Notes under the pieces: model-generated
Told to the model about the DNA's origin: nothing
The model's input: the letters and a program-made list of their open reading frames with translations, nothing else
The model's database searches: none
In this document: positions 1 through 44,511 of the stretch, piece by piece
How the letters are laid out: every line of letters starts with the position of its first letter
How positions within the stretch are numbered: position 1 is the stretch's first letter
Translations under genes and position numbers: made by a program
Virus record (IMG/VR): IMGVR_UViG_3300023223_001376
Span: 1-44,511 of that record
Origin: a virus
DNA length: 44,511 nt
Strand: one strand, 5' to 3'

Positions 1-144
1 ATTGGCGAAATCTCGCGGTAGAGGTTTGTAGAGGTATTTTGCTCTAAGTGATTGTTTTCATTAGACGTTGCACAAAAAATGTTTCTACGGGTCCTCTCTC
101 TGTTTTTTCTAGAGAGAAATGATTAGAGTTCGGTGTTGGTGTAA
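1..144. repeat. 144-bp terminal direct repeat, left copy
   Basis: Bases 1-144 are identical to 44368-44511. This is either a physical direct terminal repeat (T7-like podoviruses carry repeats of roughly this size) or the overlap left when a circularly permuted genome is assembled. The copy contains the left arm (18-40) of a long inverted repeat whose right arm (334-356) lies outside the duplicated part. Confidence 0.9.
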
Positions 145-182
145 GTCTAATTCTGTCTCAATATGAGACGATTTTATTGTTG

Positions 183-203
183 TTTTTTTTTTTTTTTTTT
201 TTT
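183..203 (+). repeat. 21-base poly-T homopolymer
   Basis: An uninterrupted run of 21 T begins 14 bases after hairpin 155-169 (stem GTCTCA/TGAGAC). On the plus strand this resembles a hairpin plus U-tract terminator, but the gap is long and the run much longer than usual. Its length may be unreliable, since homopolymers are error-prone in sequencing. Confidence 0.85.
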
Positions 204-393
204 CATAAACAACTACTCTATAGAATGCTTCATTCTATAGCATTTTCTCTATAGATAGAAAGCTCCTGAAAATCTAAGCCCCCGTGTAGAAACATTTTAT
301 TTTCAACTTTCAACGATTTCAATGGGTTGGGAGAAAATACCTCTACAAACCTCTACACGGCCATTTTCCTTGATCCTTGTAAGCTCCTTTTAA

Positions 394-600
394 TCAAAAG
401 GATAGAGGCACTTTCTCTTGGTGCCACCAGTGCATAACATTGCATAAGGTGTAGAGGTTTCGAGGTCTAACTTTTTTCCCCTTTATTGAAAGAAGGATTT
501 CTTGAACTTTTCGTAAATATCGAAAAGTTGAAAATGCCCTCTGAGGTTTTAAGCTCTTTCTTCCCTTTCCTCTTCCCTCCTGTATTCTTCCTCTAGCCAC
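394..600 (-). CDS. Hypothetical basic protein, doubtful
   Basis: A 68-codon frame that would start at GTG 600 and overlap the end of the upstream gene by 8 bases. The product is very basic (Arg/Lys-rich N-terminus) with no recognisable motif. I see no Shine-Dalgarno site before the GTG and the only internal ATG is near the C-terminus. It is the last leftward frame before the structured region. Kept only because it fills the gap in the expected orientation and overlaps its neighbour as true phage genes here often do. Confidence 0.3.
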   Translation of the reverse strand: MARGRIQEGRGKGRKSLKPQRAFSTFRYLRKVQEILLSIKGKKVRPRNLYTLCNVMHWWHQEKVPLSF

Positions 601-829
601 TCTGAGGGGGTGATGGTGCCGTTAAACTCTTCCATACATTTTGGTCAGAGCAAAAGGTGAATGGGGAGGCATCTGGGGGAATGGGTTGGGTGCAGTTTGG
701 GCAGTAAAGACTCGGTGAATTGGGTTTATTGGTTATTTCTGTAATTGGCATTGGGTGGGCTCCTGTTTTTTGTGGTTTGGCTTCATGAGGGGGGTTTTTC
801 CTGGCTCTCTCCCCTTTACCCTGCCTCAT
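593..829 (-). CDS. Hypothetical Pro-rich protein with possible zinc ribbon
   Basis: The start is placed at ATG 829 because AGGAAGG lies 8-9 bases upstream; an in-frame TTG at 877 has no such site. The 78-residue product has a basic N-terminus and then a CPNC pair followed about 15 residues later by a single Cys (FCSD), which could be a degenerate zinc ribbon. The rest is rich in Pro, Ser and Asn. Family unknown. It is in the same leftward early run as the next genes. Confidence 0.5.
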   Translation of the reverse strand: MRQGKGERARKNPPHEAKPQKTGAHPMPITEITNKPNSPSLYCPNCTQPIPPDASPFTFCSDQNVWKSLTAPSPPQSG

Positions 830-894
830 ATTTTTATCTTCCTTCCTGGCCTGTGAACCAGATATAAAGGACGGCAATTATTATGCCTACAATG

Positions 895-1386
895 TTACTG
901 TTCTCCTCTTATAAAAAGGCAGTCTAAAGGGGATTCGGTGAAGTGGGATTGAATCTCTTTAAGCTCTTGGATTAACTTATTGTAATGGGTAACTGCATCT
1001 TCTAGGAGGGGGGCTTGTTCTATGGCACGTTTATTCCTCTCTGCATCAAGAAAGTGGCATTGATTTGTTTCTATGAATGCAGTGTGATTGTAGATATGTC
1101 CCTCTATGCCGAAGCTATAGGGAAGATAGATTGTTATGTGATCATCAAAGGCTAAACCATTCCCCCACATTTGGATTGAACGGGAGTAGGTTCTTTGATC
1201 GTCCCAGTAGTAAGTGTATTGGGGGAGAGCCTTTTTAATAACTGTCATTATTCTCTTGGTTATCTCCTTCCCCTCAAATTGCTCCATAATGGAAGCTACG
1301 TCACAGATTATCCCGTAATGAACTTCTCTTTCTTTTATAGCGTCTAGCATCTTCTTTTGTGTGGTATTAAAATCAATCTTTTTCAT
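895..1386 (-). CDS. Hypothetical early protein, 163 aa
   Basis: A 163-residue soluble protein of unknown family, preceded by a strong site (AAAGGAGG, 7 bases before ATG 1386). Its ATG overlaps the stop of the upstream gene (ATGA), which implies translational coupling. Residues 33-39 contain MEQFEGK; the upstream gene has IEQFEGR in a similar acidic/helical setting, which hints at a shared interaction motif or distant duplication. No catalytic motif is recognised. Confidence 0.8.
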   Translation of the reverse strand: MKKIDFNTTQKKMLDAIKEREVHYGIICDVASIMEQFEGKEITKRIMTVIKKALPQYTYYWDDQRTYSRSIQMWGNGLAFDDHITIYLPYSFGIEGHIYNHTAFIETNQCHFLDAERNKRAIEQAPLLEDAVTHYNKLIQELKEIQSHFTESPLDCLFIRGEQ

Positions 1387-1643
1387 GCTTTAACCTCCTT
1401 TCGTTTAACTACTACGTCTTCGATAATGCGTGCTAGGGTTTCAGACGCGATCTCATCAAAAGCACCTGTCCCTTGGAAAATCCTAAAGACTTCAAGCATT
1501 TCTTTCTCGTTTAAAATGTTATCTCTCCCCTCAAATTGCTCTATTGATTCAATCGTTTCAAAGTCCCAATATTGATACGAAACTTTTCCGTCAATAATAT
1601 CTTGTTTGATTTCTTCCAGTTCGTCCCATTGAAATTGGCTCAT
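1383..1643 (-). CDS. Hypothetical acidic early protein, 86 aa
   Basis: An 86-residue acidic protein with predicted helical character and no known motif, preceded by TAAGGAG 7-8 bases before ATG 1643. It overlaps the downstream gene by 4 bases (ATGA), so the two are probably co-translated. The segment around residues 34-40 (IEQFEGR) resembles a segment of that neighbour (MEQFEGK). Confidence 0.8.
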   Translation of the reverse strand: MSQFQWDELEEIKQDIIDGKVSYQYWDFETIESIEQFEGRDNILNEKEMLEVFRIFQGTGAFDEIASETLARIIEDVVVKRKEVKA

Positions 1644-1692
1644 TTTATTGCTCCTTAGTTAAATTAAAGTTTATAGAGGTTTAAAGTAAAAA

Positions 1693-2355
1693 TTATAACC
1701 TCACTGGCATAAGAATTGCCGTTGCCGTTGTTCCTTTCCCATCATCGGCGGTTACTACCATTGACAGATGCTCTCCTAGTTTTTTGATACCATTCTCCTC
1801 ATCCATTCCGTCTTTTTTCAGATAAAGAGTGATGCAGTGATCTTTTTCCTCATACTTTTCTAAAAGCATACAGACCTCTTTTAAATAGCGGGCATTGACT
1901 CCTACCCTTTGATATTGGTCTGGATTTTTAAAATCTGGAATCACTTGCTCATAACTTGGAAACTTGCTGTCAACAGTTCTAGCCTCTACATTTTCGGTAT
2001 TATCCAAGTCCGTAGTTTGGCAGATTACTTTATCAGGATGCCCGGTTGGTACTACCTTTAAACCGATAGCCGCATTTTCTAGCACAGGTAAATCAGGTTT
2101 CTTAGGGATATTTTTTAAGGCTTTTTCGATGGTAGGGCGGTGAACGATAAAAGGCTTATCGTTTTCACTCCATTCCACGCCATTAGCCTGCCATTCCACC
2201 CCTTCCTCTGGCTCTGATTCAACATAGACAAGGCGGTGCCCATCGGTGGCCACCGTTTTATTGCCATCAAATAGAAGACCATACAAAGCCTGTCTCGATG
2301 GGTCTGTGGATGAAAATTTAATGATTTCTAGTTGTTTCTTATTGAATAATCGCAT
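1693..2355 (-). CDS. DnaN-like DNA sliding clamp, shortened
   Basis: The protein resembles the bacterial beta clamp (DnaN), the ring that tethers DNA polymerase to DNA. Residues 34-42 read TVATDGHRL, the domain II signature of DnaN; residues 128-140 read VDSKFPSYEQVIP, matching the conserved VDGRFPxYxxVLP stretch; the C-terminus is MPVRL, matching the MPMRL end of DnaN. DnaN is about 366 residues in three domains; this protein is 220 residues and begins at the equivalent of domain II, so domain I is absent. Its length is close to that of the two-domain trimeric clamps T4 gp45 and PCNA. AAGGAG precedes ATG 2355. I infer that it serves the phage family A polymerase (33409-35751) or competes for the host clamp site. 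Confidence 0.8.
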   Translation of the reverse strand: MRLFNKKQLEIIKFSSTDPSRQALYGLLFDGNKTVATDGHRLVYVESEPEEGVEWQANGVEWSENDKPFIVHRPTIEKALKNIPKKPDLPVLENAAIGLKVVPTGHPDKVICQTTDLDNTENVEARTVDSKFPSYEQVIPDFKNPDQYQRVGVNARYLKEVCMLLEKYEEKDHCITLYLKKDGMDEENGIKKLGEHLSMVVTADDGKGTTATAILMPVRL

Positions 2356-2407
2356 TAGTATTGCTCCTTAGTGTTAAATATAGTGTTTTCTTTTGATAAA
2401 GGTGAAC

Positions 2408-2623
2408 TCAAATCTCGTCGGGTTCGATTGAAACTATCATGTCTACTTTGAATGTTTCTATAATCTCCCAATTTTCAAAATCATCGTGGTATTCATTGAG
2501 GAAGCTATTTGCTAATTCTTGTGCCTCTTCTTTTGTGTAAGCCGTGATTGAAACGGGGGCGTGTTGGGTGCATATTCTACTTAGCGTTACTTTGTATAAA
2601 GTTTTCTTTTTAAGGTGGGTCAT
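2408..2623 (-). CDS. Hypothetical early protein, 71 aa
   Basis: The start is set at ATG 2623, which has AAAAGGAGA 8 bases upstream; the longer frame from 2665 would overlap the upstream gene and lacks such a site. The 71-residue product has a mixed beta/alpha pattern, ending in alternating hydrophobic residues (VDMIVSIEP). It lies directly upstream of the sliding clamp gene. No family recognised. Confidence 0.7.
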   Translation of the reverse strand: MTHLKKKTLYKVTLSRICTQHAPVSITAYTKEEAQELANSFLNEYHDDFENWEIIETFKVDMIVSIEPDEI

Positions 2624-2661
2624 TGTTCTAATCTCCTTTTGGTTAATATCCTTGATAATGT

Positions 2662-2862
2662 TCAAGATTGAGAGTCCTCAATTAATTCGTCTCCAAAGGC
2701 TTCGATTTCTGTCCCATCAGAAAACTTAATTATAAACATAGGTGCACATTCAAGGTCTATTTCTGGGGGTTTCATTTCCCTAATAATTGTACAGGTTTGC
2801 CCGTCATGGTCTGTATATATCTTGTTGTGGCTATATTGTGTGGCTGAACTTATAAATCTCAT
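2662..2862 (-). CDS. Hypothetical phage protein, small beta domain, 66 aa
   Basis: A 66-residue protein whose pattern (YTDHDGQTCTIIRE near residues 16-29 and FSDGTEIEAFGDEL near 47-60) is typical of a small beta-rich domain widespread in phage early regions, of unknown function. AAAAGGAGAGG lies before ATG 2862, and the ATG overlaps the stop of the upstream gene by 4 bases. Confidence 0.8.
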   Translation of the reverse strand: MRFISSATQYSHNKIYTDHDGQTCTIIREMKPPEIDLECAPMFIIKFSDGTEIEAFGDELIEDSQS

Positions 2863-3053
2863 TGGAAGTCCTCTCCTTTTATGGGGTTAGGATAAGTGGA
2901 GATAAAACACTCTAAACAGATATGGGACTCTCCTAGTTGGTCAAGGGTTACTAGACTTAGGGCTGGGTTGTGACAATCATCGCACTCTTGTGTATTATGG
3001 TAGAATGTAGAACAATTGATGAATAGCATTCTTATATGTTGTTCTTTATTCAT
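2859..3053 (-). CDS. Small zinc-ribbon-like protein, 64 aa
   Basis: A 64-residue protein with two Cys pairs, CDDC at residues 24-27 and CLEC about 20 residues later, the spacing expected for a four-Cys zinc ribbon. AAAAGGAG precedes ATG 3053. Such small zinc ribbons in phage early operons often bind nucleic acid or host proteins, but nothing here identifies the target. Confidence 0.75.
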   Translation of the reverse strand: MNKEQHIRMLFINCSTFYHNTQECDDCHNPALSLVTLDQLGESHICLECFISTYPNPIKGEDFQ

Positions 3054-3082
3054 ATCTTACTCCTTTTGTTTTGTTGGAGATT

Positions 3083-3277
3083 CTAAAGTTTTTCGCTTGC
3101 TATCATCCCGTCAACATAATCCCCTTCAATAACTCGAAAGGTTATTGCGTCACTAAATCCCTGTTCTCGCATTGCGGCTTGTCCCTCTTCTATAATTTTG
3201 TGAACTGGTTTGTTGTCGGGGTTCTCGATAACTCCTATTGAACCATTTCTATGCCATTTATAAGCTATCATTTGCAT
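3083..3277 (-). CDS. Hypothetical early protein, 64 aa
   Basis: A 64-residue protein, AAAGGA 7-8 bases before ATG 3277. The sequence alternates short beta and alpha stretches (ITFRVIEGDYVDGMI near the end) and has no motif that I recognise. It lies between two small Cys-containing proteins in the leftward early run. Confidence 0.75.
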   Translation of the reverse strand: MQMIAYKWHRNGSIGVIENPDNKPVHKIIEEGQAAMREQGFSDAITFRVIEGDYVDGMIASEKL

Positions 3278-3291
3278 AATTCAATCCTTTG

Positions 3292-3501
3292 TTATGGATA
3301 AGTATGCTCTGCACAATAATACTTGTATTCTGGTAAATCCTTAGTTCTATGGTTTCCTTCCTTATCTATCTTAGTCCTAAACATAGCGTCTTCTTTGCAT
3401 TCGGTTAATATCTTTCCATTCTTCAGAAAAGGTGCACTTCTTTGGCATTTTCTTGGAGTGCGCCCCCCGACTATCTTCTGCCACATTGTGGGTTTAATCA
3501 T
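3292..3501 (-). CDS. Small Cys-containing hypothetical protein, 69 aa
   Basis: A 69-residue basic protein with Cys at residues 19, 35 and near the end (YYCAEHTYP), plus a C-terminal His; the CxxH-like end could complete a zinc site. GAGGATT lies before ATG 3501. No family identified; the neighbours are equally small early genes. Confidence 0.7.
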   Translation of the reverse strand: MIKPTMWQKIVGGRTPRKCQRSAPFLKNGKILTECKEDAMFRTKIDKEGNHRTKDLPEYKYYCAEHTYP

Positions 3502-3504
3502 GAT

Positions 3505-3768
3505 TCAATCCTCTTCTTTTCTCCAGTTACCTTGGAATTCACTATGGTCAATGATATCCATCCATTCCTCCATATCTCTTTGGTCCAGTTGGATAGCCCC
3601 TCTTTTCTCATCCCAGACTTGGAAATCAGGGTCAAAGTTTTCGAGGAGGCACTCCTGGGCTTTGTTATTGAGAGGTTTTAGGTAGTACCGACCCCAGAAT
3701 CGCGGGGCAGTGTCTCGTGATACCTCAAAGTCAAACTCTATCTTTTCGTTGCTTTTCATGACTTTCAT
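3505..3768 (-). CDS. Hypothetical early protein, 87 aa
   Basis: The start is placed at ATG 3768, which has AAAGGA 6-7 bases upstream; the longer frame to 3807 would overlap the micro-gene at 3792-3884. The product is acidic in its C-terminal half (RDMEEWMDIIDHSEF) and has aromatic residues in the middle (RFWGRYYLK). No family recognised. Confidence 0.7.
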   Translation of the reverse strand: MKVMKSNEKIEFDFEVSRDTAPRFWGRYYLKPLNNKAQECLLENFDPDFQVWDEKRGAIQLDQRDMEEWMDIIDHSEFQGNWRKEED

Positions 3769-3791
3769 AATGATGTTCCTTTTAAGTTTTG

Positions 3792-3884
3792 TTAGAAAAA
3801 GTTCCAAATTAGTGAACCTGTCATAAGACCTATGAGGAAGCCTAGGACAAGAGCGTAGTTTAAAGTAGGTTTATGGAGGGTCAT
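3792..3884 (-). CDS. 30-residue single-span membrane peptide
   Basis: A short frame that standard length cut-offs miss: 30 residues, a basic N-terminus (MTLHKPTLNY) followed by a hydrophobic span of about 17 residues (ALVLGFLIGLMTGSLIW). AAGGA lies 7 bases before ATG 3884. It fills the gap between two early genes exactly, in the same orientation. The single transmembrane helix suggests an inner-membrane micro-protein, which in phages may modulate host membrane proteins or superinfection; this role is inference. Confidence 0.65.
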   Translation of the reverse strand: MTLHKPTLNYALVLGFLIGLMTGSLIWNFF

Positions 3885-3885
3885 T

Positions 3886-4170
3886 TCAAGTATCCTTATT
3901 TGTTAATTCTCTTCGCATTTTAGGCGTTCTCCTGGATATAATTTTAAGATCATCATAGCCTAGGGAGATGAGTTCATTTAATAAAGGTTGGTACTCTTCC
4001 TTGGTTGCTTTCTTAGTTATGTTTTGTAAGAGGTCGGGGGCACAAGGCCCGTGTTGTCCTATGTGTTGATAAGATTCAAGGTTGCCACGGTTATCTGATA
4101 GAATTTTTGGAAATATAGCTATGATATCTCCACCTTTGTTAAACTTTCTAAATATTATTGGAATAGTCAT
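3886..4170 (-). CDS. Conserved phage hypothetical protein (YQHIGQHG type), 94 aa
   Basis: A 94-residue protein with an N-terminal beta stretch (IIFRKFNKGGDIIAIFP), a central SYQHIGQHGPC segment and a helical C-terminal part (YQPLLNELISLGYDDLKII). This combination occurs in a small conserved family found in many phages and prophages, function unknown. The nearest purine-rich element (GAGGA) is about 13 bases before ATG 4170, so the start is less certain. The micro-gene 3792-3884 follows immediately. Confidence 0.8.
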   Translation of the reverse strand: MTIPIIFRKFNKGGDIIAIFPKILSDNRGNLESYQHIGQHGPCAPDLLQNITKKATKEEYQPLLNELISLGYDDLKIISRRTPKMRRELTNKDT

Positions 4171-4198
4171 TATTTAAATCGTATCCTCGAAAATGAAG

Positions 4199-4642
4199 TT
4201 AGTAATACGTTATAGGTTTAGTTGATTTTATATAATCTACAGCATCTTGAAAGTATTTAAAGTCTTTGTTACCAGACCCAAACTCAGATACTAAATGGAA
4301 AACCCTTTCCCTATCAAAATCTAAAATATCTTCGATATACCAAGTATTTTCCCTTTTTGTGAAATCTTTTTCTTTGTAATATCTAAGGGCTTCATTCTCT
4401 CCCTCTTTCTCTTTCTTTTTCACTGGGATTTCTGGGAATTTAGTATCATCTATTTTTCTAATGTGGAGGCCCCAATAAGGAATATCAATAAATTTCCAAC
4501 CTGAAGGAAGTTTTATATCTCCCTCTTCTAGTAAAATAGTAGTGAAGTTGTGACCTTTGTGAGGCCATTTATTACCATAAGAGTCTTTTGTTTTTAGTTG
4601 GGCTTTTATGCAATCTCTCTCGGTGAACTTTACTGTTTCCAT
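4199..4642 (-). CDS. Hypothetical early protein, 147 aa
   Basis: A 147-residue charged protein with a Lys/Glu-rich linker around residues 75-90 and aromatic-rich flanks. AAAAGGAG precedes ATG 4642. It has its own likely promoter (4690-4718) with an operator-like box, so it may be made separately from the genes downstream. No family recognised. Confidence 0.75.
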   Translation of the reverse strand: METVKFTERDCIKAQLKTKDSYGNKWPHKGHNFTTILLEEGDIKLPSGWKFIDIPYWGLHIRKIDDTKFPEIPVKKKEKEGENEALRYYKEKDFTKRENTWYIEDILDFDRERVFHLVSEFGSGNKDFKYFQDAVDYIKSTKPITYY

Positions 4643-4672
4643 ATTAATCTCCTTTTGAAAGGCTCTTAGAAT

Positions 4673-4718
4673 GTTTAAATGCTACAACTAATATAAGTCA
4701 TTGTGAAGAGCTTGTCAA
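4673..4718 (-). promoter_or_regulatory. Early promoter with palindromic box (unit A)
   Basis: On the minus strand TTGACA (4718-4713), 17-base spacer, TATATT (4695-4690), then a box reading TTGTAGCATTTAAAC towards 4673. The same arrangement, including the box just after the -10, recurs at 5076-5123. Expected to drive the gene at 4199-4642. Confidence 0.65.
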
Positions 4719-4774
4719 GTAGATATTGAGATGATGTTAGAGTTTTTTAAAGATTGTATAAAAGGGCTAGAGTT

Positions 4775-5056
4775 CTATAGTCCTGTAAAGTCGATAGACT
4801 CGTTAAGGTCGCAACATATAATCCAGAATACTTTTAGTCTGTTCTCAACGTGATCTTGTAATTCCTCTTCCTCCCAAGACCCAAACTCGATTAAGTAGGG
4901 GATAGCCCACTCGGGGGGGAAGTCAAAGTCTAACTGTTCAATCCAATGAGTAACGCTTACTATAGCATCCTGTCCACCGATACTGCAATCCTTAATTGCC
5001 TCACTTGGGATACTACCTACTTTGTACTCCTTTGTATCATAGAAGAATTTATTCAT
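4775..5056 (-). CDS. Hypothetical acidic early protein, 93 aa
   Basis: A 93-residue acidic protein with a hydrophobic/aromatic core (PPEWAIPYLIEFGSWEEEEL, VFWIICCDL). The start ATG 5056 has only a weak AGG-type site. It is the first gene of the leftward arm, downstream of promoter unit B. No family recognised. Confidence 0.7.
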   Translation of the reverse strand: MNKFFYDTKEYKVGSIPSEAIKDCSIGGQDAIVSVTHWIEQLDFDFPPEWAIPYLIEFGSWEEEELQDHVENRLKVFWIICCDLNESIDFTGL

Positions 5057-5075
5057 TGTTAAAGCCTGTTAAATG

Positions 5076-5123
5076 GTTAAATGCTATAACTAGTATCTTA
5101 AGTCTTTGTTATGGGTTTGTCAA
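5076..5123 (-). promoter_or_regulatory. Early promoter with palindromic box (unit B)
   Basis: On the minus strand TTGACA (5123-5118), 17-base spacer, TAAGAT (5100-5095), then the box GTTATAGCATTTAAC (5090-5076). The box is an imperfect palindrome with GTTA/TAAC arms. It is closely related to the element at 4673-4718 and probably drives 4775-5056. Confidence 0.6.
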
Positions 5124-5309
5124 GTATTAAATGCTTCAAGATGGTAGATAATAGTTAGTTGGCTACTCCTTATATCTAAGTATATGCAATAGATGTGCCA
5201 ATGCTCACTCGAGTGGGGAAATGTGGGGAAATTAGTTTTAAATCCCCGATTTTCCCTCTCTAAAAATATTTCTACGAGAGAGACTGTTGCTACATACATG
5301 TTATGAGGA

Positions 5310-5338
5310 ATTATAGCATTTAATCGGGAGGATGTCAA
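5310..5338 (-). promoter_or_regulatory. Consensus sigma70 early promoter, leftward
   Basis: On the minus strand TTGACA (5338-5333), exactly 17 bases, TATAAT (5315-5310): a full match to the sigma70 consensus. The -10 overlaps the box ATTATAGCATTTAAT (plus strand 5310-5324), the same box as in units A and B but in the opposite sense. A near copy of this promoter is at 43699-43728. Confidence 0.85.
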
Positions 5339-5430
5339 TTTATGTTGACTATGACAATATAGGCTTACTAGTATCACTTTGGGCTATGTCTAAATAGGCT
5401 ATGCCCATTTTGTCAAGTGCTAAATTTATC

Positions 5431-5459
5431 TTGACTTATTGCTTTATATTTGCTATATT
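5431..5459 (+). promoter_or_regulatory. Rightward sigma70-like promoter
   Basis: TTGACT (5431-5436), 17-base spacer, TATATT (5454-5459): one mismatch in each hexamer. The transcript would start near 5466 and read through the 11-bp repeat array into the late operon beginning at 5928. Confidence 0.7.
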
Positions 5460-5502
5460 GTTATCATGGGAGAGGCTACTTTTTATCCCTTACTACCGTC
5501 AT

Positions 5503-5557
5503 AATACTGTTGTAATACTGTTGTAATACTGCTACAATACTGCTACAATACTGTCAT
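5503..5557 (+). repeat. Five tandem 11-bp repeats (AATACTGTTGT / AATACTGCTAC)
   Basis: Units at 5503, 5514, 5525, 5536 and 5547: two AATACTGTTGT, two AATACTGCTAC, one AATACTGTCAT. The period is close to one helical turn, so sites would face the same side of the DNA. It starts about 40 bases downstream of the probable start of the promoter at 5431-5459, a position suited to a repressor/activator array or an RNA-binding attenuator. Confidence 0.85.
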
Positions 5558-5686
5558 GACACTACGGGCTATGTCAAATTTGTCTATGACAACTTGGGCT
5601 ATCACATTTACTTTCAGAAAGCATGCTTATGTTACATATACACATTAGATGTTGATTTACTGTTAATGTAAAGCCTGTAACAAAGT

Positions 5687-5723
5687 GATTCTATGTGTGA
5701 GAAAAGAGATTCTATGTGTGAGA
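5687..5723 (+). repeat. 16-bp direct repeat GATTCTATGTGTGAGA
   Basis: Exact copies at 5687-5702 and 5708-5723, 21 bases apart start to start, in the late leader upstream of the G-poor tract. Possible protein or RNA binding sites. Confidence 0.75.
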
Positions 5724-5737
5724 GGAGAAGCTTCCAA

Positions 5738-5870
5738 GAATAAAAAAACAAATAAATAAACTCCCTCTCCTACATCCTAACCTCCATCCTTTCAACCACT
5801 TCCTAAGAAATAAACCTCTAACCCCCCTCTCCTCCAACCACCCTCCCCTTGACATCCCCCACCCTTCCCC
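5738..5870 (+). promoter_or_regulatory. G-poor, C-rich leader (rut-like)
   Basis: Over about 130 bases the plus strand has only two or three G while C and A/T dominate. Known Rho-utilisation sites are C-rich, G-poor and unstructured, so transcripts from 5431-5459 could be terminated here by Rho unless antiterminated. This is inference from composition. Confidence 0.4.
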
Positions 5871-5877
5871 TTACACT
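5849..5877 (+). promoter_or_regulatory. Late promoter immediately upstream of the virion operon
   Basis: TTGACA (5849-5854), 17-base spacer, TACACT (5872-5877, four of six bases of the -10 consensus). The predicted start is about 45 bases before ATG 5928, whose site AGAAGGAG is strong. Confidence 0.6.
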
Positions 5878-5927
5878 ATAGTAAGCTCAGTTATTGCCCC
5901 ACCTAAATCCTAGAAGGAGTACAAAAA

Positions 5928-6194
5928 ATGGCCGATACGGTAGTTACTTCCTTAACAGAAAGCTTCCTAAAAATATTCGATGCTGTAACAGATTTAGGGA
6001 AAAGCTTCACGATACAAAATAACACCTTAGTTGATATTGTCTTTTTGAAGAAGGACACTGTTCCAGTAGCAGGAGAGAAGGGACTTATCCTTGGAGCGGG
6101 CAAAGCTGGGGCTGTCTTGGATGTCTCTGAGGATGTCTACTTCCGAGCTACAAACTCTAGAGGGGCAATTCTCACTAGCGATGAGAGAACTTAG
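5928..6194 (+). CDS. Small virion-associated protein, function unknown, 88 aa
   Basis: First gene of the rightward arm, ATG 5928 with AAGGAG 8 bases upstream. The 88-residue product has a regular beta-strand pattern (IQNNTLVDIVFLKKDTVPV, EDVYFRATNSRGAIL) of the kind seen in small phage decoration or fibre-accessory proteins. No firm family match. It opens a block of five surface-protein-like genes placed before the terminase genes. Confidence 0.65.
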   Translation: MADTVVTSLTESFLKIFDAVTDLGKSFTIQNNTLVDIVFLKKDTVPVAGEKGLILGAGKAGAVLDVSEDVYFRATNSRGAILTSDERT

Positions 6195-6248
6195 GTTGGT
6201 AGGATTCTTCGAAAATACTATAGGCAATAATCTAGTGAGGGTGCTGGA

Positions 6249-6617
6249 ATGACAATACTAATTCCTGATATAAGTTTGATTGGTGGAGAAAGTGGAGGTG
6301 GGACTGGGGCTTTTCCTGTAGAAAATTTCACCGGTACAGCCAAAAACCTTGTTGTTGCTGATAATCTAACGTTCTTTGTGATGAGTAATGTGGCAACTCA
6401 AACTGTCACCATTCCTGAGAATACTTCTGAGGCTTTTCCGATCAGTGCTGAGATGGTGTTTCTAAGGGAAGATACAGGAATAGTTACCTTTGCTGTTTCC
6501 GGAGCGGCTGTTCTTCAATCAAGGGATGCGTTGGTTACGATCAATGCCCAATATTCTGCGGTCACTCTTAAAAAAATTGATACCGATGAGTGGCGGTTGT
6601 TTGGGGACCTGGCATGA
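6249..6617 (+). CDS. Fibre-type beta protein, tandem paralogue 1, 122 aa
   Basis: A 122-residue beta-rich protein that is clearly paralogous to the next gene: both have GTGAF near the N-terminus, a DNLxFFVM segment, an xYSxxTLKK segment and the ending DEWRLxGDL. The C-terminal TLKKIDTDEWRLFGDL pattern is frequent at the ends of phage fibre and capsid-surface domains. GAGG lies 8 bases before ATG 6249. A role in virion surface binding is inferred. Confidence 0.7.
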   Translation: MTILIPDISLIGGESGGGTGAFPVENFTGTAKNLVVADNLTFFVMSNVATQTVTIPENTSEAFPISAEMVFLREDTGIVTFAVSGAAVLQSRDALVTINAQYSAVTLKKIDTDEWRLFGDLA

Positions 6618-6664
6618 GTAAAAAAGCAAATAATTATAGCACTTTATCCTAGTCTGGAAAAAAT

Positions 6665-7027
6665 ATGCTTATCCAAATAGATGTAGAGGTTGGTGGTGGA
6701 GGCGGTGGTGGAGGAACAGGCGCTTTTACTGTAGAAGTTTTTCTTGGGATAACTCTAGGCCTTAAAGGTGATGATAATTTAAAGTTCTTTGTGATGGATA
6801 ATGCGTCAGAGCAAAACCCCATTGTTTCTAGTATAACTACTTTACCGATTGGTGCTGAGATAGAGTTTATAAAGCAGGGTACTGGACCTACTATTCGCTT
6901 TACCGCTACTCCACCTATGGTTATTCGATCCAGGGGCGGGTTGATAAAGATTGATGCCCGATATTCTACAGCTACACTTAAAAAAGTTGCTGTCGATGAG
7001 TGGAGATTGATAGGGGATTTGGTATGA
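6665..7027 (+). CDS. Fibre-type beta protein, tandem paralogue 2, 120 aa
   Basis: A 120-residue paralogue of the preceding gene, with the same GTGAF, DNLKFFVM, YSTATLKK and DEWRLIGDL landmarks. It differs by a run of glycines at residues 11-17 (GGGGGGG), which looks like a flexible hinge. The ribosome site is weak (GGAA). Its TGA overlaps the next gene's ATG. Confidence 0.7.
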   Translation: MLIQIDVEVGGGGGGGGTGAFTVEVFLGITLGLKGDDNLKFFVMDNASEQNPIVSSITTLPIGAEIEFIKQGTGPTIRFTATPPMVIRSRGGLIKIDARYSTATLKKVAVDEWRLIGDLV

Positions 7028-7776
7028 GTATAGGAATAATCGCCTCGCAGGCCTTTTCGCCTAATAAACTTTCTGGATTGAGGCTTTGGTTGGATGCGTC
7101 AGACCTGGGTACGATTATAGAATCTGGCGGGGATGTGAGCCAATGGAACGATAAAAGTAGTGATAATAACGATGTCACACAGGCCACGGGTAGCAAGCAG
7201 CCTAAAACAGGGGTGGATACCATTAATGGCGTAAATGCCATAACCTTTGACGGGGTAGATGATTTTTTACAACGTATAACCTTCACAGGAGGAGCAATAA
7301 CCCGGCCCGACACAATTTCTATCGTCTGGGAACTTATTGCTTTACCGACTATACTTGACGGAAAGATCGTAGATGGGGGTGCGACCGGAAGTAATCGGCA
7401 GGTTATTGAAATGGATGAGGCTACTGATAAATGGCAGATGTTTGCAGGAAGTTTTGCCTTGGGGAGTGTTATACCCATTGATACACCTTTCATCACTTCA
7501 TCACTGTTTGATGGGGCTTCTTCTGAAGGACATATTAATGGTGTACTAGATATTAGTGTAACTACTGGTACTAACAATTTAAATGGTATTACGATTGGAG
7601 GAAGGTTTAATGGAGTAGGGCTTTTAAATGTAAAAATAGGTGAACTAATTATACATGATCGGGCTTTTTCTACTGCTGAAAGGTTAGAAATGCAAAATTA
7701 TTTGGTTAATAAATGGAGAGTAAATCTTTCTTTCCCGCTTGATTTTAGTGAGGATTTTTCAGAGGATTTTAGTTGA
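7024..7776 (+). CDS. LamG/ConA-like lectin-fold surface protein, 250 aa
   Basis: The start is set at ATG 7024, inside the ATGA overlap with the previous stop and preceded by AGGGGAT. The sequence has concanavalin/LamG-fold features: LSGLRLWLDASD at the start, SQWNDKSSDNN, a NAITFDGVDDFL segment, INGVLDIS and IGELIIHDRAFSTAERLEMQNYL near the end, the usual order in this fold. The C-terminus carries short acidic repeats (DFSEDFSEDFS). Known relatives occur in phage tail and surface proteins that bind carbohydrate. Probably a receptor- or matrix-binding virion protein. Confidence 0.8.
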   Translation: MSIGIIASQAFSPNKLSGLRLWLDASDLGTIIESGGDVSQWNDKSSDNNDVTQATGSKQPKTGVDTINGVNAITFDGVDDFLQRITFTGGAITRPDTISIVWELIALPTILDGKIVDGGATGSNRQVIEMDEATDKWQMFAGSFALGSVIPIDTPFITSSLFDGASSEGHINGVLDISVTTGTNNLNGITIGGRFNGVGLLNVKIGELIIHDRAFSTAERLEMQNYLVNKWRVNLSFPLDFSEDFSEDFS

Positions 7777-7816
7777 TGTGGGATTTTAAATTTAACAAGC
7801 TTACAGGTAAATAATT

Positions 7817-8857
7817 ATGGCAGATACCGAGAGAACCAAAGCACAGCTTTTAACTATATATGCAGATGGGCAACTTCCAGGGTCTATTGATCCTCAGGAT
7901 ATGCGTGATTATGTCGTAACTACGGAAGCAAATACCCGGATTTCCACCGGTTTGATTGACGGAGGAGAGGTAACTATCAATGTGGATGATACTAAATTTG
8001 ATATTGCGGCTGGATCGGGGATTTACGTAGATAATTTTACCGATCCACTCAATCCTGTTAGGATACCGGTTTCATGGAGTGCGTTCACTGCCGTGACTGT
8101 TACTGCTATTGGCTCACAGCAAGGAACGGAGATGGGTCTTGATTTGTCTTCGGGTACTGCCGTAATAGTCCAGCAAGCGGCCCGGTTTTCCGTAGCACAA
8201 ACGAGAGTGATTGTCTCGTTGGGTTTTTTAATTCATCCGACTGGGATTATATTGAGTGTTTTCTCGGAATATAGTTTTGTTTTGGATGTACAAAAAACTC
8301 TTAGGGATTTGTCTCGTTTTATCAGGATCATCAATGTTTCCGGCAACGGCTTTGGCCCTAATGGGGCGAATCTACAAATAGACAAAACAGTCGGAGAATC
8401 TTTTATTCCAGGTATCAATTATCTTGTTAGCAAACAAGCACCCAATAACATGACCGATCCATTGTTGACGGCACCTAGTTGGTTTTATCTGTTTCAGGAT
8501 GGAATGGGTGGTTTTGATTTTCTCCCAGGTATAACTTCAATTGATCCAACTAAATATGACGATGGATCGGGAACTCTCGCCGGGGTAGGAAATAATGAGT
8601 TCACCATACAACGCATCTGGTTTTTCACAGTACAGAATGGCGTTGTTATTCAATTCGGGCAAACACTTTTTTCAACTTTCGATGATGCTGTCGCGGCTAT
8701 TAATACCGAAACGGTTGTCTTTGGACCTAATTTGGAGGATGGGTTCCGTTGCTGGCTAATAACAAAAGGAAATACAACTGATTTAGAGGCTGATGTGGCT
8801 GCAGGGAACGCTATATTTATCAATGCTGGTAGATTTGGGGATGTTTTTAGGATGTAA
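7817..8857 (+). CDS. Tail fibre or baseplate-like protein, 346 aa
   Basis: The N-terminal segment (residues 8-30, KAQLLTIYADGQLPGSIDPQ and MRDYVV) is a recurrent phage module found at the start of fibre-type proteins. The remaining 300 residues are beta-rich without enzymatic motifs. Codon use (more CGG, GCG, fewer AGG) differs from the capsid genes further on, suggesting exchange by recombination. It completes the five-gene surface block ahead of the terminase. Confidence 0.7.
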   Translation: MADTERTKAQLLTIYADGQLPGSIDPQDMRDYVVTTEANTRISTGLIDGGEVTINVDDTKFDIAAGSGIYVDNFTDPLNPVRIPVSWSAFTAVTVTAIGSQQGTEMGLDLSSGTAVIVQQAARFSVAQTRVIVSLGFLIHPTGIILSVFSEYSFVLDVQKTLRDLSRFIRIINVSGNGFGPNGANLQIDKTVGESFIPGINYLVSKQAPNNMTDPLLTAPSWFYLFQDGMGGFDFLPGITSIDPTKYDDGSGTLAGVGNNEFTIQRIWFFTVQNGVVIQFGQTLFSTFDDAVAAINTETVVFGPNLEDGFRCWLITKGNTTDLEADVAAGNAIFINAGRFGDVFRM

Positions 8858-8943
8858 GTGCATAGAATTTTATTGACCTTTGTTAGATGAAGTAAAGAAT
8901 AAGAAGTAGTATAACTCAGACAGAAAGTTTAGAGGGTAGGATT

Positions 8944-9450
8944 ATGACTCAAGTTGACCATGATAAAGATGAAGGAGCTAACGTAGAAACTAGAGTGCTA
9001 CTCTCTGAGAAAGAAATAGAAGAGAAGCGTCAATCGAAGCATTATGAGATGATCTATACTTATGTTAGAACAGGGTTAAGTAACAGAGAATTGGGGAACA
9101 TGTATGATATCTCAGAAGCTCATATACAACATATCAAAAGGACTTCTCTTTGGAAGAATGAAGAGGAACTTTTAAGAGCTTCTATGAGGAGAGATAATCA
9201 AGTTAGAATTGATCTCCTTGTTCCTATTGCTATTGATACCATCCAAGATGTTATGGAAGATGAGAGTAATTCTTCTACGGCTAGGGTAAACGCTGCTGGC
9301 AAAGCTCTAGAGATCGCAGAGTATGGTAGGGCTAAACCTGAGGGAGGAGTGGGAGGAAGGAATGTTACTCTTAACTTGACAAGGCCAGGATGGGATAAGG
9401 GAGGAGAGGGAAAGGGAGATACTATTAATATTCAGGTCAACGTAGATTGA
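8944..9450 (+). CDS. terS: Terminase small subunit
   Basis: A 168-residue DNA-recognition subunit of the packaging motor. Residues about 46-70 (GLSNRELGNMYDISEAHIQH) form a helix-turn-helix, followed by a helical central part with a repeated AIDTIQDVMED / ARVNAAGKALEIAEYG pattern as in TerS oligomerisation domains, and a Gly-rich tail that may contact TerL. AGGG precedes ATG 8944. Position just before the large subunit supports the call. Confidence 0.8.
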   Translation: MTQVDHDKDEGANVETRVLLSEKEIEEKRQSKHYEMIYTYVRTGLSNRELGNMYDISEAHIQHIKRTSLWKNEEELLRASMRRDNQVRIDLLVPIAIDTIQDVMEDESNSSTARVNAAGKALEIAEYGRAKPEGGVGGRNVTLNLTRPGWDKGGEGKGDTINIQVNVD

Positions 9451-9454
9451 TGAT

Positions 9455-9491
9455 CCAGACGGGGCACGAAGTGCCATCGTTGAGTCTGAGT
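9455..9491 (+). promoter_or_regulatory. Hairpin after the small terminase gene
   Basis: GGCAC (9463-9467) pairs with GTGCC (9471-9475) around GAA, with an outer CAGAC/GTCTG pair. No T-run follows, so it is more likely an RNA processing or stability element than a terminator. Confidence 0.45.
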
Positions 9492-9534
9492 AATTCTTAT
9501 TAAAAAAAGGAAACCAGAAAAAGGAGACAAGATT

Positions 9535-9729
9535 ATGTCACAGGATTTAGGTTCTAAAAGAGGGATGGATACTGGTAGAAATTTGGGATCAATGGCACCC
9601 ATGGGCATAAGTGAGAGGTCGAATAATCCTGAGAAGGGAAACACCCCTGGTCCACTCCAGAGTGTAGGTGAACAGAATAAGATGGCTGGAAAGGCTGGAG
9701 GAGTAGGTAAAGATAAGAGGATGAGCTAA
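9535..9729 (+). CDS. Small Gly/Met-rich hypothetical protein, 64 aa
   Basis: A 64-residue basic, low-complexity protein (many Gly, Met, Asn, Lys) with a strong site, AAAAAGGAGA, before ATG 9535. It is probably disordered. It lies between the two terminase genes, where small unknown genes are common in podoviruses. No function can be assigned. Confidence 0.65.
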   Translation: MSQDLGSKRGMDTGRNLGSMAPMGISERSNNPEKGNTPGPLQSVGEQNKMAGKAGGVGKDKRMS

Positions 9730-9856
9730 TGCCACTAACGCGTACCCCCAGGAGTAGGTCGCACACGAAAAACTAATAAAATCAATAGTTTAAATAAAAA
9801 AAGGGGCGATTTGGTCGCCACCTATATGCAGGGGGAGTGGAAAACAAAGGTAAAAA

Positions 9857-10114
9857 ATGGAGGAAATGAGCATGGATAATATTAGAAGGGTGGATGCGTT
9901 TGGCAACACAGAAGGGCATCCTAGTAATAAAGTTTATAGTGGGGATATGGTAGATGAGAGAGAGGCTCCTGAGGGATGTACTCCTTATGAGGATGCTTGT
10001 CGTGTTCCTGTGTATGGGTCTTCTACAGGAGAGGTGGAAGAGGTAACAGAGAAGAGGGTTAAGCATAACTTTATTAAGAAGGCGGGAAACTTTGGAAGCG
10101 ACTGTCACAGATAA
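9857..10114 (+). CDS. Hypothetical protein between terminase genes, 85 aa
   Basis: An 85-residue protein. Two starts are possible: ATG 9857 (AAAGG upstream) and ATG 9872, which has GGAGG 8 bases upstream and may be preferred. The C-terminal part is basic (EKRVKHNFIKKAGNFG). Its end overlaps the large terminase start by 23 bases, so the two are translationally linked. No family recognised. Confidence 0.65.
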   Translation: MEEMSMDNIRRVDAFGNTEGHPSNKVYSGDMVDEREAPEGCTPYEDACRVPVYGSSTGEVEEVTEKRVKHNFIKKAGNFGSDCHR

Positions 10115-11612
10115 TGTGCCTGAGGTGGATGGAATATCTCTAAGCTCAATTATCCCTCCTTCTCCCATTGATACTCTCTATGGGAAGAAGGGACCTACAG
10201 ATAAGCAGATTATCTTTAGAGATGCTCCTGAGAAGTATAAGCTTTTTGGAGGGGGATTGGGAGGAGGTAAGAGTTGGGCTTTGTGTGCTGAGGCTCTCAG
10301 GTTTACGCTGATGTATCCGGGGAATTACGGATTTATCTGTAGAAGTGAGGCATCTGCTTTTAAGAAATCTACGCTCAAGCACCTCCTCTCAAATATTGCC
10401 TATCTTGAGAAGCTTTCAAAGGAGCAGGGTGGGCCTAAGCTATTGGTGAAGCATCATATTCAAGATATGGTGTTGACCTTCTTTAACGGTTCCGTAATCC
10501 TTTATGGGGGACTCGGTACTACTGTAGAGGATCAGGAGAAGATTAAGAGTACGGAATTTGGATGGTTTGCTGTAGATGAGGCTGCTGACCTTAACGCTGA
10601 GATTGCAAGGATGTTGAAAGGTAGGTTGAGGCTGGTTCTACCCGATGGGACGAGGCCACGATACTTTGGACTCTTTGCTTCTAATCCCGCACCTGGATGG
10701 TTAAAGGATGATTTTGTAACTCCACAGATAGAAGGGTATGCTAAGGAAGATCATCTTTTCGTACCGAGTCTTGTTAAGGATAATCCCTACCTGCCTCCGG
10801 GTTACTTGGAGGAGTTGATAAGGGACAATCCTAAGAGTTGGGTTAAGAGATTTGTTAATGGAAGTTGGGATGCTGTAGAAGGGCAGATATGGCCTGAGTT
10901 TGATAGGAATGTCCATGTATATCCTAATGAGAACTCAGATGCAGTTATTGACCCACCTCCTCTTGGTGGAATGCTTAAAAGTATTGGGGGCTTGGATCAT
11001 GGTAGAGTCAATCCCACTTGCTTTCTAGGAGCTTATGTAGACGGAGATGATAATATCTTCATCTATGATGAGTATTACTCAAAGGGTATCATAAGTGACC
11101 ATTGTGCCGGGATTCATGCTACCTTTGATATAGATAATTTTGAGTACATAGATGCTGATCCCAGCGTAGGAGCTAGAAATCAAGATAAGAATGGGGAGTT
11201 GTGGAGTAATGAGGATGAGTATAGAGAGTATGGATTAAACCTCAGTATGGGAAATAATCAGGTAGAGGTTGGGATTAATAGGGTTGCGGAGTATCTGAGG
11301 GTAAGGAAGGATCATATAAACCCTATTACGGGAGATAAAGGTGGTCCTCGTGTCTACATATCGAAGAGATGCGTCAATTTGATAAGGGAGATAGGTGAGT
11401 ATATTTGGGAAAAGAGCGCTGATACTAAGAATGATCCCAAAGAGAAGCCTAGGAAGAAGAACGATCATGCGTGTGACTCTTGGAGGTATCTCATTATGAG
11501 TAGACCAAGTCCTTTTGCAGTTGAGCTGATAACAGAAGCAAAGCTAGGCACTTTTGACTATTATTATGAGAGGTTAAGGGTTAAGAGAGAGAGGAATACT
11601 CAACTAATCTAG
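10092..11612 (+). CDS. terL: Terminase large subunit (ATPase/nuclease)
   Basis: The DNA-packaging motor, 506 residues. The ATPase domain has Walker A GGLGGGKS at residues 54-61 and Walker B-type FAVDEAAD with D162-E163. The nuclease domain (RNase H-like) shows D302 (GGLDHGR), YDE at 325-327 and a late Asp in HACDSW (D462), the expected acidic set. The start is TTG 10092 with AGAAGG 9 bases upstream; GTG 10116 is a possible alternative. It overlaps the preceding small gene. Confidence 0.92.
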   Translation: MEATVTDNVPEVDGISLSSIIPPSPIDTLYGKKGPTDKQIIFRDAPEKYKLFGGGLGGGKSWALCAEALRFTLMYPGNYGFICRSEASAFKKSTLKHLLSNIAYLEKLSKEQGGPKLLVKHHIQDMVLTFFNGSVILYGGLGTTVEDQEKIKSTEFGWFAVDEAADLNAEIARMLKGRLRLVLPDGTRPRYFGLFASNPAPGWLKDDFVTPQIEGYAKEDHLFVPSLVKDNPYLPPGYLEELIRDNPKSWVKRFVNGSWDAVEGQIWPEFDRNVHVYPNENSDAVIDPPPLGGMLKSIGGLDHGRVNPTCFLGAYVDGDDNIFIYDEYYSKGIISDHCAGIHATFDIDNFEYIDADPSVGARNQDKNGELWSNEDEYREYGLNLSMGNNQVEVGINRVAEYLRVRKDHINPITGDKGGPRVYISKRCVNLIREIGEYIWEKSADTKNDPKEKPRKKNDHACDSWRYLIMSRPSPFAVELITEAKLGTFDYYYERLRVKRERNTQLI

Positions 11613-11640
11613 CATTTGTTGAAAAATCAACTCATTCGAT

Positions 11641-11669
11641 CCTTTTAACCATAAGGCTAATTTAAAAGG
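11641..11669 (+). promoter_or_regulatory. Hairpin that covers the methyltransferase ribosome-binding site
   Basis: CCTTTTAA (11641-11648) pairs with TTAAAAGG (11662-11669). The right arm contains AAAAGG, the only Shine-Dalgarno-like sequence before ATG 11678, so the hairpin could restrain translation of the methyltransferase. Confidence 0.5.
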
Positions 11670-11677
11670 CTTGGTTA

Positions 11678-12613
11678 ATGCGTAAATTCATTGACTTGTT
11701 TTGCGGTATTGGAGGTTTCCATATTGCATTGCAAAAGCAGGGTATGGATTGTGTTTTTTCCAGCGACATAGACGAAAAAGCACGTACCGCATACTATCAA
11801 AATTTTGGGGATAAACCAGAAGGGGATATAACTAAAATCCCGGAGCGAGATATCCCTGCTCATGATATCTTATGTGCTGGGTTTCCGTGTCAATCTTTTA
11901 GTATTTCAGGAAAAAAACTAGGGGTTAACGATACTAGGGGTCGGCTATTCTATGAAATAGTCCGAATTGCAGAGTACCACCAGCCTAGCATTTTGCTTTT
12001 GGAAAATGTAAAAAATATTGTGTCTGTTGACGGTGGAAAAACTCTCAAGATAATTGAAAAAAAGTTGGATGAGGCCGGTTATGAAATGAATCTCTCTACA
12101 CTCAATGCTTCTAATTTTGGGATTCCTCAAAAAAGGGAACGGACTTATTTTGTGTGTCTGCGAAAAGATATCTCTAACTTAAGCTACCGTCCTCCGAAGG
12201 GAAATTTTAAACACATCTATTTGGAAAACATTCTTGAGAAGCAGATAGACAATAAGTTGTATATAAATAGAAAGGATATTTTCTTTAAAGAAAATCCAAT
12301 CTTAGGGTATCACTTAAAACCAGTGAGAGTTGGAATAGTGAATAAGGGAGGCCAGGGGGAGCGCATATACAGTACGAAAGGTCATGCCATTACATTGTCC
12401 GCCTATGGTGGTGGGGTTGGGGCAAGAACAGGTCTATATCAAACAGAAAAAGGTATTCGTAGATTATCAATCGTTGAGTGTAAACGGGTAATGGGATTCA
12501 GCGATAACCACTATGTTAGTAATGGTATGAGGGGTTACCAAGAATTGGGAAATGCTGTCATTCCAAAGATGATTGAAAGTGTTTACCATTCAATCAGGGA
12601 AAGGAAGGCATAG
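11678..12613 (+). CDS. C5-cytosine DNA methyltransferase
   Basis: An S-adenosylmethionine-dependent DNA (cytosine-5) methyltransferase, 311 residues, the size of small HaeIII/HhaI-type enzymes. Motif I is DLFCGIGGF (6-14), motif IV FPCQSF (69-74, catalytic C71), motif VI ENV (109-111), motif VIII is in PQKRERTYFV, and motif X is GNAVIP (from G291). No partner restriction enzyme is visible, so it probably protects phage DNA. Arginine codons include more CGG/CGT/CGA than its neighbours, and it interrupts the usual terL-portal adjacency, so it looks acquired. Confidence 0.93.
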   Translation: MRKFIDLFCGIGGFHIALQKQGMDCVFSSDIDEKARTAYYQNFGDKPEGDITKIPERDIPAHDILCAGFPCQSFSISGKKLGVNDTRGRLFYEIVRIAEYHQPSILLLENVKNIVSVDGGKTLKIIEKKLDEAGYEMNLSTLNASNFGIPQKRERTYFVCLRKDISNLSYRPPKGNFKHIYLENILEKQIDNKLYINRKDIFFKENPILGYHLKPVRVGIVNKGGQGERIYSTKGHAITLSAYGGGVGARTGLYQTEKGIRRLSIVECKRVMGFSDNHYVSNGMRGYQELGNAVIPKMIESVYHSIRERKA

Positions 12614-12620
12614 GTAAAAA

Positions 12621-14624
12621 ATGGCTAGAAGAAATCGAAGGAATAGAGAGAGTGGATTTAACAAAGGGACTAATGTGACCCCGCTCTATGAGGAATGGAG
12701 TAGTAAGATTAAGGATAGGCAGACTTTCTTTGATAAGAAGAAGGGAGTAGAACTTAAGAGTTATAGGAATGCCTATGAGGGTAGAGATACAGATATCAAT
12801 GTTGATAACATTAGTAGGGGGAATGTTAGGAATAATATGGTTTATCTGGTAGTCTCGGTTCTTGCTCCTGCAATAGGCTTCTCTCGTCCTAAAATATTTG
12901 TTTCTGGCAGCAAGAGTGTTGTAGTGATACAAGGGGAGGAGATACCTACTTCGGTTGGAGCTGCCCGACTCCAAGCTCTCCTTAACTTCATGTTTAAGAA
13001 ACTTGACTTAGAGGTTGAGTTTAAGAAGAGTGTTACAGAGAGTCTAATTGGACATGAAGGGACGTTCTTCACTGGGTTTGATATGGAGACTTTTGAAGAG
13101 TTCGATGAGGATGGAGAGAAGTTTGATATTATTACTAGTGAGAACCTTGTGTGCAAGAGAATTGATCCTGCCTTTGTCTTGAAGGATGCTATGTCTACTG
13201 ATCCAGATGCTAAGGATGCTCGGTGGATTGCTATTAGGTGGGAGAGGATGCTGGATGAGGTCAAGGATGATACAAGCCTTAAGAATACTGCCTCACTACA
13301 ACCTAATGGGATAATGAGCTTTGATAAGAACTTACAGGAGAGCGTGTTTGTTGCATCAAGTAGACCGAGTGAGGATAGGGATAGATGGAAGGATATGGTT
13401 AGAGGGTATAATGTCTATGATAAGAAGAACGGCAAGTTCTTTATTATAGTCCCTGAGCATGATAAGTTTTTAAGAGAGAAGGATGAATGGCCTCTAGATT
13501 ATAAGCATGGGAATGGGTTTCCTGTAGACTTCTTATGGTACAACTTTAATCCTAATAAGAGTTATGCAATGGCTGATACTGGGATGTATCTTAATAAGCA
13601 AGATGCTATTAACACTCTGGAGGAGAATCAATTAGAGCATGCTAGGAAGCAAGCTATGGTTAAACTTGTAATGAATAGCAAGAAGAAGTTCTCTAAGGAA
13701 GCTATGATAGAGTGGTTGCAGGGGCCTCAGTTTTCGATTCTCACTGTAGATGGGAATGCTAGCAATGCTGTTGCGGTAGTTCAAGGTGGACCTGGGGGGA
13801 ATGAGTTAGCTCAGACTAAGGAGGCTTTTAAGGGAGAGATTCTCCAGATGCTTGGGATTGATCCTAGGATGCTTGGAGATGCTGCGAGGTTAACTCAACA
13901 AGGGAGTCAGAGAGTTCCTATTACAACTCCTGCAAAGCATGAGGATAGGAAGCGAAGTGTAGAGAGATTTATGACTAATGTTATGGGGAAGTTGGCAGGA
14001 GTGGCACAGCAGGTTTCAAATGAGACAGAGATACCCTTAGATGATGGAAGTTTTGCTGATGTTGTTAAAACTAGTCCAGGGATTCTTGCTACTCAGCAGG
14101 GAGGACCACAGGTAGTAGGTGGTGAGGAAGCTCAACCTACTCCAATTCCCTTCATCAAGATTGATGAGGAGTTATTGAAGGGTGAGTTCATGTTTAAGGT
14201 ACAGATTGGCTCGACAGGTGGGACAGATGAGAAGCTGCAAGAGGAGAGAATGGCTAGTCTTGCTAATATTGTTAAGGACAATCCTAATATAGATCAAACT
14301 GAGTTTATTAAGCTACTATTAGAGAGGTTAGGATTGAATGAGTTTTCAGTTAGATTGTTCAAAGACCCACAACAGGTACAAGAGGAGCAGGAGAAGAATT
14401 TCCAACAGCGGCTTGAGCTTGCTTTAGCTGAACCTAGACTCAAGACAGATACCGATCTCAAGAAAACTGAGATGAAGACTGAAAGTGCTGAGACAGTAGC
14501 AGAGATTGGTGCTGCTGGTAAAGAGTTTGAGTCGGTTAGGAAGGATGATAGGAAGAAGGAAGCGATTGATAATGAGACTCTCAAAATTCTATCTGGTAAC
14601 AACAACAATGAGAGAGGAGAATAG
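12621..14624 (+). CDS. Portal protein
   Basis: A 667-residue protein located between the packaging genes and scaffold/capsid, where the portal is expected. It has a basic N-terminus, segments such as KDRQTFFDKKKGVELKSYRNAYEG, a long central domain with NNMVYLVVSVLAPAIGFSRPKI, and a helical C-terminal third that is Gln/Glu-rich, as in podoviral portals where the barrel lies. Length is within the range of P22/T7-type portals. The family assignment rests on length, composition and position. Confidence 0.82.
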   Translation: MARRNRRNRESGFNKGTNVTPLYEEWSSKIKDRQTFFDKKKGVELKSYRNAYEGRDTDINVDNISRGNVRNNMVYLVVSVLAPAIGFSRPKIFVSGSKSVVVIQGEEIPTSVGAARLQALLNFMFKKLDLEVEFKKSVTESLIGHEGTFFTGFDMETFEEFDEDGEKFDIITSENLVCKRIDPAFVLKDAMSTDPDAKDARWIAIRWERMLDEVKDDTSLKNTASLQPNGIMSFDKNLQESVFVASSRPSEDRDRWKDMVRGYNVYDKKNGKFFIIVPEHDKFLREKDEWPLDYKHGNGFPVDFLWYNFNPNKSYAMADTGMYLNKQDAINTLEENQLEHARKQAMVKLVMNSKKKFSKEAMIEWLQGPQFSILTVDGNASNAVAVVQGGPGGNELAQTKEAFKGEILQMLGIDPRMLGDAARLTQQGSQRVPITTPAKHEDRKRSVERFMTNVMGKLAGVAQQVSNETEIPLDDGSFADVVKTSPGILATQQGGPQVVGGEEAQPTPIPFIKIDEELLKGEFMFKVQIGSTGGTDEKLQEERMASLANIVKDNPNIDQTEFIKLLLERLGLNEFSVRLFKDPQQVQEEQEKNFQQRLELALAEPRLKTDTDLKKTEMKTESAETVAEIGAAGKEFESVRKDDRKKEAIDNETLKILSGNNNNERGE

Positions 14625-14626
14625 GA

Positions 14627-15022
14627 ATGCCTATTTATGATGTTCTGTGTCCAGCTTGTGAGAAAGAGTGGGAGGATTATGCTACTATACAGGATAAAGA
14701 TGTGATACCTTGCCCATTTTGCCATGAGGAAGGGAAGATAAACTACGGAATAACTCAAATAACTATCAAATCCCTACCTAAGGTTCATGGGAATCAGATG
14801 GGGAGTATTGATCCAGGGTTGGGAGAGTATATAGGGAGTGAAGATGATAGGAAACGGATCATGAAGGAGAATCATCTAGAGGAAGTAGGTGGAGAGAGAT
14901 GTTCTACTACGCATTTGAGGGATACGGATAATAAGAAAGCTAGGGAGGGTATAGATGGAGAGTTAAAGTATCATGGATTTGATAATGTAAGTGTAAAGAG
15001 TGTCGATTATCGGGGATTCTAA
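14627..15022 (+). CDS. FmdB-like zinc-ribbon protein
   Basis: The N-terminus MPIYDVLCPACEKEWEDYAT followed by PCPFC is the FmdB-type zinc ribbon (CPAC...CPFC at about residues 8-11 and 29-32). The rest, about 90 residues, is charged. FmdB-like ribbons often follow phage portal genes; their role is not established. It begins 2 bases after the portal stop and precedes the scaffold. Confidence 0.8.
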   Translation: MPIYDVLCPACEKEWEDYATIQDKDVIPCPFCHEEGKINYGITQITIKSLPKVHGNQMGSIDPGLGEYIGSEDDRKRIMKENHLEEVGGERCSTTHLRDTDNKKAREGIDGELKYHGFDNVSVKSVDYRGF

Positions 15023-15061
15023 TCTCCGTAACAATCATAATGAAAAATGTGAGGTAAGATT

Positions 15062-15943
15062 ATGAGTGAACCACAAGAGAAACAAACCCTTGAAGATACT
15101 AAAGAAGCCTTGGAATATTATGATGATAGAGAAGAGGAGGAGAGATTAGACTCTTTAGAAGAGCAAGGAGACCTTGAGGAAGAGGGTGATGATCCCAACT
15201 CAGGCGAGCAAGATACCAAGATCACCGATCTGGAAGGTAAGTTACAGAGGATGGAAGACCTCTTTCAAACCTATGGTGGTGTTGAGGGAGCCGCAAGAGC
15301 TCTAGAGTTGGTTAAAACTAGCCCAGAATACCAAGCTGTTACACAGAGACTTATCAATGGTAAGGGTGGGGAGCAAGAGGAGAAAGAGGTAGATGATCCT
15401 AACATTGATCCTGCTTTAAAAAAAGCCCATGATGTCATTGATAAAAGAGCTGAGAAGGTTCTTGATAGAAAGATAAAACAGCTCGAGGCTAAGATTGAAT
15501 CTAGCATAAAACCCCTTTCTGATAGCTTCCATCAGACTAAACTTGAAACTATCAATGAGAAAATGGAAAGCGCCTACGGGAAGGAAATCTATAAGAGCGT
15601 AGAGAAAGAGATGAATAGCGTTCTTAAAGATTATCCTGCTAACCACCTTGATAATCCCTCTTTCAAGAAGGTTGACGACCTGTTCCATACGGCGTTAAGA
15701 AGGGCTGGGAAAGCTGAGAAGTTCTATTCAAAGCAATCTCAAGATAAGATTAAAGGGAAGAAGGAGAAGAGTACGGGGAGTCCTGGTACAAGTGGGAACT
15801 CTGAGGATAAACTCGAACTTAGAGAAGTTAAGACTATTAATGATGCTCTTTACAATGCAGAGCTTAAGGCAAAGCATGGAGTTACTAATAGGGAAAATGC
15901 AAGCTCTAGGGTAAGGGGAAAGAAGTTTAAAAGTAAACAATAA
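15062..15943 (+). CDS. Head scaffolding protein
   Basis: A 293-residue protein with a very acidic N-terminus (EDTKEALEYYDDREEEERLD), a long helical, coiled-coil-like middle and a basic C-terminal tail (RVRGKKFKSK). This acidic-helical-basic layout immediately before the major capsid gene is typical of scaffolds, whose basic end contacts the capsid protein. Strong GTGAGGTAAG-type site before ATG 15062. Confidence 0.8.
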   Translation: MSEPQEKQTLEDTKEALEYYDDREEEERLDSLEEQGDLEEEGDDPNSGEQDTKITDLEGKLQRMEDLFQTYGGVEGAARALELVKTSPEYQAVTQRLINGKGGEQEEKEVDDPNIDPALKKAHDVIDKRAEKVLDRKIKQLEAKIESSIKPLSDSFHQTKLETINEKMESAYGKEIYKSVEKEMNSVLKDYPANHLDNPSFKKVDDLFHTALRRAGKAEKFYSKQSQDKIKGKKEKSTGSPGTSGNSEDKLELREVKTINDALYNAELKAKHGVTNRENASSRVRGKKFKSKQ

Positions 15944-15960
15944 CAAGAGGAGTGTAGAAA

Positions 15961-16983
15961 ATGGCAACGCCAAGAATAGATACACAGGTGTTTAATGCTC
16001 TCTTGACGACTACTACTAATGAGTATTTGCCTAGATGGCAAGATCAGCTTTTCATAGAGAATCCTCTTTTAAATTATTTTAATGGGGAACTAGGGAATGC
16101 AGTTGGTGTAGGAGCAAGAGGGAAGATTAAAGGTGAGCAACCTAAGAGGACTGATACCGGCGGAGCTGCTGTATTTGAGCCTCTTTTGTATCAGAATAAC
16201 TCTACTGTCAAATCATACTCTGGTGGAGAGACTATTGACACGACCCTCCAAGATGGTGTAACGAATGCAAGGTATGAATGGATTCAATATGCCGGGACAG
16301 TAGGGTTGACTGGTAGGGAGAAGTTCATTAATAGAGGGAAGCATCAAGTTATTAGGTTGCTTGGTCTTAAGTTAGATCAGCTTCAAATGACCTTCTCTGA
16401 TCTAATGAGTCAGCATATTTGGGCCAAAGTAGTGGGGAACAATGGTAAGGATATTACTGGTATTCCTATTCATGTCTCTGATACTCTTTCTACTGGAGGG
16501 TTGAGTGTTACTGATCTCGATGGTAGATGGAAGAGTCAGAATATTGATGCAGTAACATTCTCTGGAAGTAGTGGTAATGAGGGTGTACAGAAGATGAACC
16601 AACTTTTCAATCTCATCTTGATTGAGAAGGGTAGAACTTCTGTAATCTTCACTACTCCTTCGGTATATGAGTTCTACTTTGACTCCTTGCTGAATAACCA
16701 GAGATTCCAAAATACTCTGGTAGCAGATGCAGGGTTTACTAATCTTACCTTTAACAACATTCCTATCATCTTTGATCCAAGATGTCCTGCTGGAGAGATG
16801 TATTATCTTGATTCTAGGCATGTAACTTGGGTAGTTCAGAGTGGGTTGGAATGGGTTATGTCTGAGGAAGGGTTCCAAAGACCTATTCAACAGGATTTAA
16901 CAAGTGCTCAATTCTTGTTTGCCGGTCAGACTACTACGAATGATCGCAGACGGTTGGGGTCTTTGACTAATATTGTAGCTTAA
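15961..16983 (+). CDS. Major capsid protein
   Basis: A 340-residue protein directly after the scaffold. It begins with TPRIDTQVFNALLTTTTNEYLPRWQDQLF, has an extended-loop-like Gly-rich part (GNAVGVGARGKIKGEQPKRTDTGG), a long helical segment (KLDQLQMTFSDLMSQHIWAK) and C-terminal FDPRCPAGEMYYLDSRHVTW, the order and chemistry of HK97-fold capsid proteins of podovirus-like phages. GAGG precedes ATG 15961. Immediately followed by a capsid-associated gene. Confidence 0.88.
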   Translation: MATPRIDTQVFNALLTTTTNEYLPRWQDQLFIENPLLNYFNGELGNAVGVGARGKIKGEQPKRTDTGGAAVFEPLLYQNNSTVKSYSGGETIDTTLQDGVTNARYEWIQYAGTVGLTGREKFINRGKHQVIRLLGLKLDQLQMTFSDLMSQHIWAKVVGNNGKDITGIPIHVSDTLSTGGLSVTDLDGRWKSQNIDAVTFSGSSGNEGVQKMNQLFNLILIEKGRTSVIFTTPSVYEFYFDSLLNNQRFQNTLVADAGFTNLTFNNIPIIFDPRCPAGEMYYLDSRHVTWVVQSGLEWVMSEEGFQRPIQQDLTSAQFLFAGQTTTNDRRRLGSLTNIVA

Positions 16984-17003
16984 GAAAGAGAAAGGATAGA
17001 GAT

Positions 17004-17474
17004 ATGTTAATACAACAGGCATCGAGAGATGAGCCAGAAGCTGTAGATCAGATGATCCTTAATGTTTCTGGTGCTACAGCAACAGCAGGAATGGGCATGA
17101 GGTTTCTAGGGGGGGTGGTCGGAGAGATCGCCTCGGCTGATGGAATTAATGCTACTAAAATGACCGCAGCTCCTGATTTTAAGAACTTTGCGGGTGTGGT
17201 TCTTGAAGATATTCCTAGTAATAGGCATGGGCAGGTTAGAGCTTATGGTAAGGTAAACTCAATATTCTACTCGGCTGAGGCTAATAAGACTATTGGGGTG
17301 GGAGCAGTTCAATTCCTAAAACCGGGTGCTATTCCAGGGAGTTGGACTTCTACCTATGATTACGCTCTTGTTGCGAGAGTTCAAGAGAGTATGATGAAGT
17401 CTTTGCAAGCATGGGAGACAACTAACATCTCTGGTGGGGTACCAATCGGAAAGGGGTTTGTTAGAGGCTTGTAG
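17004..17474 (+). CDS. Capsid decoration / structural cement-like protein
   Basis: A 156-residue beta-rich protein with Gly/Ala-rich strands (SGATATAGMGMRFLGGVVGEIA, FAGVVLEDIPSNRHGQVRAYGKV). This pattern and the position one gene after the major capsid protein match phage head decoration proteins. A stable hairpin follows the gene. Identification is by pattern and position. Confidence 0.65.
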   Translation: MLIQQASRDEPEAVDQMILNVSGATATAGMGMRFLGGVVGEIASADGINATKMTAAPDFKNFAGVVLEDIPSNRHGQVRAYGKVNSIFYSAEANKTIGVGAVQFLKPGAIPGSWTSTYDYALVARVQESMMKSLQAWETTNISGGVPIGKGFVRGL

Positions 17475-17475
17475 G

Positions 17476-17529
17476 GGAATGGAAAGAGGGAAGGAGGAGG
17501 GGGGTCTCTCTCCTCTCTCCCTTTATTCC
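17476..17529 (+). terminator. Long purine/pyrimidine hairpin after the capsid genes
   Basis: GGAAT (17476-17480) pairs with ATTCC (17525-17529); between them GGAAGGAGGAG-type purines pair with CTCCTC/CTCCC. No run of T follows, so it may attenuate or protect the 3' end of the abundant capsid message rather than stop transcription fully. Confidence 0.45.
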
Positions 17530-17564
17530 TTCCAACCAAATCAACCAAGAGAAGGGGGTTTAAG

Positions 17565-18347
17565 ATGAGTATTTTAAATGAATTGCTGAGCGAGATGTTT
17601 GAGGTTGTAAGGGTATTGATTGGGATACCAACTGTAGGAGGAGTGCATCCAGCAGCTTATGATAATAGGCTAGAGATGATGAAATATTTAGGGATTGTGC
17701 AAGCTGCTTCTCATTATGGTAAGGATAAGTTTGAGGAGATTAAACTTCCTACCTTTGATAAGATGTTTAAGTTTGATGTCTATGTAATAGGGAGGGTATT
17801 GACTCCTATTGCGAGGGAGAATTTAGCTCAGAGAGCAGTTGATGAAGGTTATGATTATCTCCTCTTCATAGACGATGATATGCTCACCCCTCAAGATTTG
17901 TTCTTTCATCTCTACAAGCACAAGAAGGATATAGTAGCAGCACTAGCGTTTACTAGAAACTATCCTCACCGTCCTGTGATCTACCGATTGGATAAGGGAT
18001 TTGAGGATGGGAAGCCTTGGTATTCTAACTATGCTATCCTAGACTATCCAAAGGATTCACTTGTTAAATGTGATGCAGTAGGATTTGGCGCTGTTCTCAT
18101 TGACACGAAGGTATTCAAGGGTATGAAAGGGAAGTGGTTTGCTACTACAAGTGGAAGAGGAGAGGATATCTTCTTCTGCCATCAAGCGGGTGAGCAAGGA
18201 TTTGAGATATATATGGACACCACAGTTAAACTAGGACATCTAGGTGATCCTATCAACATAGATGAGAAATACTATGAGGAGATGCCTGAAAGTAAGATTA
18301 AGGAGTTGAGGGATGCCCTTCCTGAGAAGAAGGGGGTGGAGATATGA
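17565..18347 (+). CDS. GT-A type glycosyltransferase
   Basis: A 260-residue protein with a nucleotide-sugar-transferase layout: RVLIGIPTVGGVHPA at residues 16-30, then the metal-binding DDD at 103-105 (LLFIDDDM), followed by an acceptor-side CDAVGFGAVLIDTKVF region and GRGEDIFFCHQA, which resembles the late acidic motif. Known relatives transfer sugars from nucleotide donors in the cytosol. It opens a three-gene glycosyltransferase set in the head operon and overlaps the next gene by 4 bases. I infer a virion protein, most simply the capsid, as target. Confidence 0.8.
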   Translation: MSILNELLSEMFEVVRVLIGIPTVGGVHPAAYDNRLEMMKYLGIVQAASHYGKDKFEEIKLPTFDKMFKFDVYVIGRVLTPIARENLAQRAVDEGYDYLLFIDDDMLTPQDLFFHLYKHKKDIVAALAFTRNYPHRPVIYRLDKGFEDGKPWYSNYAILDYPKDSLVKCDAVGFGAVLIDTKVFKGMKGKWFATTSGRGEDIFFCHQAGEQGFEIYMDTTVKLGHLGDPINIDEKYYEEMPESKIKELRDALPEKKGVEI

Positions 18348-19537
18348 GAGAGCCTATTGATGTAATCATCCCCACTTATGATAATCTAGATCAACTTTTC
18401 CAGTGTGTCTCCTCTGTTCTAAGGACTCAGAAAGAGTATCCTTTGAGGATCATAGTAGTGAATAATGGTTCATATCCTTTAGAGGGAGTGTTACCGAAGG
18501 AAGTTAAGATAGTAAACCCTGCTGGGAACAAGGGCTGGACAGGTGGGCTGAAGTTAGGAGTTGATATCAGCGTTAGTTCCTCTTCTTCCTATGTCGTTTT
18601 TTTAAATGATGATACTTATGTCCCCCTATGCTCAGTGTCTTGGTTGAGGGACATGGTTAGAGTCTTGGATACCACGCCTCTCTGTGGTGCTATAGGCCCA
18701 AGCTCTAACTGTGTTTCGGGTTATCAAAATATCTGGAGTCCCCCCTTTGTTACTAAGATTGAAGTCCCATTCCTAATTGGATTTTGTAAGGTGGTGAGGA
18801 GAAAGGCTCTGGAGGAGATTGGGGGGATAGATGAGAGGTGGGTACATGGGGATGATCTTGATTTGTCTTTGAGAATGAGAAAGAGAGGATATGGATTAAT
18901 GTGTTTGAAGAGTACCTTCATATATCATCATGGTTTCCAGACAGGTGAGAAGTTGTTTGGAGGTAGGGAGAAAAAGGGAGGATGGAACTCTCAGGAGCAA
19001 GTTGAGAATACTAACATCTCAGTAATAAAGGAGCATGGATTCTTGAGTTGGTGGGAGATGTATGCGGGGGAGTGGACTCGTCTTCTCAATGGGCCTAGTA
19101 AGGATATTGAGGGAGATATGGTTAGAGAGCTTTGTGAGGGTATTGATCCTAGTATGATCCTTGACATAGGATGTGGGGAGGCTCTTACAGTTAAAGGTAG
19201 TAGGGGATTAGATAGGAAGAGAGATGGAGTAGATTTCAATGAGGGAATATGTATAAAGAAGCATTCCTTTGATGTTATTATAGCTCGTCACATCCTTGAA
19301 CATCTTGATAAGCCAGATGAGAGGATTAGAGAATGGATGCAGCTCTTGATTATAGGCGGTAAGTTGATAATCTGTTGCCCTAATGAGGATATCAATGATA
19401 CAATCCCAATGGACAAGACTCATAAGCATGCTTTCTCTCCCTCCTATCTAACTCATCTAGTAGTTAGTTGTGGAGGACGTGTAACACTGGAGAGAGAGGA
19501 GATTAATGGGATATCATTCCTATTAGTAGTAGAATAA
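18344..19537 (+). CDS. Family 2 glycosyltransferase fused to an SAM methyltransferase domain
   Basis: Residues 1 to about 230 form a GT2 domain: IDVIIPTYDNLDQLFQCVSS at the start, IIVVNNG, NKGWTGGLKLG and the metal motif FLNDD (D89-D90), with GGIDERWVHGDDLDLSLRMR downstream. Residues from about 270 form a class I methyltransferase: MILDIGCGEALTV (D274), then FDVIIARHILEHL and GGKLIICCPNED. Such a fusion could add a sugar and methylate it, or methylate a glycan acceptor. The ATG overlaps the upstream stop by 4 bases. Confidence 0.85.
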   Translation: MREPIDVIIPTYDNLDQLFQCVSSVLRTQKEYPLRIIVVNNGSYPLEGVLPKEVKIVNPAGNKGWTGGLKLGVDISVSSSSSYVVFLNDDTYVPLCSVSWLRDMVRVLDTTPLCGAIGPSSNCVSGYQNIWSPPFVTKIEVPFLIGFCKVVRRKALEEIGGIDERWVHGDDLDLSLRMRKRGYGLMCLKSTFIYHHGFQTGEKLFGGREKKGGWNSQEQVENTNISVIKEHGFLSWWEMYAGEWTRLLNGPSKDIEGDMVRELCEGIDPSMILDIGCGEALTVKGSRGLDRKRDGVDFNEGICIKKHSFDVIIARHILEHLDKPDERIREWMQLLIIGGKLIICCPNEDINDTIPMDKTHKHAFSPSYLTHLVVSCGGRVTLEREEINGISFLLVVE

Positions 19538-19563
19538 AATCAACCAAGATAAGGGGAAAACCA

Positions 19564-20469
19564 ATGATAAGTGAGGAGTTAAAAAAGAAGAAGATTGCGA
19601 TCTTTTATGATGTTGTGACCGGAAGGGATGATGGACCACCCCTCTACTACCGGAGAAACTTGGTAAAGATGGGATTTGATGTTACCTTCCTAGCTCCTAA
19701 GGACCATGAGAGCATAGAAGCTTTTGGAGATTTTTACTTATACCTTTGGGTTGACTGGGGTGAAGATGCCTTGAAGGATATCTTAACTTATATACCTGTT
19801 GATATGTCTCGATACCATCCCTCGGTCTACATAACAAGTGATACTCATCTTGGATTTGATTATAGGGTGAATAAGGCTAAGGAGTTTGACTATGTTTTCT
19901 GTAATCAAAAGAGGGCTGTGGAGGAGTTTAAGGAAAAGGGAGTGGAGGCTAAGTGGCTTCTACATGCAGTTGATCTGGATATATACTCGGATGAACCTAA
20001 GTCGATTAAGAAATATGATGTCGGCTTTGTGGGTTTTGTATCGAATAAGAAGAGGGCTGAAGCACTTAACACAGTTTTTAAATTTCAGCCGAACTTTTGG
20101 TATGGGCAGAGATTCTTTGAAGAAGCTGCCATGAAGTATAAGGAGTGTAGAGTGAACTTTAATAATGCTGCTGTAGATGATATCAATATGAGGTTTTTTG
20201 AGGTACTGGGTTGTGGGGGAGGGGTGTTAGTAACGGAGGATGTACCTACTCTTAAGGATATCTTGCCAGAGGGTTTACAAGTATGTTATAGGTATCAACA
20301 TAGTAATTGGAAGGATGCTTGTCTAAGGATGGAGCTAGTTTTAGCCAATCCTTATAATGCAGCAATGCACGTAGCAAGGGATGGGAGAAAGTGGGTGGAA
20401 GAGAATCACACCTATGAGCATAGGATTAAAGAAGCACTGATACCTATTTTGGAGAAAGAGAATGGCTAA
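19564..20469 (+). CDS. CgeB-like (GT-B) glycosyltransferase
   Basis: A 301-residue protein resembling the CgeB/glycosyl-transferase-1 group: KIAIFYDVVTGRDDGPPLYYRRNLVKMGFDVTFLAP as the N-terminal Rossmann part, a middle YDVGFVGFVSNKKRAEAL, and the C-terminal nucleotide-sugar site INMRFFEVLGCGGGVLVTEDVPTLKDIL. The third sugar-transfer gene of the cassette. Its end overlaps the head-tail adaptor gene by 8 bases, so it is a fixed part of the virion operon. Confidence 0.82.
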   Translation: MISEELKKKKIAIFYDVVTGRDDGPPLYYRRNLVKMGFDVTFLAPKDHESIEAFGDFYLYLWVDWGEDALKDILTYIPVDMSRYHPSVYITSDTHLGFDYRVNKAKEFDYVFCNQKRAVEEFKEKGVEAKWLLHAVDLDIYSDEPKSIKKYDVGFVGFVSNKKRAEALNTVFKFQPNFWYGQRFFEEAAMKYKECRVNFNNAAVDDINMRFFEVLGCGGGVLVTEDVPTLKDILPEGLQVCYRYQHSNWKDACLRMELVLANPYNAAMHVARDGRKWVEENHTYEHRIKEALIPILEKENG

Positions 20470-21454
20470 GAGAACTTATCTTGAACTTGTCAACCGCATC
20501 CTCATCTATATGCAGGAAGATGTTATCACTACGTTGGTAGGAGTGAGTGGAAAGGCTCTTTATGTTAAGGAGCTTTTTAATGATGCTCAGAAGACTATCT
20601 ATGGGAAGACTAATTGGTATACCTTGTTCATAAAGAGGCAGTTTCAAACATCTCCGAGTCCTACCATTACTATTATTGACTTTACTTCAGAAGACGATAC
20701 CTTTACCTTTACTAGGGATGGGGATGTCAAAGTGTTTATAGAAGGAGTAGATTGGAATAATGCCACCGATAACAATATTTCGGCAACTGCGTTTGGAGCT
20801 GCTATACAAACCTTCTATGGGAGTGTAGTGGTAGTTACGGTAGTTAATGCAACAATAACTGTAAGGAATAAACCTGAGGATGCTGTTGGATTCACTGCTC
20901 TTGTTTTATCTAATGAGGTAGCCTATTTAGGAGAGCTTACTAATAACCCTATTTATGATGTAGCAGACGACTTTGGTAGGAGTATTATCATAACGGATAA
21001 GACGAATAACTGGAGTCTAAGACCTGTCTCAGAGAAGGATATTGCAAGGATTAATCCTAATGAGCTGAGAGGGGGGAGTCCGCGTTTCTATTCTAGTTTT
21101 GGTGGATTCTATAACTTCTATCCTATTCCAAGTGGCACCACAACTCTAGTTGATCGGTATTATAAGGTTCCAGCAACATTAGTGAATGATACCGATCAAA
21201 GCGATCTCCCTGAAGAACTTGAACCTAGTATGATTAAGCTTGTCACTAGTGATGCAGTTTTCTTTAAGGAGAATACGGCTCGTGCTGGTATACTGCGGAG
21301 TCAGTATGATAAGGAGATTGAGGAATTGAAACTAGCTAATGATTATATCCTAGATAAGGTTGATTCTTATGGGGAAGATTCGTCTGCGGGAAATTTTACT
21401 TTCTTTGGTGGCATTATGCCAGATGGGTTTCCAAGAACTACTTTTGCTCGTTAG
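20462..21454 (+). CDS. Head-tail adaptor (podoviral connector-type) with inserted beta domain
   Basis: The N-terminal helices (KRTYLELVNRILIYMQEDV and LFNDAQKTIYGKTNWYTLFI) and the C-terminal segment LEPSMIKLVTSDAVFFKENTARAGILRSQYDKEIEELK fit the alpha-helical podoviral adaptors (T7 gp11 / P22 gp4-like). Between about residues 60 and 165 lies a beta-rich insertion (DTFTFTRDGDVKVFIEGVDW... VVVTVVNATITV), unusual for small adaptors. It follows the glycosyltransferases and precedes the tail nozzle. Confidence 0.75.
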   Translation: MAKRTYLELVNRILIYMQEDVITTLVGVSGKALYVKELFNDAQKTIYGKTNWYTLFIKRQFQTSPSPTITIIDFTSEDDTFTFTRDGDVKVFIEGVDWNNATDNNISATAFGAAIQTFYGSVVVVTVVNATITVRNKPEDAVGFTALVLSNEVAYLGELTNNPIYDVADDFGRSIIITDKTNNWSLRPVSEKDIARINPNELRGGSPRFYSSFGGFYNFYPIPSGTTTLVDRYYKVPATLVNDTDQSDLPEELEPSMIKLVTSDAVFFKENTARAGILRSQYDKEIEELKLANDYILDKVDSYGEDSSAGNFTFFGGIMPDGFPRTTFAR

Positions 21455-21484
21455 TTTTGTTAGAAAAAGAAGAGGGAGAATAAG

Positions 21485-23104
21485 ATGCCGCTAGAAGGTG
21501 ACGCACAGGGATTAGTAGCCTATCCAATGGCTAAAAAGGGAATCAATCTTAGGGTTATGAGACAAGCTCTAGGACCGGAGGAGGCTCTTAGGACTTCTAA
21601 TCTTTTTTGGAGAGATGGAATAGAGAAGAGAACCGGTTATCAAAAGTTGGATAATGATAAGGTTTCGGGTGATAATCCAATCAATGGCCTTCACAGGTTC
21701 TACTTTGGAACGGTTAGTAGGCAGATTATAGCTTCTTCTGGTACGGAAGTTAGATTTCTTAATGCGGGAACATGGGACTTAATTAAGAGTGGACTTACCA
21801 ACAATGCTCCCGTTCTGTTTGAGACTTGGGGATCACAGGATAAAGTTTACATGGGGAATGGAGAGGATGCCCCTTTCAAGTGGGATGGCACGAGTGAGAG
21901 TGCTATTACCAATCTAACTGAAGAAGTGATACAATTCCTCTCCTATCAAGATCGCCTCCTTTTTATTGCTACCGATAAACCGGGAGAGTTAGGATGGAGT
22001 AACTCTTTTGATGATACTGCATGGAACTTTGCCTTTACTATAAGTGTGGGAGGAGACGGAGAGACTGGAGTTGCTCCTGATACTGCTTTGCATGGTATGA
22101 TCATCCATGCTGCTCAAGTCTCTGAGGCTGGAGTCAAGGCTAAGGTTCTGTTAGCGGGGAGTAACGGTATGTATATCTTTAGTGGAACATCCCTTGTAAC
22201 TCCCTCAACGAATGCTGCTAGTGATTATTCAATAGAGAATCTTGCTACTAATATTGGTTGCATCTCTCCCCTCACTATGAAATGGACTCCTAAAGGCACG
22301 GTTTACCTTGGAACGGATAAGCAAGTTTATATCCTTCCCTTTGACTCTCTCACTCCTCTTCCTATAGGGCAGAAGATCATTTCAAGTCAGGAAGGTAGAG
22401 TGGAAGGATTGGAGGCAATACCAGCTACTCAGATGCCTACTGTTAGTGCTGTTTACCATGAAGGTTACTACAAGCTTAGTATACCAGCTAAAAACGGTTC
22501 CTTTAATTCTGTTCAATATTGGCTAGATATGGATCGAATGGAGATTGATGAGAATAAGTATTTTGGCCCTTGGTATGGGCCAATGGCAGGGATGAGATTC
22601 AGGGCGCAGACTGTACAGAGTGGACCGGGAGACAATGGGGAGTGGATAGGGGGAGAAGCAGATGGAAGTGTGGGGGGATTTGTGTACAATGCTGGTATAT
22701 CAGGGAGTTTTCTGGACGATGGAGAAACTATACCAATAGAATATCAAACTTTCTTCCATTCCCTCTCACAAAATATCTTCCTAGATAAGGTTATAGATAG
22801 ACTAGAGTTGGAGATTAGCTCAGAGTCGGTTACTATTAATGTAGATTTCTTAGATACTATAGGTAAGATTAGTGAGTCGCTTTTAGTAGGTATCATACAG
22901 GACGCTATATTCTGGAATCAACAGAATTGGGATACGTTTAACTGGGCTTCTCTCTCTTCAGTAAGGGTTAAGTTATCCCCGAAGACTAATATAAAAACAA
23001 GGTATCTATCTATTGTAATAAAGGTGACTAGTCTAACTAGCTTTAGGTTATTTGATATTGGAGCTAACTTTGAGGAGCAGTCTGTTCCTTTTGGTGTCGT
23101 TTAA
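21485..23104 (+). CDS. Tail nozzle / stabilisation protein (beta-propeller type)
   Basis: A 539-residue protein with repeating beta blades, including GLHRFYFGTVSRQIIASSG, SYQDRLLFIATDKPGELGWSNSFDD, LAGSNGMYIFSG and PKGTVYLGTDKQVYIL. This matches the P22 gp10 / podoviral tail stabilisation and nozzle class that extends the short tail below the adaptor. Length and the place between adaptor and fibre agree with the call. Confidence 0.8.
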   Translation: MPLEGDAQGLVAYPMAKKGINLRVMRQALGPEEALRTSNLFWRDGIEKRTGYQKLDNDKVSGDNPINGLHRFYFGTVSRQIIASSGTEVRFLNAGTWDLIKSGLTNNAPVLFETWGSQDKVYMGNGEDAPFKWDGTSESAITNLTEEVIQFLSYQDRLLFIATDKPGELGWSNSFDDTAWNFAFTISVGGDGETGVAPDTALHGMIIHAAQVSEAGVKAKVLLAGSNGMYIFSGTSLVTPSTNAASDYSIENLATNIGCISPLTMKWTPKGTVYLGTDKQVYILPFDSLTPLPIGQKIISSQEGRVEGLEAIPATQMPTVSAVYHEGYYKLSIPAKNGSFNSVQYWLDMDRMEIDENKYFGPWYGPMAGMRFRAQTVQSGPGDNGEWIGGEADGSVGGFVYNAGISGSFLDDGETIPIEYQTFFHSLSQNIFLDKVIDRLELEISSESVTINVDFLDTIGKISESLLVGIIQDAIFWNQQNWDTFNWASLSSVRVKLSPKTNIKTRYLSIVIKVTSLTSFRLFDIGANFEEQSVPFGVV

Positions 23105-23127
23105 AGTAAAAACTGGAGACATAGAAT

Positions 23128-24135
23128 ATGGCTAATATAGGTAGTGGAGGTGGGACTGGATACCCCTCGGCAATAGATACTCAGAGTCCTCCTGAATCTG
23201 GTGCTACTCTAGCCCGATCAGACGTTCCAAATGATCTAGCTGCTGCTGTTATAGCTATTGAAACTGAGTTAGGGACTAATCCTTCTGGTAGTGAAGCCGA
23301 TGTTAAGACTTTTCTTCAAACTGAGCATGATGTTGATGGGAGTCATGGAGCTATAACACCTACTAAGATCATTAATGGTGGGGACTTTCTCTTTAGTGTT
23401 GGTTCAAGTGTCTCTTCTGCATCGGCGTTAGGTCTTGGTGATGGGACAATCTTTGATGTTACTGGTACAGTTAATATTGATAGTATTGGGACTAAGGGAG
23501 TAGGGGGATACATAATCCTAAGTTTTAGTGATATTCTAACTCTAACTGATGATGATGATAATCTTAAGTTAGGCGGTGGTGATCTTATAACTAAGAATGG
23601 TACAACTATCCCTTTGTACGAGTATGCGGTTGGAAAGTGGAGATTGGTAGGGTTAAACCATTCTTCTCCTCCTAAGATAGGAGATGGTACACCTAATACC
23701 ATACAGGCATCAAGTTTTAAAGGAGCAGTTGGTCAGGATATTACTGAGTTTGATAATTCGACTTTAACCGCCAGTGCCACGAAAGTCCCCACTAACACGG
23801 CTGTTTTAAATGCTATTGGGAGCTCTTCTGTCGCAGCAAAAGCGTGGTTGCGATATAATCAAGCAAGTCCTGCAATCAACGCCTCGTTTAATATTACCTC
23901 AATAACAGATGTTAGCCCAGGAATTTGGGATGTTAATTTTACTACTAATTTCTTCTCTCCTAGTTATGCTATGGCAGGAATTACTACAGATGCTATAAGT
24001 GGGGGGCCGGGTGTTGTTACCCAAGATATAGGTACTGCTACCACAGGAGGAACATCTAGGATGAAAACCACAAGAGTTAGTAATGATGTGGCGGCTGATG
24101 GGGTCAACTTTGCTGCATTTTTTGGAGACCAATAA
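23128..24135 (+). CDS. Tail fibre protein with conserved C-terminal domain
   Basis: The N-terminus (ANIGSGGGTGYPSAIDTQS ... AIETELGTNPSGS) is a common phage fibre attachment segment. A middle beta part ends YAVGKWRLVGL, reminiscent of the ends of 6249-6617 and 6665-7027. Residues about 238-280 (AKAWLRYNQASPAINASFNI ... DVNFTTNF) match the conserved C-terminal fibre domain in which a KAW..F motif is followed by SFNITSITD. Probably the receptor-binding fibre. The stop overlaps the next ATG (TAATG). Confidence 0.82.
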   Translation: MANIGSGGGTGYPSAIDTQSPPESGATLARSDVPNDLAAAVIAIETELGTNPSGSEADVKTFLQTEHDVDGSHGAITPTKIINGGDFLFSVGSSVSSASALGLGDGTIFDVTGTVNIDSIGTKGVGGYIILSFSDILTLTDDDDNLKLGGGDLITKNGTTIPLYEYAVGKWRLVGLNHSSPPKIGDGTPNTIQASSFKGAVGQDITEFDNSTLTASATKVPTNTAVLNAIGSSSVAAKAWLRYNQASPAINASFNITSITDVSPGIWDVNFTTNFFSPSYAMAGITTDAISGGPGVVTQDIGTATTGGTSRMKTTRVSNDVAADGVNFAAFFGDQ

Positions 24136-24575
24136 TGACAAAAAGAATTATTTATGAAAATAATGATGGTGGTGTTTCCATTGTAATTCCGGCTATTGAA
24201 GACATGGATGCTGTTATTAGAAAGAGCGTACCTGAGGGCACCCCTTATGAAATTATCGAAGCTGCAGATATCCCGTCCGATCGCATTTTTCGTGATGCCT
24301 GGAGTAAAAATGGAACAACCATTGATGTAGATATGCCAAAGGCACGGCTTATTCATATGGACCGTATCCGTAAAGTCCGGGACGAGGAGCTTGATAAAAC
24401 TGACCAGGAATTATTGCGAGCGATTGAGGATGGAGAAGATATCGTTCCTATCAAAGATAGGCGACAAAAATTAAGGGATATTCCTCAAGACTTTGACTTG
24501 GAAACTGCTGCAACGCCGGAAGAATTAAAAGAATTGTGGCCGCCTGAATTATTAAATAAACTAGTGAGGTATTGA
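24135..24575 (+). CDS. Fibre-associated / tail assembly chaperone-like protein
   Basis: A 146-residue protein with the conserved phage pattern IIYENNDGGVSIVIPA, YEIIEAADIPSDRIFRDAW, DMPKARLIHMDRIRKVRDEEL and TPEELKELWPPELL. Proteins of this family sit next to fibre genes and are often annotated as tail assembly or fibre-accessory proteins; the biochemical role is not settled. It is rich in CGT/CGG arginine codons unlike the surrounding AGG-rich genes, so the fibre region was probably exchanged. Confidence 0.75.
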   Translation: MTKRIIYENNDGGVSIVIPAIEDMDAVIRKSVPEGTPYEIIEAADIPSDRIFRDAWSKNGTTIDVDMPKARLIHMDRIRKVRDEELDKTDQELLRAIEDGEDIVPIKDRRQKLRDIPQDFDLETAATPEELKELWPPELLNKLVRY

Positions 24576-24602
24576 TCTAAACCTTAGGTGAGGTAACGTA
24601 GA

Positions 24603-25307
24603 ATGATAGAACATATTCCTTTATTCATAGAAAATGATTTTTTTGGTCTCCTGGCTCCTATAATGGGGATATTTGGGTTTGGTGGAAGTAAGAGTTCTTC
24701 TGAGAGTCAAAGTACAGTCAATCCTGATATCCTTGAACAGATTCAAGGAATTTTTGGAGATGTTGATCCTAAGGTTAGGGACTTAGCATTAGAGGCATTA
24801 GAAACACTTAGAGGGGAGCAAGGGAGAGGTATAGCAGGTGGGGTTGGTGCTTTTAACTTTAGCGATTTCCTACAAGGGTCTGATATAGGGAAGCAGCTTC
24901 AAGAGACTCTCCTTAATCCTGGTTTTACTCCTTCTACTTCAGGAGAACAGGCTCTTATCGGCTCAGTAAGGGATCAAATCCTTGGATCAACTGCATTGAA
25001 AGGATTGAAGCCTACTACTGGAGCTATTACACAAGGGATTTCTCCAACTCTATTAAAGCTAAGACAGAATAGGATTCAGAATCTATCTGGGGCTTTTCAG
25101 CGTGAACTAGGAGGGACCCTTACAGGAAGGCAGCAGGATATCACACAGAGAGGTCAGACGATTGGAGGGGAGCAATCTCAGATTGATTCTGTTCTGAACA
25201 ATTTTCTTTCCCTATTGAGCCTTGGGCGACAAACTCCAGTGGTTAGGGGAGGGGGTGGTCAAAGTACTAGTTCAGGTAGTTCAGGTAGTATCGGTATTAA
25301 ATTTTAG
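24603..25307 (+). CDS. Internal virion / ejection protein 1
   Basis: A 234-residue protein starting with a hydrophobic segment (FFGLLAPIMGIFGFGG) and then Ser- and Gln-rich helices (QSTVNPDILEQIQGIFGD; RQQDITQRGQTIGGEQSQID), ending in a Gly/Ser tail. Small hydrophobic plus Gln-rich proteins after the tail genes are typical of podoviral DNA-ejection proteins (P22 gp7/gp20-like in arrangement). The two genes that follow continue the set. Confidence 0.65.
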   Translation: MIEHIPLFIENDFFGLLAPIMGIFGFGGSKSSSESQSTVNPDILEQIQGIFGDVDPKVRDLALEALETLRGEQGRGIAGGVGAFNFSDFLQGSDIGKQLQETLLNPGFTPSTSGEQALIGSVRDQILGSTALKGLKPTTGAITQGISPTLLKLRQNRIQNLSGAFQRELGGTLTGRQQDITQRGQTIGGEQSQIDSVLNNFLSLLSLGRQTPVVRGGGGQSTSSGSSGSIGIKF

Positions 25308-25323
25308 TAATAGGAGAGATGAT

Positions 25324-27057
25324 ATGGCTACAGCTTTCAGGGATTTTTCAAGGGGTGCAGGGGGAAGGAGAGGAACTGCTACTCTAGGAGGTGGAAGCAC
25401 CTCCTCTACTACTTCTAAATCTAGTTCTATTGATATTGATGCTACTGGTTTATTAGACTTTTTTAAACAGAGAGATCAGGATAAGGCTGATAGGAACTTT
25501 CTTAAGAAGAACGCAGAGGATTTCGGTTTCACTCCGGATGAGATTGATGATTTCTCTAGAGAGGATTTAAGAAGCTTAAAGAGTGGTCTTCTTAAGGAGA
25601 GTGTAGGAGCAGGAGTTCAAGGAGAAGCAGGCGATATCTTCCGTGATCTTATTAATCAAGTTCCTCAAGATCAGCAGGGAGAATCAGAAGTTCTGCAAGC
25701 TATCTTTGGAGAAGAGGCTCTTCCAGGTACTCAGGTTGATGAGAGGGCCCCTACTGAGGGGATAAGAGAGATGAATGTTCTAGGGTTAGGAGGAGAGCAA
25801 ACTGATCCCAGATTTCCAGTTCAACCGGGCTTATCAGAACAGGAGTTTAATCTAAATGCAATAACTCCCTCTCCAATAATTGAATCTGGTTTGAGTCCAT
25901 CTATTCCAATTGACTCTGTACAACCTCAAGACTTTGGTAAGTTCGTTGATGAATCTACAGACCCTTCACAAAGTCCTATGCAACAGTTGCAGGATGCGTT
26001 AGTACAGATGAACCCACGAGATGCTTTTAGGGTACAGAGTCAGCCTTTCTTTAAAGCTCTGCTTGAGATGGCTAAGCAGAGACCGCAAACAAGCCAGCTT
26101 GTACAGGATGCGGAGGGGAGTATATGGAATGTCACTTTTGATGGAGAGGGAAGGGTTAAAGAGCAAAGGAAGTTGAATATTAAGAAGGCTCCTTCCACTC
26201 TTAAGAGTACTGTTAAAGTTCTTCAAGTTCAAAAGGAGGATGGAAGTTTAGGTATGGATGCAGTTACCTTTGATTCTACAGGTAAGCTCACTCAGCAGGA
26301 GAGTATCCCTGGTGCTGTTCCTAAAACTTTTAAAATTGATGTAAGGAGTCTAACTAAAGGGACAAGAACACAACTTGAGAAGAGGTCATTCACTTTAGCT
26401 AAAAATAAAAGCGAGTTGAATCGGTTGGAGTTTGAGGTTTTTGGGGAGGGAGGAGGCAAAGAAATCTTAAGCGCTCTTGGGGCTCTTAAGAGTTTTGGGC
26501 TTAAAAAACTTGATAAATTAGGACTCTTTGATACAGATACCTTTATAGGGAAAAGAGTTGCTAAGATTGAAGCTATTACTGGGACTAAGTTGACTAAAGA
26601 GGGTAAGAGGCAATTACAAAAGTTTACAAAAGTTCAAAACTTAGCAGGTAAAATTGTAACAGCTTTCCAGAAAGAAATGACTGGTGTAGCTGGACCAATA
26701 GAGACCTTTGATAGACTAGCAGCTATCTCAGTTAACTTGTCTGATAGAGGAGCAGCTGGGATGCAAGCAACTATTGAACTAGCCCGCGATCTTATTAATG
26801 CTGAACAAGACCTCATTAGTAGGGGTATAGGTGCTAGAGATTCACAAGAGTTTATTGCTGCTATGACAGAGAAGGTTGATACTAGTATTGATGCCCTAAG
26901 GATTAAGCATCAAGGTGATAAGGAGATTAGCGATGCTATTTTAGAAGCCGAAGCTGAGGCTGTCTCTGAGTTTAGGGCTAATAGAGGAGGGGAGACTGGG
27001 CTAGAAGAAGGTGAAATATCTTCTACTCTAAGTACCCTGTTAGATTCCATTGATTAA
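25324..27057 (+). CDS. Internal virion / ejection protein 2
   Basis: Start set at ATG 25324 (AGGAGAG upstream); a longer frame from 25222 overlaps the preceding gene without a good site. The 577-residue protein has a Gly/Ser/Thr-rich disordered N-terminus, Gln- and Asp-rich linkers, then a helical C-terminal half (FTKVQNLAGKIVTAFQKEMT; AAGMQATIELARDLINAEQD). No enzymatic motif is visible. Composition and position match podoviral ejection proteins that form the trans-envelope channel. Confidence 0.7.
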   Translation: MATAFRDFSRGAGGRRGTATLGGGSTSSTTSKSSSIDIDATGLLDFFKQRDQDKADRNFLKKNAEDFGFTPDEIDDFSREDLRSLKSGLLKESVGAGVQGEAGDIFRDLINQVPQDQQGESEVLQAIFGEEALPGTQVDERAPTEGIREMNVLGLGGEQTDPRFPVQPGLSEQEFNLNAITPSPIIESGLSPSIPIDSVQPQDFGKFVDESTDPSQSPMQQLQDALVQMNPRDAFRVQSQPFFKALLEMAKQRPQTSQLVQDAEGSIWNVTFDGEGRVKEQRKLNIKKAPSTLKSTVKVLQVQKEDGSLGMDAVTFDSTGKLTQQESIPGAVPKTFKIDVRSLTKGTRTQLEKRSFTLAKNKSELNRLEFEVFGEGGGKEILSALGALKSFGLKKLDKLGLFDTDTFIGKRVAKIEAITGTKLTKEGKRQLQKFTKVQNLAGKIVTAFQKEMTGVAGPIETFDRLAAISVNLSDRGAAGMQATIELARDLINAEQDLISRGIGARDSQEFIAAMTEKVDTSIDALRIKHQGDKEISDAILEAEAEAVSEFRANRGGETGLEEGEISSTLSTLLDSID

Positions 27058-27073
27058 AGGGAGTTAAGATAAA

Positions 27074-29077
27074 ATGCCTCAACTAAAAGTTAAGCAAATA
27101 GAAACCTTAAAGACTCTCCAAGAGAAATTTACAAGAGGGGATATTCTAAGTATAAAGGAGGAACAAGCTCTATCTCTAGCAGAAGAGGAAGGATTAATAG
27201 AGAAGAGAGGTATTTTAGAGAGTGTAGGAACTCAGTTTAGAGGGGAGAAGAGGAAGGCGACTGGAGTTACGGGAATATCTTTACTTCAAGAAGTTAGTGG
27301 TGCGGGTGGAGGGTTAAAGGCTGGAGCAAAGCTAGCTTCCAAACTACCCCTTCCCTTACCTCTTAAGGCTATTGGTGCGGTTGGAGGAGCTATGGGTGGA
27401 AATATATTAGCTCAGTTAGGGATTCAAGGTAAGGAGGAAATTGATACTAAAGAGACTGCTATGTCTGGGCTACTTGAAGCAGTCTTTCCCGTGGTAGGAA
27501 AGGCAGTTGTATCAGGGTTTAAATCTGCGGGAAAAGGTGTTGTGAGTGTAGTTAAGAGGCGGGTTGGTCAGGATATTGGTAAGTCCAGGATTCTTCAAAG
27601 ACTAGCTGGAGCGAGTTCTAGGCCGGCACCCTTTAAAAGTCCTGTTGCCAAAGACTTAGCTAGAGAGACTCAAAAGGCTGGAATAGTTGTGCCACTAGCA
27701 GCAGTGTTTGAAGGGAAACTCCTTTCCACTATGGACTCTCTTGCTTCTAAGTCTCTGACTGGTAGTCTAGGTATGGCCAAGCAGACTAGAACTACTCAAG
27801 AATTGCTGGAAAGTAGTATAGAGGCCTTTGCTACGAAGTTTACACTAAGTGCTTCTCCTCTAGAGATAGCCAAGCAACTGCATAAGGCTTTGAATGATGA
27901 TCTTACAACCTTTACGAGTTTAAGGAATAAGATGGTTAATAGGCTAGATATCGCAGCTTTAGGACGAGAAGGAGCTAAGATTGATCTAAGCTTTATGGGG
28001 AGGGAAAGCGTAAGTTTTAAGGAGGCTCTTAGTATCCTAAAGGCTACTAAAAGTAGGAAGTTTATTTCTAAGATAAAGGGAGCGATGTTGAAGAGTGCTA
28101 AACGACTCGATTCGACTCCTATCACCGTCGATCCGGATGTAGCTAAAGCAGCTTTTCCAGAGAACTCATTCTTAGCTAAGGAGTTAGCAGAGATAGAAGC
28201 CAGACAGACTCTCCAATCCTCTGGGAGCTTTATAGAGGATGTTAGAATAGCCTTAGGCTTGACTGATAAGATGGGAGCAAAGTTTAACCAAACTATTATA
28301 AAGCGACTGGCTAACACCAACCCGGAGGAGCTGCTTGACTTACTACTCTCTACAGGAAGGCCAGATACCGTTAGAACTCTTTTTAGAATGAAGGATATTG
28401 ATGGTAAACCCCTCCTAAGTGAGGATACAAAGGATGGTATTAGGGCAGTTTTCCTAGGACTTAAAGGAGAGGGTGGAGGATTACTTTCAAGAGCTTCTGA
28501 GACTGTTGGTGCAGTTACTATAATTGATGGTAAAAAGCTTCTGGCGGATATCGCTAAATTTGAGAAGTTACTTGGAAAGGGAGCTTCTATGGCCTTGTTC
28601 CCTGGTACTGGTCTGCAAGGAGTGAAGAGATTTGGTAGGATGCTTGAAGTTTTACAAAGTTCTAGAGGAGAAGGGTCTGGAGCTATGGCATTGTTCCTCC
28701 AAACTCCGGGAGCTGTTGCCTCTATCGCTATAACAGTAGCTGGGGCCGTTGCAGGTGAAGATGTATTGAACACTACTACCATGTTAGGCTTAGCAGGAGC
28801 AGGTACTATATTACTTGGACCTAAGGCTCTTACTAAGATGCTTACTAATCCTAAGACCTTTGAAGCCTTTGCAAAAGGATTTGAGAAGAGGTTAAAGAGA
28901 CCAGATGATCTTACTTTTTACCTTAGCACTATTGCTGCGCAAATGGCTAAGGATGGTGATGATGTTCAGTTTGTAGATCAGGAAGAGACAGAGGAACTCA
29001 TTGATATGCAGAGAAAGCAACAACTAAGAGAGACTCAACAAGGATTGTTAGAGAGAATTGGGAACGCACCTATTTAA
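27074..29077 (+). CDS. Internal virion / ejection protein 3 with hydrophobic segments
   Basis: A 667-residue, mainly helical protein. Hydrophobic Gly/Ala-rich segments occur near residues 90-115 (PLPLPLKAIGAVGGAMGG) and 540-590 (PGAVASIAITVAGAVAGEDV, MLGLAGAGTILLGPKAL), suitable for insertion into the host envelope. No lysozyme or protease signature seen. Third of three consecutive ejection-type proteins; T7 and P22 also use three. Confidence 0.7.
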   Translation: MPQLKVKQIETLKTLQEKFTRGDILSIKEEQALSLAEEEGLIEKRGILESVGTQFRGEKRKATGVTGISLLQEVSGAGGGLKAGAKLASKLPLPLPLKAIGAVGGAMGGNILAQLGIQGKEEIDTKETAMSGLLEAVFPVVGKAVVSGFKSAGKGVVSVVKRRVGQDIGKSRILQRLAGASSRPAPFKSPVAKDLARETQKAGIVVPLAAVFEGKLLSTMDSLASKSLTGSLGMAKQTRTTQELLESSIEAFATKFTLSASPLEIAKQLHKALNDDLTTFTSLRNKMVNRLDIAALGREGAKIDLSFMGRESVSFKEALSILKATKSRKFISKIKGAMLKSAKRLDSTPITVDPDVAKAAFPENSFLAKELAEIEARQTLQSSGSFIEDVRIALGLTDKMGAKFNQTIIKRLANTNPEELLDLLLSTGRPDTVRTLFRMKDIDGKPLLSEDTKDGIRAVFLGLKGEGGGLLSRASETVGAVTIIDGKKLLADIAKFEKLLGKGASMALFPGTGLQGVKRFGRMLEVLQSSRGEGSGAMALFLQTPGAVASIAITVAGAVAGEDVLNTTTMLGLAGAGTILLGPKALTKMLTNPKTFEAFAKGFEKRLKRPDDLTFYLSTIAAQMAKDGDDVQFVDQEETEELIDMQRKQQLRETQQGLLERIGNAPI

Positions 29078-29096
29078 GGGGGAGGGTAATTGAAGG

Positions 29097-29378
29097 ATGG
29101 AAGAACTTTTCGGTACGTCAGGGTTGGCTGTAATAGGATTCTTGATAGCTACACTAGTTTTAACATGGAGAATCCTATGGAAGGGTCTCCTAGATAGAAT
29201 GGATAGACTTGATGTTAAGATGGGAAAAATGCATGAGAAGCTGGATACGCATCTTGGGACTAACTATGAGGATAGAGATAAGTTTGTTCTTAAAACCTAC
29301 ATAGAGACCGATATAAAACCTTGGATAAAAAGTATTGAAGGTAAGGTGCAAAAATTAGTGGAGAAGGTTAATCTTTAA
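29097..29378 (+). CDS. Single-span membrane protein, holin-like
   Basis: A 93-residue protein with one transmembrane helix at about residues 8-24 (SGLAVIGFLIATLVLTW), followed by an amphipathic/coiled-coil stretch (LLDRMDRLDVKMGKMHEKLD) and a charged end. Last gene of the late operon. The layout fits a class III-type holin or an inner-membrane spanin component; neither is proven. Its last 11 bases overlap the convergent gene. Confidence 0.6.
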   Translation: MEELFGTSGLAVIGFLIATLVLTWRILWKGLLDRMDRLDVKMGKMHEKLDTHLGTNYEDRDKFVLKTYIETDIKPWIKSIEGKVQKLVEKVNL

Positions 29379-29399
29379 GGAGTGAATAAACCTCTCCAC
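29358..29399. terminator. Bidirectional terminator at the convergent gene ends
   Basis: GTGGAGA-A-GGTT (29358-29369, one bulged A) pairs with AACCTCTCCAC (29389-29399). On the plus strand CTTTTG follows; on the minus strand TAATTTTTG follows. Stop codons of both convergent genes lie in this hairpin, so both transcripts would end here. Confidence 0.75.
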
Positions 29400-30612
29400 C
29401 TTTTGCTGAGTATCCCCTTTCAATAGTTCTCTGCTCAATCAAAGTCCCTAGAATCTCCTTCAACTCCTTTGTGTTGACATATCTACTTATACTTTGGAGC
29501 ATTTTATGGTAGGGGAGGGGATAGTTCTTCCCTCTTCTCCTTGCCCTTTTCATGATGTCAATAACTCGGTCAAAATGCTTTGATTGTTTCGAGTATAGTC
29601 CCCCTCTAAAAGCCTTAGGCATGAGGACTTCTGCCTTCTTTAATATAGTAAGGGCAGTTGAGATATGCCACTCTTCTATCTTTAAGTCCTCCTTACTCAC
29701 TCGGTGGAAGTCTCCACTTGATAAGCACATAGCTATTTTAAGAACATGATCCTGCTTCCTCCCAGCATATCCCCTCAACCTAGTATCATCTTCTTCCATC
29801 CTCTTAGTATACCAATTTTTGAACAATTCTCTCCCCTCCTCAGTCCACTTGAATCCTCCCTGAAATCCTCTCATCCTCGTTGATAGATCATTAAACAGAA
29901 AGGGTCGTAGGGACTTCTCCTCAGCTGGAGCCTCACCAAAAGGATTTGTGAGTCTTGGTCTATCCCCTACTATGAACATAACTCTCCCAGTAAAGCCCCC
30001 TTCAATAGCATCGGCAGGGAGATTAGTAGCCATCCAGTCTAGAGTAGTAGCTCCAAGTAGATTGATACAAGGTTGCTTGATGATATCATTCCCAGCCGTC
30101 TTCGTCTTAACTACATATAAAGAGGGGCAGGTGTATAGAGAGGTAAGGAGAGGGATAATTCCTGTTTTGAATGAGTCTGCTCCAAAGAACGTAGCAAGCT
30201 CTGTGACAAAGATGAGGACAAAATTAGGATTTATCATCTGCTCCTTACAAAGCTCTTTAGTAAGCATTTGCGGAGTCATAGAATCCTGAATGATATTAAT
30301 GAGGTGTTCATCTACAAAGAAGGAGTCCCTAGCCTTTTCAATCGCTGTACTCTTTCTACAATAGGCACTTTCCGCAACTACTATGATGTACTGGTTAGGG
30401 TAGAGGTTATAACCAGTATCTCTAGGCATCCATACCCTCCGGTTCAGAACACTTGAAATAGTTGATAGCCCAGTCCATACATGGAAGCTGGAGGGAGACT
30501 CTAGGGAGTTTGTGAATCCTAGGTATTGATACAGCCAGTTTTCCTTTGGTAGTTTTGCTAGTCCTTCTTCTGCTAAGTCTACATTAGTGATCTTACTTAT
30601 TAGTTTATCCAT
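29368..30612 (-). CDS. DUF3987-like P-loop protein (primase/helicase-associated)
   Basis: A 414-residue protein with the DUF3987/YfjI-type layout: FHVWTGLSTISSVLNRRVWM, then YPNQYIIVVAESAYCRKSTA at about residues 71-90, which sits where the Walker A loop belongs, then VLIFVTELATFFG in the Walker B place. The loop has CRKS rather than GKS/T, a form seen in phage members. Relatives sit in replication modules and are thought to be helicase- or primase-linked. It is the last gene of the leftward arm. Confidence 0.75.
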   Translation of the reverse strand: MDKLISKITNVDLAEEGLAKLPKENWLYQYLGFTNSLESPSSFHVWTGLSTISSVLNRRVWMPRDTGYNLYPNQYIIVVAESAYCRKSTAIEKARDSFFVDEHLINIIQDSMTPQMLTKELCKEQMINPNFVLIFVTELATFFGADSFKTGIIPLLTSLYTCPSLYVVKTKTAGNDIIKQPCINLLGATTLDWMATNLPADAIEGGFTGRVMFIVGDRPRLTNPFGEAPAEEKSLRPFLFNDLSTRMRGFQGGFKWTEEGRELFKNWYTKRMEEDDTRLRGYAGRKQDHVLKIAMCLSSGDFHRVSKEDLKIEEWHISTALTILKKAEVLMPKAFRGGLYSKQSKHFDRVIDIMKRARRRGKNYPLPYHKMLQSISRYVNTKELKEILGTLIEQRTIERGYSAKGGEVYSLLKD

Positions 30613-30636
30613 TTTCTCTCAATCGACTTACTAATA

Positions 30637-30864
30637 TTAATTCTGCCTGCCTATGAGACTCCCAACCCTCCTCATAATACTATTTACAACTAGAACTATA
30701 TTAGGAGGTTTAACATTGGATAAGAGGTTATTGTGGCAACGCCCCTCCTTCTCGTCAGGTGCTTGTAATAGTAAGACATAACCTATCTCCATCTCATCTT
30801 TATAATAATTGTCTAGCAGCATTTCTATCTCTTTAGTTCTCCTTTTAAACTCTTTACTTTTCAT
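30637..30864 (-). CDS. Hypothetical early protein, 75 aa
   Basis: A 75-residue basic protein, mostly helical at the N-terminus (KEFKRRTKEIEMLLDNYYKD) and then beta-like (PPNIVLVVNSIMRR). It overlaps the upstream DD-peptidase gene by 4 bases (ATGA). No family recognised. Confidence 0.7.
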   Translation of the reverse strand: MKSKEFKRRTKEIEMLLDNYYKDEMEIGYVLLLQAPDEKEGRCHNNLLSNVKPPNIVLVVNSIMRRVGSLIGRQN

Positions 30865-31364
30865 CCCCCTTCCTCCTTTATTCCTGCAATAGATAGATAA
30901 CTTAGAATCTTATCAATCTTATTTTCTATACTTATCAATCTTGCTATACCTTCTTCCTCTGCCTCCCTTTCTCTATCTTTATATACCTCTCCTAAAAGCT
31001 CTTGATGTTCTTCTTCTACCAAGGAAGGAGGGTCGAACTCTACATCTTTTGGATCAAACTCTATATGGATATGATCCTCCTCTATAACTACATCATATTC
31101 ATCCCCTAGTAGATTTTCAAGCTCCTTCTTAAACCTAGTCTGATCTTCTCCGTTCATTCCCCAAGTCCTCATGTCAAAGGCTTGTCCCTTTGAGTGGAGG
31201 GATGGAGGTTTGTGATAGTCAGTAACTGAGGTTAGAATCAAATCCCTTTTAAACATCTTCTCCAACAACGCATCTGTTATGATAATGGCTAGGAGAATCT
31301 CGGTCTGCATCCCTTTAATCATTGCATCTGTTCCTTTCTTGCCATAATTTTTTATAGATATCAT
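30861..31364 (-). CDS. M15-like DD-peptidase, candidate endolysin
   Basis: The pattern SLHSKGQAFDMRTW (H57, D64) followed by DHIHIEFD (H98, H100) matches the zinc-binding HxxxxxxD...HxH signature of the M15/VanY/hedgehog-fold peptidases that cut peptidoglycan cross-links. The N-terminus lacks an obvious signal peptide; the C-terminal 60 residues are acidic helices (EEEHQELLGEVYKDRERE). Likely the lytic enzyme, but here it is in the leftward arm rather than beside the holin-like gene. The start ATG overlaps the upstream stop by 4 bases with GGAG 7 bases before. Confidence 0.8.
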   Translation of the reverse strand: MISIKNYGKKGTDAMIKGMQTEILLAIIITDALLEKMFKRDLILTSVTDYHKPPSLHSKGQAFDMRTWGMNGEDQTRFKKELENLLGDEYDVVIEEDHIHIEFDPKDVEFDPPSLVEEEHQELLGEVYKDREREAEEEGIARLISIENKIDKILSYLSIAGIKEEGG

Positions 31365-31717
31365 CTGATCACTCCGTCCTTTCTATTTTCATTATCATCA
31401 AAATACATAGCCATTGCAGAATTTACAGAAATCTTTGCTAGGTGATCCTCAGTCCTATCTCCATCTTTATACTTGTTCAGGTGATACTCTATATGGTTGA
31501 GACATACATGAATTGGGAAACCCATCTTCCAATTATTATCTCCGTGCGTTTCTGCCCCTTCTGCCCATATCTTAGCCTCTCTCCTCGTAGCACAAGCAGG
31601 AGCTAGATCAAACCTCCATTCCTCTACGTCCATACTCCTAGTAGCTCCACTTTTAAATAATCTTAATTGCTCTCTTATCTTATCAGTTTCTTTCTCTATC
31701 CCGCTAGATTGATTCAT
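31361..31717 (-). CDS. dATP/dGTP diphosphohydrolase-like protein (DUF5664/MazG-like)
   Basis: Start set at ATG 31717 (AAAAAGGAGAG upstream). The sequence WRFDLAPACATRREAKIWAE, GAETHGDNNWKMGFPIHVCL and YHLNKYKDGDRTEDHLAKIS matches the DUF5664 domain, which InterPro names a dATP/dGTP diphosphohydrolase N-terminal domain and which is MazG-like. It would hydrolyse purine dNTPs and so shape the nucleotide pool. It has 118 residues. No PurZ-like enzyme is visible here, so diaminopurine DNA is not indicated. Confidence 0.8.
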   Translation of the reverse strand: MNQSSGIEKETDKIREQLRLFKSGATRSMDVEEWRFDLAPACATRREAKIWAEGAETHGDNNWKMGFPIHVCLNHIEYHLNKYKDGDRTEDHLAKISVNSAMAMYFDDNENRKDGVIR

Positions 31718-31889
31718 CTTTACTCTCCTTTTTAGGTTCAATCTTATAAGAAGGGTAAGTAGGGTGAGTAATGACGTCCCACTCACCATCCCTCTTCTTA
31801 GTTATCCATAGTATAACTTTAACTTCTTCCTCAACTCTAGCATTCTCGGTGAGTTGGTCAATCAACTTCTCCCATGTTATATTACTCAT
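31704..31889 (-). CDS. Hypothetical early protein, 61 aa
   Basis: A 61-residue charged protein (WEKLIDQLTENARVEEEVKV; KKRDGEWDVITHPTYP) overlapping the start of the nucleotide-hydrolase gene by 14 bases. No motif recognised. Its small size and coupling suggest an accessory role, but nothing further can be said. Confidence 0.6.
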   Translation of the reverse strand: MSNITWEKLIDQLTENARVEEEVKVILWITKKRDGEWDVITHPTYPSYKIEPKKESKDESI

Positions 31890-31936
31890 CCTTAGCCTCT
31901 ATGAAAATGTTGTATATTTCTCCTTAATAGTGCGAA

Positions 31937-32197
31937 TTACTTGTTGCTGGAAGAATCAAAGTCTGAGAGCTTACGAATAATGTAACCCCCTTGAGGAAAA
32001 TTTGCTACTGCGAATCTTACTGCAGGCTCGTACTGCTCGTAAGTAGCTTGTATGTTATTCTGATAAATCACCAAAAATTTTTCTCTGAATGCTGTGCTAT
32101 CGGCAACCCACTCTTCATGGGAAGGTTTCTGCATCCCCTCAGCCCATACCTTGAAGAGCTCTTTACCTGTTTTGATTTTATATCCCTTACCACTCAT
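31937..32197 (-). CDS. Hypothetical early protein, 86 aa
   Basis: An 86-residue protein with a basic N-terminus (MSGKGYKIKTGKELF) and helical middle. CAGGAG precedes ATG 32197. No family recognised; neighbouring genes concern nucleotide pool and an unknown phage protein. Confidence 0.7.
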   Translation of the reverse strand: MSGKGYKIKTGKELFKVWAEGMQKPSHEEWVADSTAFREKFLVIYQNNIQATYEQYEPAVRFAVANFPQGGYIIRKLSDFDSSSNK

Positions 32198-32228
32198 AAT
32201 AAAACTCCTGTTAATGTATCTGTTCGAT

Positions 32229-32696
32229 TTAAGGGGCCTCCTTAATCTCTATCGCGATTGATCCTTCTTTCCTCCCTAACTTTCTCACTGCTCTACTCTG
32301 ATACCATCTCCTTATCCAAGGGACTCCATCCTTTTTTGAGATAGCTGTGAAAAGAGCATCTGTGTAAGGCTTCCACTCCTCCCAGTCTAACTTCCCGGCT
32401 CCAATTATGTAGAGAAGGGCATCATGGATGAAGAATGCTCGGATCAAGGAAGAGGTATCAATTGCATAGTCAGCTCCATTAGAGACATATCCCTTATCTA
32501 TATAAAGCATACCAGAAGGGCTTAGTGTTATGTCTGGACCATGTTGTATATATGCTCCTTCTCTTACCTCTAATGGAAGGGGAGGATGAGAAGGGAGAAG
32601 CATCACGAAGTCCTCCTTGAGTTGATAACTCCCTCCTATTTCTATATAAAACATCTTCCTACTTGATATCTGTTCTACGTCTATCTTCTGTATCAT
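32229..32696 (-). CDS. DUF1353-like phage protein, 155 aa
   Basis: The core GYVSNGADYAIDTSSLIRAFFIHDALLY matches the pattern of the DUF1353 phage family (a glycine-rich turn, then a HD motif in IHDALLY at about residues 89-96). Relatives are phage-encoded proteins of unresolved function. ATG 32696 has AAGGA 6 bases upstream and overlaps the upstream gene by 38 bases. No other domain is seen. Confidence 0.7.
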   Translation of the reverse strand: MIQKIDVEQISSRKMFYIEIGGSYQLKEDFVMLLPSHPPLPLEVREGAYIQHGPDITLSPSGMLYIDKGYVSNGADYAIDTSSLIRAFFIHDALLYIIGAGKLDWEEWKPYTDALFTAISKKDGVPWIRRWYQSRAVRKLGRKEGSIAIEIKEAP

Positions 32697-33030
32697 CTTC
32701 TATCCTTGTTGAATGGGCCTTAGTTTCCATAATCTGTCGCTGCCTATATCCATTGATAAACCCTTCATTGTATTTCTCAATTACTTTACCTTTTAGTTCT
32801 TTGATCTTACCCTCTGCATCCCAATTAGTTCTTTCTACTGTTACTTTTAAGCTTTCTGCTTCTTCTTCAACTAAATGGTTGTAACTACGCAGACTATCTA
32901 CCGTTGCGATCAAACGATGAAGCTTTATCTTTACGGAATCTGGGATATGGACCTCTCCAGCTTCATACGGCTTATTCAACCATTCTTCCAACTCCTTCAT
33001 CTCCTCATCTGTATAAGGTGAGTCTTCCAT
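32659..33030 (-). CDS. Coiled-coil hypothetical protein, 123 aa
   Basis: Start set at ATG 33030 (GAGGAGG 6 bases upstream); an in-frame ATG at 33093 with AGGA is a weaker alternative that adds 21 residues. The protein is rich in Glu and Lys with a coiled-coil-like middle (IKLHRLIATVDSLRSYNHLV EEEAESLKVTV). No enzymatic motif. Confidence 0.65.
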   Translation of the reverse strand: MEDSPYTDEEMKELEEWLNKPYEAGEVHIPDSVKIKLHRLIATVDSLRSYNHLVEEEAESLKVTVERTNWDAEGKIKELKGKVIEKYNEGFINGYRQRQIMETKAHSTRIEDDTEDRRRTDIK

Positions 33031-33064
33031 CTTATCCTCCTCTTTCGCTGCCAAGAATGAAGCC

Positions 33065-33133
33065 CACTGAGAGGCTGTACTCGGTTGTTGCATTGACCGA
33101 TCCTAAAGCCTCACGACAATAGACCTCTCAGTG
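33065..33133. repeat. 10-bp perfect inverted repeat around an intergenic junction
   Basis: CACTGAGAGG (33065-33074) and CCTCTCAGTG (33124-33133), 49 bases apart. One arm covers the stop codon of 33128-33394. No T-run follows, so it is not a simple terminator. Confidence 0.45.
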
Positions 33134-33394
33134 AACACCTTTATTGGAGTTTATCTTTTTTAGAGCTACTTCCAACTTCTCGATACGCTCACAAATCAGC
33201 TCTTTTTGCTTACATTCAAATATACTCTTTAAAGTTTTATTATCCTCCATCAGTTTCTCTAGTGGAGTCACAGTTGAATTTTTGTTCGCTCCGCTAAGAT
33301 TTATTTCAAACTCCCATAATTCTTGAATACGATTACTAGCGTAAATTTGAGCCTCTGTGGAAATTTCAACATATAAAGCATTCAATTCTTTCAT
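33128..33394 (-). CDS. Hypothetical helical protein, 88 aa
   Basis: Start set at ATG 33394, which has AAAAGGAGAG upstream. An 88-residue, helical, Glu/Lys-rich protein (EKLMEDNKTLKSIFECKQKE) with no catalytic motif. It directly follows the DNA polymerase gene and could be an accessory factor; that is inference from position only. Confidence 0.65.
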   Translation of the reverse strand: MKELNALYVEISTEAQIYASNRIQELWEFEINLSGANKNSTVTPLEKLMEDNKTLKSIFECKQKELICERIEKLEVALKKINSNKGVH

Positions 33395-33408
33395 TTTAAT
33401 CTCTCCTT

Positions 33409-35751
33409 TTAAGCCATCTTCCAATTCTTCCCTATATCAATATCAACTGGGATAACAACTTCCCTCCCATTTATGTAAAGTGGCTGCATCAACTCCTCTC
33501 TTACAATCCTCTCCACCTCTTCCTTATCTTTTTCTAAGAATTGAATGACAAGCTCATCATGGCATTGAATGAGTATGGTTGAAGTCTCCGGTAGACGATG
33601 GAACATCCGCACTCCCGCTAGGTTGATGTGATCGCAAGCTGTCCCTTGTGGCTCATTTGCATAAGCAGCCTTAAAAAGGTCTCCTTTCTGCTCCTCCTCT
33701 TCCTTCCAAGTGGGCCATCTCTCATAAAAGATGCGCCTTCTACCTAGAGGATTGATAAGGGTTCGGCTCTCTTTTAATTGGTCAATGACCCTCTGCCACC
33801 ATTTCTTAAGATCAAACATTCTGTAATATTGCTCAAGAAGTTCTTTACATCTTTTTAAAGTAAACCCAGTCTCCTCCTGTAGCCTCTTAGCTGAAATGTG
33901 GTAGTTAGCAGAGTGACCTGTTTTCTTCCCCTCTTTTCTCTCAAACGTACCCTTACCACAATCCTCATAATCCTTGCCATGTAGCATTGCTCCCACCATA
34001 GAATGAATATCTTTACCTTCCTTAAAGGTCTGCATCATAATTTTATCTTCTGAGATGTAAGCTACAAGTTGGTTCTCAGCTTGACAGAGATCAACCTTTA
34101 GAAATAGATATCCTTCGTCTGCTATGAAGATATCTCTAATCTCTCCCGGTATGTTTTGGAGTTGTAGTCCTGTCCCTCTTATGTTCTGAGTTGATGAGAG
34201 CCTACCAGTTTTAGCTCCGGTGATCTTGAAGGAGGCATGGCACCTACCATCCTCATCCCAAAAATCATGGAGGTAGGTTGATAGGAGCTTCCTTTGTCCT
34301 CTAATATCTAGGATTAAGTTAAACAAGGGATTAGGGAAAGATCGGTTGAGCTTCTGCAAGGCTTTCTCATCCACTGTCCTAACCTTCTTCTTTTCCCCCG
34401 TTTTTGTAATCGAGAGTTTGAACTGGGGAGGGTAGCCTAACTCCTGATAGATGAGTTTACACATCTTAGTAGGAGAGTTTATATCAGGCAAGTAGCCAAC
34501 TTCTTTAGTAAGTAGATCTTCTAATCTTTTAACCTCAATCTCTGCCTCCTTTTGGTATTCCCTCACCCTATCCTTATTTATTAACACCCCTGTGTGGGAG
34601 GCCCTCCACAGCATCCTACCTAGGGGCATCTGGAATCCGTGGAGGAAATTGTGTAGCGAGTCCTCTTTTAACCTCTCCTCCAGATATTCATAAATTTGAA
34701 AAGTTACATCATTATCCTTGCAGTTATAGAGGTATAGAGCCTCAGGATCATAATTTGCATCATGAGCCTCTGTTTTATAGTAGGGATCATCTGTGTAGAT
34801 GGAGGTTTGAACAGCGAGAGCCTTTTTAATCTCAGGTAGGTATAGGTGGGAGGCAATCATTGTATCCATGTAAACAGGGTGAATTTCACCAATGTAGGGG
34901 AAAAGCATCTCCATTTCAAAACTCATGTTTTGGATGATTTTTCTAATATTCGTAGATGTAAGGATATTTCGAATCTGTGTCCACAACTTAGATTCTTGAT
35001 CTACGCTCCAGAAGGGTTTCCCTTTCTCCACGATGGGGATACATACAGCACTATGGCTTCTAATACTAAAACCAATACATTTAATAATATCCGTGTATTT
35101 GTAGGTTTCAATGTCGATAGCAAGTGCTTTAGACTCCATAGCACTAGAAAGCCAGTCCTGTGCATCTCTAAACTCGGTGAATGTTTTATAATCTTTTTTT
35201 ATATAGGTAATTCCCTTTATTTCGCTCTCCTTCTTGATCTTAAGGAAATCGAAAAGCATAAGAGGTGAATCTCCCCATGATCTCATTATAAAAGCAGGAT
35301 GGAGAGTGGGGATCACCTTGACAGGAGTCCCATCTCTACCTATTGATGGATAAGATGGTATGATAGAGCCTCTCCAGTTTGTAATCTTATCCTTCTCCCT
35401 CACTCCCTTCCCCGTTATAGCCTTTAATGCTACGTTCCCTAGGGGGACTATGACGTTTGGGTTTAGTTGTCTAAGTTCCCTTCTAAGCTCCTCCTCACAC
35501 TCCTCTAACTTCAATCCTATTTCATGCAGTTTGTGAAGGTTATTATTAGGTGGGCGATATTTTATCACATTAGTTATGTAGCATTGACTCCTCTCAACTC
35601 CTGCCTCCCTCATTATCTGAGTTAAGAGGGTACCTGAGGCTCCAGTGAAAGGGACTCCTGTCTCATCCTCCTCCCTACCTGGTGCCTCTCCCACAAGGAC
35701 TATCTTAGCATCTATCGGCCCAACCGGCTCAACTCTACGAGGTTTGTTCAT
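33409..35751 (-). CDS. Uracil-DNA glycosylase / family A DNA polymerase fusion
   Basis: Residues 1 to about 190 form a UDG-superfamily (family 4-like) domain: VGEAPGREEDETGVPFTG from residue 20, NVIKYRPP, and a late HPA motif. A 3'-5' exonuclease domain follows with DIE at 213-215. The polymerase part has motif A around D554 (KVDLCQAENQ, usually DYSQIE), motif B with H613 and Y617 (GHSANYH; Tyr at the Pol I F762 position) and motif C HDE at 731-733. At 780 residues it lacks a 5'-3' exonuclease. UDG-PolA fusions are known in some phages. It is the replicative enzyme; its start overlaps the upstream stop (ATGA). Confidence 0.92.
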   Translation of the reverse strand: MNKPRRVEPVGPIDAKIVLVGEAPGREEDETGVPFTGASGTLLTQIMREAGVERSQCYITNVIKYRPPNNNLHKLHEIGLKLEECEEELRRELRQLNPNVIVPLGNVALKAITGKGVREKDKITNWRGSIIPSYPSIGRDGTPVKVIPTLHPAFIMRSWGDSPLMLFDFLKIKKESEIKGITYIKKDYKTFTEFRDAQDWLSSAMESKALAIDIETYKYTDIIKCIGFSIRSHSAVCIPIVEKGKPFWSVDQESKLWTQIRNILTSTNIRKIIQNMSFEMEMLFPYIGEIHPVYMDTMIASHLYLPEIKKALAVQTSIYTDDPYYKTEAHDANYDPEALYLYNCKDNDVTFQIYEYLEERLKEDSLHNFLHGFQMPLGRMLWRASHTGVLINKDRVREYQKEAEIEVKRLEDLLTKEVGYLPDINSPTKMCKLIYQELGYPPQFKLSITKTGEKKKVRTVDEKALQKLNRSFPNPLFNLILDIRGQRKLLSTYLHDFWDEDGRCHASFKITGAKTGRLSSTQNIRGTGLQLQNIPGEIRDIFIADEGYLFLKVDLCQAENQLVAYISEDKIMMQTFKEGKDIHSMVGAMLHGKDYEDCGKGTFERKEGKKTGHSANYHISAKRLQEETGFTLKRCKELLEQYYRMFDLKKWWQRVIDQLKESRTLINPLGRRRIFYERWPTWKEEEEQKGDLFKAAYANEPQGTACDHINLAGVRMFHRLPETSTILIQCHDELVIQFLEKDKEEVERIVREELMQPLYINGREVVIPVDIDIGKNWKMA

Positions 35752-35924
35752 CCCTTCAACTCCTCTTCTATCTCTCCTATATTCCCTACCCTATCCCACC
35801 TTCCTCTATCATCTTCCAACTCAATCTTACTATTGATCGCTCCACAAGATTGACACTTTGTATGGGTTAGTTTACCTAATGGCCCTACCCACTCAACACT
35901 ACCACCACACTTTGAACAAATCAT
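35748..35924 (-). CDS. 58-residue zinc-ribbon protein
   Basis: A short gene: MICSKCGG ... TKCQSCGA, with CxxC pairs about 18 residues apart, followed by an acidic tail (EIEEELKG). AAGGAGG precedes ATG 35924 and the stop overlaps the polymerase start (ATGA); its own start overlaps the upstream stop the same way. Likely binds nucleic acid or a replication protein. Confidence 0.8.
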   Translation of the reverse strand: MICSKCGGSVEWVGPLGKLTHTKCQSCGAINSKIELEDDRGRWDRVGNIGEIEEELKG

Positions 35925-36103
35925 CCCCCACCTCCTTTCTCTTTGTTATGTTTATCCCACTTAGCCTTCTCCATAAAAGTATGAAACATCTCCCTCGTCA
36001 ACCTAGAGAAAATCCCATGCTCAGTACCATACATCTCCTCAAAGTTTTTTACATCAGTCTCGTATAGATTGAGATGTTTATCTACTTTTGCTTTCTCAGT
36101 CAT
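35921..36103 (-). CDS. Hypothetical early protein, 60 aa
   Basis: A 60-residue charged helical protein (DKHLNLYETDVKNFEEMYGT; SRLTREMFHTFMEKAKWDKH) with a Gly-rich end whose codons supply the next gene's ribosome site. Linked to the zinc-ribbon gene by an ATGA overlap. No family recognised. Confidence 0.7.
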   Translation of the reverse strand: MTEKAKVDKHLNLYETDVKNFEEMYGTEHGIFSRLTREMFHTFMEKAKWDKHNKEKGGGG

Positions 36104-36132
36104 TTTTAACCACCCCCTTCCTTTTCCTTAAG

Positions 36133-36162
36133 TTAATTCAATTTAATACCGCTCTCTTTCAT
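36133..36162 (-). CDS. Nine-codon micro-frame with strong ribosome site
   Basis: MKESGIKLN, starting at ATG 36162 in an ATGA overlap with the previous stop and preceded by AAGGAGGAG. Such a short frame may act as a coupling or leader peptide rather than as a functional protein. Confidence 0.3.
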   Translation of the reverse strand: MKESGIKLN

Positions 36163-36353
36163 GCTCCTCCTTCTCTAGGCGGGATTATATCAGGATCACC
36201 CTTACAGGCAGGGGGTGGCCCTAAAATGGGAGGAGGGTGATTCTCACACCAAGGAGCATGTTGAGGTTCTCCTTTCCCATCTTCATCCTCGTATTCTAGG
36301 GTATAGTGGGGACACAGAGGACACATTTCTTCTAGGATATCTTTATTCCTCAT
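36159..36353 (-). CDS. Small Cys/Pro-rich hypothetical protein
   Basis: The product has a CPLC pair, then CENH and a later Cys in a Pro-rich tail (PPPILGPPPACKGDP), possibly one zinc site. The start is uncertain: ATG 36353 is used here, but several in-frame ATGs lie upstream inside the hexanucleotide repeat, where this frame reads MSMSMSM. It overlaps the metalloprotease gene end. No family recognised. Confidence 0.55.
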   Translation of the reverse strand: MRNKDILEEMCPLCPHYTLEYEDEDGKGEPQHAPWCENHPPPILGPPPACKGDPDIIPPREGGA

Positions 36354-36720
36354 ACTCATACTCATACTCATATTCATCCTCATCATCAAGATCATCCCTC
36401 TCTAGGTTGTCAATGATATTCTTAAAGGTATCAGGGTTATCTCTAAAGATAGTGACTAAGCCATTGGATAGTATTCTAACATTATTCTCTGTGTGGAGTA
36501 CTTCTTCCTTGCCTCTTAGTTCATGCCCCATTGCCGTAAGAAGAGCGTGGATCATTTCATGGAGAAAGGTATTTGCCTTTTCTTGATTGTCTAGAGTTTC
36601 TTCTATCTTAATTACTCCTTTATCATGTCTTGACACACCAAGTAAACCGGCTTCTGTTAGGTCTTCTTCTATTACTTTGTAGGTGCGGTTTAGTACTTCA
36701 ACAGTTTGTGGCAATTGCAT
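36343..36720 (-). CDS. HExxH metalloprotease-like phage protein
   Basis: Start set at ATG 36720 (GGAG 7 bases upstream). The HEMIH motif at residues 54-58 (TFLHEMIHALLTAMGHEL) is the zinc-binding signature of SprT/ImmA-like metallopeptidases, with a helical region following (ENNVRILSNGLVTIFRDNPD). The C-terminus is a run of acidic residues with EYEYEYEE encoded by a hexanucleotide repeat. Similar HExxH proteins recur in phage early regions; substrate unknown. Confidence 0.75.
   Translation of the reverse strand: MQLPQTVEVLNRTYKVIEEDLTEAGLLGVSRHDKGVIKIEETLDNQEKANTFLHEMIHALLTAMGHELRGKEEVLHTENNVRILSNGLVTIFRDNPDTFKNIIDNLERDDLDDEDEYEYEYEYEE
36351..36378 (-). repeat. Hexanucleotide repeat in overlapping frames
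   Basis: About four copies of CATACT (one degenerate) encode EYEYEYEE at the end of one gene and MSMSMSM at the start of the next. Changes by whole units would lengthen both products without frameshift. Confidence 0.8.
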
Positions 36721-36746
36721 TTTTAAACTCCATTTTTCTAACATTA

Positions 36747-36809
36747 TTATTTAAGTAACTTTACTATTAGGTAAGCAGCAAAGATGATGGTTAGTAATCC
36801 TATCAGCAT
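36747..36809 (-). CDS. 20-residue single-span membrane peptide
   Basis: MLIGLLTIIFAAYLIVKLLK: nearly all hydrophobic with a basic end, a canonical one-helix membrane peptide. AAAGGAG lies 7-8 bases before ATG 36809. It fits the gap between the metalloprotease and a terminator. Function unknown. Confidence 0.6.
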   Translation of the reverse strand: MLIGLLTIIFAAYLIVKLLK

Positions 36810-36847
36810 ATTTTACTCCTTTAGTTCTTTGGTTCTCTCTTTCTCCA

Positions 36848-36939
36848 ACAAAAAGAACGGGGAGATAGAGGAAGGTGGGAGGGGAGATGCCCTTATATTC
36901 CCCAATCCTCGTCATTTCCCTCCCTTTCTCCCCTATCTC
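36848..36939 (-). terminator. Long imperfect hairpin terminator
   Basis: On the minus strand GAGATAG (36939-36933) pairs with CTATCTC (36868-36862), with further purine/pyrimidine pairing between (GGGAGGG with CCTCCC), and CCCCGTTCTTTTTG follows (T-run at 36854-36850). It would end transcripts after the SSB-like gene. Confidence 0.55.
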
Positions 36940-36947
36940 TTTCCCTT

Positions 36948-37343
36948 TTAAACTACAAAGGATTGCATCTCACTTCTCATGTTACCATCTGGAGTTAGTT
37001 TCTGGATGATGTTGATCTGAACTTCCTTACCTATGAAATCCTCAGAATCAAAATCTCCATCAAGGTCAACTCCACAAGCTTGAGCAGCATTTAATAGGTT
37101 GCCCAGTCCAGTTGTTACACCCATATGAGGGAGAACGCACCAACGCTTGAACTCTTTCCCAGTAAATTCTGCTGCATCAAGCAAACGTATTGAGATAGTA
37201 ATCATAGGTCGTCCTTTCTTACTCTCTTCCAACACAGAAGCGAAGGTTTGGGCACTGTAGGTCCCAACTGGAACTGGAGTTCTCTCCTTCTCTACGATGT
37301 TTGTTACCTCTTCTGTTGAGAGGTTCATAGTTATTTTAGGCAT
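36948..37343 (-). CDS. SSB-like protein (DUF669 family)
   Basis: A 131-residue protein with the DUF669 layout: PVPVGTYSAQTFASVLEESK, then GRPMITISIRLLDAAEFTGK, then GLGNLLNAAQACGVDLDGDF and FIGKEVQINI. This group is regarded as phage single-strand binding or recombination-associated proteins with an OB-like fold. It sits between the RecA-like ATPase and polymerase genes, agreeing with a replication/recombination role. Confidence 0.8.
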   Translation of the reverse strand: MPKITMNLSTEEVTNIVEKERTPVPVGTYSAQTFASVLEESKKGRPMITISIRLLDAAEFTGKEFKRWCVLPHMGVTTGLGNLLNAAQACGVDLDGDFDSEDFIGKEVQINIIQKLTPDGNMRSEMQSFVV

Positions 37344-37374
37344 CTTTATTACTCCTTCTTTTTTAACAAGATTA

Positions 37375-37695
37375 TTAAAATACTTCTCTTTCTCCTTTGG
37401 ATACAGCCTCTGTATTGCGTGTTTTTACTTTGTTTATGGTTCCTAGCAAGTTTGCACCAGCAAGTTGTGTTTCTTTAAGGTTTGCATCGTACAGGTCTGC
37501 ATGGCGAAGGTCTGTACCACACAGGTTTGCACCCTGCAAGTTTGCACGACGAAGTTTTATATGGCGAAGATTTTTATGGCTAAGGTCTACACCAACAAGG
37601 TCTGTATCGGTTAGGTCTGCAGGTTCCCCTCCATCTTCCCCTCCAATCCATTTTTCGTGTTTTAAAATAAGCTCTTCAAATTCTAGTTTATCCAT
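37375..37695 (-). CDS. Pentapeptide-repeat protein
   Basis: Start set at ATG 37695; GGAG is 10 bases upstream. Residues about 25-90 consist of A(D/N)LxX-type units: LTDTDLVGVDLSHKNLRHIK, LRRANLQGANLCGTDL and RHADLYDANLKETQLAGANL, which fold as a right-handed quadrilateral beta helix. Known members can mimic DNA (as MfpA and Qnr do with gyrase). A DNA-mimic or gyrase-directed role is possible. 106 residues. Confidence 0.85.
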   Translation of the reverse strand: MDKLEFEELILKHEKWIGGEDGGEPADLTDTDLVGVDLSHKNLRHIKLRRANLQGANLCGTDLRHADLYDANLKETQLAGANLLGTINKVKTRNTEAVSKGEREVF

Positions 37696-37724
37696 TGTTT
37701 TCAAGCTCCAGTTTATCCATTGTT
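37675..37724 (-). repeat. 25-bp tandem duplication at the pentapeptide gene start
   Basis: 37675-37699 and 37700-37724 match at 22 of 25 positions; each carries an AACAATGGATAAACT start-codon context. The upstream copy gives the frame ending MDKLELENNG whose stop overlaps the true gene start. Confidence 0.8.
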
Positions 37725-37777
37725 AGTAATATATACATTCCCTCTTTAATGTATCGTTTCCGTTTACTCTTCTCCAC
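37688..37777 (-). CDS. 29-codon basic frame upstream of the pentapeptide gene
   Basis: Begins at GTG 37777 with AAGG 7 bases upstream and reads a basic peptide (KSKRKRYIKEG) into MDKLELENNG, ending inside the start region of the pentapeptide gene. Could be a small gene, or a leader coupling translation. Confidence 0.35.
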   Translation of the reverse strand: MEKSKRKRYIKEGMYILLTMDKLELENNG

Positions 37778-37791
37778 CCTATCGCCTTGTC

Positions 37792-38019
37792 CTAACCCTT
37801 CTTGTAATGAACTTGAACCATTCTTGATGGGACTCTTGCTACTATTTGGTCTCCTTCAAAAACTGTAAACCAAGTAACACATGACGACATCGCTTCTAGT
37901 TCTGTGTAAGGTCTAATTCTAGTTATTTGTGCTCCTGAACTCCATCCTACCCTTCCTTCATCGAAATATATACCTTGTATCGGTCTCTCATCCTCGTAGA
38001 TCTTTTTAAGATAATCCAT
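37792..38019 (-). CDS. Hypothetical early protein, 75 aa
   Basis: A 75-residue protein, beta-rich (IQGIYFDEGRVGWSSGAQIT; VTWFTVFEGDQIVARVP). A G-rich site precedes ATG 38019. It lies between the RecA-like ATPase and pentapeptide genes. No family recognised. Confidence 0.7.
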   Translation of the reverse strand: MDYLKKIYEDERPIQGIYFDEGRVGWSSGAQITRIRPYTELEAMSSCVTWFTVFEGDQIVARVPSRMVQVHYKKG

Positions 38020-38043
38020 CCCATCCCCCCTTTTATAACAAAA

Positions 38044-38754
38044 CTATTTTAAAAGCATACTTTTAATATCCTGGAAGTTCATCTTGATGTGGGTAGTGGA
38101 GTCTCCTTTGTCTAAAACTCTGCTCTTAGCCATGTGAAGGCTAGTTGGTCTTATCCGTAGTTGATAGATGCTATCTTTCCCCTTATCTAAAATCTCACTG
38201 TGGTATACTTCGTCAAAGTAATGAGCTGCTTTAGTCTTCCCCTGCCCAGTTAGAGAGGGGTGGAAGAAGGCTCTCCCAGTATCATCTTGATCGAATGCCT
38301 CTCCACATATAAACAAAGTGTTTTTGGTTGAGCCCCTTACTAGTGCGATATAGTTTAAGGCCCATTCCCATAAGAGAGTCCATTTCTTAAATCCATCTTG
38401 CTTTCCTTGTTGACTGACTGTTAGAGCAGGTTGAGCCTCAATAGCTCCAAGCATTGCATCATAAATCCCTGAGAATGAGTCAATTATGATAGAATCGTGC
38501 TCTGAGGAGCTCATGGCGAGACCTGTGGCCTTCTTAATATCCTGCCACCACCCTAATTTATTTTCCCTCCTTTTGCAACTTAGGAATGAGATGTCCTTCT
38601 TCCTAACACTTAGAAGTCCGGCTTCTGTATCTATGAAAATGGGGCTAGGAAAAGTAGAGCCTAAGACTGTCTTCCCGGTCCCTGCCTTCCCATAGATGAG
38701 AACATCTATCTTGTGCGAGTCTAGCTTAATGTCTTTCATTTGCTGTATTTCCAT
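38044..38754 (-). CDS. RecA/Sak4-like ATPase (AAA_24 type)
   Basis: A 236-residue P-loop protein with Walker A GKAGTGKT at 22-29 (VLIYGKAGTGKT) and Walker B SIIIDS with D92, then ALNYIALVRGSTKNTLFICG. The compact RecA-like core matches the Sak4/phage AAA_24 group, single-strand annealing ATPases that act with an SSB. GAGGAG precedes ATG 38754. It probably works with the SSB-like protein and RecB-like nuclease in recombination-dependent replication. Confidence 0.82.
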   Translation of the reverse strand: MEIQQMKDIKLDSHKIDVLIYGKAGTGKTVLGSTFPSPIFIDTEAGLLSVRKKDISFLSCKRRENKLGWWQDIKKATGLAMSSSEHDSIIIDSFSGIYDAMLGAIEAQPALTVSQQGKQDGFKKWTLLWEWALNYIALVRGSTKNTLFICGEAFDQDDTGRAFFHPSLTGQGKTKAAHYFDEVYHSEILDKGKDSIYQLRIRPTSLHMAKSRVLDKGDSTTHIKMNFQDIKSMLLK

Positions 38755-38784
38755 CTTCTCTAACTCCTCTCTTAAGTTACGAAA

Positions 38785-39039
38785 CTATTTCAGTCCTTCT
38801 ACTAATCCCTTGGTAAATGCCTCTACTCCTTTAGATGAATTAGAACCTATAGCTTTTACGAAGACTGTCTTTGAGTCAAACTCTGCCTCAATGTAAGCAT
38901 GATCTTTTCCTATTGATACATAAGTTGCACAATTATCACCTTTGCAGAACCTAATAGCTGTGCATGCTGTTAGTAGTATTATTAATACGATTGTAATTAG
39001 TATTAGTATGAATGAAGTAATCCTTTTTATCTTATCCAT
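38785..39039 (-). CDS. Small lipoprotein
   Basis: The N-terminus MDKIKRI is followed by a hydrophobic segment (FILILITIVLIILL) ending in the lipobox LTAC (C26), so the mature protein would be lipidated and anchored in the outer or inner membrane. The 58-residue remainder is soluble. Lipoproteins are used by phages as outer-membrane spanins or superinfection exclusion factors; the early-arm location favours the latter. Function not shown. Confidence 0.7.
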   Translation of the reverse strand: MDKIKRITSFILILITIVLIILLTACTAIRFCKGDNCATYVSIGKDHAYIEAEFDSKTVFVKAIGSNSSKGVEAFTKGLVEGLK

Positions 39040-39117
39040 CTCTCCTAGCCTTTTCCTTTTAAATTTTAATATCCGTCCGCAACTTATCTAACTCAAATTT
39101 ATTCCAATAGCTCTTGA

Positions 39118-39453
39118 TTAGAGCCTTAGAAACTCATTTAACATCTCCCTAACCTTACAATGCCATTTTATATGCTCTTCTATCGTCATACACTTTAAAT
39201 TTTTACCATCATTATTAGCTGGATACTCATCTATGTGGTGGATGCAGTGCCCTTTAGGCATCTTCAACCCCCTACTCCATTCCCACACTGCTTTGTGAAG
39301 GGATAGAGGAGCTCCTTTCCATTTTTTTGCTGGAACTCTATAGTAACGTCCACCATACTTACTCTTATTATAGCGATAATACTCGACTTGCATCTTCCTA
39401 CCATTTACCCACACTGGGAAGATAACTTGATCTCTTGTCTCTAGTCCTGGCAT
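39118..39453 (-). CDS. HNH endonuclease (HNH_3 type)
   Basis: Start set at ATG 39453 (overlaps the upstream TGA as TGATG; GGAGG precedes). The motif CIHHIDEYPANNDGKNLKCM with LHKAVWEW before and EEHIKWH after matches the HNH nuclease signature in which HH, N and H bind the metal. 111 residues, as free-standing phage HNH homing-type nucleases. Could cut host or competitor DNA. Confidence 0.85.
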   Translation of the reverse strand: MPGLETRDQVIFPVWVNGRKMQVEYYRYNKSKYGGRYYRVPAKKWKGAPLSLHKAVWEWSRGLKMPKGHCIHHIDEYPANNDGKNLKCMTIEEHIKWHCKVREMLNEFLRL

Positions 39454-39665
39454 CACTCCTCCGTATGAATCTCGCAGTCATAATCATCCTGCTTCTGCTC
39501 TATCCACCACTCTTCTACTTCCCACTTTCCATGAGTACAAAACTCTGACTGAGACACAGGGACCCACATTTGTAGCATACCTTTACTTGTTTGTAAGTCT
39601 AATAATCGGGCCTTCCCTGTAGCACTCCCTCGAATCTCTGTTGCCTCAGTTAGTTTGTATCGCAT
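39453..39665 (-). CDS. Hypothetical protein, 70 aa
   Basis: A 70-residue protein with a beta-like N-terminal half (TGKARLLDLQTSKGMLQMWV) and an acidic C-terminus. AAAAGGA precedes ATG 39665. The stop overlaps the HNH gene start by one base, so the two are probably translated together. Family unknown. Confidence 0.7.
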   Translation of the reverse strand: MRYKLTEATEIRGSATGKARLLDLQTSKGMLQMWVPVSQSEFCTHGKWEVEEWWIEQKQDDYDCEIHTEE

Positions 39666-39734
39666 TTCTATTCCTTTTCTTTTTTAACGAAGTTAGAAGG
39701 GAACTCCCCCTCCGAGGAATGAACCTCATGGCTC

Positions 39735-39932
39735 CTAATGGGTACTAAACTTAATTTTACATCTTCCGCTCTCAAGGAAATTAAAGTCTAAAATAAGAGT
39801 CACTGTATGATTGGATTTATAAGGATCAAATCCCCTAGCAGTAATCCAGTCTTCCGCTGCTTTAATAAACGGGCCATCATCAAGGGCATGGATTTTCGAC
39901 TCCTGCCTAAGACGGTTTTCTAAATTCTTCAC
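39735..39932 (-). CDS. Hypothetical protein with GTG start, 65 aa
   Basis: Starts at GTG 39932, overlapping the stop of the 16-codon frame upstream (GTGA). A 65-residue protein, helical then beta (NHTVTLILDFNFLESGRCKIKF). No family recognised. Translation probably depends on the preceding micro-frame. Confidence 0.6.
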   Translation of the reverse strand: MKNLENRLRQESKIHALDDGPFIKAAEDWITARGFDPYKSNHTVTLILDFNFLESGRCKIKFSTH

Positions 39933-39979
39933 GAAGACAGTATCGTCTTGGTTTTTGGTTGCTCTTTTTTCTTGTCCAT
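39929..39979 (-). CDS. 16-codon micro-frame coupled to the next gene
   Basis: MDKKKEQPKTKTILSS from ATG 39979, with GGAG 8 bases upstream, ending in the GTGA overlap with the next gene. The peptide is basic. It may exist mainly to deliver ribosomes to the GTG start. Confidence 0.4.
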   Translation of the reverse strand: MDKKKEQPKTKTILSS

Positions 39980-40047
39980 TGCTATTTCTCCTGTAAAAAA
40001 GGGTTTAAACAATTTGCTTCATTTTATGTTGAGAGACTCTTTCTTAA

Positions 40048-40374
40048 TTATTTTTGTTCCAACAAATCCCAATACCAAACTGTCATGCGATCACCTACAA
40101 CCTTCTTGGCAAGTTCCTTTTGATTTTTGTTTGAAATACCAACATTAGGAAAATCAAATGGAAAATCGAATGAACCATTATGACCACAACAAGAGCCCCT
40201 CGTTTCCACACCTGCATCCCAAAGCTCTTGAATAAGTTTTTTTATACAAGGATCAATATGAACTCCCTGTTTATCTTTATAATTAAATGACTTGGGAAAT
40301 TTCATATACACGGACTTTTCAGTCCCTCCCTTATCCGGACGATTGTTTGAAATACATTTACATTTATCAGTCAT
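40048..40374 (-). CDS. Conserved phage protein (SCCGHN type), 108 aa
   Basis: A 108-residue protein whose segments KCISNNRPDKGGTEKSVYMK, IDPCIKKLIQELWDAGVETR and GSCCGHNG are a recurring combination in a conserved phage family of unknown function. Cys and His residues could bind metal. AGGAGG precedes ATG 40374. Confidence 0.75.
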   Translation of the reverse strand: MTDKCKCISNNRPDKGGTEKSVYMKFPKSFNYKDKQGVHIDPCIKKLIQELWDAGVETRGSCCGHNGSFDFPFDFPNVGISNKNQKELAKKVVGDRMTVWYWDLLEQK

Positions 40375-40396
40375 TCCCCCTCCTTTAATCTATCTT

Positions 40397-40696
40397 TTAT
40401 GAGGTATAGCCCTGGAACCCTTCGTTCGGTAACGATTCGTTTTCATGCTCGTAAAAGTTTTCTTGTATGGTCCCGCAAACCTTCATATTCTCAACCAAGG
40501 TCAGCAACTCTAGGACTTTGTCTTCAAGTTTTGTGCTCCAGTGATTGAAAGTCTCAATCTGACTTTGACTAGTGATATTATCCAGGTCTCCCGGTAAATC
40601 CTCATCGCCGGTGTAGGCAAGCATTTTCTCAATCTTCGGCAAAAGCTTCCTCGCTTTTGCCAAGTTCTCCATAAATTCAGAATCAATGCGTTTCAT
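40397..40696 (-). CDS. Hypothetical helical protein, 99 aa
   Basis: A 99-residue, acidic helical protein (MENLAKARKLLPKIEKMLAY; KLEDKVLELLTLVENMKVCG). AAAAAGGAG precedes ATG 40696. No catalytic motif. Position in the early arm is the only hint of role. Confidence 0.7.
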   Translation of the reverse strand: MKRIDSEFMENLAKARKLLPKIEKMLAYTGDEDLPGDLDNITSQSQIETFNHWSTKLEDKVLELLTLVENMKVCGTIQENFYEHENESLPNEGFQGYTS

Positions 40697-40718
40697 ATTC
40701 TATTCTCCTTTTTAGTTT

Positions 40719-40922
40719 TTAGTCGATTGCTCTTTCAAGCTTCGCCTGCTCCTCGACCCAAGACAAGACCCTCCTACAGGCATCCTTAAGTGCAAAAAGG
40801 GTAAAACCGGCATTTACTGGTTCAATAATATTGATCGCGTGCCCAGGGTCCGTTTCATTAAGGAAATCACTGAATTTACTAACTGTGACCCGAACTTCTT
40901 CTAATGCCTCGTCTTTAGTCAT
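40719..40922 (-). CDS. Hypothetical protein, 67 aa
   Basis: Start set at ATG 40922 (GGAG 8 bases upstream, located inside the end of the upstream gene). A 67-residue helical acidic protein (EVRVTVSKFSDFLNETDPGH; KDACRRVLSWVEEQAKLERA) resembling a small four-helix or two-helix fold. No family recognised. It overlaps its neighbour by 8 bases. Confidence 0.65.
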   Translation of the reverse strand: MTKDEALEEVRVTVSKFSDFLNETDPGHAINIIEPVNAGFTLFALKDACRRVLSWVEEQAKLERAID

Positions 40923-41280
40923 TTTCACATCTCCTGAAAAAGTGTCCATATACTATTCCCTCTCTTGAGTACTGTTTCCATGCCTCATAAACTGCGTTAT
41001 AAAATGCTTCGTAGCGGTCCCTTCCCGTTTCTTTATGATCGAATAGTTCGCATTTCCATGTTTCATTCCCTTCTTTATCTACATCTAATACCTCCAGCAA
41101 TAGTGATTCTAAGTCTTCTGATACACACTTATCCCACACCGCAAAAAAGCCATCGGGGGAGTTAATGAATTTTACAATGTCCCCAGTAACATCAGGAGAC
41201 ACCCACGTTTTACATTTTTTACAATACGTCCACCCTAAAACATTCTCTGCTAGCCATTCTGCCATTTGTTTTTTATTCAT
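40915..41280 (-). CDS. Phage ABA-sandwich-like protein, 121 aa
   Basis: The segment MAEWLAENVLGW at the start, followed by a CxxC pair (YCKKCKTW, residues 19-26) and FINSPDGFFAVWDKCVSE, matches a conserved phage protein group (ABA-sandwich type). Function unknown. Coupled to the upstream gene by a 4-base overlap. Confidence 0.7.
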   Translation of the reverse strand: MNKKQMAEWLAENVLGWTYCKKCKTWVSPDVTGDIVKFINSPDGFFAVWDKCVSEDLESLLLEVLDVDKEGNETWKCELFDHKETGRDRYEAFYNAVYEAWKQYSREGIVYGHFFRRCEND

Positions 41281-41495
41281 AAGTTATCTCCTGTGTAAAC
41301 TTCCTGAATCTCTTCCCATGCTAGACAATCTGCATAGGGGTGGTTTTTATTTAATCTCTGTCTTCCCGTGGCAGTAAATGGATACTCTAAAAGCCATATA
41401 GGAGATTTTGATGGGATATTCCATTCACATCTTCCTTCTTTACCCTCAAAGATAGAAAAATTGGCATGATTACAATCCAAACAACTTTTATCCAT
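41277..41495 (-). CDS. Cys-rich small protein, 72 aa
   Basis: Cys residues in SCLDCNH, RCEW and ADCLAW suggest a metal-bound fold in a 72-residue protein. AAAGGAG precedes ATG 41495, and the stop overlaps the next gene (ATGA). Function unknown. Confidence 0.7.
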   Translation of the reverse strand: MDKSCLDCNHANFSIFEGKEGRCEWNIPSKSPIWLLEYPFTATGRQRLNKNHPYADCLAWEEIQEVYTGDNL

Positions 41496-41551
41496 GTTAA
41501 GTCTCCTTTCTCTTCGTTAATGTCCAACTAATCCCCATAGATTTACTGTAT

Positions 41552-42457
41552 CTATGTTTTTATTAGGTTTCCTGTTCCCTGCCCTCCCTTCTCCTCATCT
41601 CTTGCACCGGGATAGGGCTCCCACTTATCCTCTTCATAAAGAGTAGAGAGCATAGAGGGATAGATGGAGCTTGATTGAGAGTGTTTACAAAGATAGAGGA
41701 ACTCACAACCTCCATATTGGGAGCAATTATCAGTATTCTTGGGAAAGAAATCTGTGGAGAAGCATTCCTTAATCCACTTGATAACTCTTCTAATATCTCT
41801 TAACCATTCTTCTTTCAAATAAGCTCTATCAAAAGATGCCTTCTCCCTTGTATACTTGATTTGGTGTTTTGTGAAATAGATTTGATTGATTATCCCTCCA
41901 TCTACCTCTTCTCCTGTCATTTCTTGAAGCGAGTAGGAGTAACCAGCGAGTTGATGGTTCGGTTTGGTAGTTAGGAAGCCACTCCAGCCAGTGGTTTTGT
42001 GATCGAGGGGAGATAGGATACGTGTTGATTTAGCTCTAACTGCTAGGTCAACCTTTCCTATGAAGAGGACCTCTTCGGTTTCCTCACATGAGATATCTAC
42101 AGCGATTTCAAGCTCGGCTCCTTTTGCATAAACCACTTCCCAATTTTCTTGGTCGATGGGATGAAGTTTTATGTAATCTTCGATGATGGTGAGGCCCTTT
42201 AAAAGGTTACGAATGCCCTTAGGATCATCCCCCTCATAAGGTAGCCAGTACTCGGTGAAGGCTATTTTACATTGTTCAAGAGTACCACCATCATAATACT
42301 TCTGCAAACCTGCATGGATGGCAGAGCCAAACTCAGCCTTGAACTTATTGCTCTTATCTTTACTTGTTAAATGGAGAGCATATCTTAGAAAAAACTTACG
42401 GGGGCATCCTTGAAATTCTCGGATCATTGAGTTATCATACTTAGTGAGGGGGCGCAT
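41552..42457 (-). CDS. RecB/Cas4-like PD-(D/E)XK nuclease with Fe-S-type cysteines
   Basis: A 301-residue nuclease: FGSAIHAGL (H48), GKVDLAV (D137) and LDHKTT (D152, K154) are the catalytic residues of the RecB/Cas4-like PD-(D/E)XK family. C18 (GCPRKF) and three C-terminal Cys (CSQYGGCEFLYLC) match the four-Cys iron-sulfur site of AddB/Cas4 relatives. Probably processes DNA ends in recombination-dependent replication or degrades host DNA. AAAGAGG precedes ATG 42457; no CRISPR is present. Confidence 0.85.
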   Translation of the reverse strand: MRPLTKYDNSMIREFQGCPRKFFLRYALHLTSKDKSNKFKAEFGSAIHAGLQKYYDGGTLEQCKIAFTEYWLPYEGDDPKGIRNLLKGLTIIEDYIKLHPIDQENWEVVYAKGAELEIAVDISCEETEEVLFIGKVDLAVRAKSTRILSPLDHKTTGWSGFLTTKPNHQLAGYSYSLQEMTGEEVDGGIINQIYFTKHQIKYTREKASFDRAYLKEEWLRDIRRVIKWIKECFSTDFFPKNTDNCSQYGGCEFLYLCKHSQSSSIYPSMLSTLYEEDKWEPYPGARDEEKGGQGTGNLIKT

Positions 42458-42490
42458 ACTAACCTCTTTGAAGGATATGGACGGAAAACG

Positions 42491-42540
42491 AAAAAAGAGA
42501 TGGTTTTTAACCTAGAATTTTCTAGAATAAAAACCATCTC
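42491..42540 (-). terminator. Rho-independent terminator downstream of the tRNA
   Basis: GAGATGGTTTTTA pairs with TAAAAACCATCTC (42497-42509 with 42528-42540), with an inner CTAGAA/TTCTAG, and on the minus strand a run of six T (42496-42491) follows. It ends transcripts from the tRNA and the gene before it, upstream of the RecB-like nuclease. Confidence 0.8.
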
Positions 42541-42580
42541 GATCTTTTGTTATTACTTTGTTAGGAAAGGAACAGGTTCA

Positions 42581-42632
42581 GGTAGGTTTAAGTTAAAGAA
42601 TCCCTCCATGTAGTACTCAACTTAAACCTACC
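42581..42632 (-). repeat. 14-bp perfect inverted repeat downstream of the tRNA
   Basis: GGTAGGTTTAAGTT (42581-42594) and its complement (42619-42632), 24 bases apart. No T-run follows on the minus strand. It would form a stable hairpin between the tRNA and the terminator, possibly a processing signal. Confidence 0.7.
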
Positions 42633-42671
42633 ATCCCCCTAAACCATCTCGTATCGTTGCCAGTACAGTGA

Positions 42672-42746
42672 TAGCCCCAGCGGGATTCGAACCCGTATCG
42701 TCGGCGTGAAAGGCCGATGTCCTGGGCCAGCCTAGACGATGGGGCC
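42672..42746 (-). tRNA. tRNA-Glu (anticodon UUC)
   Basis: Reading leftward from 42746: acceptor GGCCCCA pairs with TGGGGCT (G1-U72 wobble), D-arm GTCTAGG...GGCCCAGGAC, anticodon stem CGGC/GCCG around CTTTCAC (anticodon TTC at 42710-42708), and T-arm CGGGTTCGAATCCCG with an A-C mismatch at its base. This matches bacterial tRNA-Glu. No CCA is encoded (TATC follows). It is 10 bases after the stop of 42757-43095. Confidence 0.85.
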
Positions 42747-42756
42747 TCGAACGGCT

Positions 42757-43095
42757 CTAAGCTTCCTTTTCAGCATCATTCTCTAGCAAAGGCCACTCGC
42801 CAAAGTATTGAGAAGCTTCTCTCGCCTGGTCCATTGTTAGAGTCCCTGAATCAAGTAATGGAAGCATACGTTTGAATGCATCCAGAACGTAGGTGGTCTT
42901 CTTAGCAGACGGCTTGCGGATTTTGTTTTGGAGTTCAACTTTGTAAGCTGCTAGAAAGCGTTTGAAAACTTCTTCCTCGCCACCTACCAACTCTGAGGCT
43001 TCACCTAGGTTTTCAGGAATATCACACTCTGCTTCAACTATCTCTTCGTTTTGCTTGCCTCTGTTCGAAATGGCTACGATATTTTCCTGTTTCAT
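42757..43095 (-). CDS. Hypothetical protein upstream of the tRNA, 112 aa
   Basis: A 112-residue protein with an acidic N-terminal part and a basic middle (YKVELQNKIRKPSAKKTTYV), then helices (AFKRMLPLLDSGTLTMDQAR). AGGAG precedes ATG 43095. The gene and tRNA-Glu are probably on one transcript. No family recognised. Confidence 0.7.
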   Translation of the reverse strand: MKQENIVAISNRGKQNEEIVEAECDIPENLGEASELVGGEEEVFKRFLAAYKVELQNKIRKPSAKKTTYVLDAFKRMLPLLDSGTLTMDQAREASQYFGEWPLLENDAEKEA

Positions 43096-43187
43096 CTTTG
43101 TTTCTCCTATTCCTTAGTTATTGTTATAAATCTATTCAATTTCATTAACACTACTATATTACTTATAACAAGTCAATGTCTATTTTT

Positions 43188-43574
43188 CTAGAAATTAACT
43201 TTTAAAATCCCTTCATGGATTAGGAGAGTTTCAATCTCTTGTGGGGTTTTGCATTCTAAGATTTTCTTCTGCAAGTTCCCGTCTTGTTTCCTCTCCTTTT
43301 TATCATTGGTTTTTAGACTAGGTAGTTTAAGCTTCTTTAACTTTTTAACTTTAGGCTTTTTGATAAAGGAGGCGAGATGGATTCTCATTTTCTCTCCCCT
43401 TCCATGCAGGAGAGAGAAGAATGGAACTTTACCAAGTTTGGATAGAGGTGGTTGTAGAGGAGGTCGAGGTGAAGTAAAAGGAGAGGATACAAGAGGAGAT
43501 AGAGAAGGTATAGGTAAGGACCCGTCCTCAAACTTATCATTGAACAAAACTAAGCCTATCTTGCTTGTTTGCAT
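43188..43574 (-). CDS. Hypothetical Pro/Lys-rich early protein, 128 aa
   Basis: Start set at ATG 43574 (AGAGGA 9 bases upstream). The protein has a Pro/Ser-rich part (SPFTSPRPPLQPPLSKLGK) and a very basic stretch (KKPKVKKLKKLKLPSLKTND), then an acidic/helical end (ECKTPQEIETLLIHEG). It lies just downstream of a strong promoter (43699-43728), so it is a very early product. A nucleic-acid-binding role is possible. Confidence 0.6.
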   Translation of the reverse strand: MQTSKIGLVLFNDKFEDGSLPIPSLSPLVSSPFTSPRPPLQPPLSKLGKVPFFSLLHGRGEKMRIHLASFIKKPKVKKLKKLKLPSLKTNDKKERKQDGNLQKKILECKTPQEIETLLIHEGILKVNF

Positions 43575-43698
43575 GATCGTAGTTCCTCTCATTATTGGGC
43601 TATAGGAATTGGTATGAGCTTCGGCATAGGGATACCTATGCAAAAACCATACCATTTGGTTTTTGTTGTTTCCTAGCGGTTTTAATAGAGTATGAGGA

Positions 43699-43728
43699 AT
43701 TATAGCATTAATCAGAAAGAGATGTCAA
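43699..43728 (-). promoter_or_regulatory. Strong early promoter, copy of the 5310 type
   Basis: On the minus strand TTGACA (43728-43723), 18 bases, TATAAT (43704-43699). The -10 lies in the same box as the promoter at 5310-5338 (ATTATAGCATT.AAT, plus strand 43699-43712). It drives 43188-43574 and probably the genes beyond. Confidence 0.8.
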
Positions 43729-43829
43729 TGTTTTTCTTCGGTTGTAGGATATTGATTTATAAGGGGATAGGAGGAAGGGGAAAAATAATTGTGGGAAGGC
43801 AAGATGAAAATGAGGAAAAATGAGGAAGA

Positions 43830-43870
43830 GAGGGGACCGGGAAAATTATCCAAACGATCTCGGTCCCCTC
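43830..43870 (-). terminator. Terminator-like hairpin after the small lipoprotein gene
   Basis: GAGGGGACCG (43830-43839) pairs with CGGTCCCCTC (43861-43870). On the minus strand TCTTCCTCATTTTTCC follows, with a short T-run. It lies about 20 bases after the stop at 43891. Confidence 0.6.
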
Positions 43871-43890
43871 CACCATCTTGTTTGAGTTAG

Positions 43891-44127
43891 TTAATAATAA
43901 TAAGTACAATCTGCTTGTGTTTTAAGCATCTGTCCTGTTTTCTCGTCTTCAATGTAGGTTACTGGTCCATCTTCTAAAACTCCACTAGGAGTTCCATCAT
44001 AGATAACTTTACCTCCTGAAATACATTTTACCCTGGATGGAGTTGTAAGTTCCATTTCTAGAGCTTTGATAGTCATGCAGTTTGAGAGGAATACGGTTAG
44101 GGTTAGGATAAGGGCTAGTTTCAACAT
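43891..44127 (-). CDS. Small secreted or lipoprotein-like protein, 78 aa
   Basis: A hydrophobic N-terminus (MLKLALILTLTVFLSNC) with Cys at residue 17, resembling a lipoprotein signal though Asn precedes the Cys. The body (VKCISGGKVIYDGTPSGVLE) and a second Cys near the end (QADCTYYY) suggest a small beta domain with a disulfide. AAAAGGAG precedes ATG 44127. The pattern occurs in small exported proteins of phages and bacteria. Function unknown. Confidence 0.7.
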   Translation of the reverse strand: MLKLALILTLTVFLSNCMTIKALEMELTTPSRVKCISGGKVIYDGTPSGVLEDGPVTYIEDEKTGQMLKTQADCTYYY

Positions 44128-44367
44128 ATTCTTGACTCCTTTTCGTTATTAGATTAGTAGATGAAAAGTATTAGATTTACATACAAAACTTCTTTAAGTG
44201 TTGGAGAAGGTGATTCTCCAAAGTCAGCTATAAGATAGCTTCTCCACCTATCTTGTGGCTTGGAGGGGTAGGAGATGGGGATGAGGAAGGGATTGTTATG
44301 CAACCTTATGCAATTGCATAAGGTTTGGAGGGGGTTGTAGGTTATTGATTCCATAGTAGTTAGGGAT
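44128..44367. other. Intergenic region with a 24-bp palindrome
   Basis: No supported gene. A perfect 24-bp palindrome centred on CAATTG (44302-44325) contains two inverted TGCATAAGG elements; a third, TTATGCAACC, lies at 44296-44305. Related TGCATAA elements occur at 433-449 across the circular junction. Confidence 0.7.
44302..44325. repeat. 24-bp perfect palindrome
   Basis: AACCTTATGCAA is followed directly by its reverse complement. It is 42 bases from the right terminal repeat. It may be an operator, a replication initiator site or a recombination site. Confidence 0.9.
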
Positions 44368-44511
44368 ATTGGCGAAATCTCGCGGTAGAGGTTTGTAGAG
44401 GTATTTTGCTCTAAGTGATTGTTTTCATTAGACGTTGCACAAAAAATGTTTCTACGGGTCCTCTCTCTGTTTTTTCTAGAGAGAAATGATTAGAGTTCGG
44501 TGTTGGTGTAA
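44368..44511. repeat. 144-bp terminal direct repeat, right copy
   Basis: Identical to bases 1-144. See the left copy for interpretation. Confidence 0.9.

Follow-up and report, generated by a model that had tools for sequence, protein, structure and literature searches.

In the herpes simplex origins oriS and oriL and in the archaeal ORB origins, inverted initiator sites flank an A+T-rich core. To our knowledge, most environmental phages have no mapped origin. Iteron origins, such as phage lambda ori and those of iteron plasmids, combine short initiator-binding repeats, often in helical phase, with an adjacent A+T-rich unwinding element (available text of PMC5043065). In mitochondrial OriL, a stem-loop, primer synthesis begins at a T-stretch in the loop (available part of PMC4256270). 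The PaMx41/PaP2 group of Pseudomonas phages (Jamesmcgillvirus, Fredfastierviridae) has the same PolA plus DUF3987-type module and the same genome layout as the virus considered here. However, the inverted repeat of PaMx41 (42480-42583) is just 22 nt long and has no A/T tract. No description of an element such as the one reported below was found in a limited search of the literature.

The stretch analysed (the window) is an entire viral contig of 44,511 nt, IMG/VR record IMGVR_UViG_3300023223_001376. It contains a long dyad-symmetric element with the following parts and flanking repeats.

18..88, plus strand: left dyad arm, 71 nt; outer part 18-40 and inner part 76-88 perfect, 41-75 imperfect but in register
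286..356, plus strand: right dyad arm, 71 nt
18..37, plus strand: two iteron-like repeats, 10 bp apart (GTAGAGGTTT, GTAGAGGTAT); periodicity p 0.023
337..356, minus strand: the same two repeats (GTAGAGGTTT, GTAGAGGTAT), inverted, in the right arm
451..460, plus strand: fifth exact repeat copy, outside the arm
44296..44323: outer repeats, two TTATGCA 10 bp apart and one TGCATAA; contains the 20-bp palindrome CCTTATGCAATTGCATAAGG
431..449: outer repeats on the opposite side, two TGCATAA 10 bp apart
95..170, plus strand: three small loop hairpins of the predicted fold (95-117, 121-152, 154-170)
179..213, plus strand: apical hairpin; 7-bp stem 179-185/207-213, 21-nt loop of 18 T plus CAT
217..255, plus strand: loop hairpin of the predicted fold
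1..144: terminal direct repeat, identical to 44368-44511, where the contig ends overlap

The arms are as the first-pass annotation had described them: 18-40 and 334-356, as well as 76-88 and 286-298, are exact reverse complements, and the spacers between them (41-75 and 299-333) are both 35 nt long. Ungapped extension yields imperfect arms of 71 nt that are 76% complementary. The inverted repeat scores 37 (matches minus mismatches) and is the best in the genome, where the runner-up scores 18; the best repeat across 40 first-order genome resamples scores 20. The 21-T run, also reported earlier, lies at 183-203 and is the sole run of at least 8 A or T within the window. The loop hairpins, on the other hand, had been counted as four, and the minimum-energy fold has the five listed above, plus a weak stem at 256-276. 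The GC content of the loop is 0.32, compared to 0.41 genome-wide. The apical hairpin with its T21 is a candidate site of unwinding or priming.

Exact matches to GTAGARGTWT occur six times in the genome, five of them at the element (18, 28, 337, 347, 451) and the other at 6731. The element region has five copies of TTATGCA/TGCATAA against 0.17 expected, and the two groups of outer repeats are about symmetric round one centre (188 versus 187, by arithmetic). As in iteron-type origins, short and often helix-phased repeats lie beside an A+T-rich element in the window and its relatives: in the window, the direct repeats are helically phased, and T21 and the A+T-rich loop adjoin them. Unlike iteron-type origins, the repeats here are mirrored on both sides, within arms mostly of 40-100 nt, the cores are often homopolymers within a hairpin, and a general link to DnaA was not found. 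Indeed, TTATNCACA DnaA boxes are absent from the element of the window and present in only two of 23 elements, and a host-DnaA origin was rejected as a general rule on these counts. The herpes and ORB origins share the inverted sites round an A+T-rich core, with unrelated replication proteins; the sequences of the present elements, in contrast, differ between phages.

The element had been placed at a genome end. This was not borne out: positions 1-144 are identical to 44368-44511, and thus the contig is self-closing, with its cut next to the element. The self-overlap fits a circular or circularly permuted map cut at this point. The role of a protected linear end, suggested in the first-pass annotation, was rejected because of this closure. 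On the closed map the element occupies a 406-nt gap (44355-393, GC 0.35), and the examined part of it, 1-393, has no open reading frame of more than 36 amino acids. It is surrounded by the early genes of the leftward block, and the divergent point is about 5 kb away. The early region also carries a tRNA-Glu gene (anticodon ttc, 42672-42746, minus strand). In the rightward block, positions 18344-19537 encode one protein with both a family-2 glycosyltransferase domain and a methyltransferase domain.

The replication proteins of the window are encoded as follows.

29368..30612, minus strand: DUF3987 protein with a predicted MCM-like AAA+ fold (Pfam E 1e-11; model pLDDT 89.9)
33409..35751, minus strand: family-A DNA polymerase fused to an N-terminal uracil-DNA glycosylase-like (superfamily) domain
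38044..38754, minus strand: AAA_24 ATPase
41552..42457, minus strand: PD-(D/E)XK exonuclease
1693..2355, minus strand: RusA-like resolvase match (PHROG)

DUF3987 domains have been predicted to be helicases of mobile elements (available portion of PMC5862659). The best PDB matches of the predicted DUF3987 model, built from 36 sequences, are MCM proteins, with Z up to 20.4 at about 10% identity. The sequence profile reaches MCM3 at E 0.02 only, and therefore we claim a predicted MCM-type AAA+ fold and not membership of the MCM family. Going by the model, the protein is a candidate origin-opening helicase. In the PaMx41 record, its homologue is annotated as similar to archaeal Orc2. The module of PolA with the uracil-glycosylase-like domain, DUF3987, AAA_24 and PD-(D/E)XK is common, whole or in part, to a number of named phages, including MW202489, OP947158, PP438425, MW202554, BK063670, MF497422 and the PaMx41 group. 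The best inverted repeat in each of MW202489, PP438425, MW202554 and BK063670 is a long one in the early region.

A profile of the polymerase retrieved 80 viral loci, and 33 records were then examined. The common pattern is a pair of long inverted arms round an A/T tract, in sequence unrelated to that of the window. In 30 related genomes, 20 of 123 A/T tracts (17 distinct sites) are spanned by an inverted repeat scoring at least 17. No such repeat spans any of the 581 tracts of third-order resampled sequence, or any of the 156 tracts in a control set of 42 loci (525 kb) selected by terminase similarity. Of 40 genomes that encode a DUF3987-type protein, 24 have the element, compared to none of five that lack the protein (Fisher p 0.017), but the genomes were picked by polymerase or primase similarity and the score threshold was set after the first examples had been seen, and thus the control counts outweigh this p-value. 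The 24 include G002, added by hand from the junction of its contig ends; L055, which has neither a DUF3987-type protein nor the element, was left out and is outside the 45 genomes. An earlier Pfam-based split (20 of 30 versus 3 of 15 genomes with the element) was replaced because Pfam had missed diverged DUF3987 proteins. The remaining 16 of the 40 genomes, PaMx41 among them, have no element at the threshold. Carriers available in culture include Microcystis phage Mel-JY34 and Vibrio phage vB_VspS_VS-ABTNL-3.

The closest relative of near-full length is G002. The break in its contig falls at an A24 tract, and each contig end carries one of the arms, which are 83 nt long and score 53. In G005, G009, G013 and G021 the A/T tracts are at or near contig ends or have weak arms, and these genomes were scored as having no element. 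L059 was counted by its weaker second repeat (score 17), its larger repeat having no tract of the kind sought, and the long repeats of L110 and L135, without A/T tracts, were not counted. Two repeats of L057 (EBPR podovirus 3) were excluded on visual inspection, being likely artefacts from linkers. They are near-identical GCGGCCGC-containing palindromes, at 9395-9446 and 29047-29103, probably cloning or assembly linkers in the public record.

Most elements have A/T tracts of at least 7 in their loops; L054, L059, L067 and L081 have mixed A/T cores, not homopolymers. Repeats spaced 8-12 bp are significant (p at most 0.05) in 12 of 24 arms, and the other 12 have no clear periodicity. The L081 family (L239, G011, L241, L242, L245) has mirrored arrays of an 11-bp unit, GTAGAAGTWTG, around an AT-only core. 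This unit is close to the GTAGAGGTWT of the window. Many units are nearly invariant, and pairing of the arms outside them is often broken. As judged from these sequences, conservation in the family appears to track the repeats rather than the base pairs.

The position of the elements on the map is also similar. Computed distances from the divergent point of the gene arms are 0.1-4.9 kb for 21 of 23 elements; the remaining two, in L052 (13.3 kb) and L059 (7.7 kb), lie within about 2 kb of it by annotation. The convergent point is 14-20 kb away for 22 of 23, and 11 kb away in the shorter contig G011. In the leftward genes of the window, the coding-strand GC3 skew is -0.10 to the right of the element (from the divergent point to the element) and +0.14 to the left, and none of 5000 random gene sets was as low. 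However, the change of skew is nearer to 41.5 kb than to the element. The best position of a skew model for the window is about 2.6 kb off, and the fit at the element is equalled or bettered at 27% of positions. Over 24 genomes, the best origin of the model is within 0.15 half-genome of the element in nine (KS p 0.051). Thus the evidence from skew is mixed, and the skew-based origin is weakly tied to the element.

The best and simplest account of these observations is a dyad-symmetric, iteron-type replication origin, which we predict, as probable, from architecture, linkage and position. The anatomy is observed, as are its recurrence with the replication module and its usual location close to the divergent point. 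Of the roles proposed in the first-pass annotation, the origin is accordingly the one best supported. The short repeats, about one helical turn apart and mirrored on either side of the A/T core (in the window, T21 in a small hairpin), would be bound as inverted sites by an initiator, either the DUF3987 MCM-like helicase or another partner. The core might then open or be extruded as a hairpin, a helicase would load there, and the family-A polymerase would replicate outward. Binding, opening and initiation at the element are inferred.

One alternative is a single-strand priming origin resembling mitochondrial OriL, in which the displaced strand would fold into the long hairpin and a primer would start at the T tract of the loop; the place would be the same and the mechanism different. 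Most of T21 is indeed in the 21-nt loop above the 7-bp stem of the predicted fold, tracts in the loops are the rule among the elements, and the OriL primer begins at just such a stretch (in the available text of PMC4256270). However, the four mixed cores do not suit this mechanism, and neither do the varying strand of the tracts, which on the early-sense strand are T in 14 elements and A in six (binomial p 0.12), and the scarcity of compensated changes in the paired arms of the L081 family. The arms here are also far longer than those of OriL and contain phased repeats. We consider a priming origin of this type unlikely. Another alternative is a role in regulation or packaging close to the divergent point: an operator array, or a pac or terminus site, could likewise have phased inverted repeats, and most elements are in a suitable position. 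On the other hand, the occurrence of the element follows that of the replication proteins, whereas its carriers have large terminases with little resemblance to each other (15-21% identity to the first of five), and in the window it is inside the leftward block, some 5 kb off the divergent point. We consider this explanation rather improbable.

It is still less probable, indeed very unlikely, that the element is a structured non-coding RNA of the early operon, although the first-pass annotation had offered a regulatory RNA as one role and the predicted folds are strong on both strands. Folded as RNA, the region has z-scores of -7.3 (plus strand) and -8.3 (minus strand), and folded as DNA, -8.9; none of 100 shuffles matched the native fold. 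However, Rfam models matched only a tRNA in the window (42672-42746) and nothing at the element. The tract strand is not fixed, which is unlike a transcribed RNA element. In four elements, early-sense mismatches comprise 12 G.U and 11 A.C, that is, no bias to an RNA strand. In the L081 family (five sequences), the one family scored for compensated changes, just 4 of the 109 pairs predicted between the arms differ on both sides, and covariation contributes a term of +7.76, where positive values are penalising.

Close relatives spanning the element of the window were sought in viral_contigs, genome_contigs and phages, and none was found. In viral_contigs there was no match for the protein encoded at 895-1386, the exonuclease, the exact 23-mer or a sequence pattern. 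The PolA search of that set led to L006 (5.2 kb), and the terminase search gave 43 loci of which only L007 is close (4.1 kb, 94%); both contigs are too short to reach the element. A blastn search of 1-1500 against phages and a PolA search of genome_contigs gave no matches.

It is quite possible, though somewhat short of probable, that the elements represent a widespread and so far undescribed class of virus origins, with long mirrored arms, a homopolymer A/T loop, an MCM-like DUF3987 opener and copying by a family-A polymerase, in which the architecture is kept and the sequence is freely replaced. The class would include phages of bacteria and possibly vir526, a virus assigned to methanogenic archaea. 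With an architecture that is recognisable even where the sequence is not conserved, origins could be predicted in the large group of phages with PolA and a DUF3987-type protein, and the MCM-like phage helicase would be singled out as a candidate for testing. The element also offers a reason for contigs to break or be cut at long A/T tracts.

Two further observations concern the related contigs. Breaks in several contigs from environmental phages coincide with an A/T tract or are close to one, as in L144 (at 1-24) and at the contig ends of G009, G013 and G021. In L054, the middle of the annotated terminase (32887-34542) matches mycobacteriophage proteins, one of which is annotated as intein-containing, and thus the terminase probably contains an intein.

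What the first reader, a model, noticed from the sequence alone, without database searches (positions are those of the whole stretch)
1693..2355. Shortened bacterial-type sliding clamp encoded by a phage
TVATDGHRL, FPSYEQVIP and terminal MPVRL identify a DnaN relative, but it has 220 residues, not about 366, and starts at domain II. A two-domain clamp of bacterial type would have to trimerise like T4 gp45 or PCNA, or act as a decoy on the host clamp loader. Either would be a notable replication device beside a family A polymerase.
Basis: partly seen in the sequence, partly recalled or inferred. Interest (0 to 1): 0.7.

Follow-up and report, generated by a model that had tools for sequence, protein, structure and literature searches.

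The report
One-and-a-half-domain phage sliding clamp
This phage carries a cut-down relative of the bacterial DNA sliding clamp that keeps the pocket where replication proteins dock but has only one and a half of the usual three domains, so it cannot close around DNA in the usual two- or three-part way.

Summary
Window 2355..1693 (minus strand) encodes a 220-residue DnaN relative that starts at domain II. Profiles and an AlphaFold2 model show three beta-alpha-beta-beta-beta half-domains: domain II plus only the second half of domain III. Among 40 short clamps tested, this one included, the profile of domain III's first half matched 0, and those of domain I's halves 0 and 1. What survives is the pocket for clamp-binding motifs (junction II.a/III.b). 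Known rings have 12 half-domains (2x6 or 3x4); subunits of three fit neither plan. A twelve-part ring would need four subunits; otherwise the protein is open. A short clamp finds matches in 258 phage records; those listed are often named "DNA polymerase III beta subunit" or, wrongly, "RusA-like resolvase". Of 28 such records of at least 35 kb, 19 show no family A polymerase, and 0 of 29 searched show a clamp-loader gene. Most likely it is a minimal tether: CBM pocket outside, basic helices towards DNA, serving host proteins. A soluble decoy of the host clamp is the main rival. Assembly and function are untested.

The parts
1693..2355 (-). CDS of the short clamp, 220 aa
2364..2369 (-). ribosome-binding sequence AAGGAG, 8 bases before the ATG
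   Evidence: read directly
2206..2355 (-). half-domain II.a (residues 1-50): E2-4 H6-14 E26-30 E33-37 E41-47, with R21, L24, T37, G39, H40, R41, L42 of pocket subsite I
   Evidence: II.a profile E=7e-8; AF2 model
1936..2205 (-). half-domain II.b (residues 51-140): E69-72 H73-82 E98-103 E109-115 E120-127, ends in FPSYEQVIP (P133, V138 of the pocket)
   Evidence: II.b profile E=7e-4, matched stretch 124-140; AF2 model
1696..1935 (-). half-domain III.b (residues 141-220): H155-166 E176-179 E199-204 E209-215, with N154, Y157, M216, P217, R219 of the pocket. No III.a precedes it
   Evidence: family profile 134-196 matches E. coli beta 311-366; III.b profile E=1.7e-4 for the whole frame in the six-frame search, best single stretch only 0.3; III.a 5e2
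33409..35751 (-). family A DNA polymerase with N-terminal UDG-superfamily domain; possible client, no QLxLF-type motif
31655..31669 (-). QLRLF, the only exact QLxLF among the ORFs scanned, just before a dATP/dGTP diphosphohydrolase domain; possible chance match

Best explanation
It is a minimal beta-type clamp of three half-domains: domain II complete plus the second half of domain III. SHOWN by computation: this architecture, and the conservation of nearly the whole pocket that binds clamp-binding motifs (CBMs). INFERRED: it docks CBM-bearing proteins, mainly of the host (Pol III alpha, clamp loader delta, repair polymerases), in the pocket, and touches phage DNA with its basic helices, so it tethers those proteins to phage DNA. 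It does so without the standard ring, most likely as an open unit, as is reported for herpesvirus UL42 and UL44; a closed ring of four is set out as a rival. No phage clamp loader was found, so it would load itself or use the host's loader.
For: Architecture: in the profile of 12 short clamps only one half-domain's worth of columns follows domain II; that last third (134-196) aligns with E. coli beta 311-366 up to the C-terminus as a stretch of its own, besides the main stretch 7-190 on 136-305 (same with 20 clamps). Profiles of the six half-domains of 77 full-length DnaN hit 40 short clamps as Ia 0, Ib 1, IIa 35, IIb 21, IIIa 0, IIIb 20 at E<0.01. The AF2 model (pLDDT 76.9, pTM 0.76) has three beta-alpha-beta-beta-beta units, the first strand of the third not assigned. 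It aligns 1-220 to E. coli beta 128-366 with 174 residues at 2.7 A, Z about 13. Pocket: in 18 relatives found by protein similarity and not by motif, 10 of the 19 columns conserved in at least 80% of rows are pocket residues (R152 18/18, L155 18/18, G174 18/18, H175 17/18, P242 18/18, Y323 16/18 and four others; pocket list from passages of PMC11139829). P0001 is identical at 14 of the 17 pocket positions I could map. DNA side: helix charge is not lower than in DnaN (31 short against 77 full: II.a +1.35 and +0.49, II.b +1.77 and +1.58, III.b +0.61 and -0.58), and in the 18 relatives K/R is gained on the III.b helix at Y323+6 (16/18 against 6/77) and Y323+9 (12/18 against 4/77). Host use: PolA (phrog_17) in 12 of 37 records; PolB 0/29, PolIII alpha 0/29, loader family PF13177 0/29.
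Against: No binding, loading or assembly was measured, and no multimer could be modelled. Three conserved channel charges of DnaN are rare in the short set (ref 202: 49/77 and 4/31; ref 203: 57/77 and 4/31; ref 241: 71/77 and 6/31), which fits a protein that no longer slides on DNA. P0001 lacks the gained lysines at Y+6 and Y+9 and is acidic overall (-3.18 per 100 aa), although its II.a and II.b helices are +3 each (III.b -1). Many relatives seem to lack the II.b helix (read by eye from alignments). In 5 of 20 annotated regions the gene sits among virion genes on the other strand, unlike a replisome gene. The phage polymerases examined show no canonical CBM.
Confidence: 0.42

Rival explanations
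1. Clamp mimic (decoy): a soluble monomer or dimer offers the CBM pocket off DNA and takes Pol III, the clamp loader or repair proteins from the host clamp, slowing host replication or freeing these proteins for the phage.
For: Pocket kept while three conserved channel charges are lost. No family A polymerase match in 25 of 37 records. Stand-alone gene among virion genes in 5 of 20 annotated regions, e.g. Sodalis SO-1, where the record notes a possible moron, and Kagunavirus Snoke, where it has its own RBS and terminators. In Hafnia phage yong1 it lies between cII and replication genes. A phage sliding clamp (Waterfoul gp48) was toxic when overexpressed (passage of PMC11797047; its length was not checked). 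A Gp168-beta-clamp complex is among the structures matched (7evp; that Gp168 is a Twort phage inhibitor of the host clamp is recalled).
Against: Helix charges are as basic as or more basic than in DnaN and new lysines appear on the helix that faces DNA in DnaN, which a decoy would not need. Next to an annotated phage polymerase in 3 of 20 regions (L004, L065, L067).
Confidence: 0.3
2. Closed ring of four subunits (4 x 3 = 12 half-domains) with 2-fold contacts III.b:III.b' and II.b:II.b', pockets on both faces.
For: Archetypal rings have six domains whatever the subunit number (passage of PMC9690074). A clamp domain is a pseudo-2-fold pair of half-domains, so III.b could pair with itself (geometry argument from recalled structures). 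Helices stay basic.
Against: No multimer model or measurement; II.b helix seemingly missing in many relatives; no precedent known to me.
Confidence: 0.15
3. Trimer of gp45 or PCNA type.
For: Length near that of gp45 (recalled); Foldseek also lists PCNA and 9-1-1 chains.
Against: Three half-domains instead of four; closest fold and sequence are bacterial DnaN domains II-III.
Confidence: 0.03
4. Partner of the host clamp: it joins or caps a host beta ring as a mixed oligomer.
For: The free edge of II.b normally pairs with domain I of a beta clamp, so a host domain might pair with it (inference from recalled structures).
Against: The usual dimer interface involves Ile272, Leu273, Ile78 and Phe106 (PMC11139829), that is III.a and domain I, both missing here.
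Confidence: 0.06

Closest known systems
Bacterial DnaN beta sliding clamp (TIGR00663, PF02767/PF02768)
   Same: Homologous over domain II and the second half of domain III; same CBM pocket; fold match Z 12.9-16.3 in the 50 rows shown
   Different: No domain I, no III.a, so no standard dimer interface; 28.1 bits against the TIGR00663 cut-off of 137.65
PHROG 3007 short phage proteins ('RusA-like Holliday junction resolvase')
   Same: Profile of 190 positions; 20 of 20 members of A6 match it
   Different: The PHROG name looks wrong: P0001 matches no Pfam family, and of 20 members 14 match the DnaN central domain and none a RusA model at E<=0.01
Phage proteins annotated 'DNA polymerase III sliding clamp' or 'beta subunit' (Snoke gp6, fEg-Eco19 gp23, Burkholderia AH2 gp20 of 209 aa)
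   Same: Same size class; Snoke and fEg-Eco19 are hits
   Different: In the passages I read (fEg-Eco19, AH2) an ordinary clamp or beta subunit is named and missing domains are not mentioned; AH2 gp20 was not aligned here
T4 gp45 / PCNA
   Same: Clamp fold; shorter subunit than DnaN
   Different: Two full domains and trimer; here one and a half domains
Herpesvirus UL42 / UL44
   Same: Clamp-like processivity factors that are not ring-shaped and bind DNA directly (PMC9690074 passage)
   Different: Other family; not compared here

Membership tests
Bacterial DnaN beta clamp | Homology and clamp fold | tested here: met
Bacterial DnaN beta clamp | Three domains (six half-domains) per subunit | tested here: not met
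   three half-domains; I.a and III.a profiles 0 of 40 short clamps, I.b 1 of 40; AF2
Bacterial DnaN beta clamp | Curated score of TIGR00663 (137.65 bits) | tested here: not met
   28.1 bits
Bacterial DnaN beta clamp | CBM pocket residues | tested here: met
   14 of 17 mapped positions identical in P0001, 2 conservative (V360 to I214, M364 to V218), 1 different (R246 to Q137); V344 not mapped
Bacterial DnaN beta clamp | Conserved positive residues of the channel | tested here: inconclusive
   the short set loses three conserved K/R positions; P0001 keeps R73 and R126 at two of them
Bacterial DnaN beta clamp | Closed ring around DNA, loader-dependent | not testable with these tools
   no multimer prediction; no loader match PF13177 in 29 records
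T4 gp45 / PCNA trimeric clamps | Two domains (four half-domains) per subunit | tested here: not met
PHROG 3007 short phage clamps | Profile match over nearly the whole length | tested here: met
   E=1.7e-14, residues 20-220 on 22-186 of 190
UL42/UL44 open processivity factors | Loader-free DNA binding without a closed ring | not testable with these tools
   needs DNA-binding and size measurements

The most novel reading that the evidence does not exclude
A new ring stoichiometry: four subunits of one and a half domains close a 12-part clamp with 2-fold symmetry, made by pairing III.b with III.b' and II.b with II.b', with docking pockets on both faces. It would be a non-polar sliding clamp, unlike the head-to-tail rings known to me.
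Probability: 0.15. Interest if true: 0.88.

Novelty: new variant of a known kind. Interest (0 to 1): 0.58.

Why it matters
Sliding clamps are described as six-domain rings built as 2x3 or 3x2. A widespread family with one and a half domains per subunit either breaks that rule (open clamp or four-part ring) or is a pocket module turned on the host's clamp clients. Members exist in phages that grow on E. coli K-12 (e.g. Skarpretter), so the question can be settled with ordinary biochemistry. It also points to a wrong label: "RusA-like Holliday junction resolvase" stands on 12 of 60 and 16 of 60 listed relatives.

Tried and rejected
Two-domain clamp: rejected by the half-domain count. Gene fragment or missed start: rejected (frame opens 4 codons upstream; no other clamp piece in six frames). 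RusA resolvase: no Pfam match. First AF2 model with 12 rows was poor (pLDDT 54.2) and was replaced by the 20-row one. Close relatives of P0001 by single-protein scan: none; among rows of A6 the nearest-looking are L156 and L175 (24% and 30% identity). A CBM in phage polymerases: 0 of 9 PolA proteins have a QLxLF-type motif, 1 of 9 a loose QRPLF (7 of the 9 are from other short-clamp phages, one, L010, from a contig with a close polymerase). In the window's scanned ORFs the wider pattern gave 3 matches with 2.94 expected and Qxx[LM]F gave 2 with 2.15 expected; 1 is an exact QLxLF. Helix charge as a sign that DNA contact is lost: the result went the other way. Several independent losses of III.a: a first tree asked for at least 2 changes, but one clade is not rejected (p-AU 0.615; 26 of 108 rows left out). 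A genome contigs pattern scan for short clamps gave 0 matches. No paper on clamps lacking half a domain appeared in searches (open-licence papers only; listings, and passages of seven papers); the 2011 survey of viral replicases that I recalled is not held.

Biases told: the 40 short clamps are P0001, 18 found by protein similarity, 9 found by a pattern that requires the short VIP-to-GxN spacing (L012, L015, L017, L019, L021, L029, L032, L033, L042), and 12 found by VATDGHRL and then by ORF size. Conservation in A6 and the hypergeometric figure are therefore partly by construction and are not relied on; one search repeats the conservation test on the 18. The 77 full-length rows were the training rows of the half-domain profiles. 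In some searches the main stretch runs on into III.a, since half-domains resemble each other; the choice of III.b rests on the separate second stretch, and on the C-terminal motif. 9 of 40 short clamps were dropped because the script found no cut point. The phrog_17 search missed the annotated polymerase of PEi21, so absence of a polymerase is a weaker result, and several records are fragments. My reference DnaN (L008) was read from its second codon, so its 'ref' numbers are one low.

Full report
THE OBSERVATION. The window is a virus record of 44,511 bases whose ends share a 144-base direct repeat, so it is probably a complete phage genome. It matches PHROG 3007 at 1.7e-14 and a DnaN profile at 2.7e-14; Pfam alone finds nothing.

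ARCHITECTURE. A clamp domain is a pair of beta-alpha-beta-beta-beta half-domains; E. coli beta has six per subunit (I.a to III.b) (established knowledge). A profile of 12 short phage clamps, P0001 first (A4), matches solved beta clamps in two overlapping stretches: profile 7-190 on E. coli 136-305 (63.8 bits), and its last third, 134-196, once more on 311-366, to the C-terminus (18.8 bits). A 20-row profile repeats this (8-171 on 136-295, 129-186 on 314-366). So only one half-domain follows domain II, where a full clamp has two; half-domains resemble each other, so it can be laid on III.a or on III.b. Its identity as III.b rests on the GxNxxYL and MPxRL motifs and on separate half-domain profiles built from 77 full-length clamps and run on 40 short ones, P0001 included. 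At E<0.01 these gave Ia 0, Ib 1, IIa 35, IIb 21, IIIa 0, IIIb 20 of 40. For P0001 alone the best single stretches are II.a 7e-8, II.b 7e-4, III.b 0.3, III.a 5e2; in the window's six frames its whole-frame III.b match is 1.7e-4 and it is not among the five best III.a matches. AlphaFold2 with 20 rows (A6) gave pLDDT 76.9, pTM 0.76 and elements E2-4 H6-14 E26-30 E33-37 E41-47 / E69-72 H73-82 E98-103 E109-115 E120-127 / H155-166 E176-179 E199-204 E209-215: three half-domains with one long helix each, short helices H91-94 and H135-138 apart. The model aligns with E. coli beta 128-366 over 174 residues at 2.7 A, Z about 13, best Z 16.3 with the Elizabethkingia clamp. A first model on 12 rows was poor.

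WHAT IS KEPT AND LOST. The CBM pocket of beta consists of R152, L155, T172, G174, H175, R176, L177, P242, R246, V247, V360, M362 (subsite I) and H175, N320, Y323, V344, M362, P363, M364, R365 (subsite II) (PMC11139829, passages). By position all lie in II.a, II.b and III.b. In 18 relatives found by protein similarity and not by motif, 19 columns are conserved in at least 80% of rows, and 10 of them are pocket positions. Three K/R positions conserved in full-length clamps (49, 57 and 71 of 77) are rare in the short set (4, 4 and 6 of 31). Against a simple loss of DNA contact, the helices of the short forms are as basic as or more basic than those of DnaN, and in the 18 relatives K/R is gained on the III.b helix at Y323+6 (16/18 against 6/77) and Y323+9 (12/18 against 4/77) and in the loop at R152-4 (12/18 against 8/77). 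P0001 lacks the two helix lysines.

DISTRIBUTION. A short clamp of Vibrio phage R19R finds matches at E<=1e-3 in 258 of 50,697 phage records, 249 covered over at least 80%; that of Acinetobacter phage 4316 in 93, 37 over at least 80%. P0001 itself finds 20 at E<=10, full-length clamps among them, with one covered over 80%. Of 120 ORFs with VATDGHRL in viral contigs, 96 were classed full-length, 14 short (two pairs identical), and 10 run off an end of the fetched stretch. In the 20 annotated short-clamp regions I opened, 3 genes lie next to an annotated polymerase (L004, L065, L067) and 5 lie among virion genes on the other strand (L062, L066, L072, L074, L075). The polymerase family phrog_17 is found in 12 of 37 records, and in 9 of the 28 that are at least 35 kb long; PolB in 0 of 29, Pol III alpha in 0 of 29, loader family PF13177 in 0 of 29. 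PEi21's annotated polymerase was missed, so these are lower bounds. A tree of domain II does not reject one origin for the short forms (p-AU 0.615).

MECHANISM. Archetypal rings have six domains, i.e. 12 half-domains (PMC9690074 passages). Three options remain: an open tether, a four-part ring, or a soluble decoy. I favour a tether that holds CBM-bearing proteins by the pocket and DNA by the basic helices, because the pocket is conserved and basic charge on the helices is kept or gained in the family. That these helices face DNA is taken over from DnaN. Clients are probably host proteins: 0 of 9 phage PolA proteins examined has a QLxLF-type motif, and 19 of 28 larger records with the gene show no family A polymerase. 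In this phage the only exact QLxLF among the ORFs scanned is QLRLF before a dATP/dGTP diphosphohydrolase domain, possibly chance. The decoy is the main rival. Pocket and architecture are shown by computation; DNA contact, clients, assembly and effect are inferred.

NOVELTY. The proteins are in public records under clamp or RusA names. In the papers I could search none was seen to describe the missing half-domain; I saw listings and passages, not whole texts. The fEg-Eco19 passage assumes an ordinary clamp and the AH2 passages list a beta subunit of 209 aa. No solved structure of a short clamp was found: the 55 sequences matched at E<=0.001 are clamps of 366 residues or more, some in fusions. 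The library holds open-licence papers only, so prior description cannot be excluded.

Noticed in passing
33409-35751 (-): Family A polymerase with an N-terminal uracil-DNA-glycosylase-superfamily domain (residues 10-161, E=4.5e-32) fused to exonuclease and polymerase domains.
   Followed up: partly
L067 3001-3207 and 3286-3528 (Edwardsiella phage PEi21): The short clamp is annotated as two adjacent ORFs, both named RusA-like resolvase, directly after a DNA polymerase.
   Followed up: no
L062 12001-12519 and L072 3001-3522: Short clamp as an opposite-strand gene between head genes; in Snoke with its own RBS and terminators on both strands. Snoke also has an intein in a capsid gene.
   Followed up: partly
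11678-12613 (+): C5 cytosine methyltransferase gene sits between terminase large subunit and portal-like genes.
   Followed up: no
17565-20469 (+): Three glycosyltransferase-like ORFs inside the structural module (judged by eye from the translations; only a sub-threshold Pfam match for the first).
   Followed up: no
37375-37704 (-): Small pentapeptide-repeat protein in the replication half of the genome.
   Followed up: no
36343-36744 (-): Metalloprotease-like protein (weak PHROG match) ending in an alternating EYEYEYEYEE tail.
   Followed up: no
183-203: Run of 21 T close to the left end.
   Followed up: no
alignments: Enterobacterial, Vibrio and related short clamps seem, by eye, to have lost the II.b helix that P0001 keeps.
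   Followed up: partly

What the first reader, a model, noticed from the sequence alone, without database searches (positions are those of the whole stretch)
17565..20469. Three-gene glycosyltransferase cassette inside the head operon
A GT-A enzyme, a GT2 fused to a methyltransferase and a CgeB-like GT-B enzyme sit between the capsid-associated gene and the head-tail adaptor and overlap each other or the adaptor by 4-8 bases. This placement implies that they modify virion proteins during assembly. Glycosylated capsids are known in some actinobacterial phages, so a dedicated system here would broaden that theme and might explain immune or receptor evasion.
Basis: partly seen in the sequence, partly recalled or inferred. 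Interest (0 to 1): 0.75.

Follow-up and report, generated by a model that had tools for sequence, protein, structure and literature searches.

The report
Capsid-coat protein with sugar-adding enzymes
In the middle of its head-building genes this virus carries three sugar-transferring enzymes that are inherited together with a small protein predicted to coat the outside of the capsid, so the enzymes most likely put sugars on that coat; the general idea is known from mycobacterial phages, but I found no description of this widespread package.

Summary
Three intact glycosyltransferase genes lie between the capsid genes and a SU10-type adaptor: a GT-A enzyme, a GT2 fused to a methyltransferase, and a CgeB-like GT-B. 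One detail is wrong: GT2 and the CgeB-like gene do not overlap (26-bp gap).

The order capsid protein, small protein, GT-A, GT2 (with or without methyltransferase), CgeB-like recurs in dozens of uncultivated viruses whose capsid proteins share as little as 26% identity. The small protein (17004-17474) models as a capsid decoration protein. Across 68 viruses its tree follows the three enzymes (r 0.46-0.65) and not the capsid protein beside it (0.24; about zero in a non-redundant set). Decoration protein and enzymes thus travel as one module between different capsids. Some relatives carry serine-rich, mucin-like proteins or sugar-nucleotide genes in the same slot. Signs of DNA-base glucosylation or host O-antigen modification were not found.

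Best reading: a portable kit that glycosylates the capsid decoration protein. Acceptor, sugar and benefit are unproven. Cluster J mycobacteriophages carry an analogous insertion with a distant GT-A relative, and mycobacteriophage capsid glycosylation is published, so this is a new variant of a known kind.

The parts
15961..16983 (+). Major capsid protein (context; belongs to the head module, not to the co-inherited cassette)
   Evidence: phrog_9953 E 1.8e-44; its tree agrees with portal and adaptor, not with the decoration protein
17004..17474 (+). Predicted capsid decoration protein, proposed acceptor
   Evidence: AlphaFold2 pLDDT 86; best PDB fold matches are phage decoration/capsid-stabilising proteins; co-inherited with the transferases
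17474..17538 (+). Long predicted hairpin just after the decoration gene, possible attenuator separating coat-protein from enzyme expression (inference)
   Evidence: MFE -38.8 kcal/mol for 101 nt but z only -1.19; 3' region of the decoration gene folds better than that of the capsid gene in relatives (mean z -1.75 vs -0.57, approximate shuffles)
17565..18347 (+). GT-A glycosyltransferase, proposed first enzyme
   Evidence: phrog_1574; invariant DDD; model pLDDT 91.8, closest solved fold STIV A197
18344..19537 (+). GT2 glycosyltransferase fused to a SAM-dependent methyltransferase
   Evidence: PF00535 and PF08241 over cut-off; methyltransferase half absent in several relatives
19564..20469 (+). 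CgeB-like GT-B glycosyltransferase
   Evidence: PF13524 over cut-off; conserved in the same position in relatives
20462..21454 (+). Head-tail adaptor, right border of the slot (context)
   Evidence: PF24175 SU10_adaptor; tree follows capsid and portal

Best explanation
The three enzymes are a phage-encoded protein-glycosylation set whose substrate is a virion surface protein, most likely the decoration protein encoded just upstream. Late in infection decoration protein and enzymes would be made from one operon; the GT-A enzyme would attach the first sugar, the GT2 and CgeB-like enzymes would extend it, and the methyltransferase would methylate a sugar, using nucleotide sugars of the host. The modified protein would coat the capsid. 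Shown by computation: gene order and its conservation, enzyme families with intact motifs, a decoration-like fold, and co-inheritance of decoration gene and enzymes independently of the capsid gene. Inferred: the acceptor, order of action, sugars, timing and benefit.
For: Same order in dozens of distinct viral contigs with capsid identity down to 26%. Among contigs found by capsid profiles, 50 have decoration gene and transferase, 8 the gene only, 3 a transferase only, 13 neither. Decoration fold. Tree distances: decoration vs enzymes 0.46-0.65, decoration vs capsid 0.24, adaptor 0.32; non-redundant set 0.34-0.54 vs 0.06; example L015/L117 with decoration 79% but capsid 30% identical. No membrane segments in the window's enzymes. 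Ser/Thr-rich proteins and sugar-nucleotide genes in the same slot of some relatives. Cluster J precedent with a GT-A relative next to the capsid gene.
Against: No biochemical evidence. A signature of glycosylated Ser/Thr in the decoration protein was sought and not established. The decoration gene persists in relatives without the enzymes, so it does not depend on them. Co-inheritance could partly reflect physical linkage, although the capsid gene is nearer. Fold matches for the decoration protein are moderate (TM 0.41-0.56 for the best 18). GT-A relatives in T4-like cyanophages are not beside head genes.
Confidence: 0.62

Rival explanations
1. The enzymes glycosylate a virion protein other than the decoration protein: the capsid protein, a neck protein or a tail protein.
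For: In mycobacteriophages the reported glycans are on capsid and tail-tube subunits (PMC12619734). Some relatives have separate Ser/Thr-rich proteins in the slot that look like better acceptors.
Against: The enzymes' trees are nearly independent of capsid and adaptor trees (0.22-0.33) but not of the decoration tree. The window has no Ser/Thr-rich protein in the slot.
Confidence: 0.18
2. The enzymes modify host surface glycan, for example to block superinfection or alter receptors.
For: Phage glycosyltransferases with this role are known (O-antigen conversion; own knowledge). CgeB-like enzymes act on spore surface glycan in Bacillus (own knowledge).
Against: No hydrophobic segments in the three enzymes (maximum 19-residue mean 1.39). 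Late head operon position and co-inheritance with a decoration protein are unexplained.
Confidence: 0.08
3. The enzymes glycosylate phage DNA after base modification, helped by the cytosine methylase at 11678-12613.
For: The window has a C5-cytosine methylase, and viral DNA-glycosylating enzymes are known (Pyle 2024, cited in PMC12619734).
Against: No thymidylate synthase/hydroxymethylase family gene in 24 cassette phage records and C5-methylase in only 3 of 24. Tet/JBP was not found, but that search had no positive control. Records may be incomplete.
Confidence: 0.06
4. The slot is only a tolerant insertion site in which unrelated accessory genes accumulate; the enzymes have no link to the virion.
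For: The slot holds variable cargo, including HNH endonucleases.
Against: Fixed order of three enzymes over wide divergence, invariant catalytic residues, and trees coupled to the decoration protein.
Confidence: 0.06

Closest known systems
Cluster J mycobacteriophages (Omega, Baka, Thibault, Redno2): 8-10 genes between capsid gene and head-tail connectors (Pope et al. 2013, PMC3706429)
   Same: Same genomic slot, several glycosyltransferases plus methyltransferase, one GT-methyltransferase fusion (LittleE gp17); Redno2 gp14, directly after the capsid gene, is a distant relative of the GT-A (about 25% over half its length, E 2e-6).
   Different: Different capsid type (T=13 siphovirus), different set of enzymes and extra kinase and protease; no GT2 or CgeB-like relative found in deposited phages.
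Glycosylated mycobacteriophage virions (Freeman et al. 2023, paper not held; cited in PMC12619734 and PMC10877033)
   Same: Phage-encoded enzymes modifying virion surface proteins is the proposed action here.
   Different: There shown experimentally on capsid and tail-tube subunits; here predicted, with a decoration protein as likely acceptor.
STIV A197 glycosyltransferase (PDB 2c0n; PMC10551542)
   Same: Nearest solved fold to the GT-A enzyme (E 6e-11); essential viral enzyme proposed to glycosylate the coat protein.
   Different: Archaeal virus with double jelly-roll coat; no detectable sequence match in the profile search.
Manatee Spring Caudoviricetes MW202711 and MW202496
   Same: GT-A relative right after the capsid gene and one small gene.
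   Different: A single annotated transferase in the slot, no GT2 or CgeB-like partner annotated.

Membership tests
GT2 glycosyltransferase (PF00535) | Family profile above curated cut-off and acidic motifs | tested here: met
   50.2 bits vs 23.3; NDD and DD invariant in 11 relatives
CgeB-like GT-B (PF13524) | Family profile above curated cut-off | tested here: met
   44.6 bits vs 25
Anp1 (PF03452) | Family profile above curated cut-off for the GT-A protein | tested here: not met
   21.2 bits vs 28.8; the protein is better placed in phrog_1574
Capsid decoration protein | Decoration-protein fold | tested here: met
   Best PDB matches are phage decoration proteins, TM 0.41-0.56 for the best 18
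Capsid decoration protein | Present on the outside of the capsid | not testable with these tools
   Needs virion proteomics or cryo-EM
Cluster J-type transferase insertion between capsid and connectors | Transferases and methyltransferase between capsid gene and head-tail connectors | tested here: met
Cluster J-type transferase insertion between capsid and connectors | Homologous enzymes | tested here: inconclusive
   GT-A distantly homologous; GT2 and CgeB-like enzymes without match in deposited phages at E 1e-5
Mycobacteriophage-type virion glycosylation | Glycans demonstrated on virion proteins | not testable with these tools
   Needs mass spectrometry of virions
DNA-base glycosylation system | Hydroxymethylase of the thymidylate synthase family | tested here: not met
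   0 of 24 records including the window, controls positive
DNA-base glycosylation system | Tet/JBP dioxygenase acting after C5-methylase | tested here: inconclusive
   0 of 24, but no control rang; C5-methylase in 3 of 24 including the window
O-antigen-modifying phage cluster (gtr type) | Membrane-embedded transferase | tested here: not met
   No strongly hydrophobic segment in the three enzymes; flippase family itself not searched

The most novel reading that the evidence does not exclude
A decoration protein and its dedicated glycosyltransferases form a portable sugar-coat module exchanged between tailed phages whose capsid proteins are only 25-30% identical, giving very different capsids a defined glycan surface.
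Probability: 0.45. Interest if true: 0.75.

Novelty: new variant of a known kind. Interest (0 to 1): 0.6.

Why it matters
Virion glycosylation by phage enzymes has been shown in a few mycobacteriophages. This places a compact three-enzyme version in a widespread group of uncultivated phages, names one likely acceptor and allows a simple co-expression test. That a decoration protein is inherited with enzymes rather than with the capsid protein it should bind is unexpected and bears on how phage surfaces evolve.

Tried and rejected
Nucleotide relatives among deposited phages: none. Single-sequence scans with capsid or GT-A protein found no relatives; profiles did (against 27, 28). Conserved Ser/Thr columns of the decoration protein as a signature of glycosylation: apparently cassette-specific against five cassette-less proteins, but a more distant cassette-bearing clade also loses many of them (casB 47% kept, cassette-less 33%), so this is not used. 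DNA-glycosylation and O-antigen rivals were tested and set low. The carbohydrate-binding Pfam hit of the capsid protein (CBM_26, 17.9 of 26.6 bits) is below cut-off. The main precedent (Freeman 2023) is not held. Host not assigned: genome-collection matches lie in MAG contigs of disparate taxa and may be binned viruses.

Full report
The window is a 44,511-base virus record. Its head operon on the plus strand runs terminase, C5-cytosine methylase, portal, scaffold-like gene, major capsid protein (15961-16983), a 156-aa gene (17004-17474), the three enzymes, then a SU10-type adaptor. The enzymes are a GT-A transferase, a GT2 fused to a SAM methyltransferase, and a PF13524 GT-B. Overlaps are 4 bp (GT-A/GT2) and 8 bp (GT-B/adaptor); GT2 and GT-B are 26 bp apart.

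Relatives. A scan with the GT-B protein found 14 viral contigs, some near-duplicates, all with capsid protein, 156-aa protein, GT-A, GT2 and GT-B in the same order; capsid identity to the window falls to 26%. Profile scans with the 156-aa protein, capsid protein and GT-A extended this to 114 distinct contig groups, in which that order is the commonest; of 75 with the 156-aa gene and GT-A and enough sequence beyond, 63 have all three enzymes. A second clade has another GT-B, then GT2, then GT-A in the same slot. A third clade has the 156-aa homologue and the adaptor with no transferase detected between; GT-A was not found anywhere in eight records of enzyme-less phages, most of them fragments. 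Several relatives lack the methyltransferase domain.

Because enzyme-led scans favour cassette-bearing phages, I counted separately among contigs found by capsid profiles. Of 74 groups with room, 50 have both the 156-aa gene and a transferase, 8 the gene alone, 3 a transferase alone, 13 neither. Two of the three exceptions (L214, L088) do have a 156-aa-like ORF overlapping the end of the capsid gene; the third, L077, has a different small head protein. These counts are not corrected for relatedness.

The 156-aa protein has no family match, but its model (pLDDT 86) finds phage decoration proteins as its best solved-structure matches: HFTV1, phi29 head-fibre base, T1, TW1, Pam3, Adjutor, lambda gpD. 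TM-scores are 0.41-0.56 for the best 18 and E-values about 1e-3 to 5e-2, so this is a match of fold class, not a close relative.

Co-inheritance. For 68 phages with all five genes I built a tree per gene and compared patristic distances. Portal, capsid, adaptor and the gene after it agree (0.60-0.83). The decoration protein, a small gene after it where present, and the three transferases agree with each other (0.44-0.78). Across the two blocks the values are 0.19-0.47; decoration versus capsid is 0.24. Half-sampling favoured enzymes over capsid as the decoration protein's partner in 99.7% of draws. In 33 non-redundant phages the decoration-capsid value is 0.06 (p 0.21) against 0.34-0.54 with the enzymes (p 0.0005). 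L015 and L117 illustrate it: decoration 79%, GT-A 63%, GT2 56%, GT-B 54% identical, but capsid 30% and portal 25%. The capsid gene is nearer (median gap 346 bp) to the decoration gene than the GT-B gene, which lies beyond two other genes, so linkage by distance alone would predict the opposite.

What the enzymes act on. The GT-A model (pLDDT 91.8) is closest to STIV A197, then to collagen hydroxylysine transferases and Mimivirus R699 and, further down, GalNAc-T2, but also to nucleotidyltransferases; this suggests a protein acceptor without proving it. A197 is an essential viral transferase proposed to glycosylate the STIV coat protein (PMC10551542). Some relatives carry sugar-nucleotide genes in this slot (epimerase/GDP-mannose dehydratase-like, DegT aminotransferase, cytidylyltransferase-like) and long Ser/Thr-rich proteins: L077 192 aa, L189 about 580 aa with a serine-rich repeat, L198 655 aa. 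The window itself has none of these, so its donors would come from the host. DNA glycosylation lacks a hydroxymethylase, and most cassette phages lack a cytosine methylase; host-surface modification lacks membrane enzymes.

A test that failed: conserved Ser/Thr positions of the decoration protein first seemed lost in enzyme-less phages, but an enzyme-bearing distant clade loses many of them too. I do not use this as evidence.

Comparison with the known. Cluster J mycobacteriophages have 8-10 genes, many of them transferases, with a methyltransferase and a kinase, between capsid and connectors; the roles were called unknown (PMC3706429). Redno2 gp14 there is a distant relative of this GT-A. Glycans on mycobacteriophage capsid and tail-tube subunits are published (Freeman 2023, read only through PMC12619734 and PMC10877033). 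The present system works like these and shares one enzyme family with cluster J, but has a different enzyme set and a different proposed acceptor. I found no paper describing this cassette; the library is partial, so this is weak evidence of novelty.

Verdict: observation confirmed with one correction; interpretation partly supported and sharpened. Acceptor, sugars and benefit remain to be shown.

Noticed in passing
window 33409-35751 (-): Family A DNA polymerase with an N-terminal uracil-DNA glycosylase domain (PF03167, residues 10-161) fused to exonuclease and polymerase domains.
   Followed up: no
window 11678-12613 (+): C5-cytosine DNA methylase placed between terminase and portal; found in only 3 of 24 cassette phage records.
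   Followed up: partly
window 17539-17557 and 19538-19556: Exact repeat AATCAACCAAGANAAGGGG just before the GT-A and the CgeB-like genes and nowhere else in the window; 0.12 expected by chance. Perhaps a shared ribosome-binding leader.
   Followed up: partly
window 17474-17538 (+): Long purine/pyrimidine hairpin after the decoration gene; not exceptional against shuffles of the same composition (z -1.19), though relatives also tend to fold there.
   Followed up: partly
L189:18280-20028, L198:18585-20552, L077:9884-10462, L083:8503-8826: Long Ser/Thr-rich, mucin-like proteins in the slot between capsid gene and adaptor of relatives, three of them with glycosyltransferases nearby.
   Followed up: partly
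L077:10474-17200: Head slot of a relative with several transferases plus dehydratase-, DegT aminotransferase- and cytidylyltransferase-like genes, a nearly complete sugar-nucleotide set.
   Followed up: partly
L099:8240-9756: Three tandem copies of the decoration gene upstream of the enzymes.
   Followed up: no
L118:9801-10007 and about 50 other loci: Small 49-103 aa gene, with a zinc-finger-like look, between decoration gene and GT-A, co-inherited with the cassette but absent from the window.
   Followed up: partly
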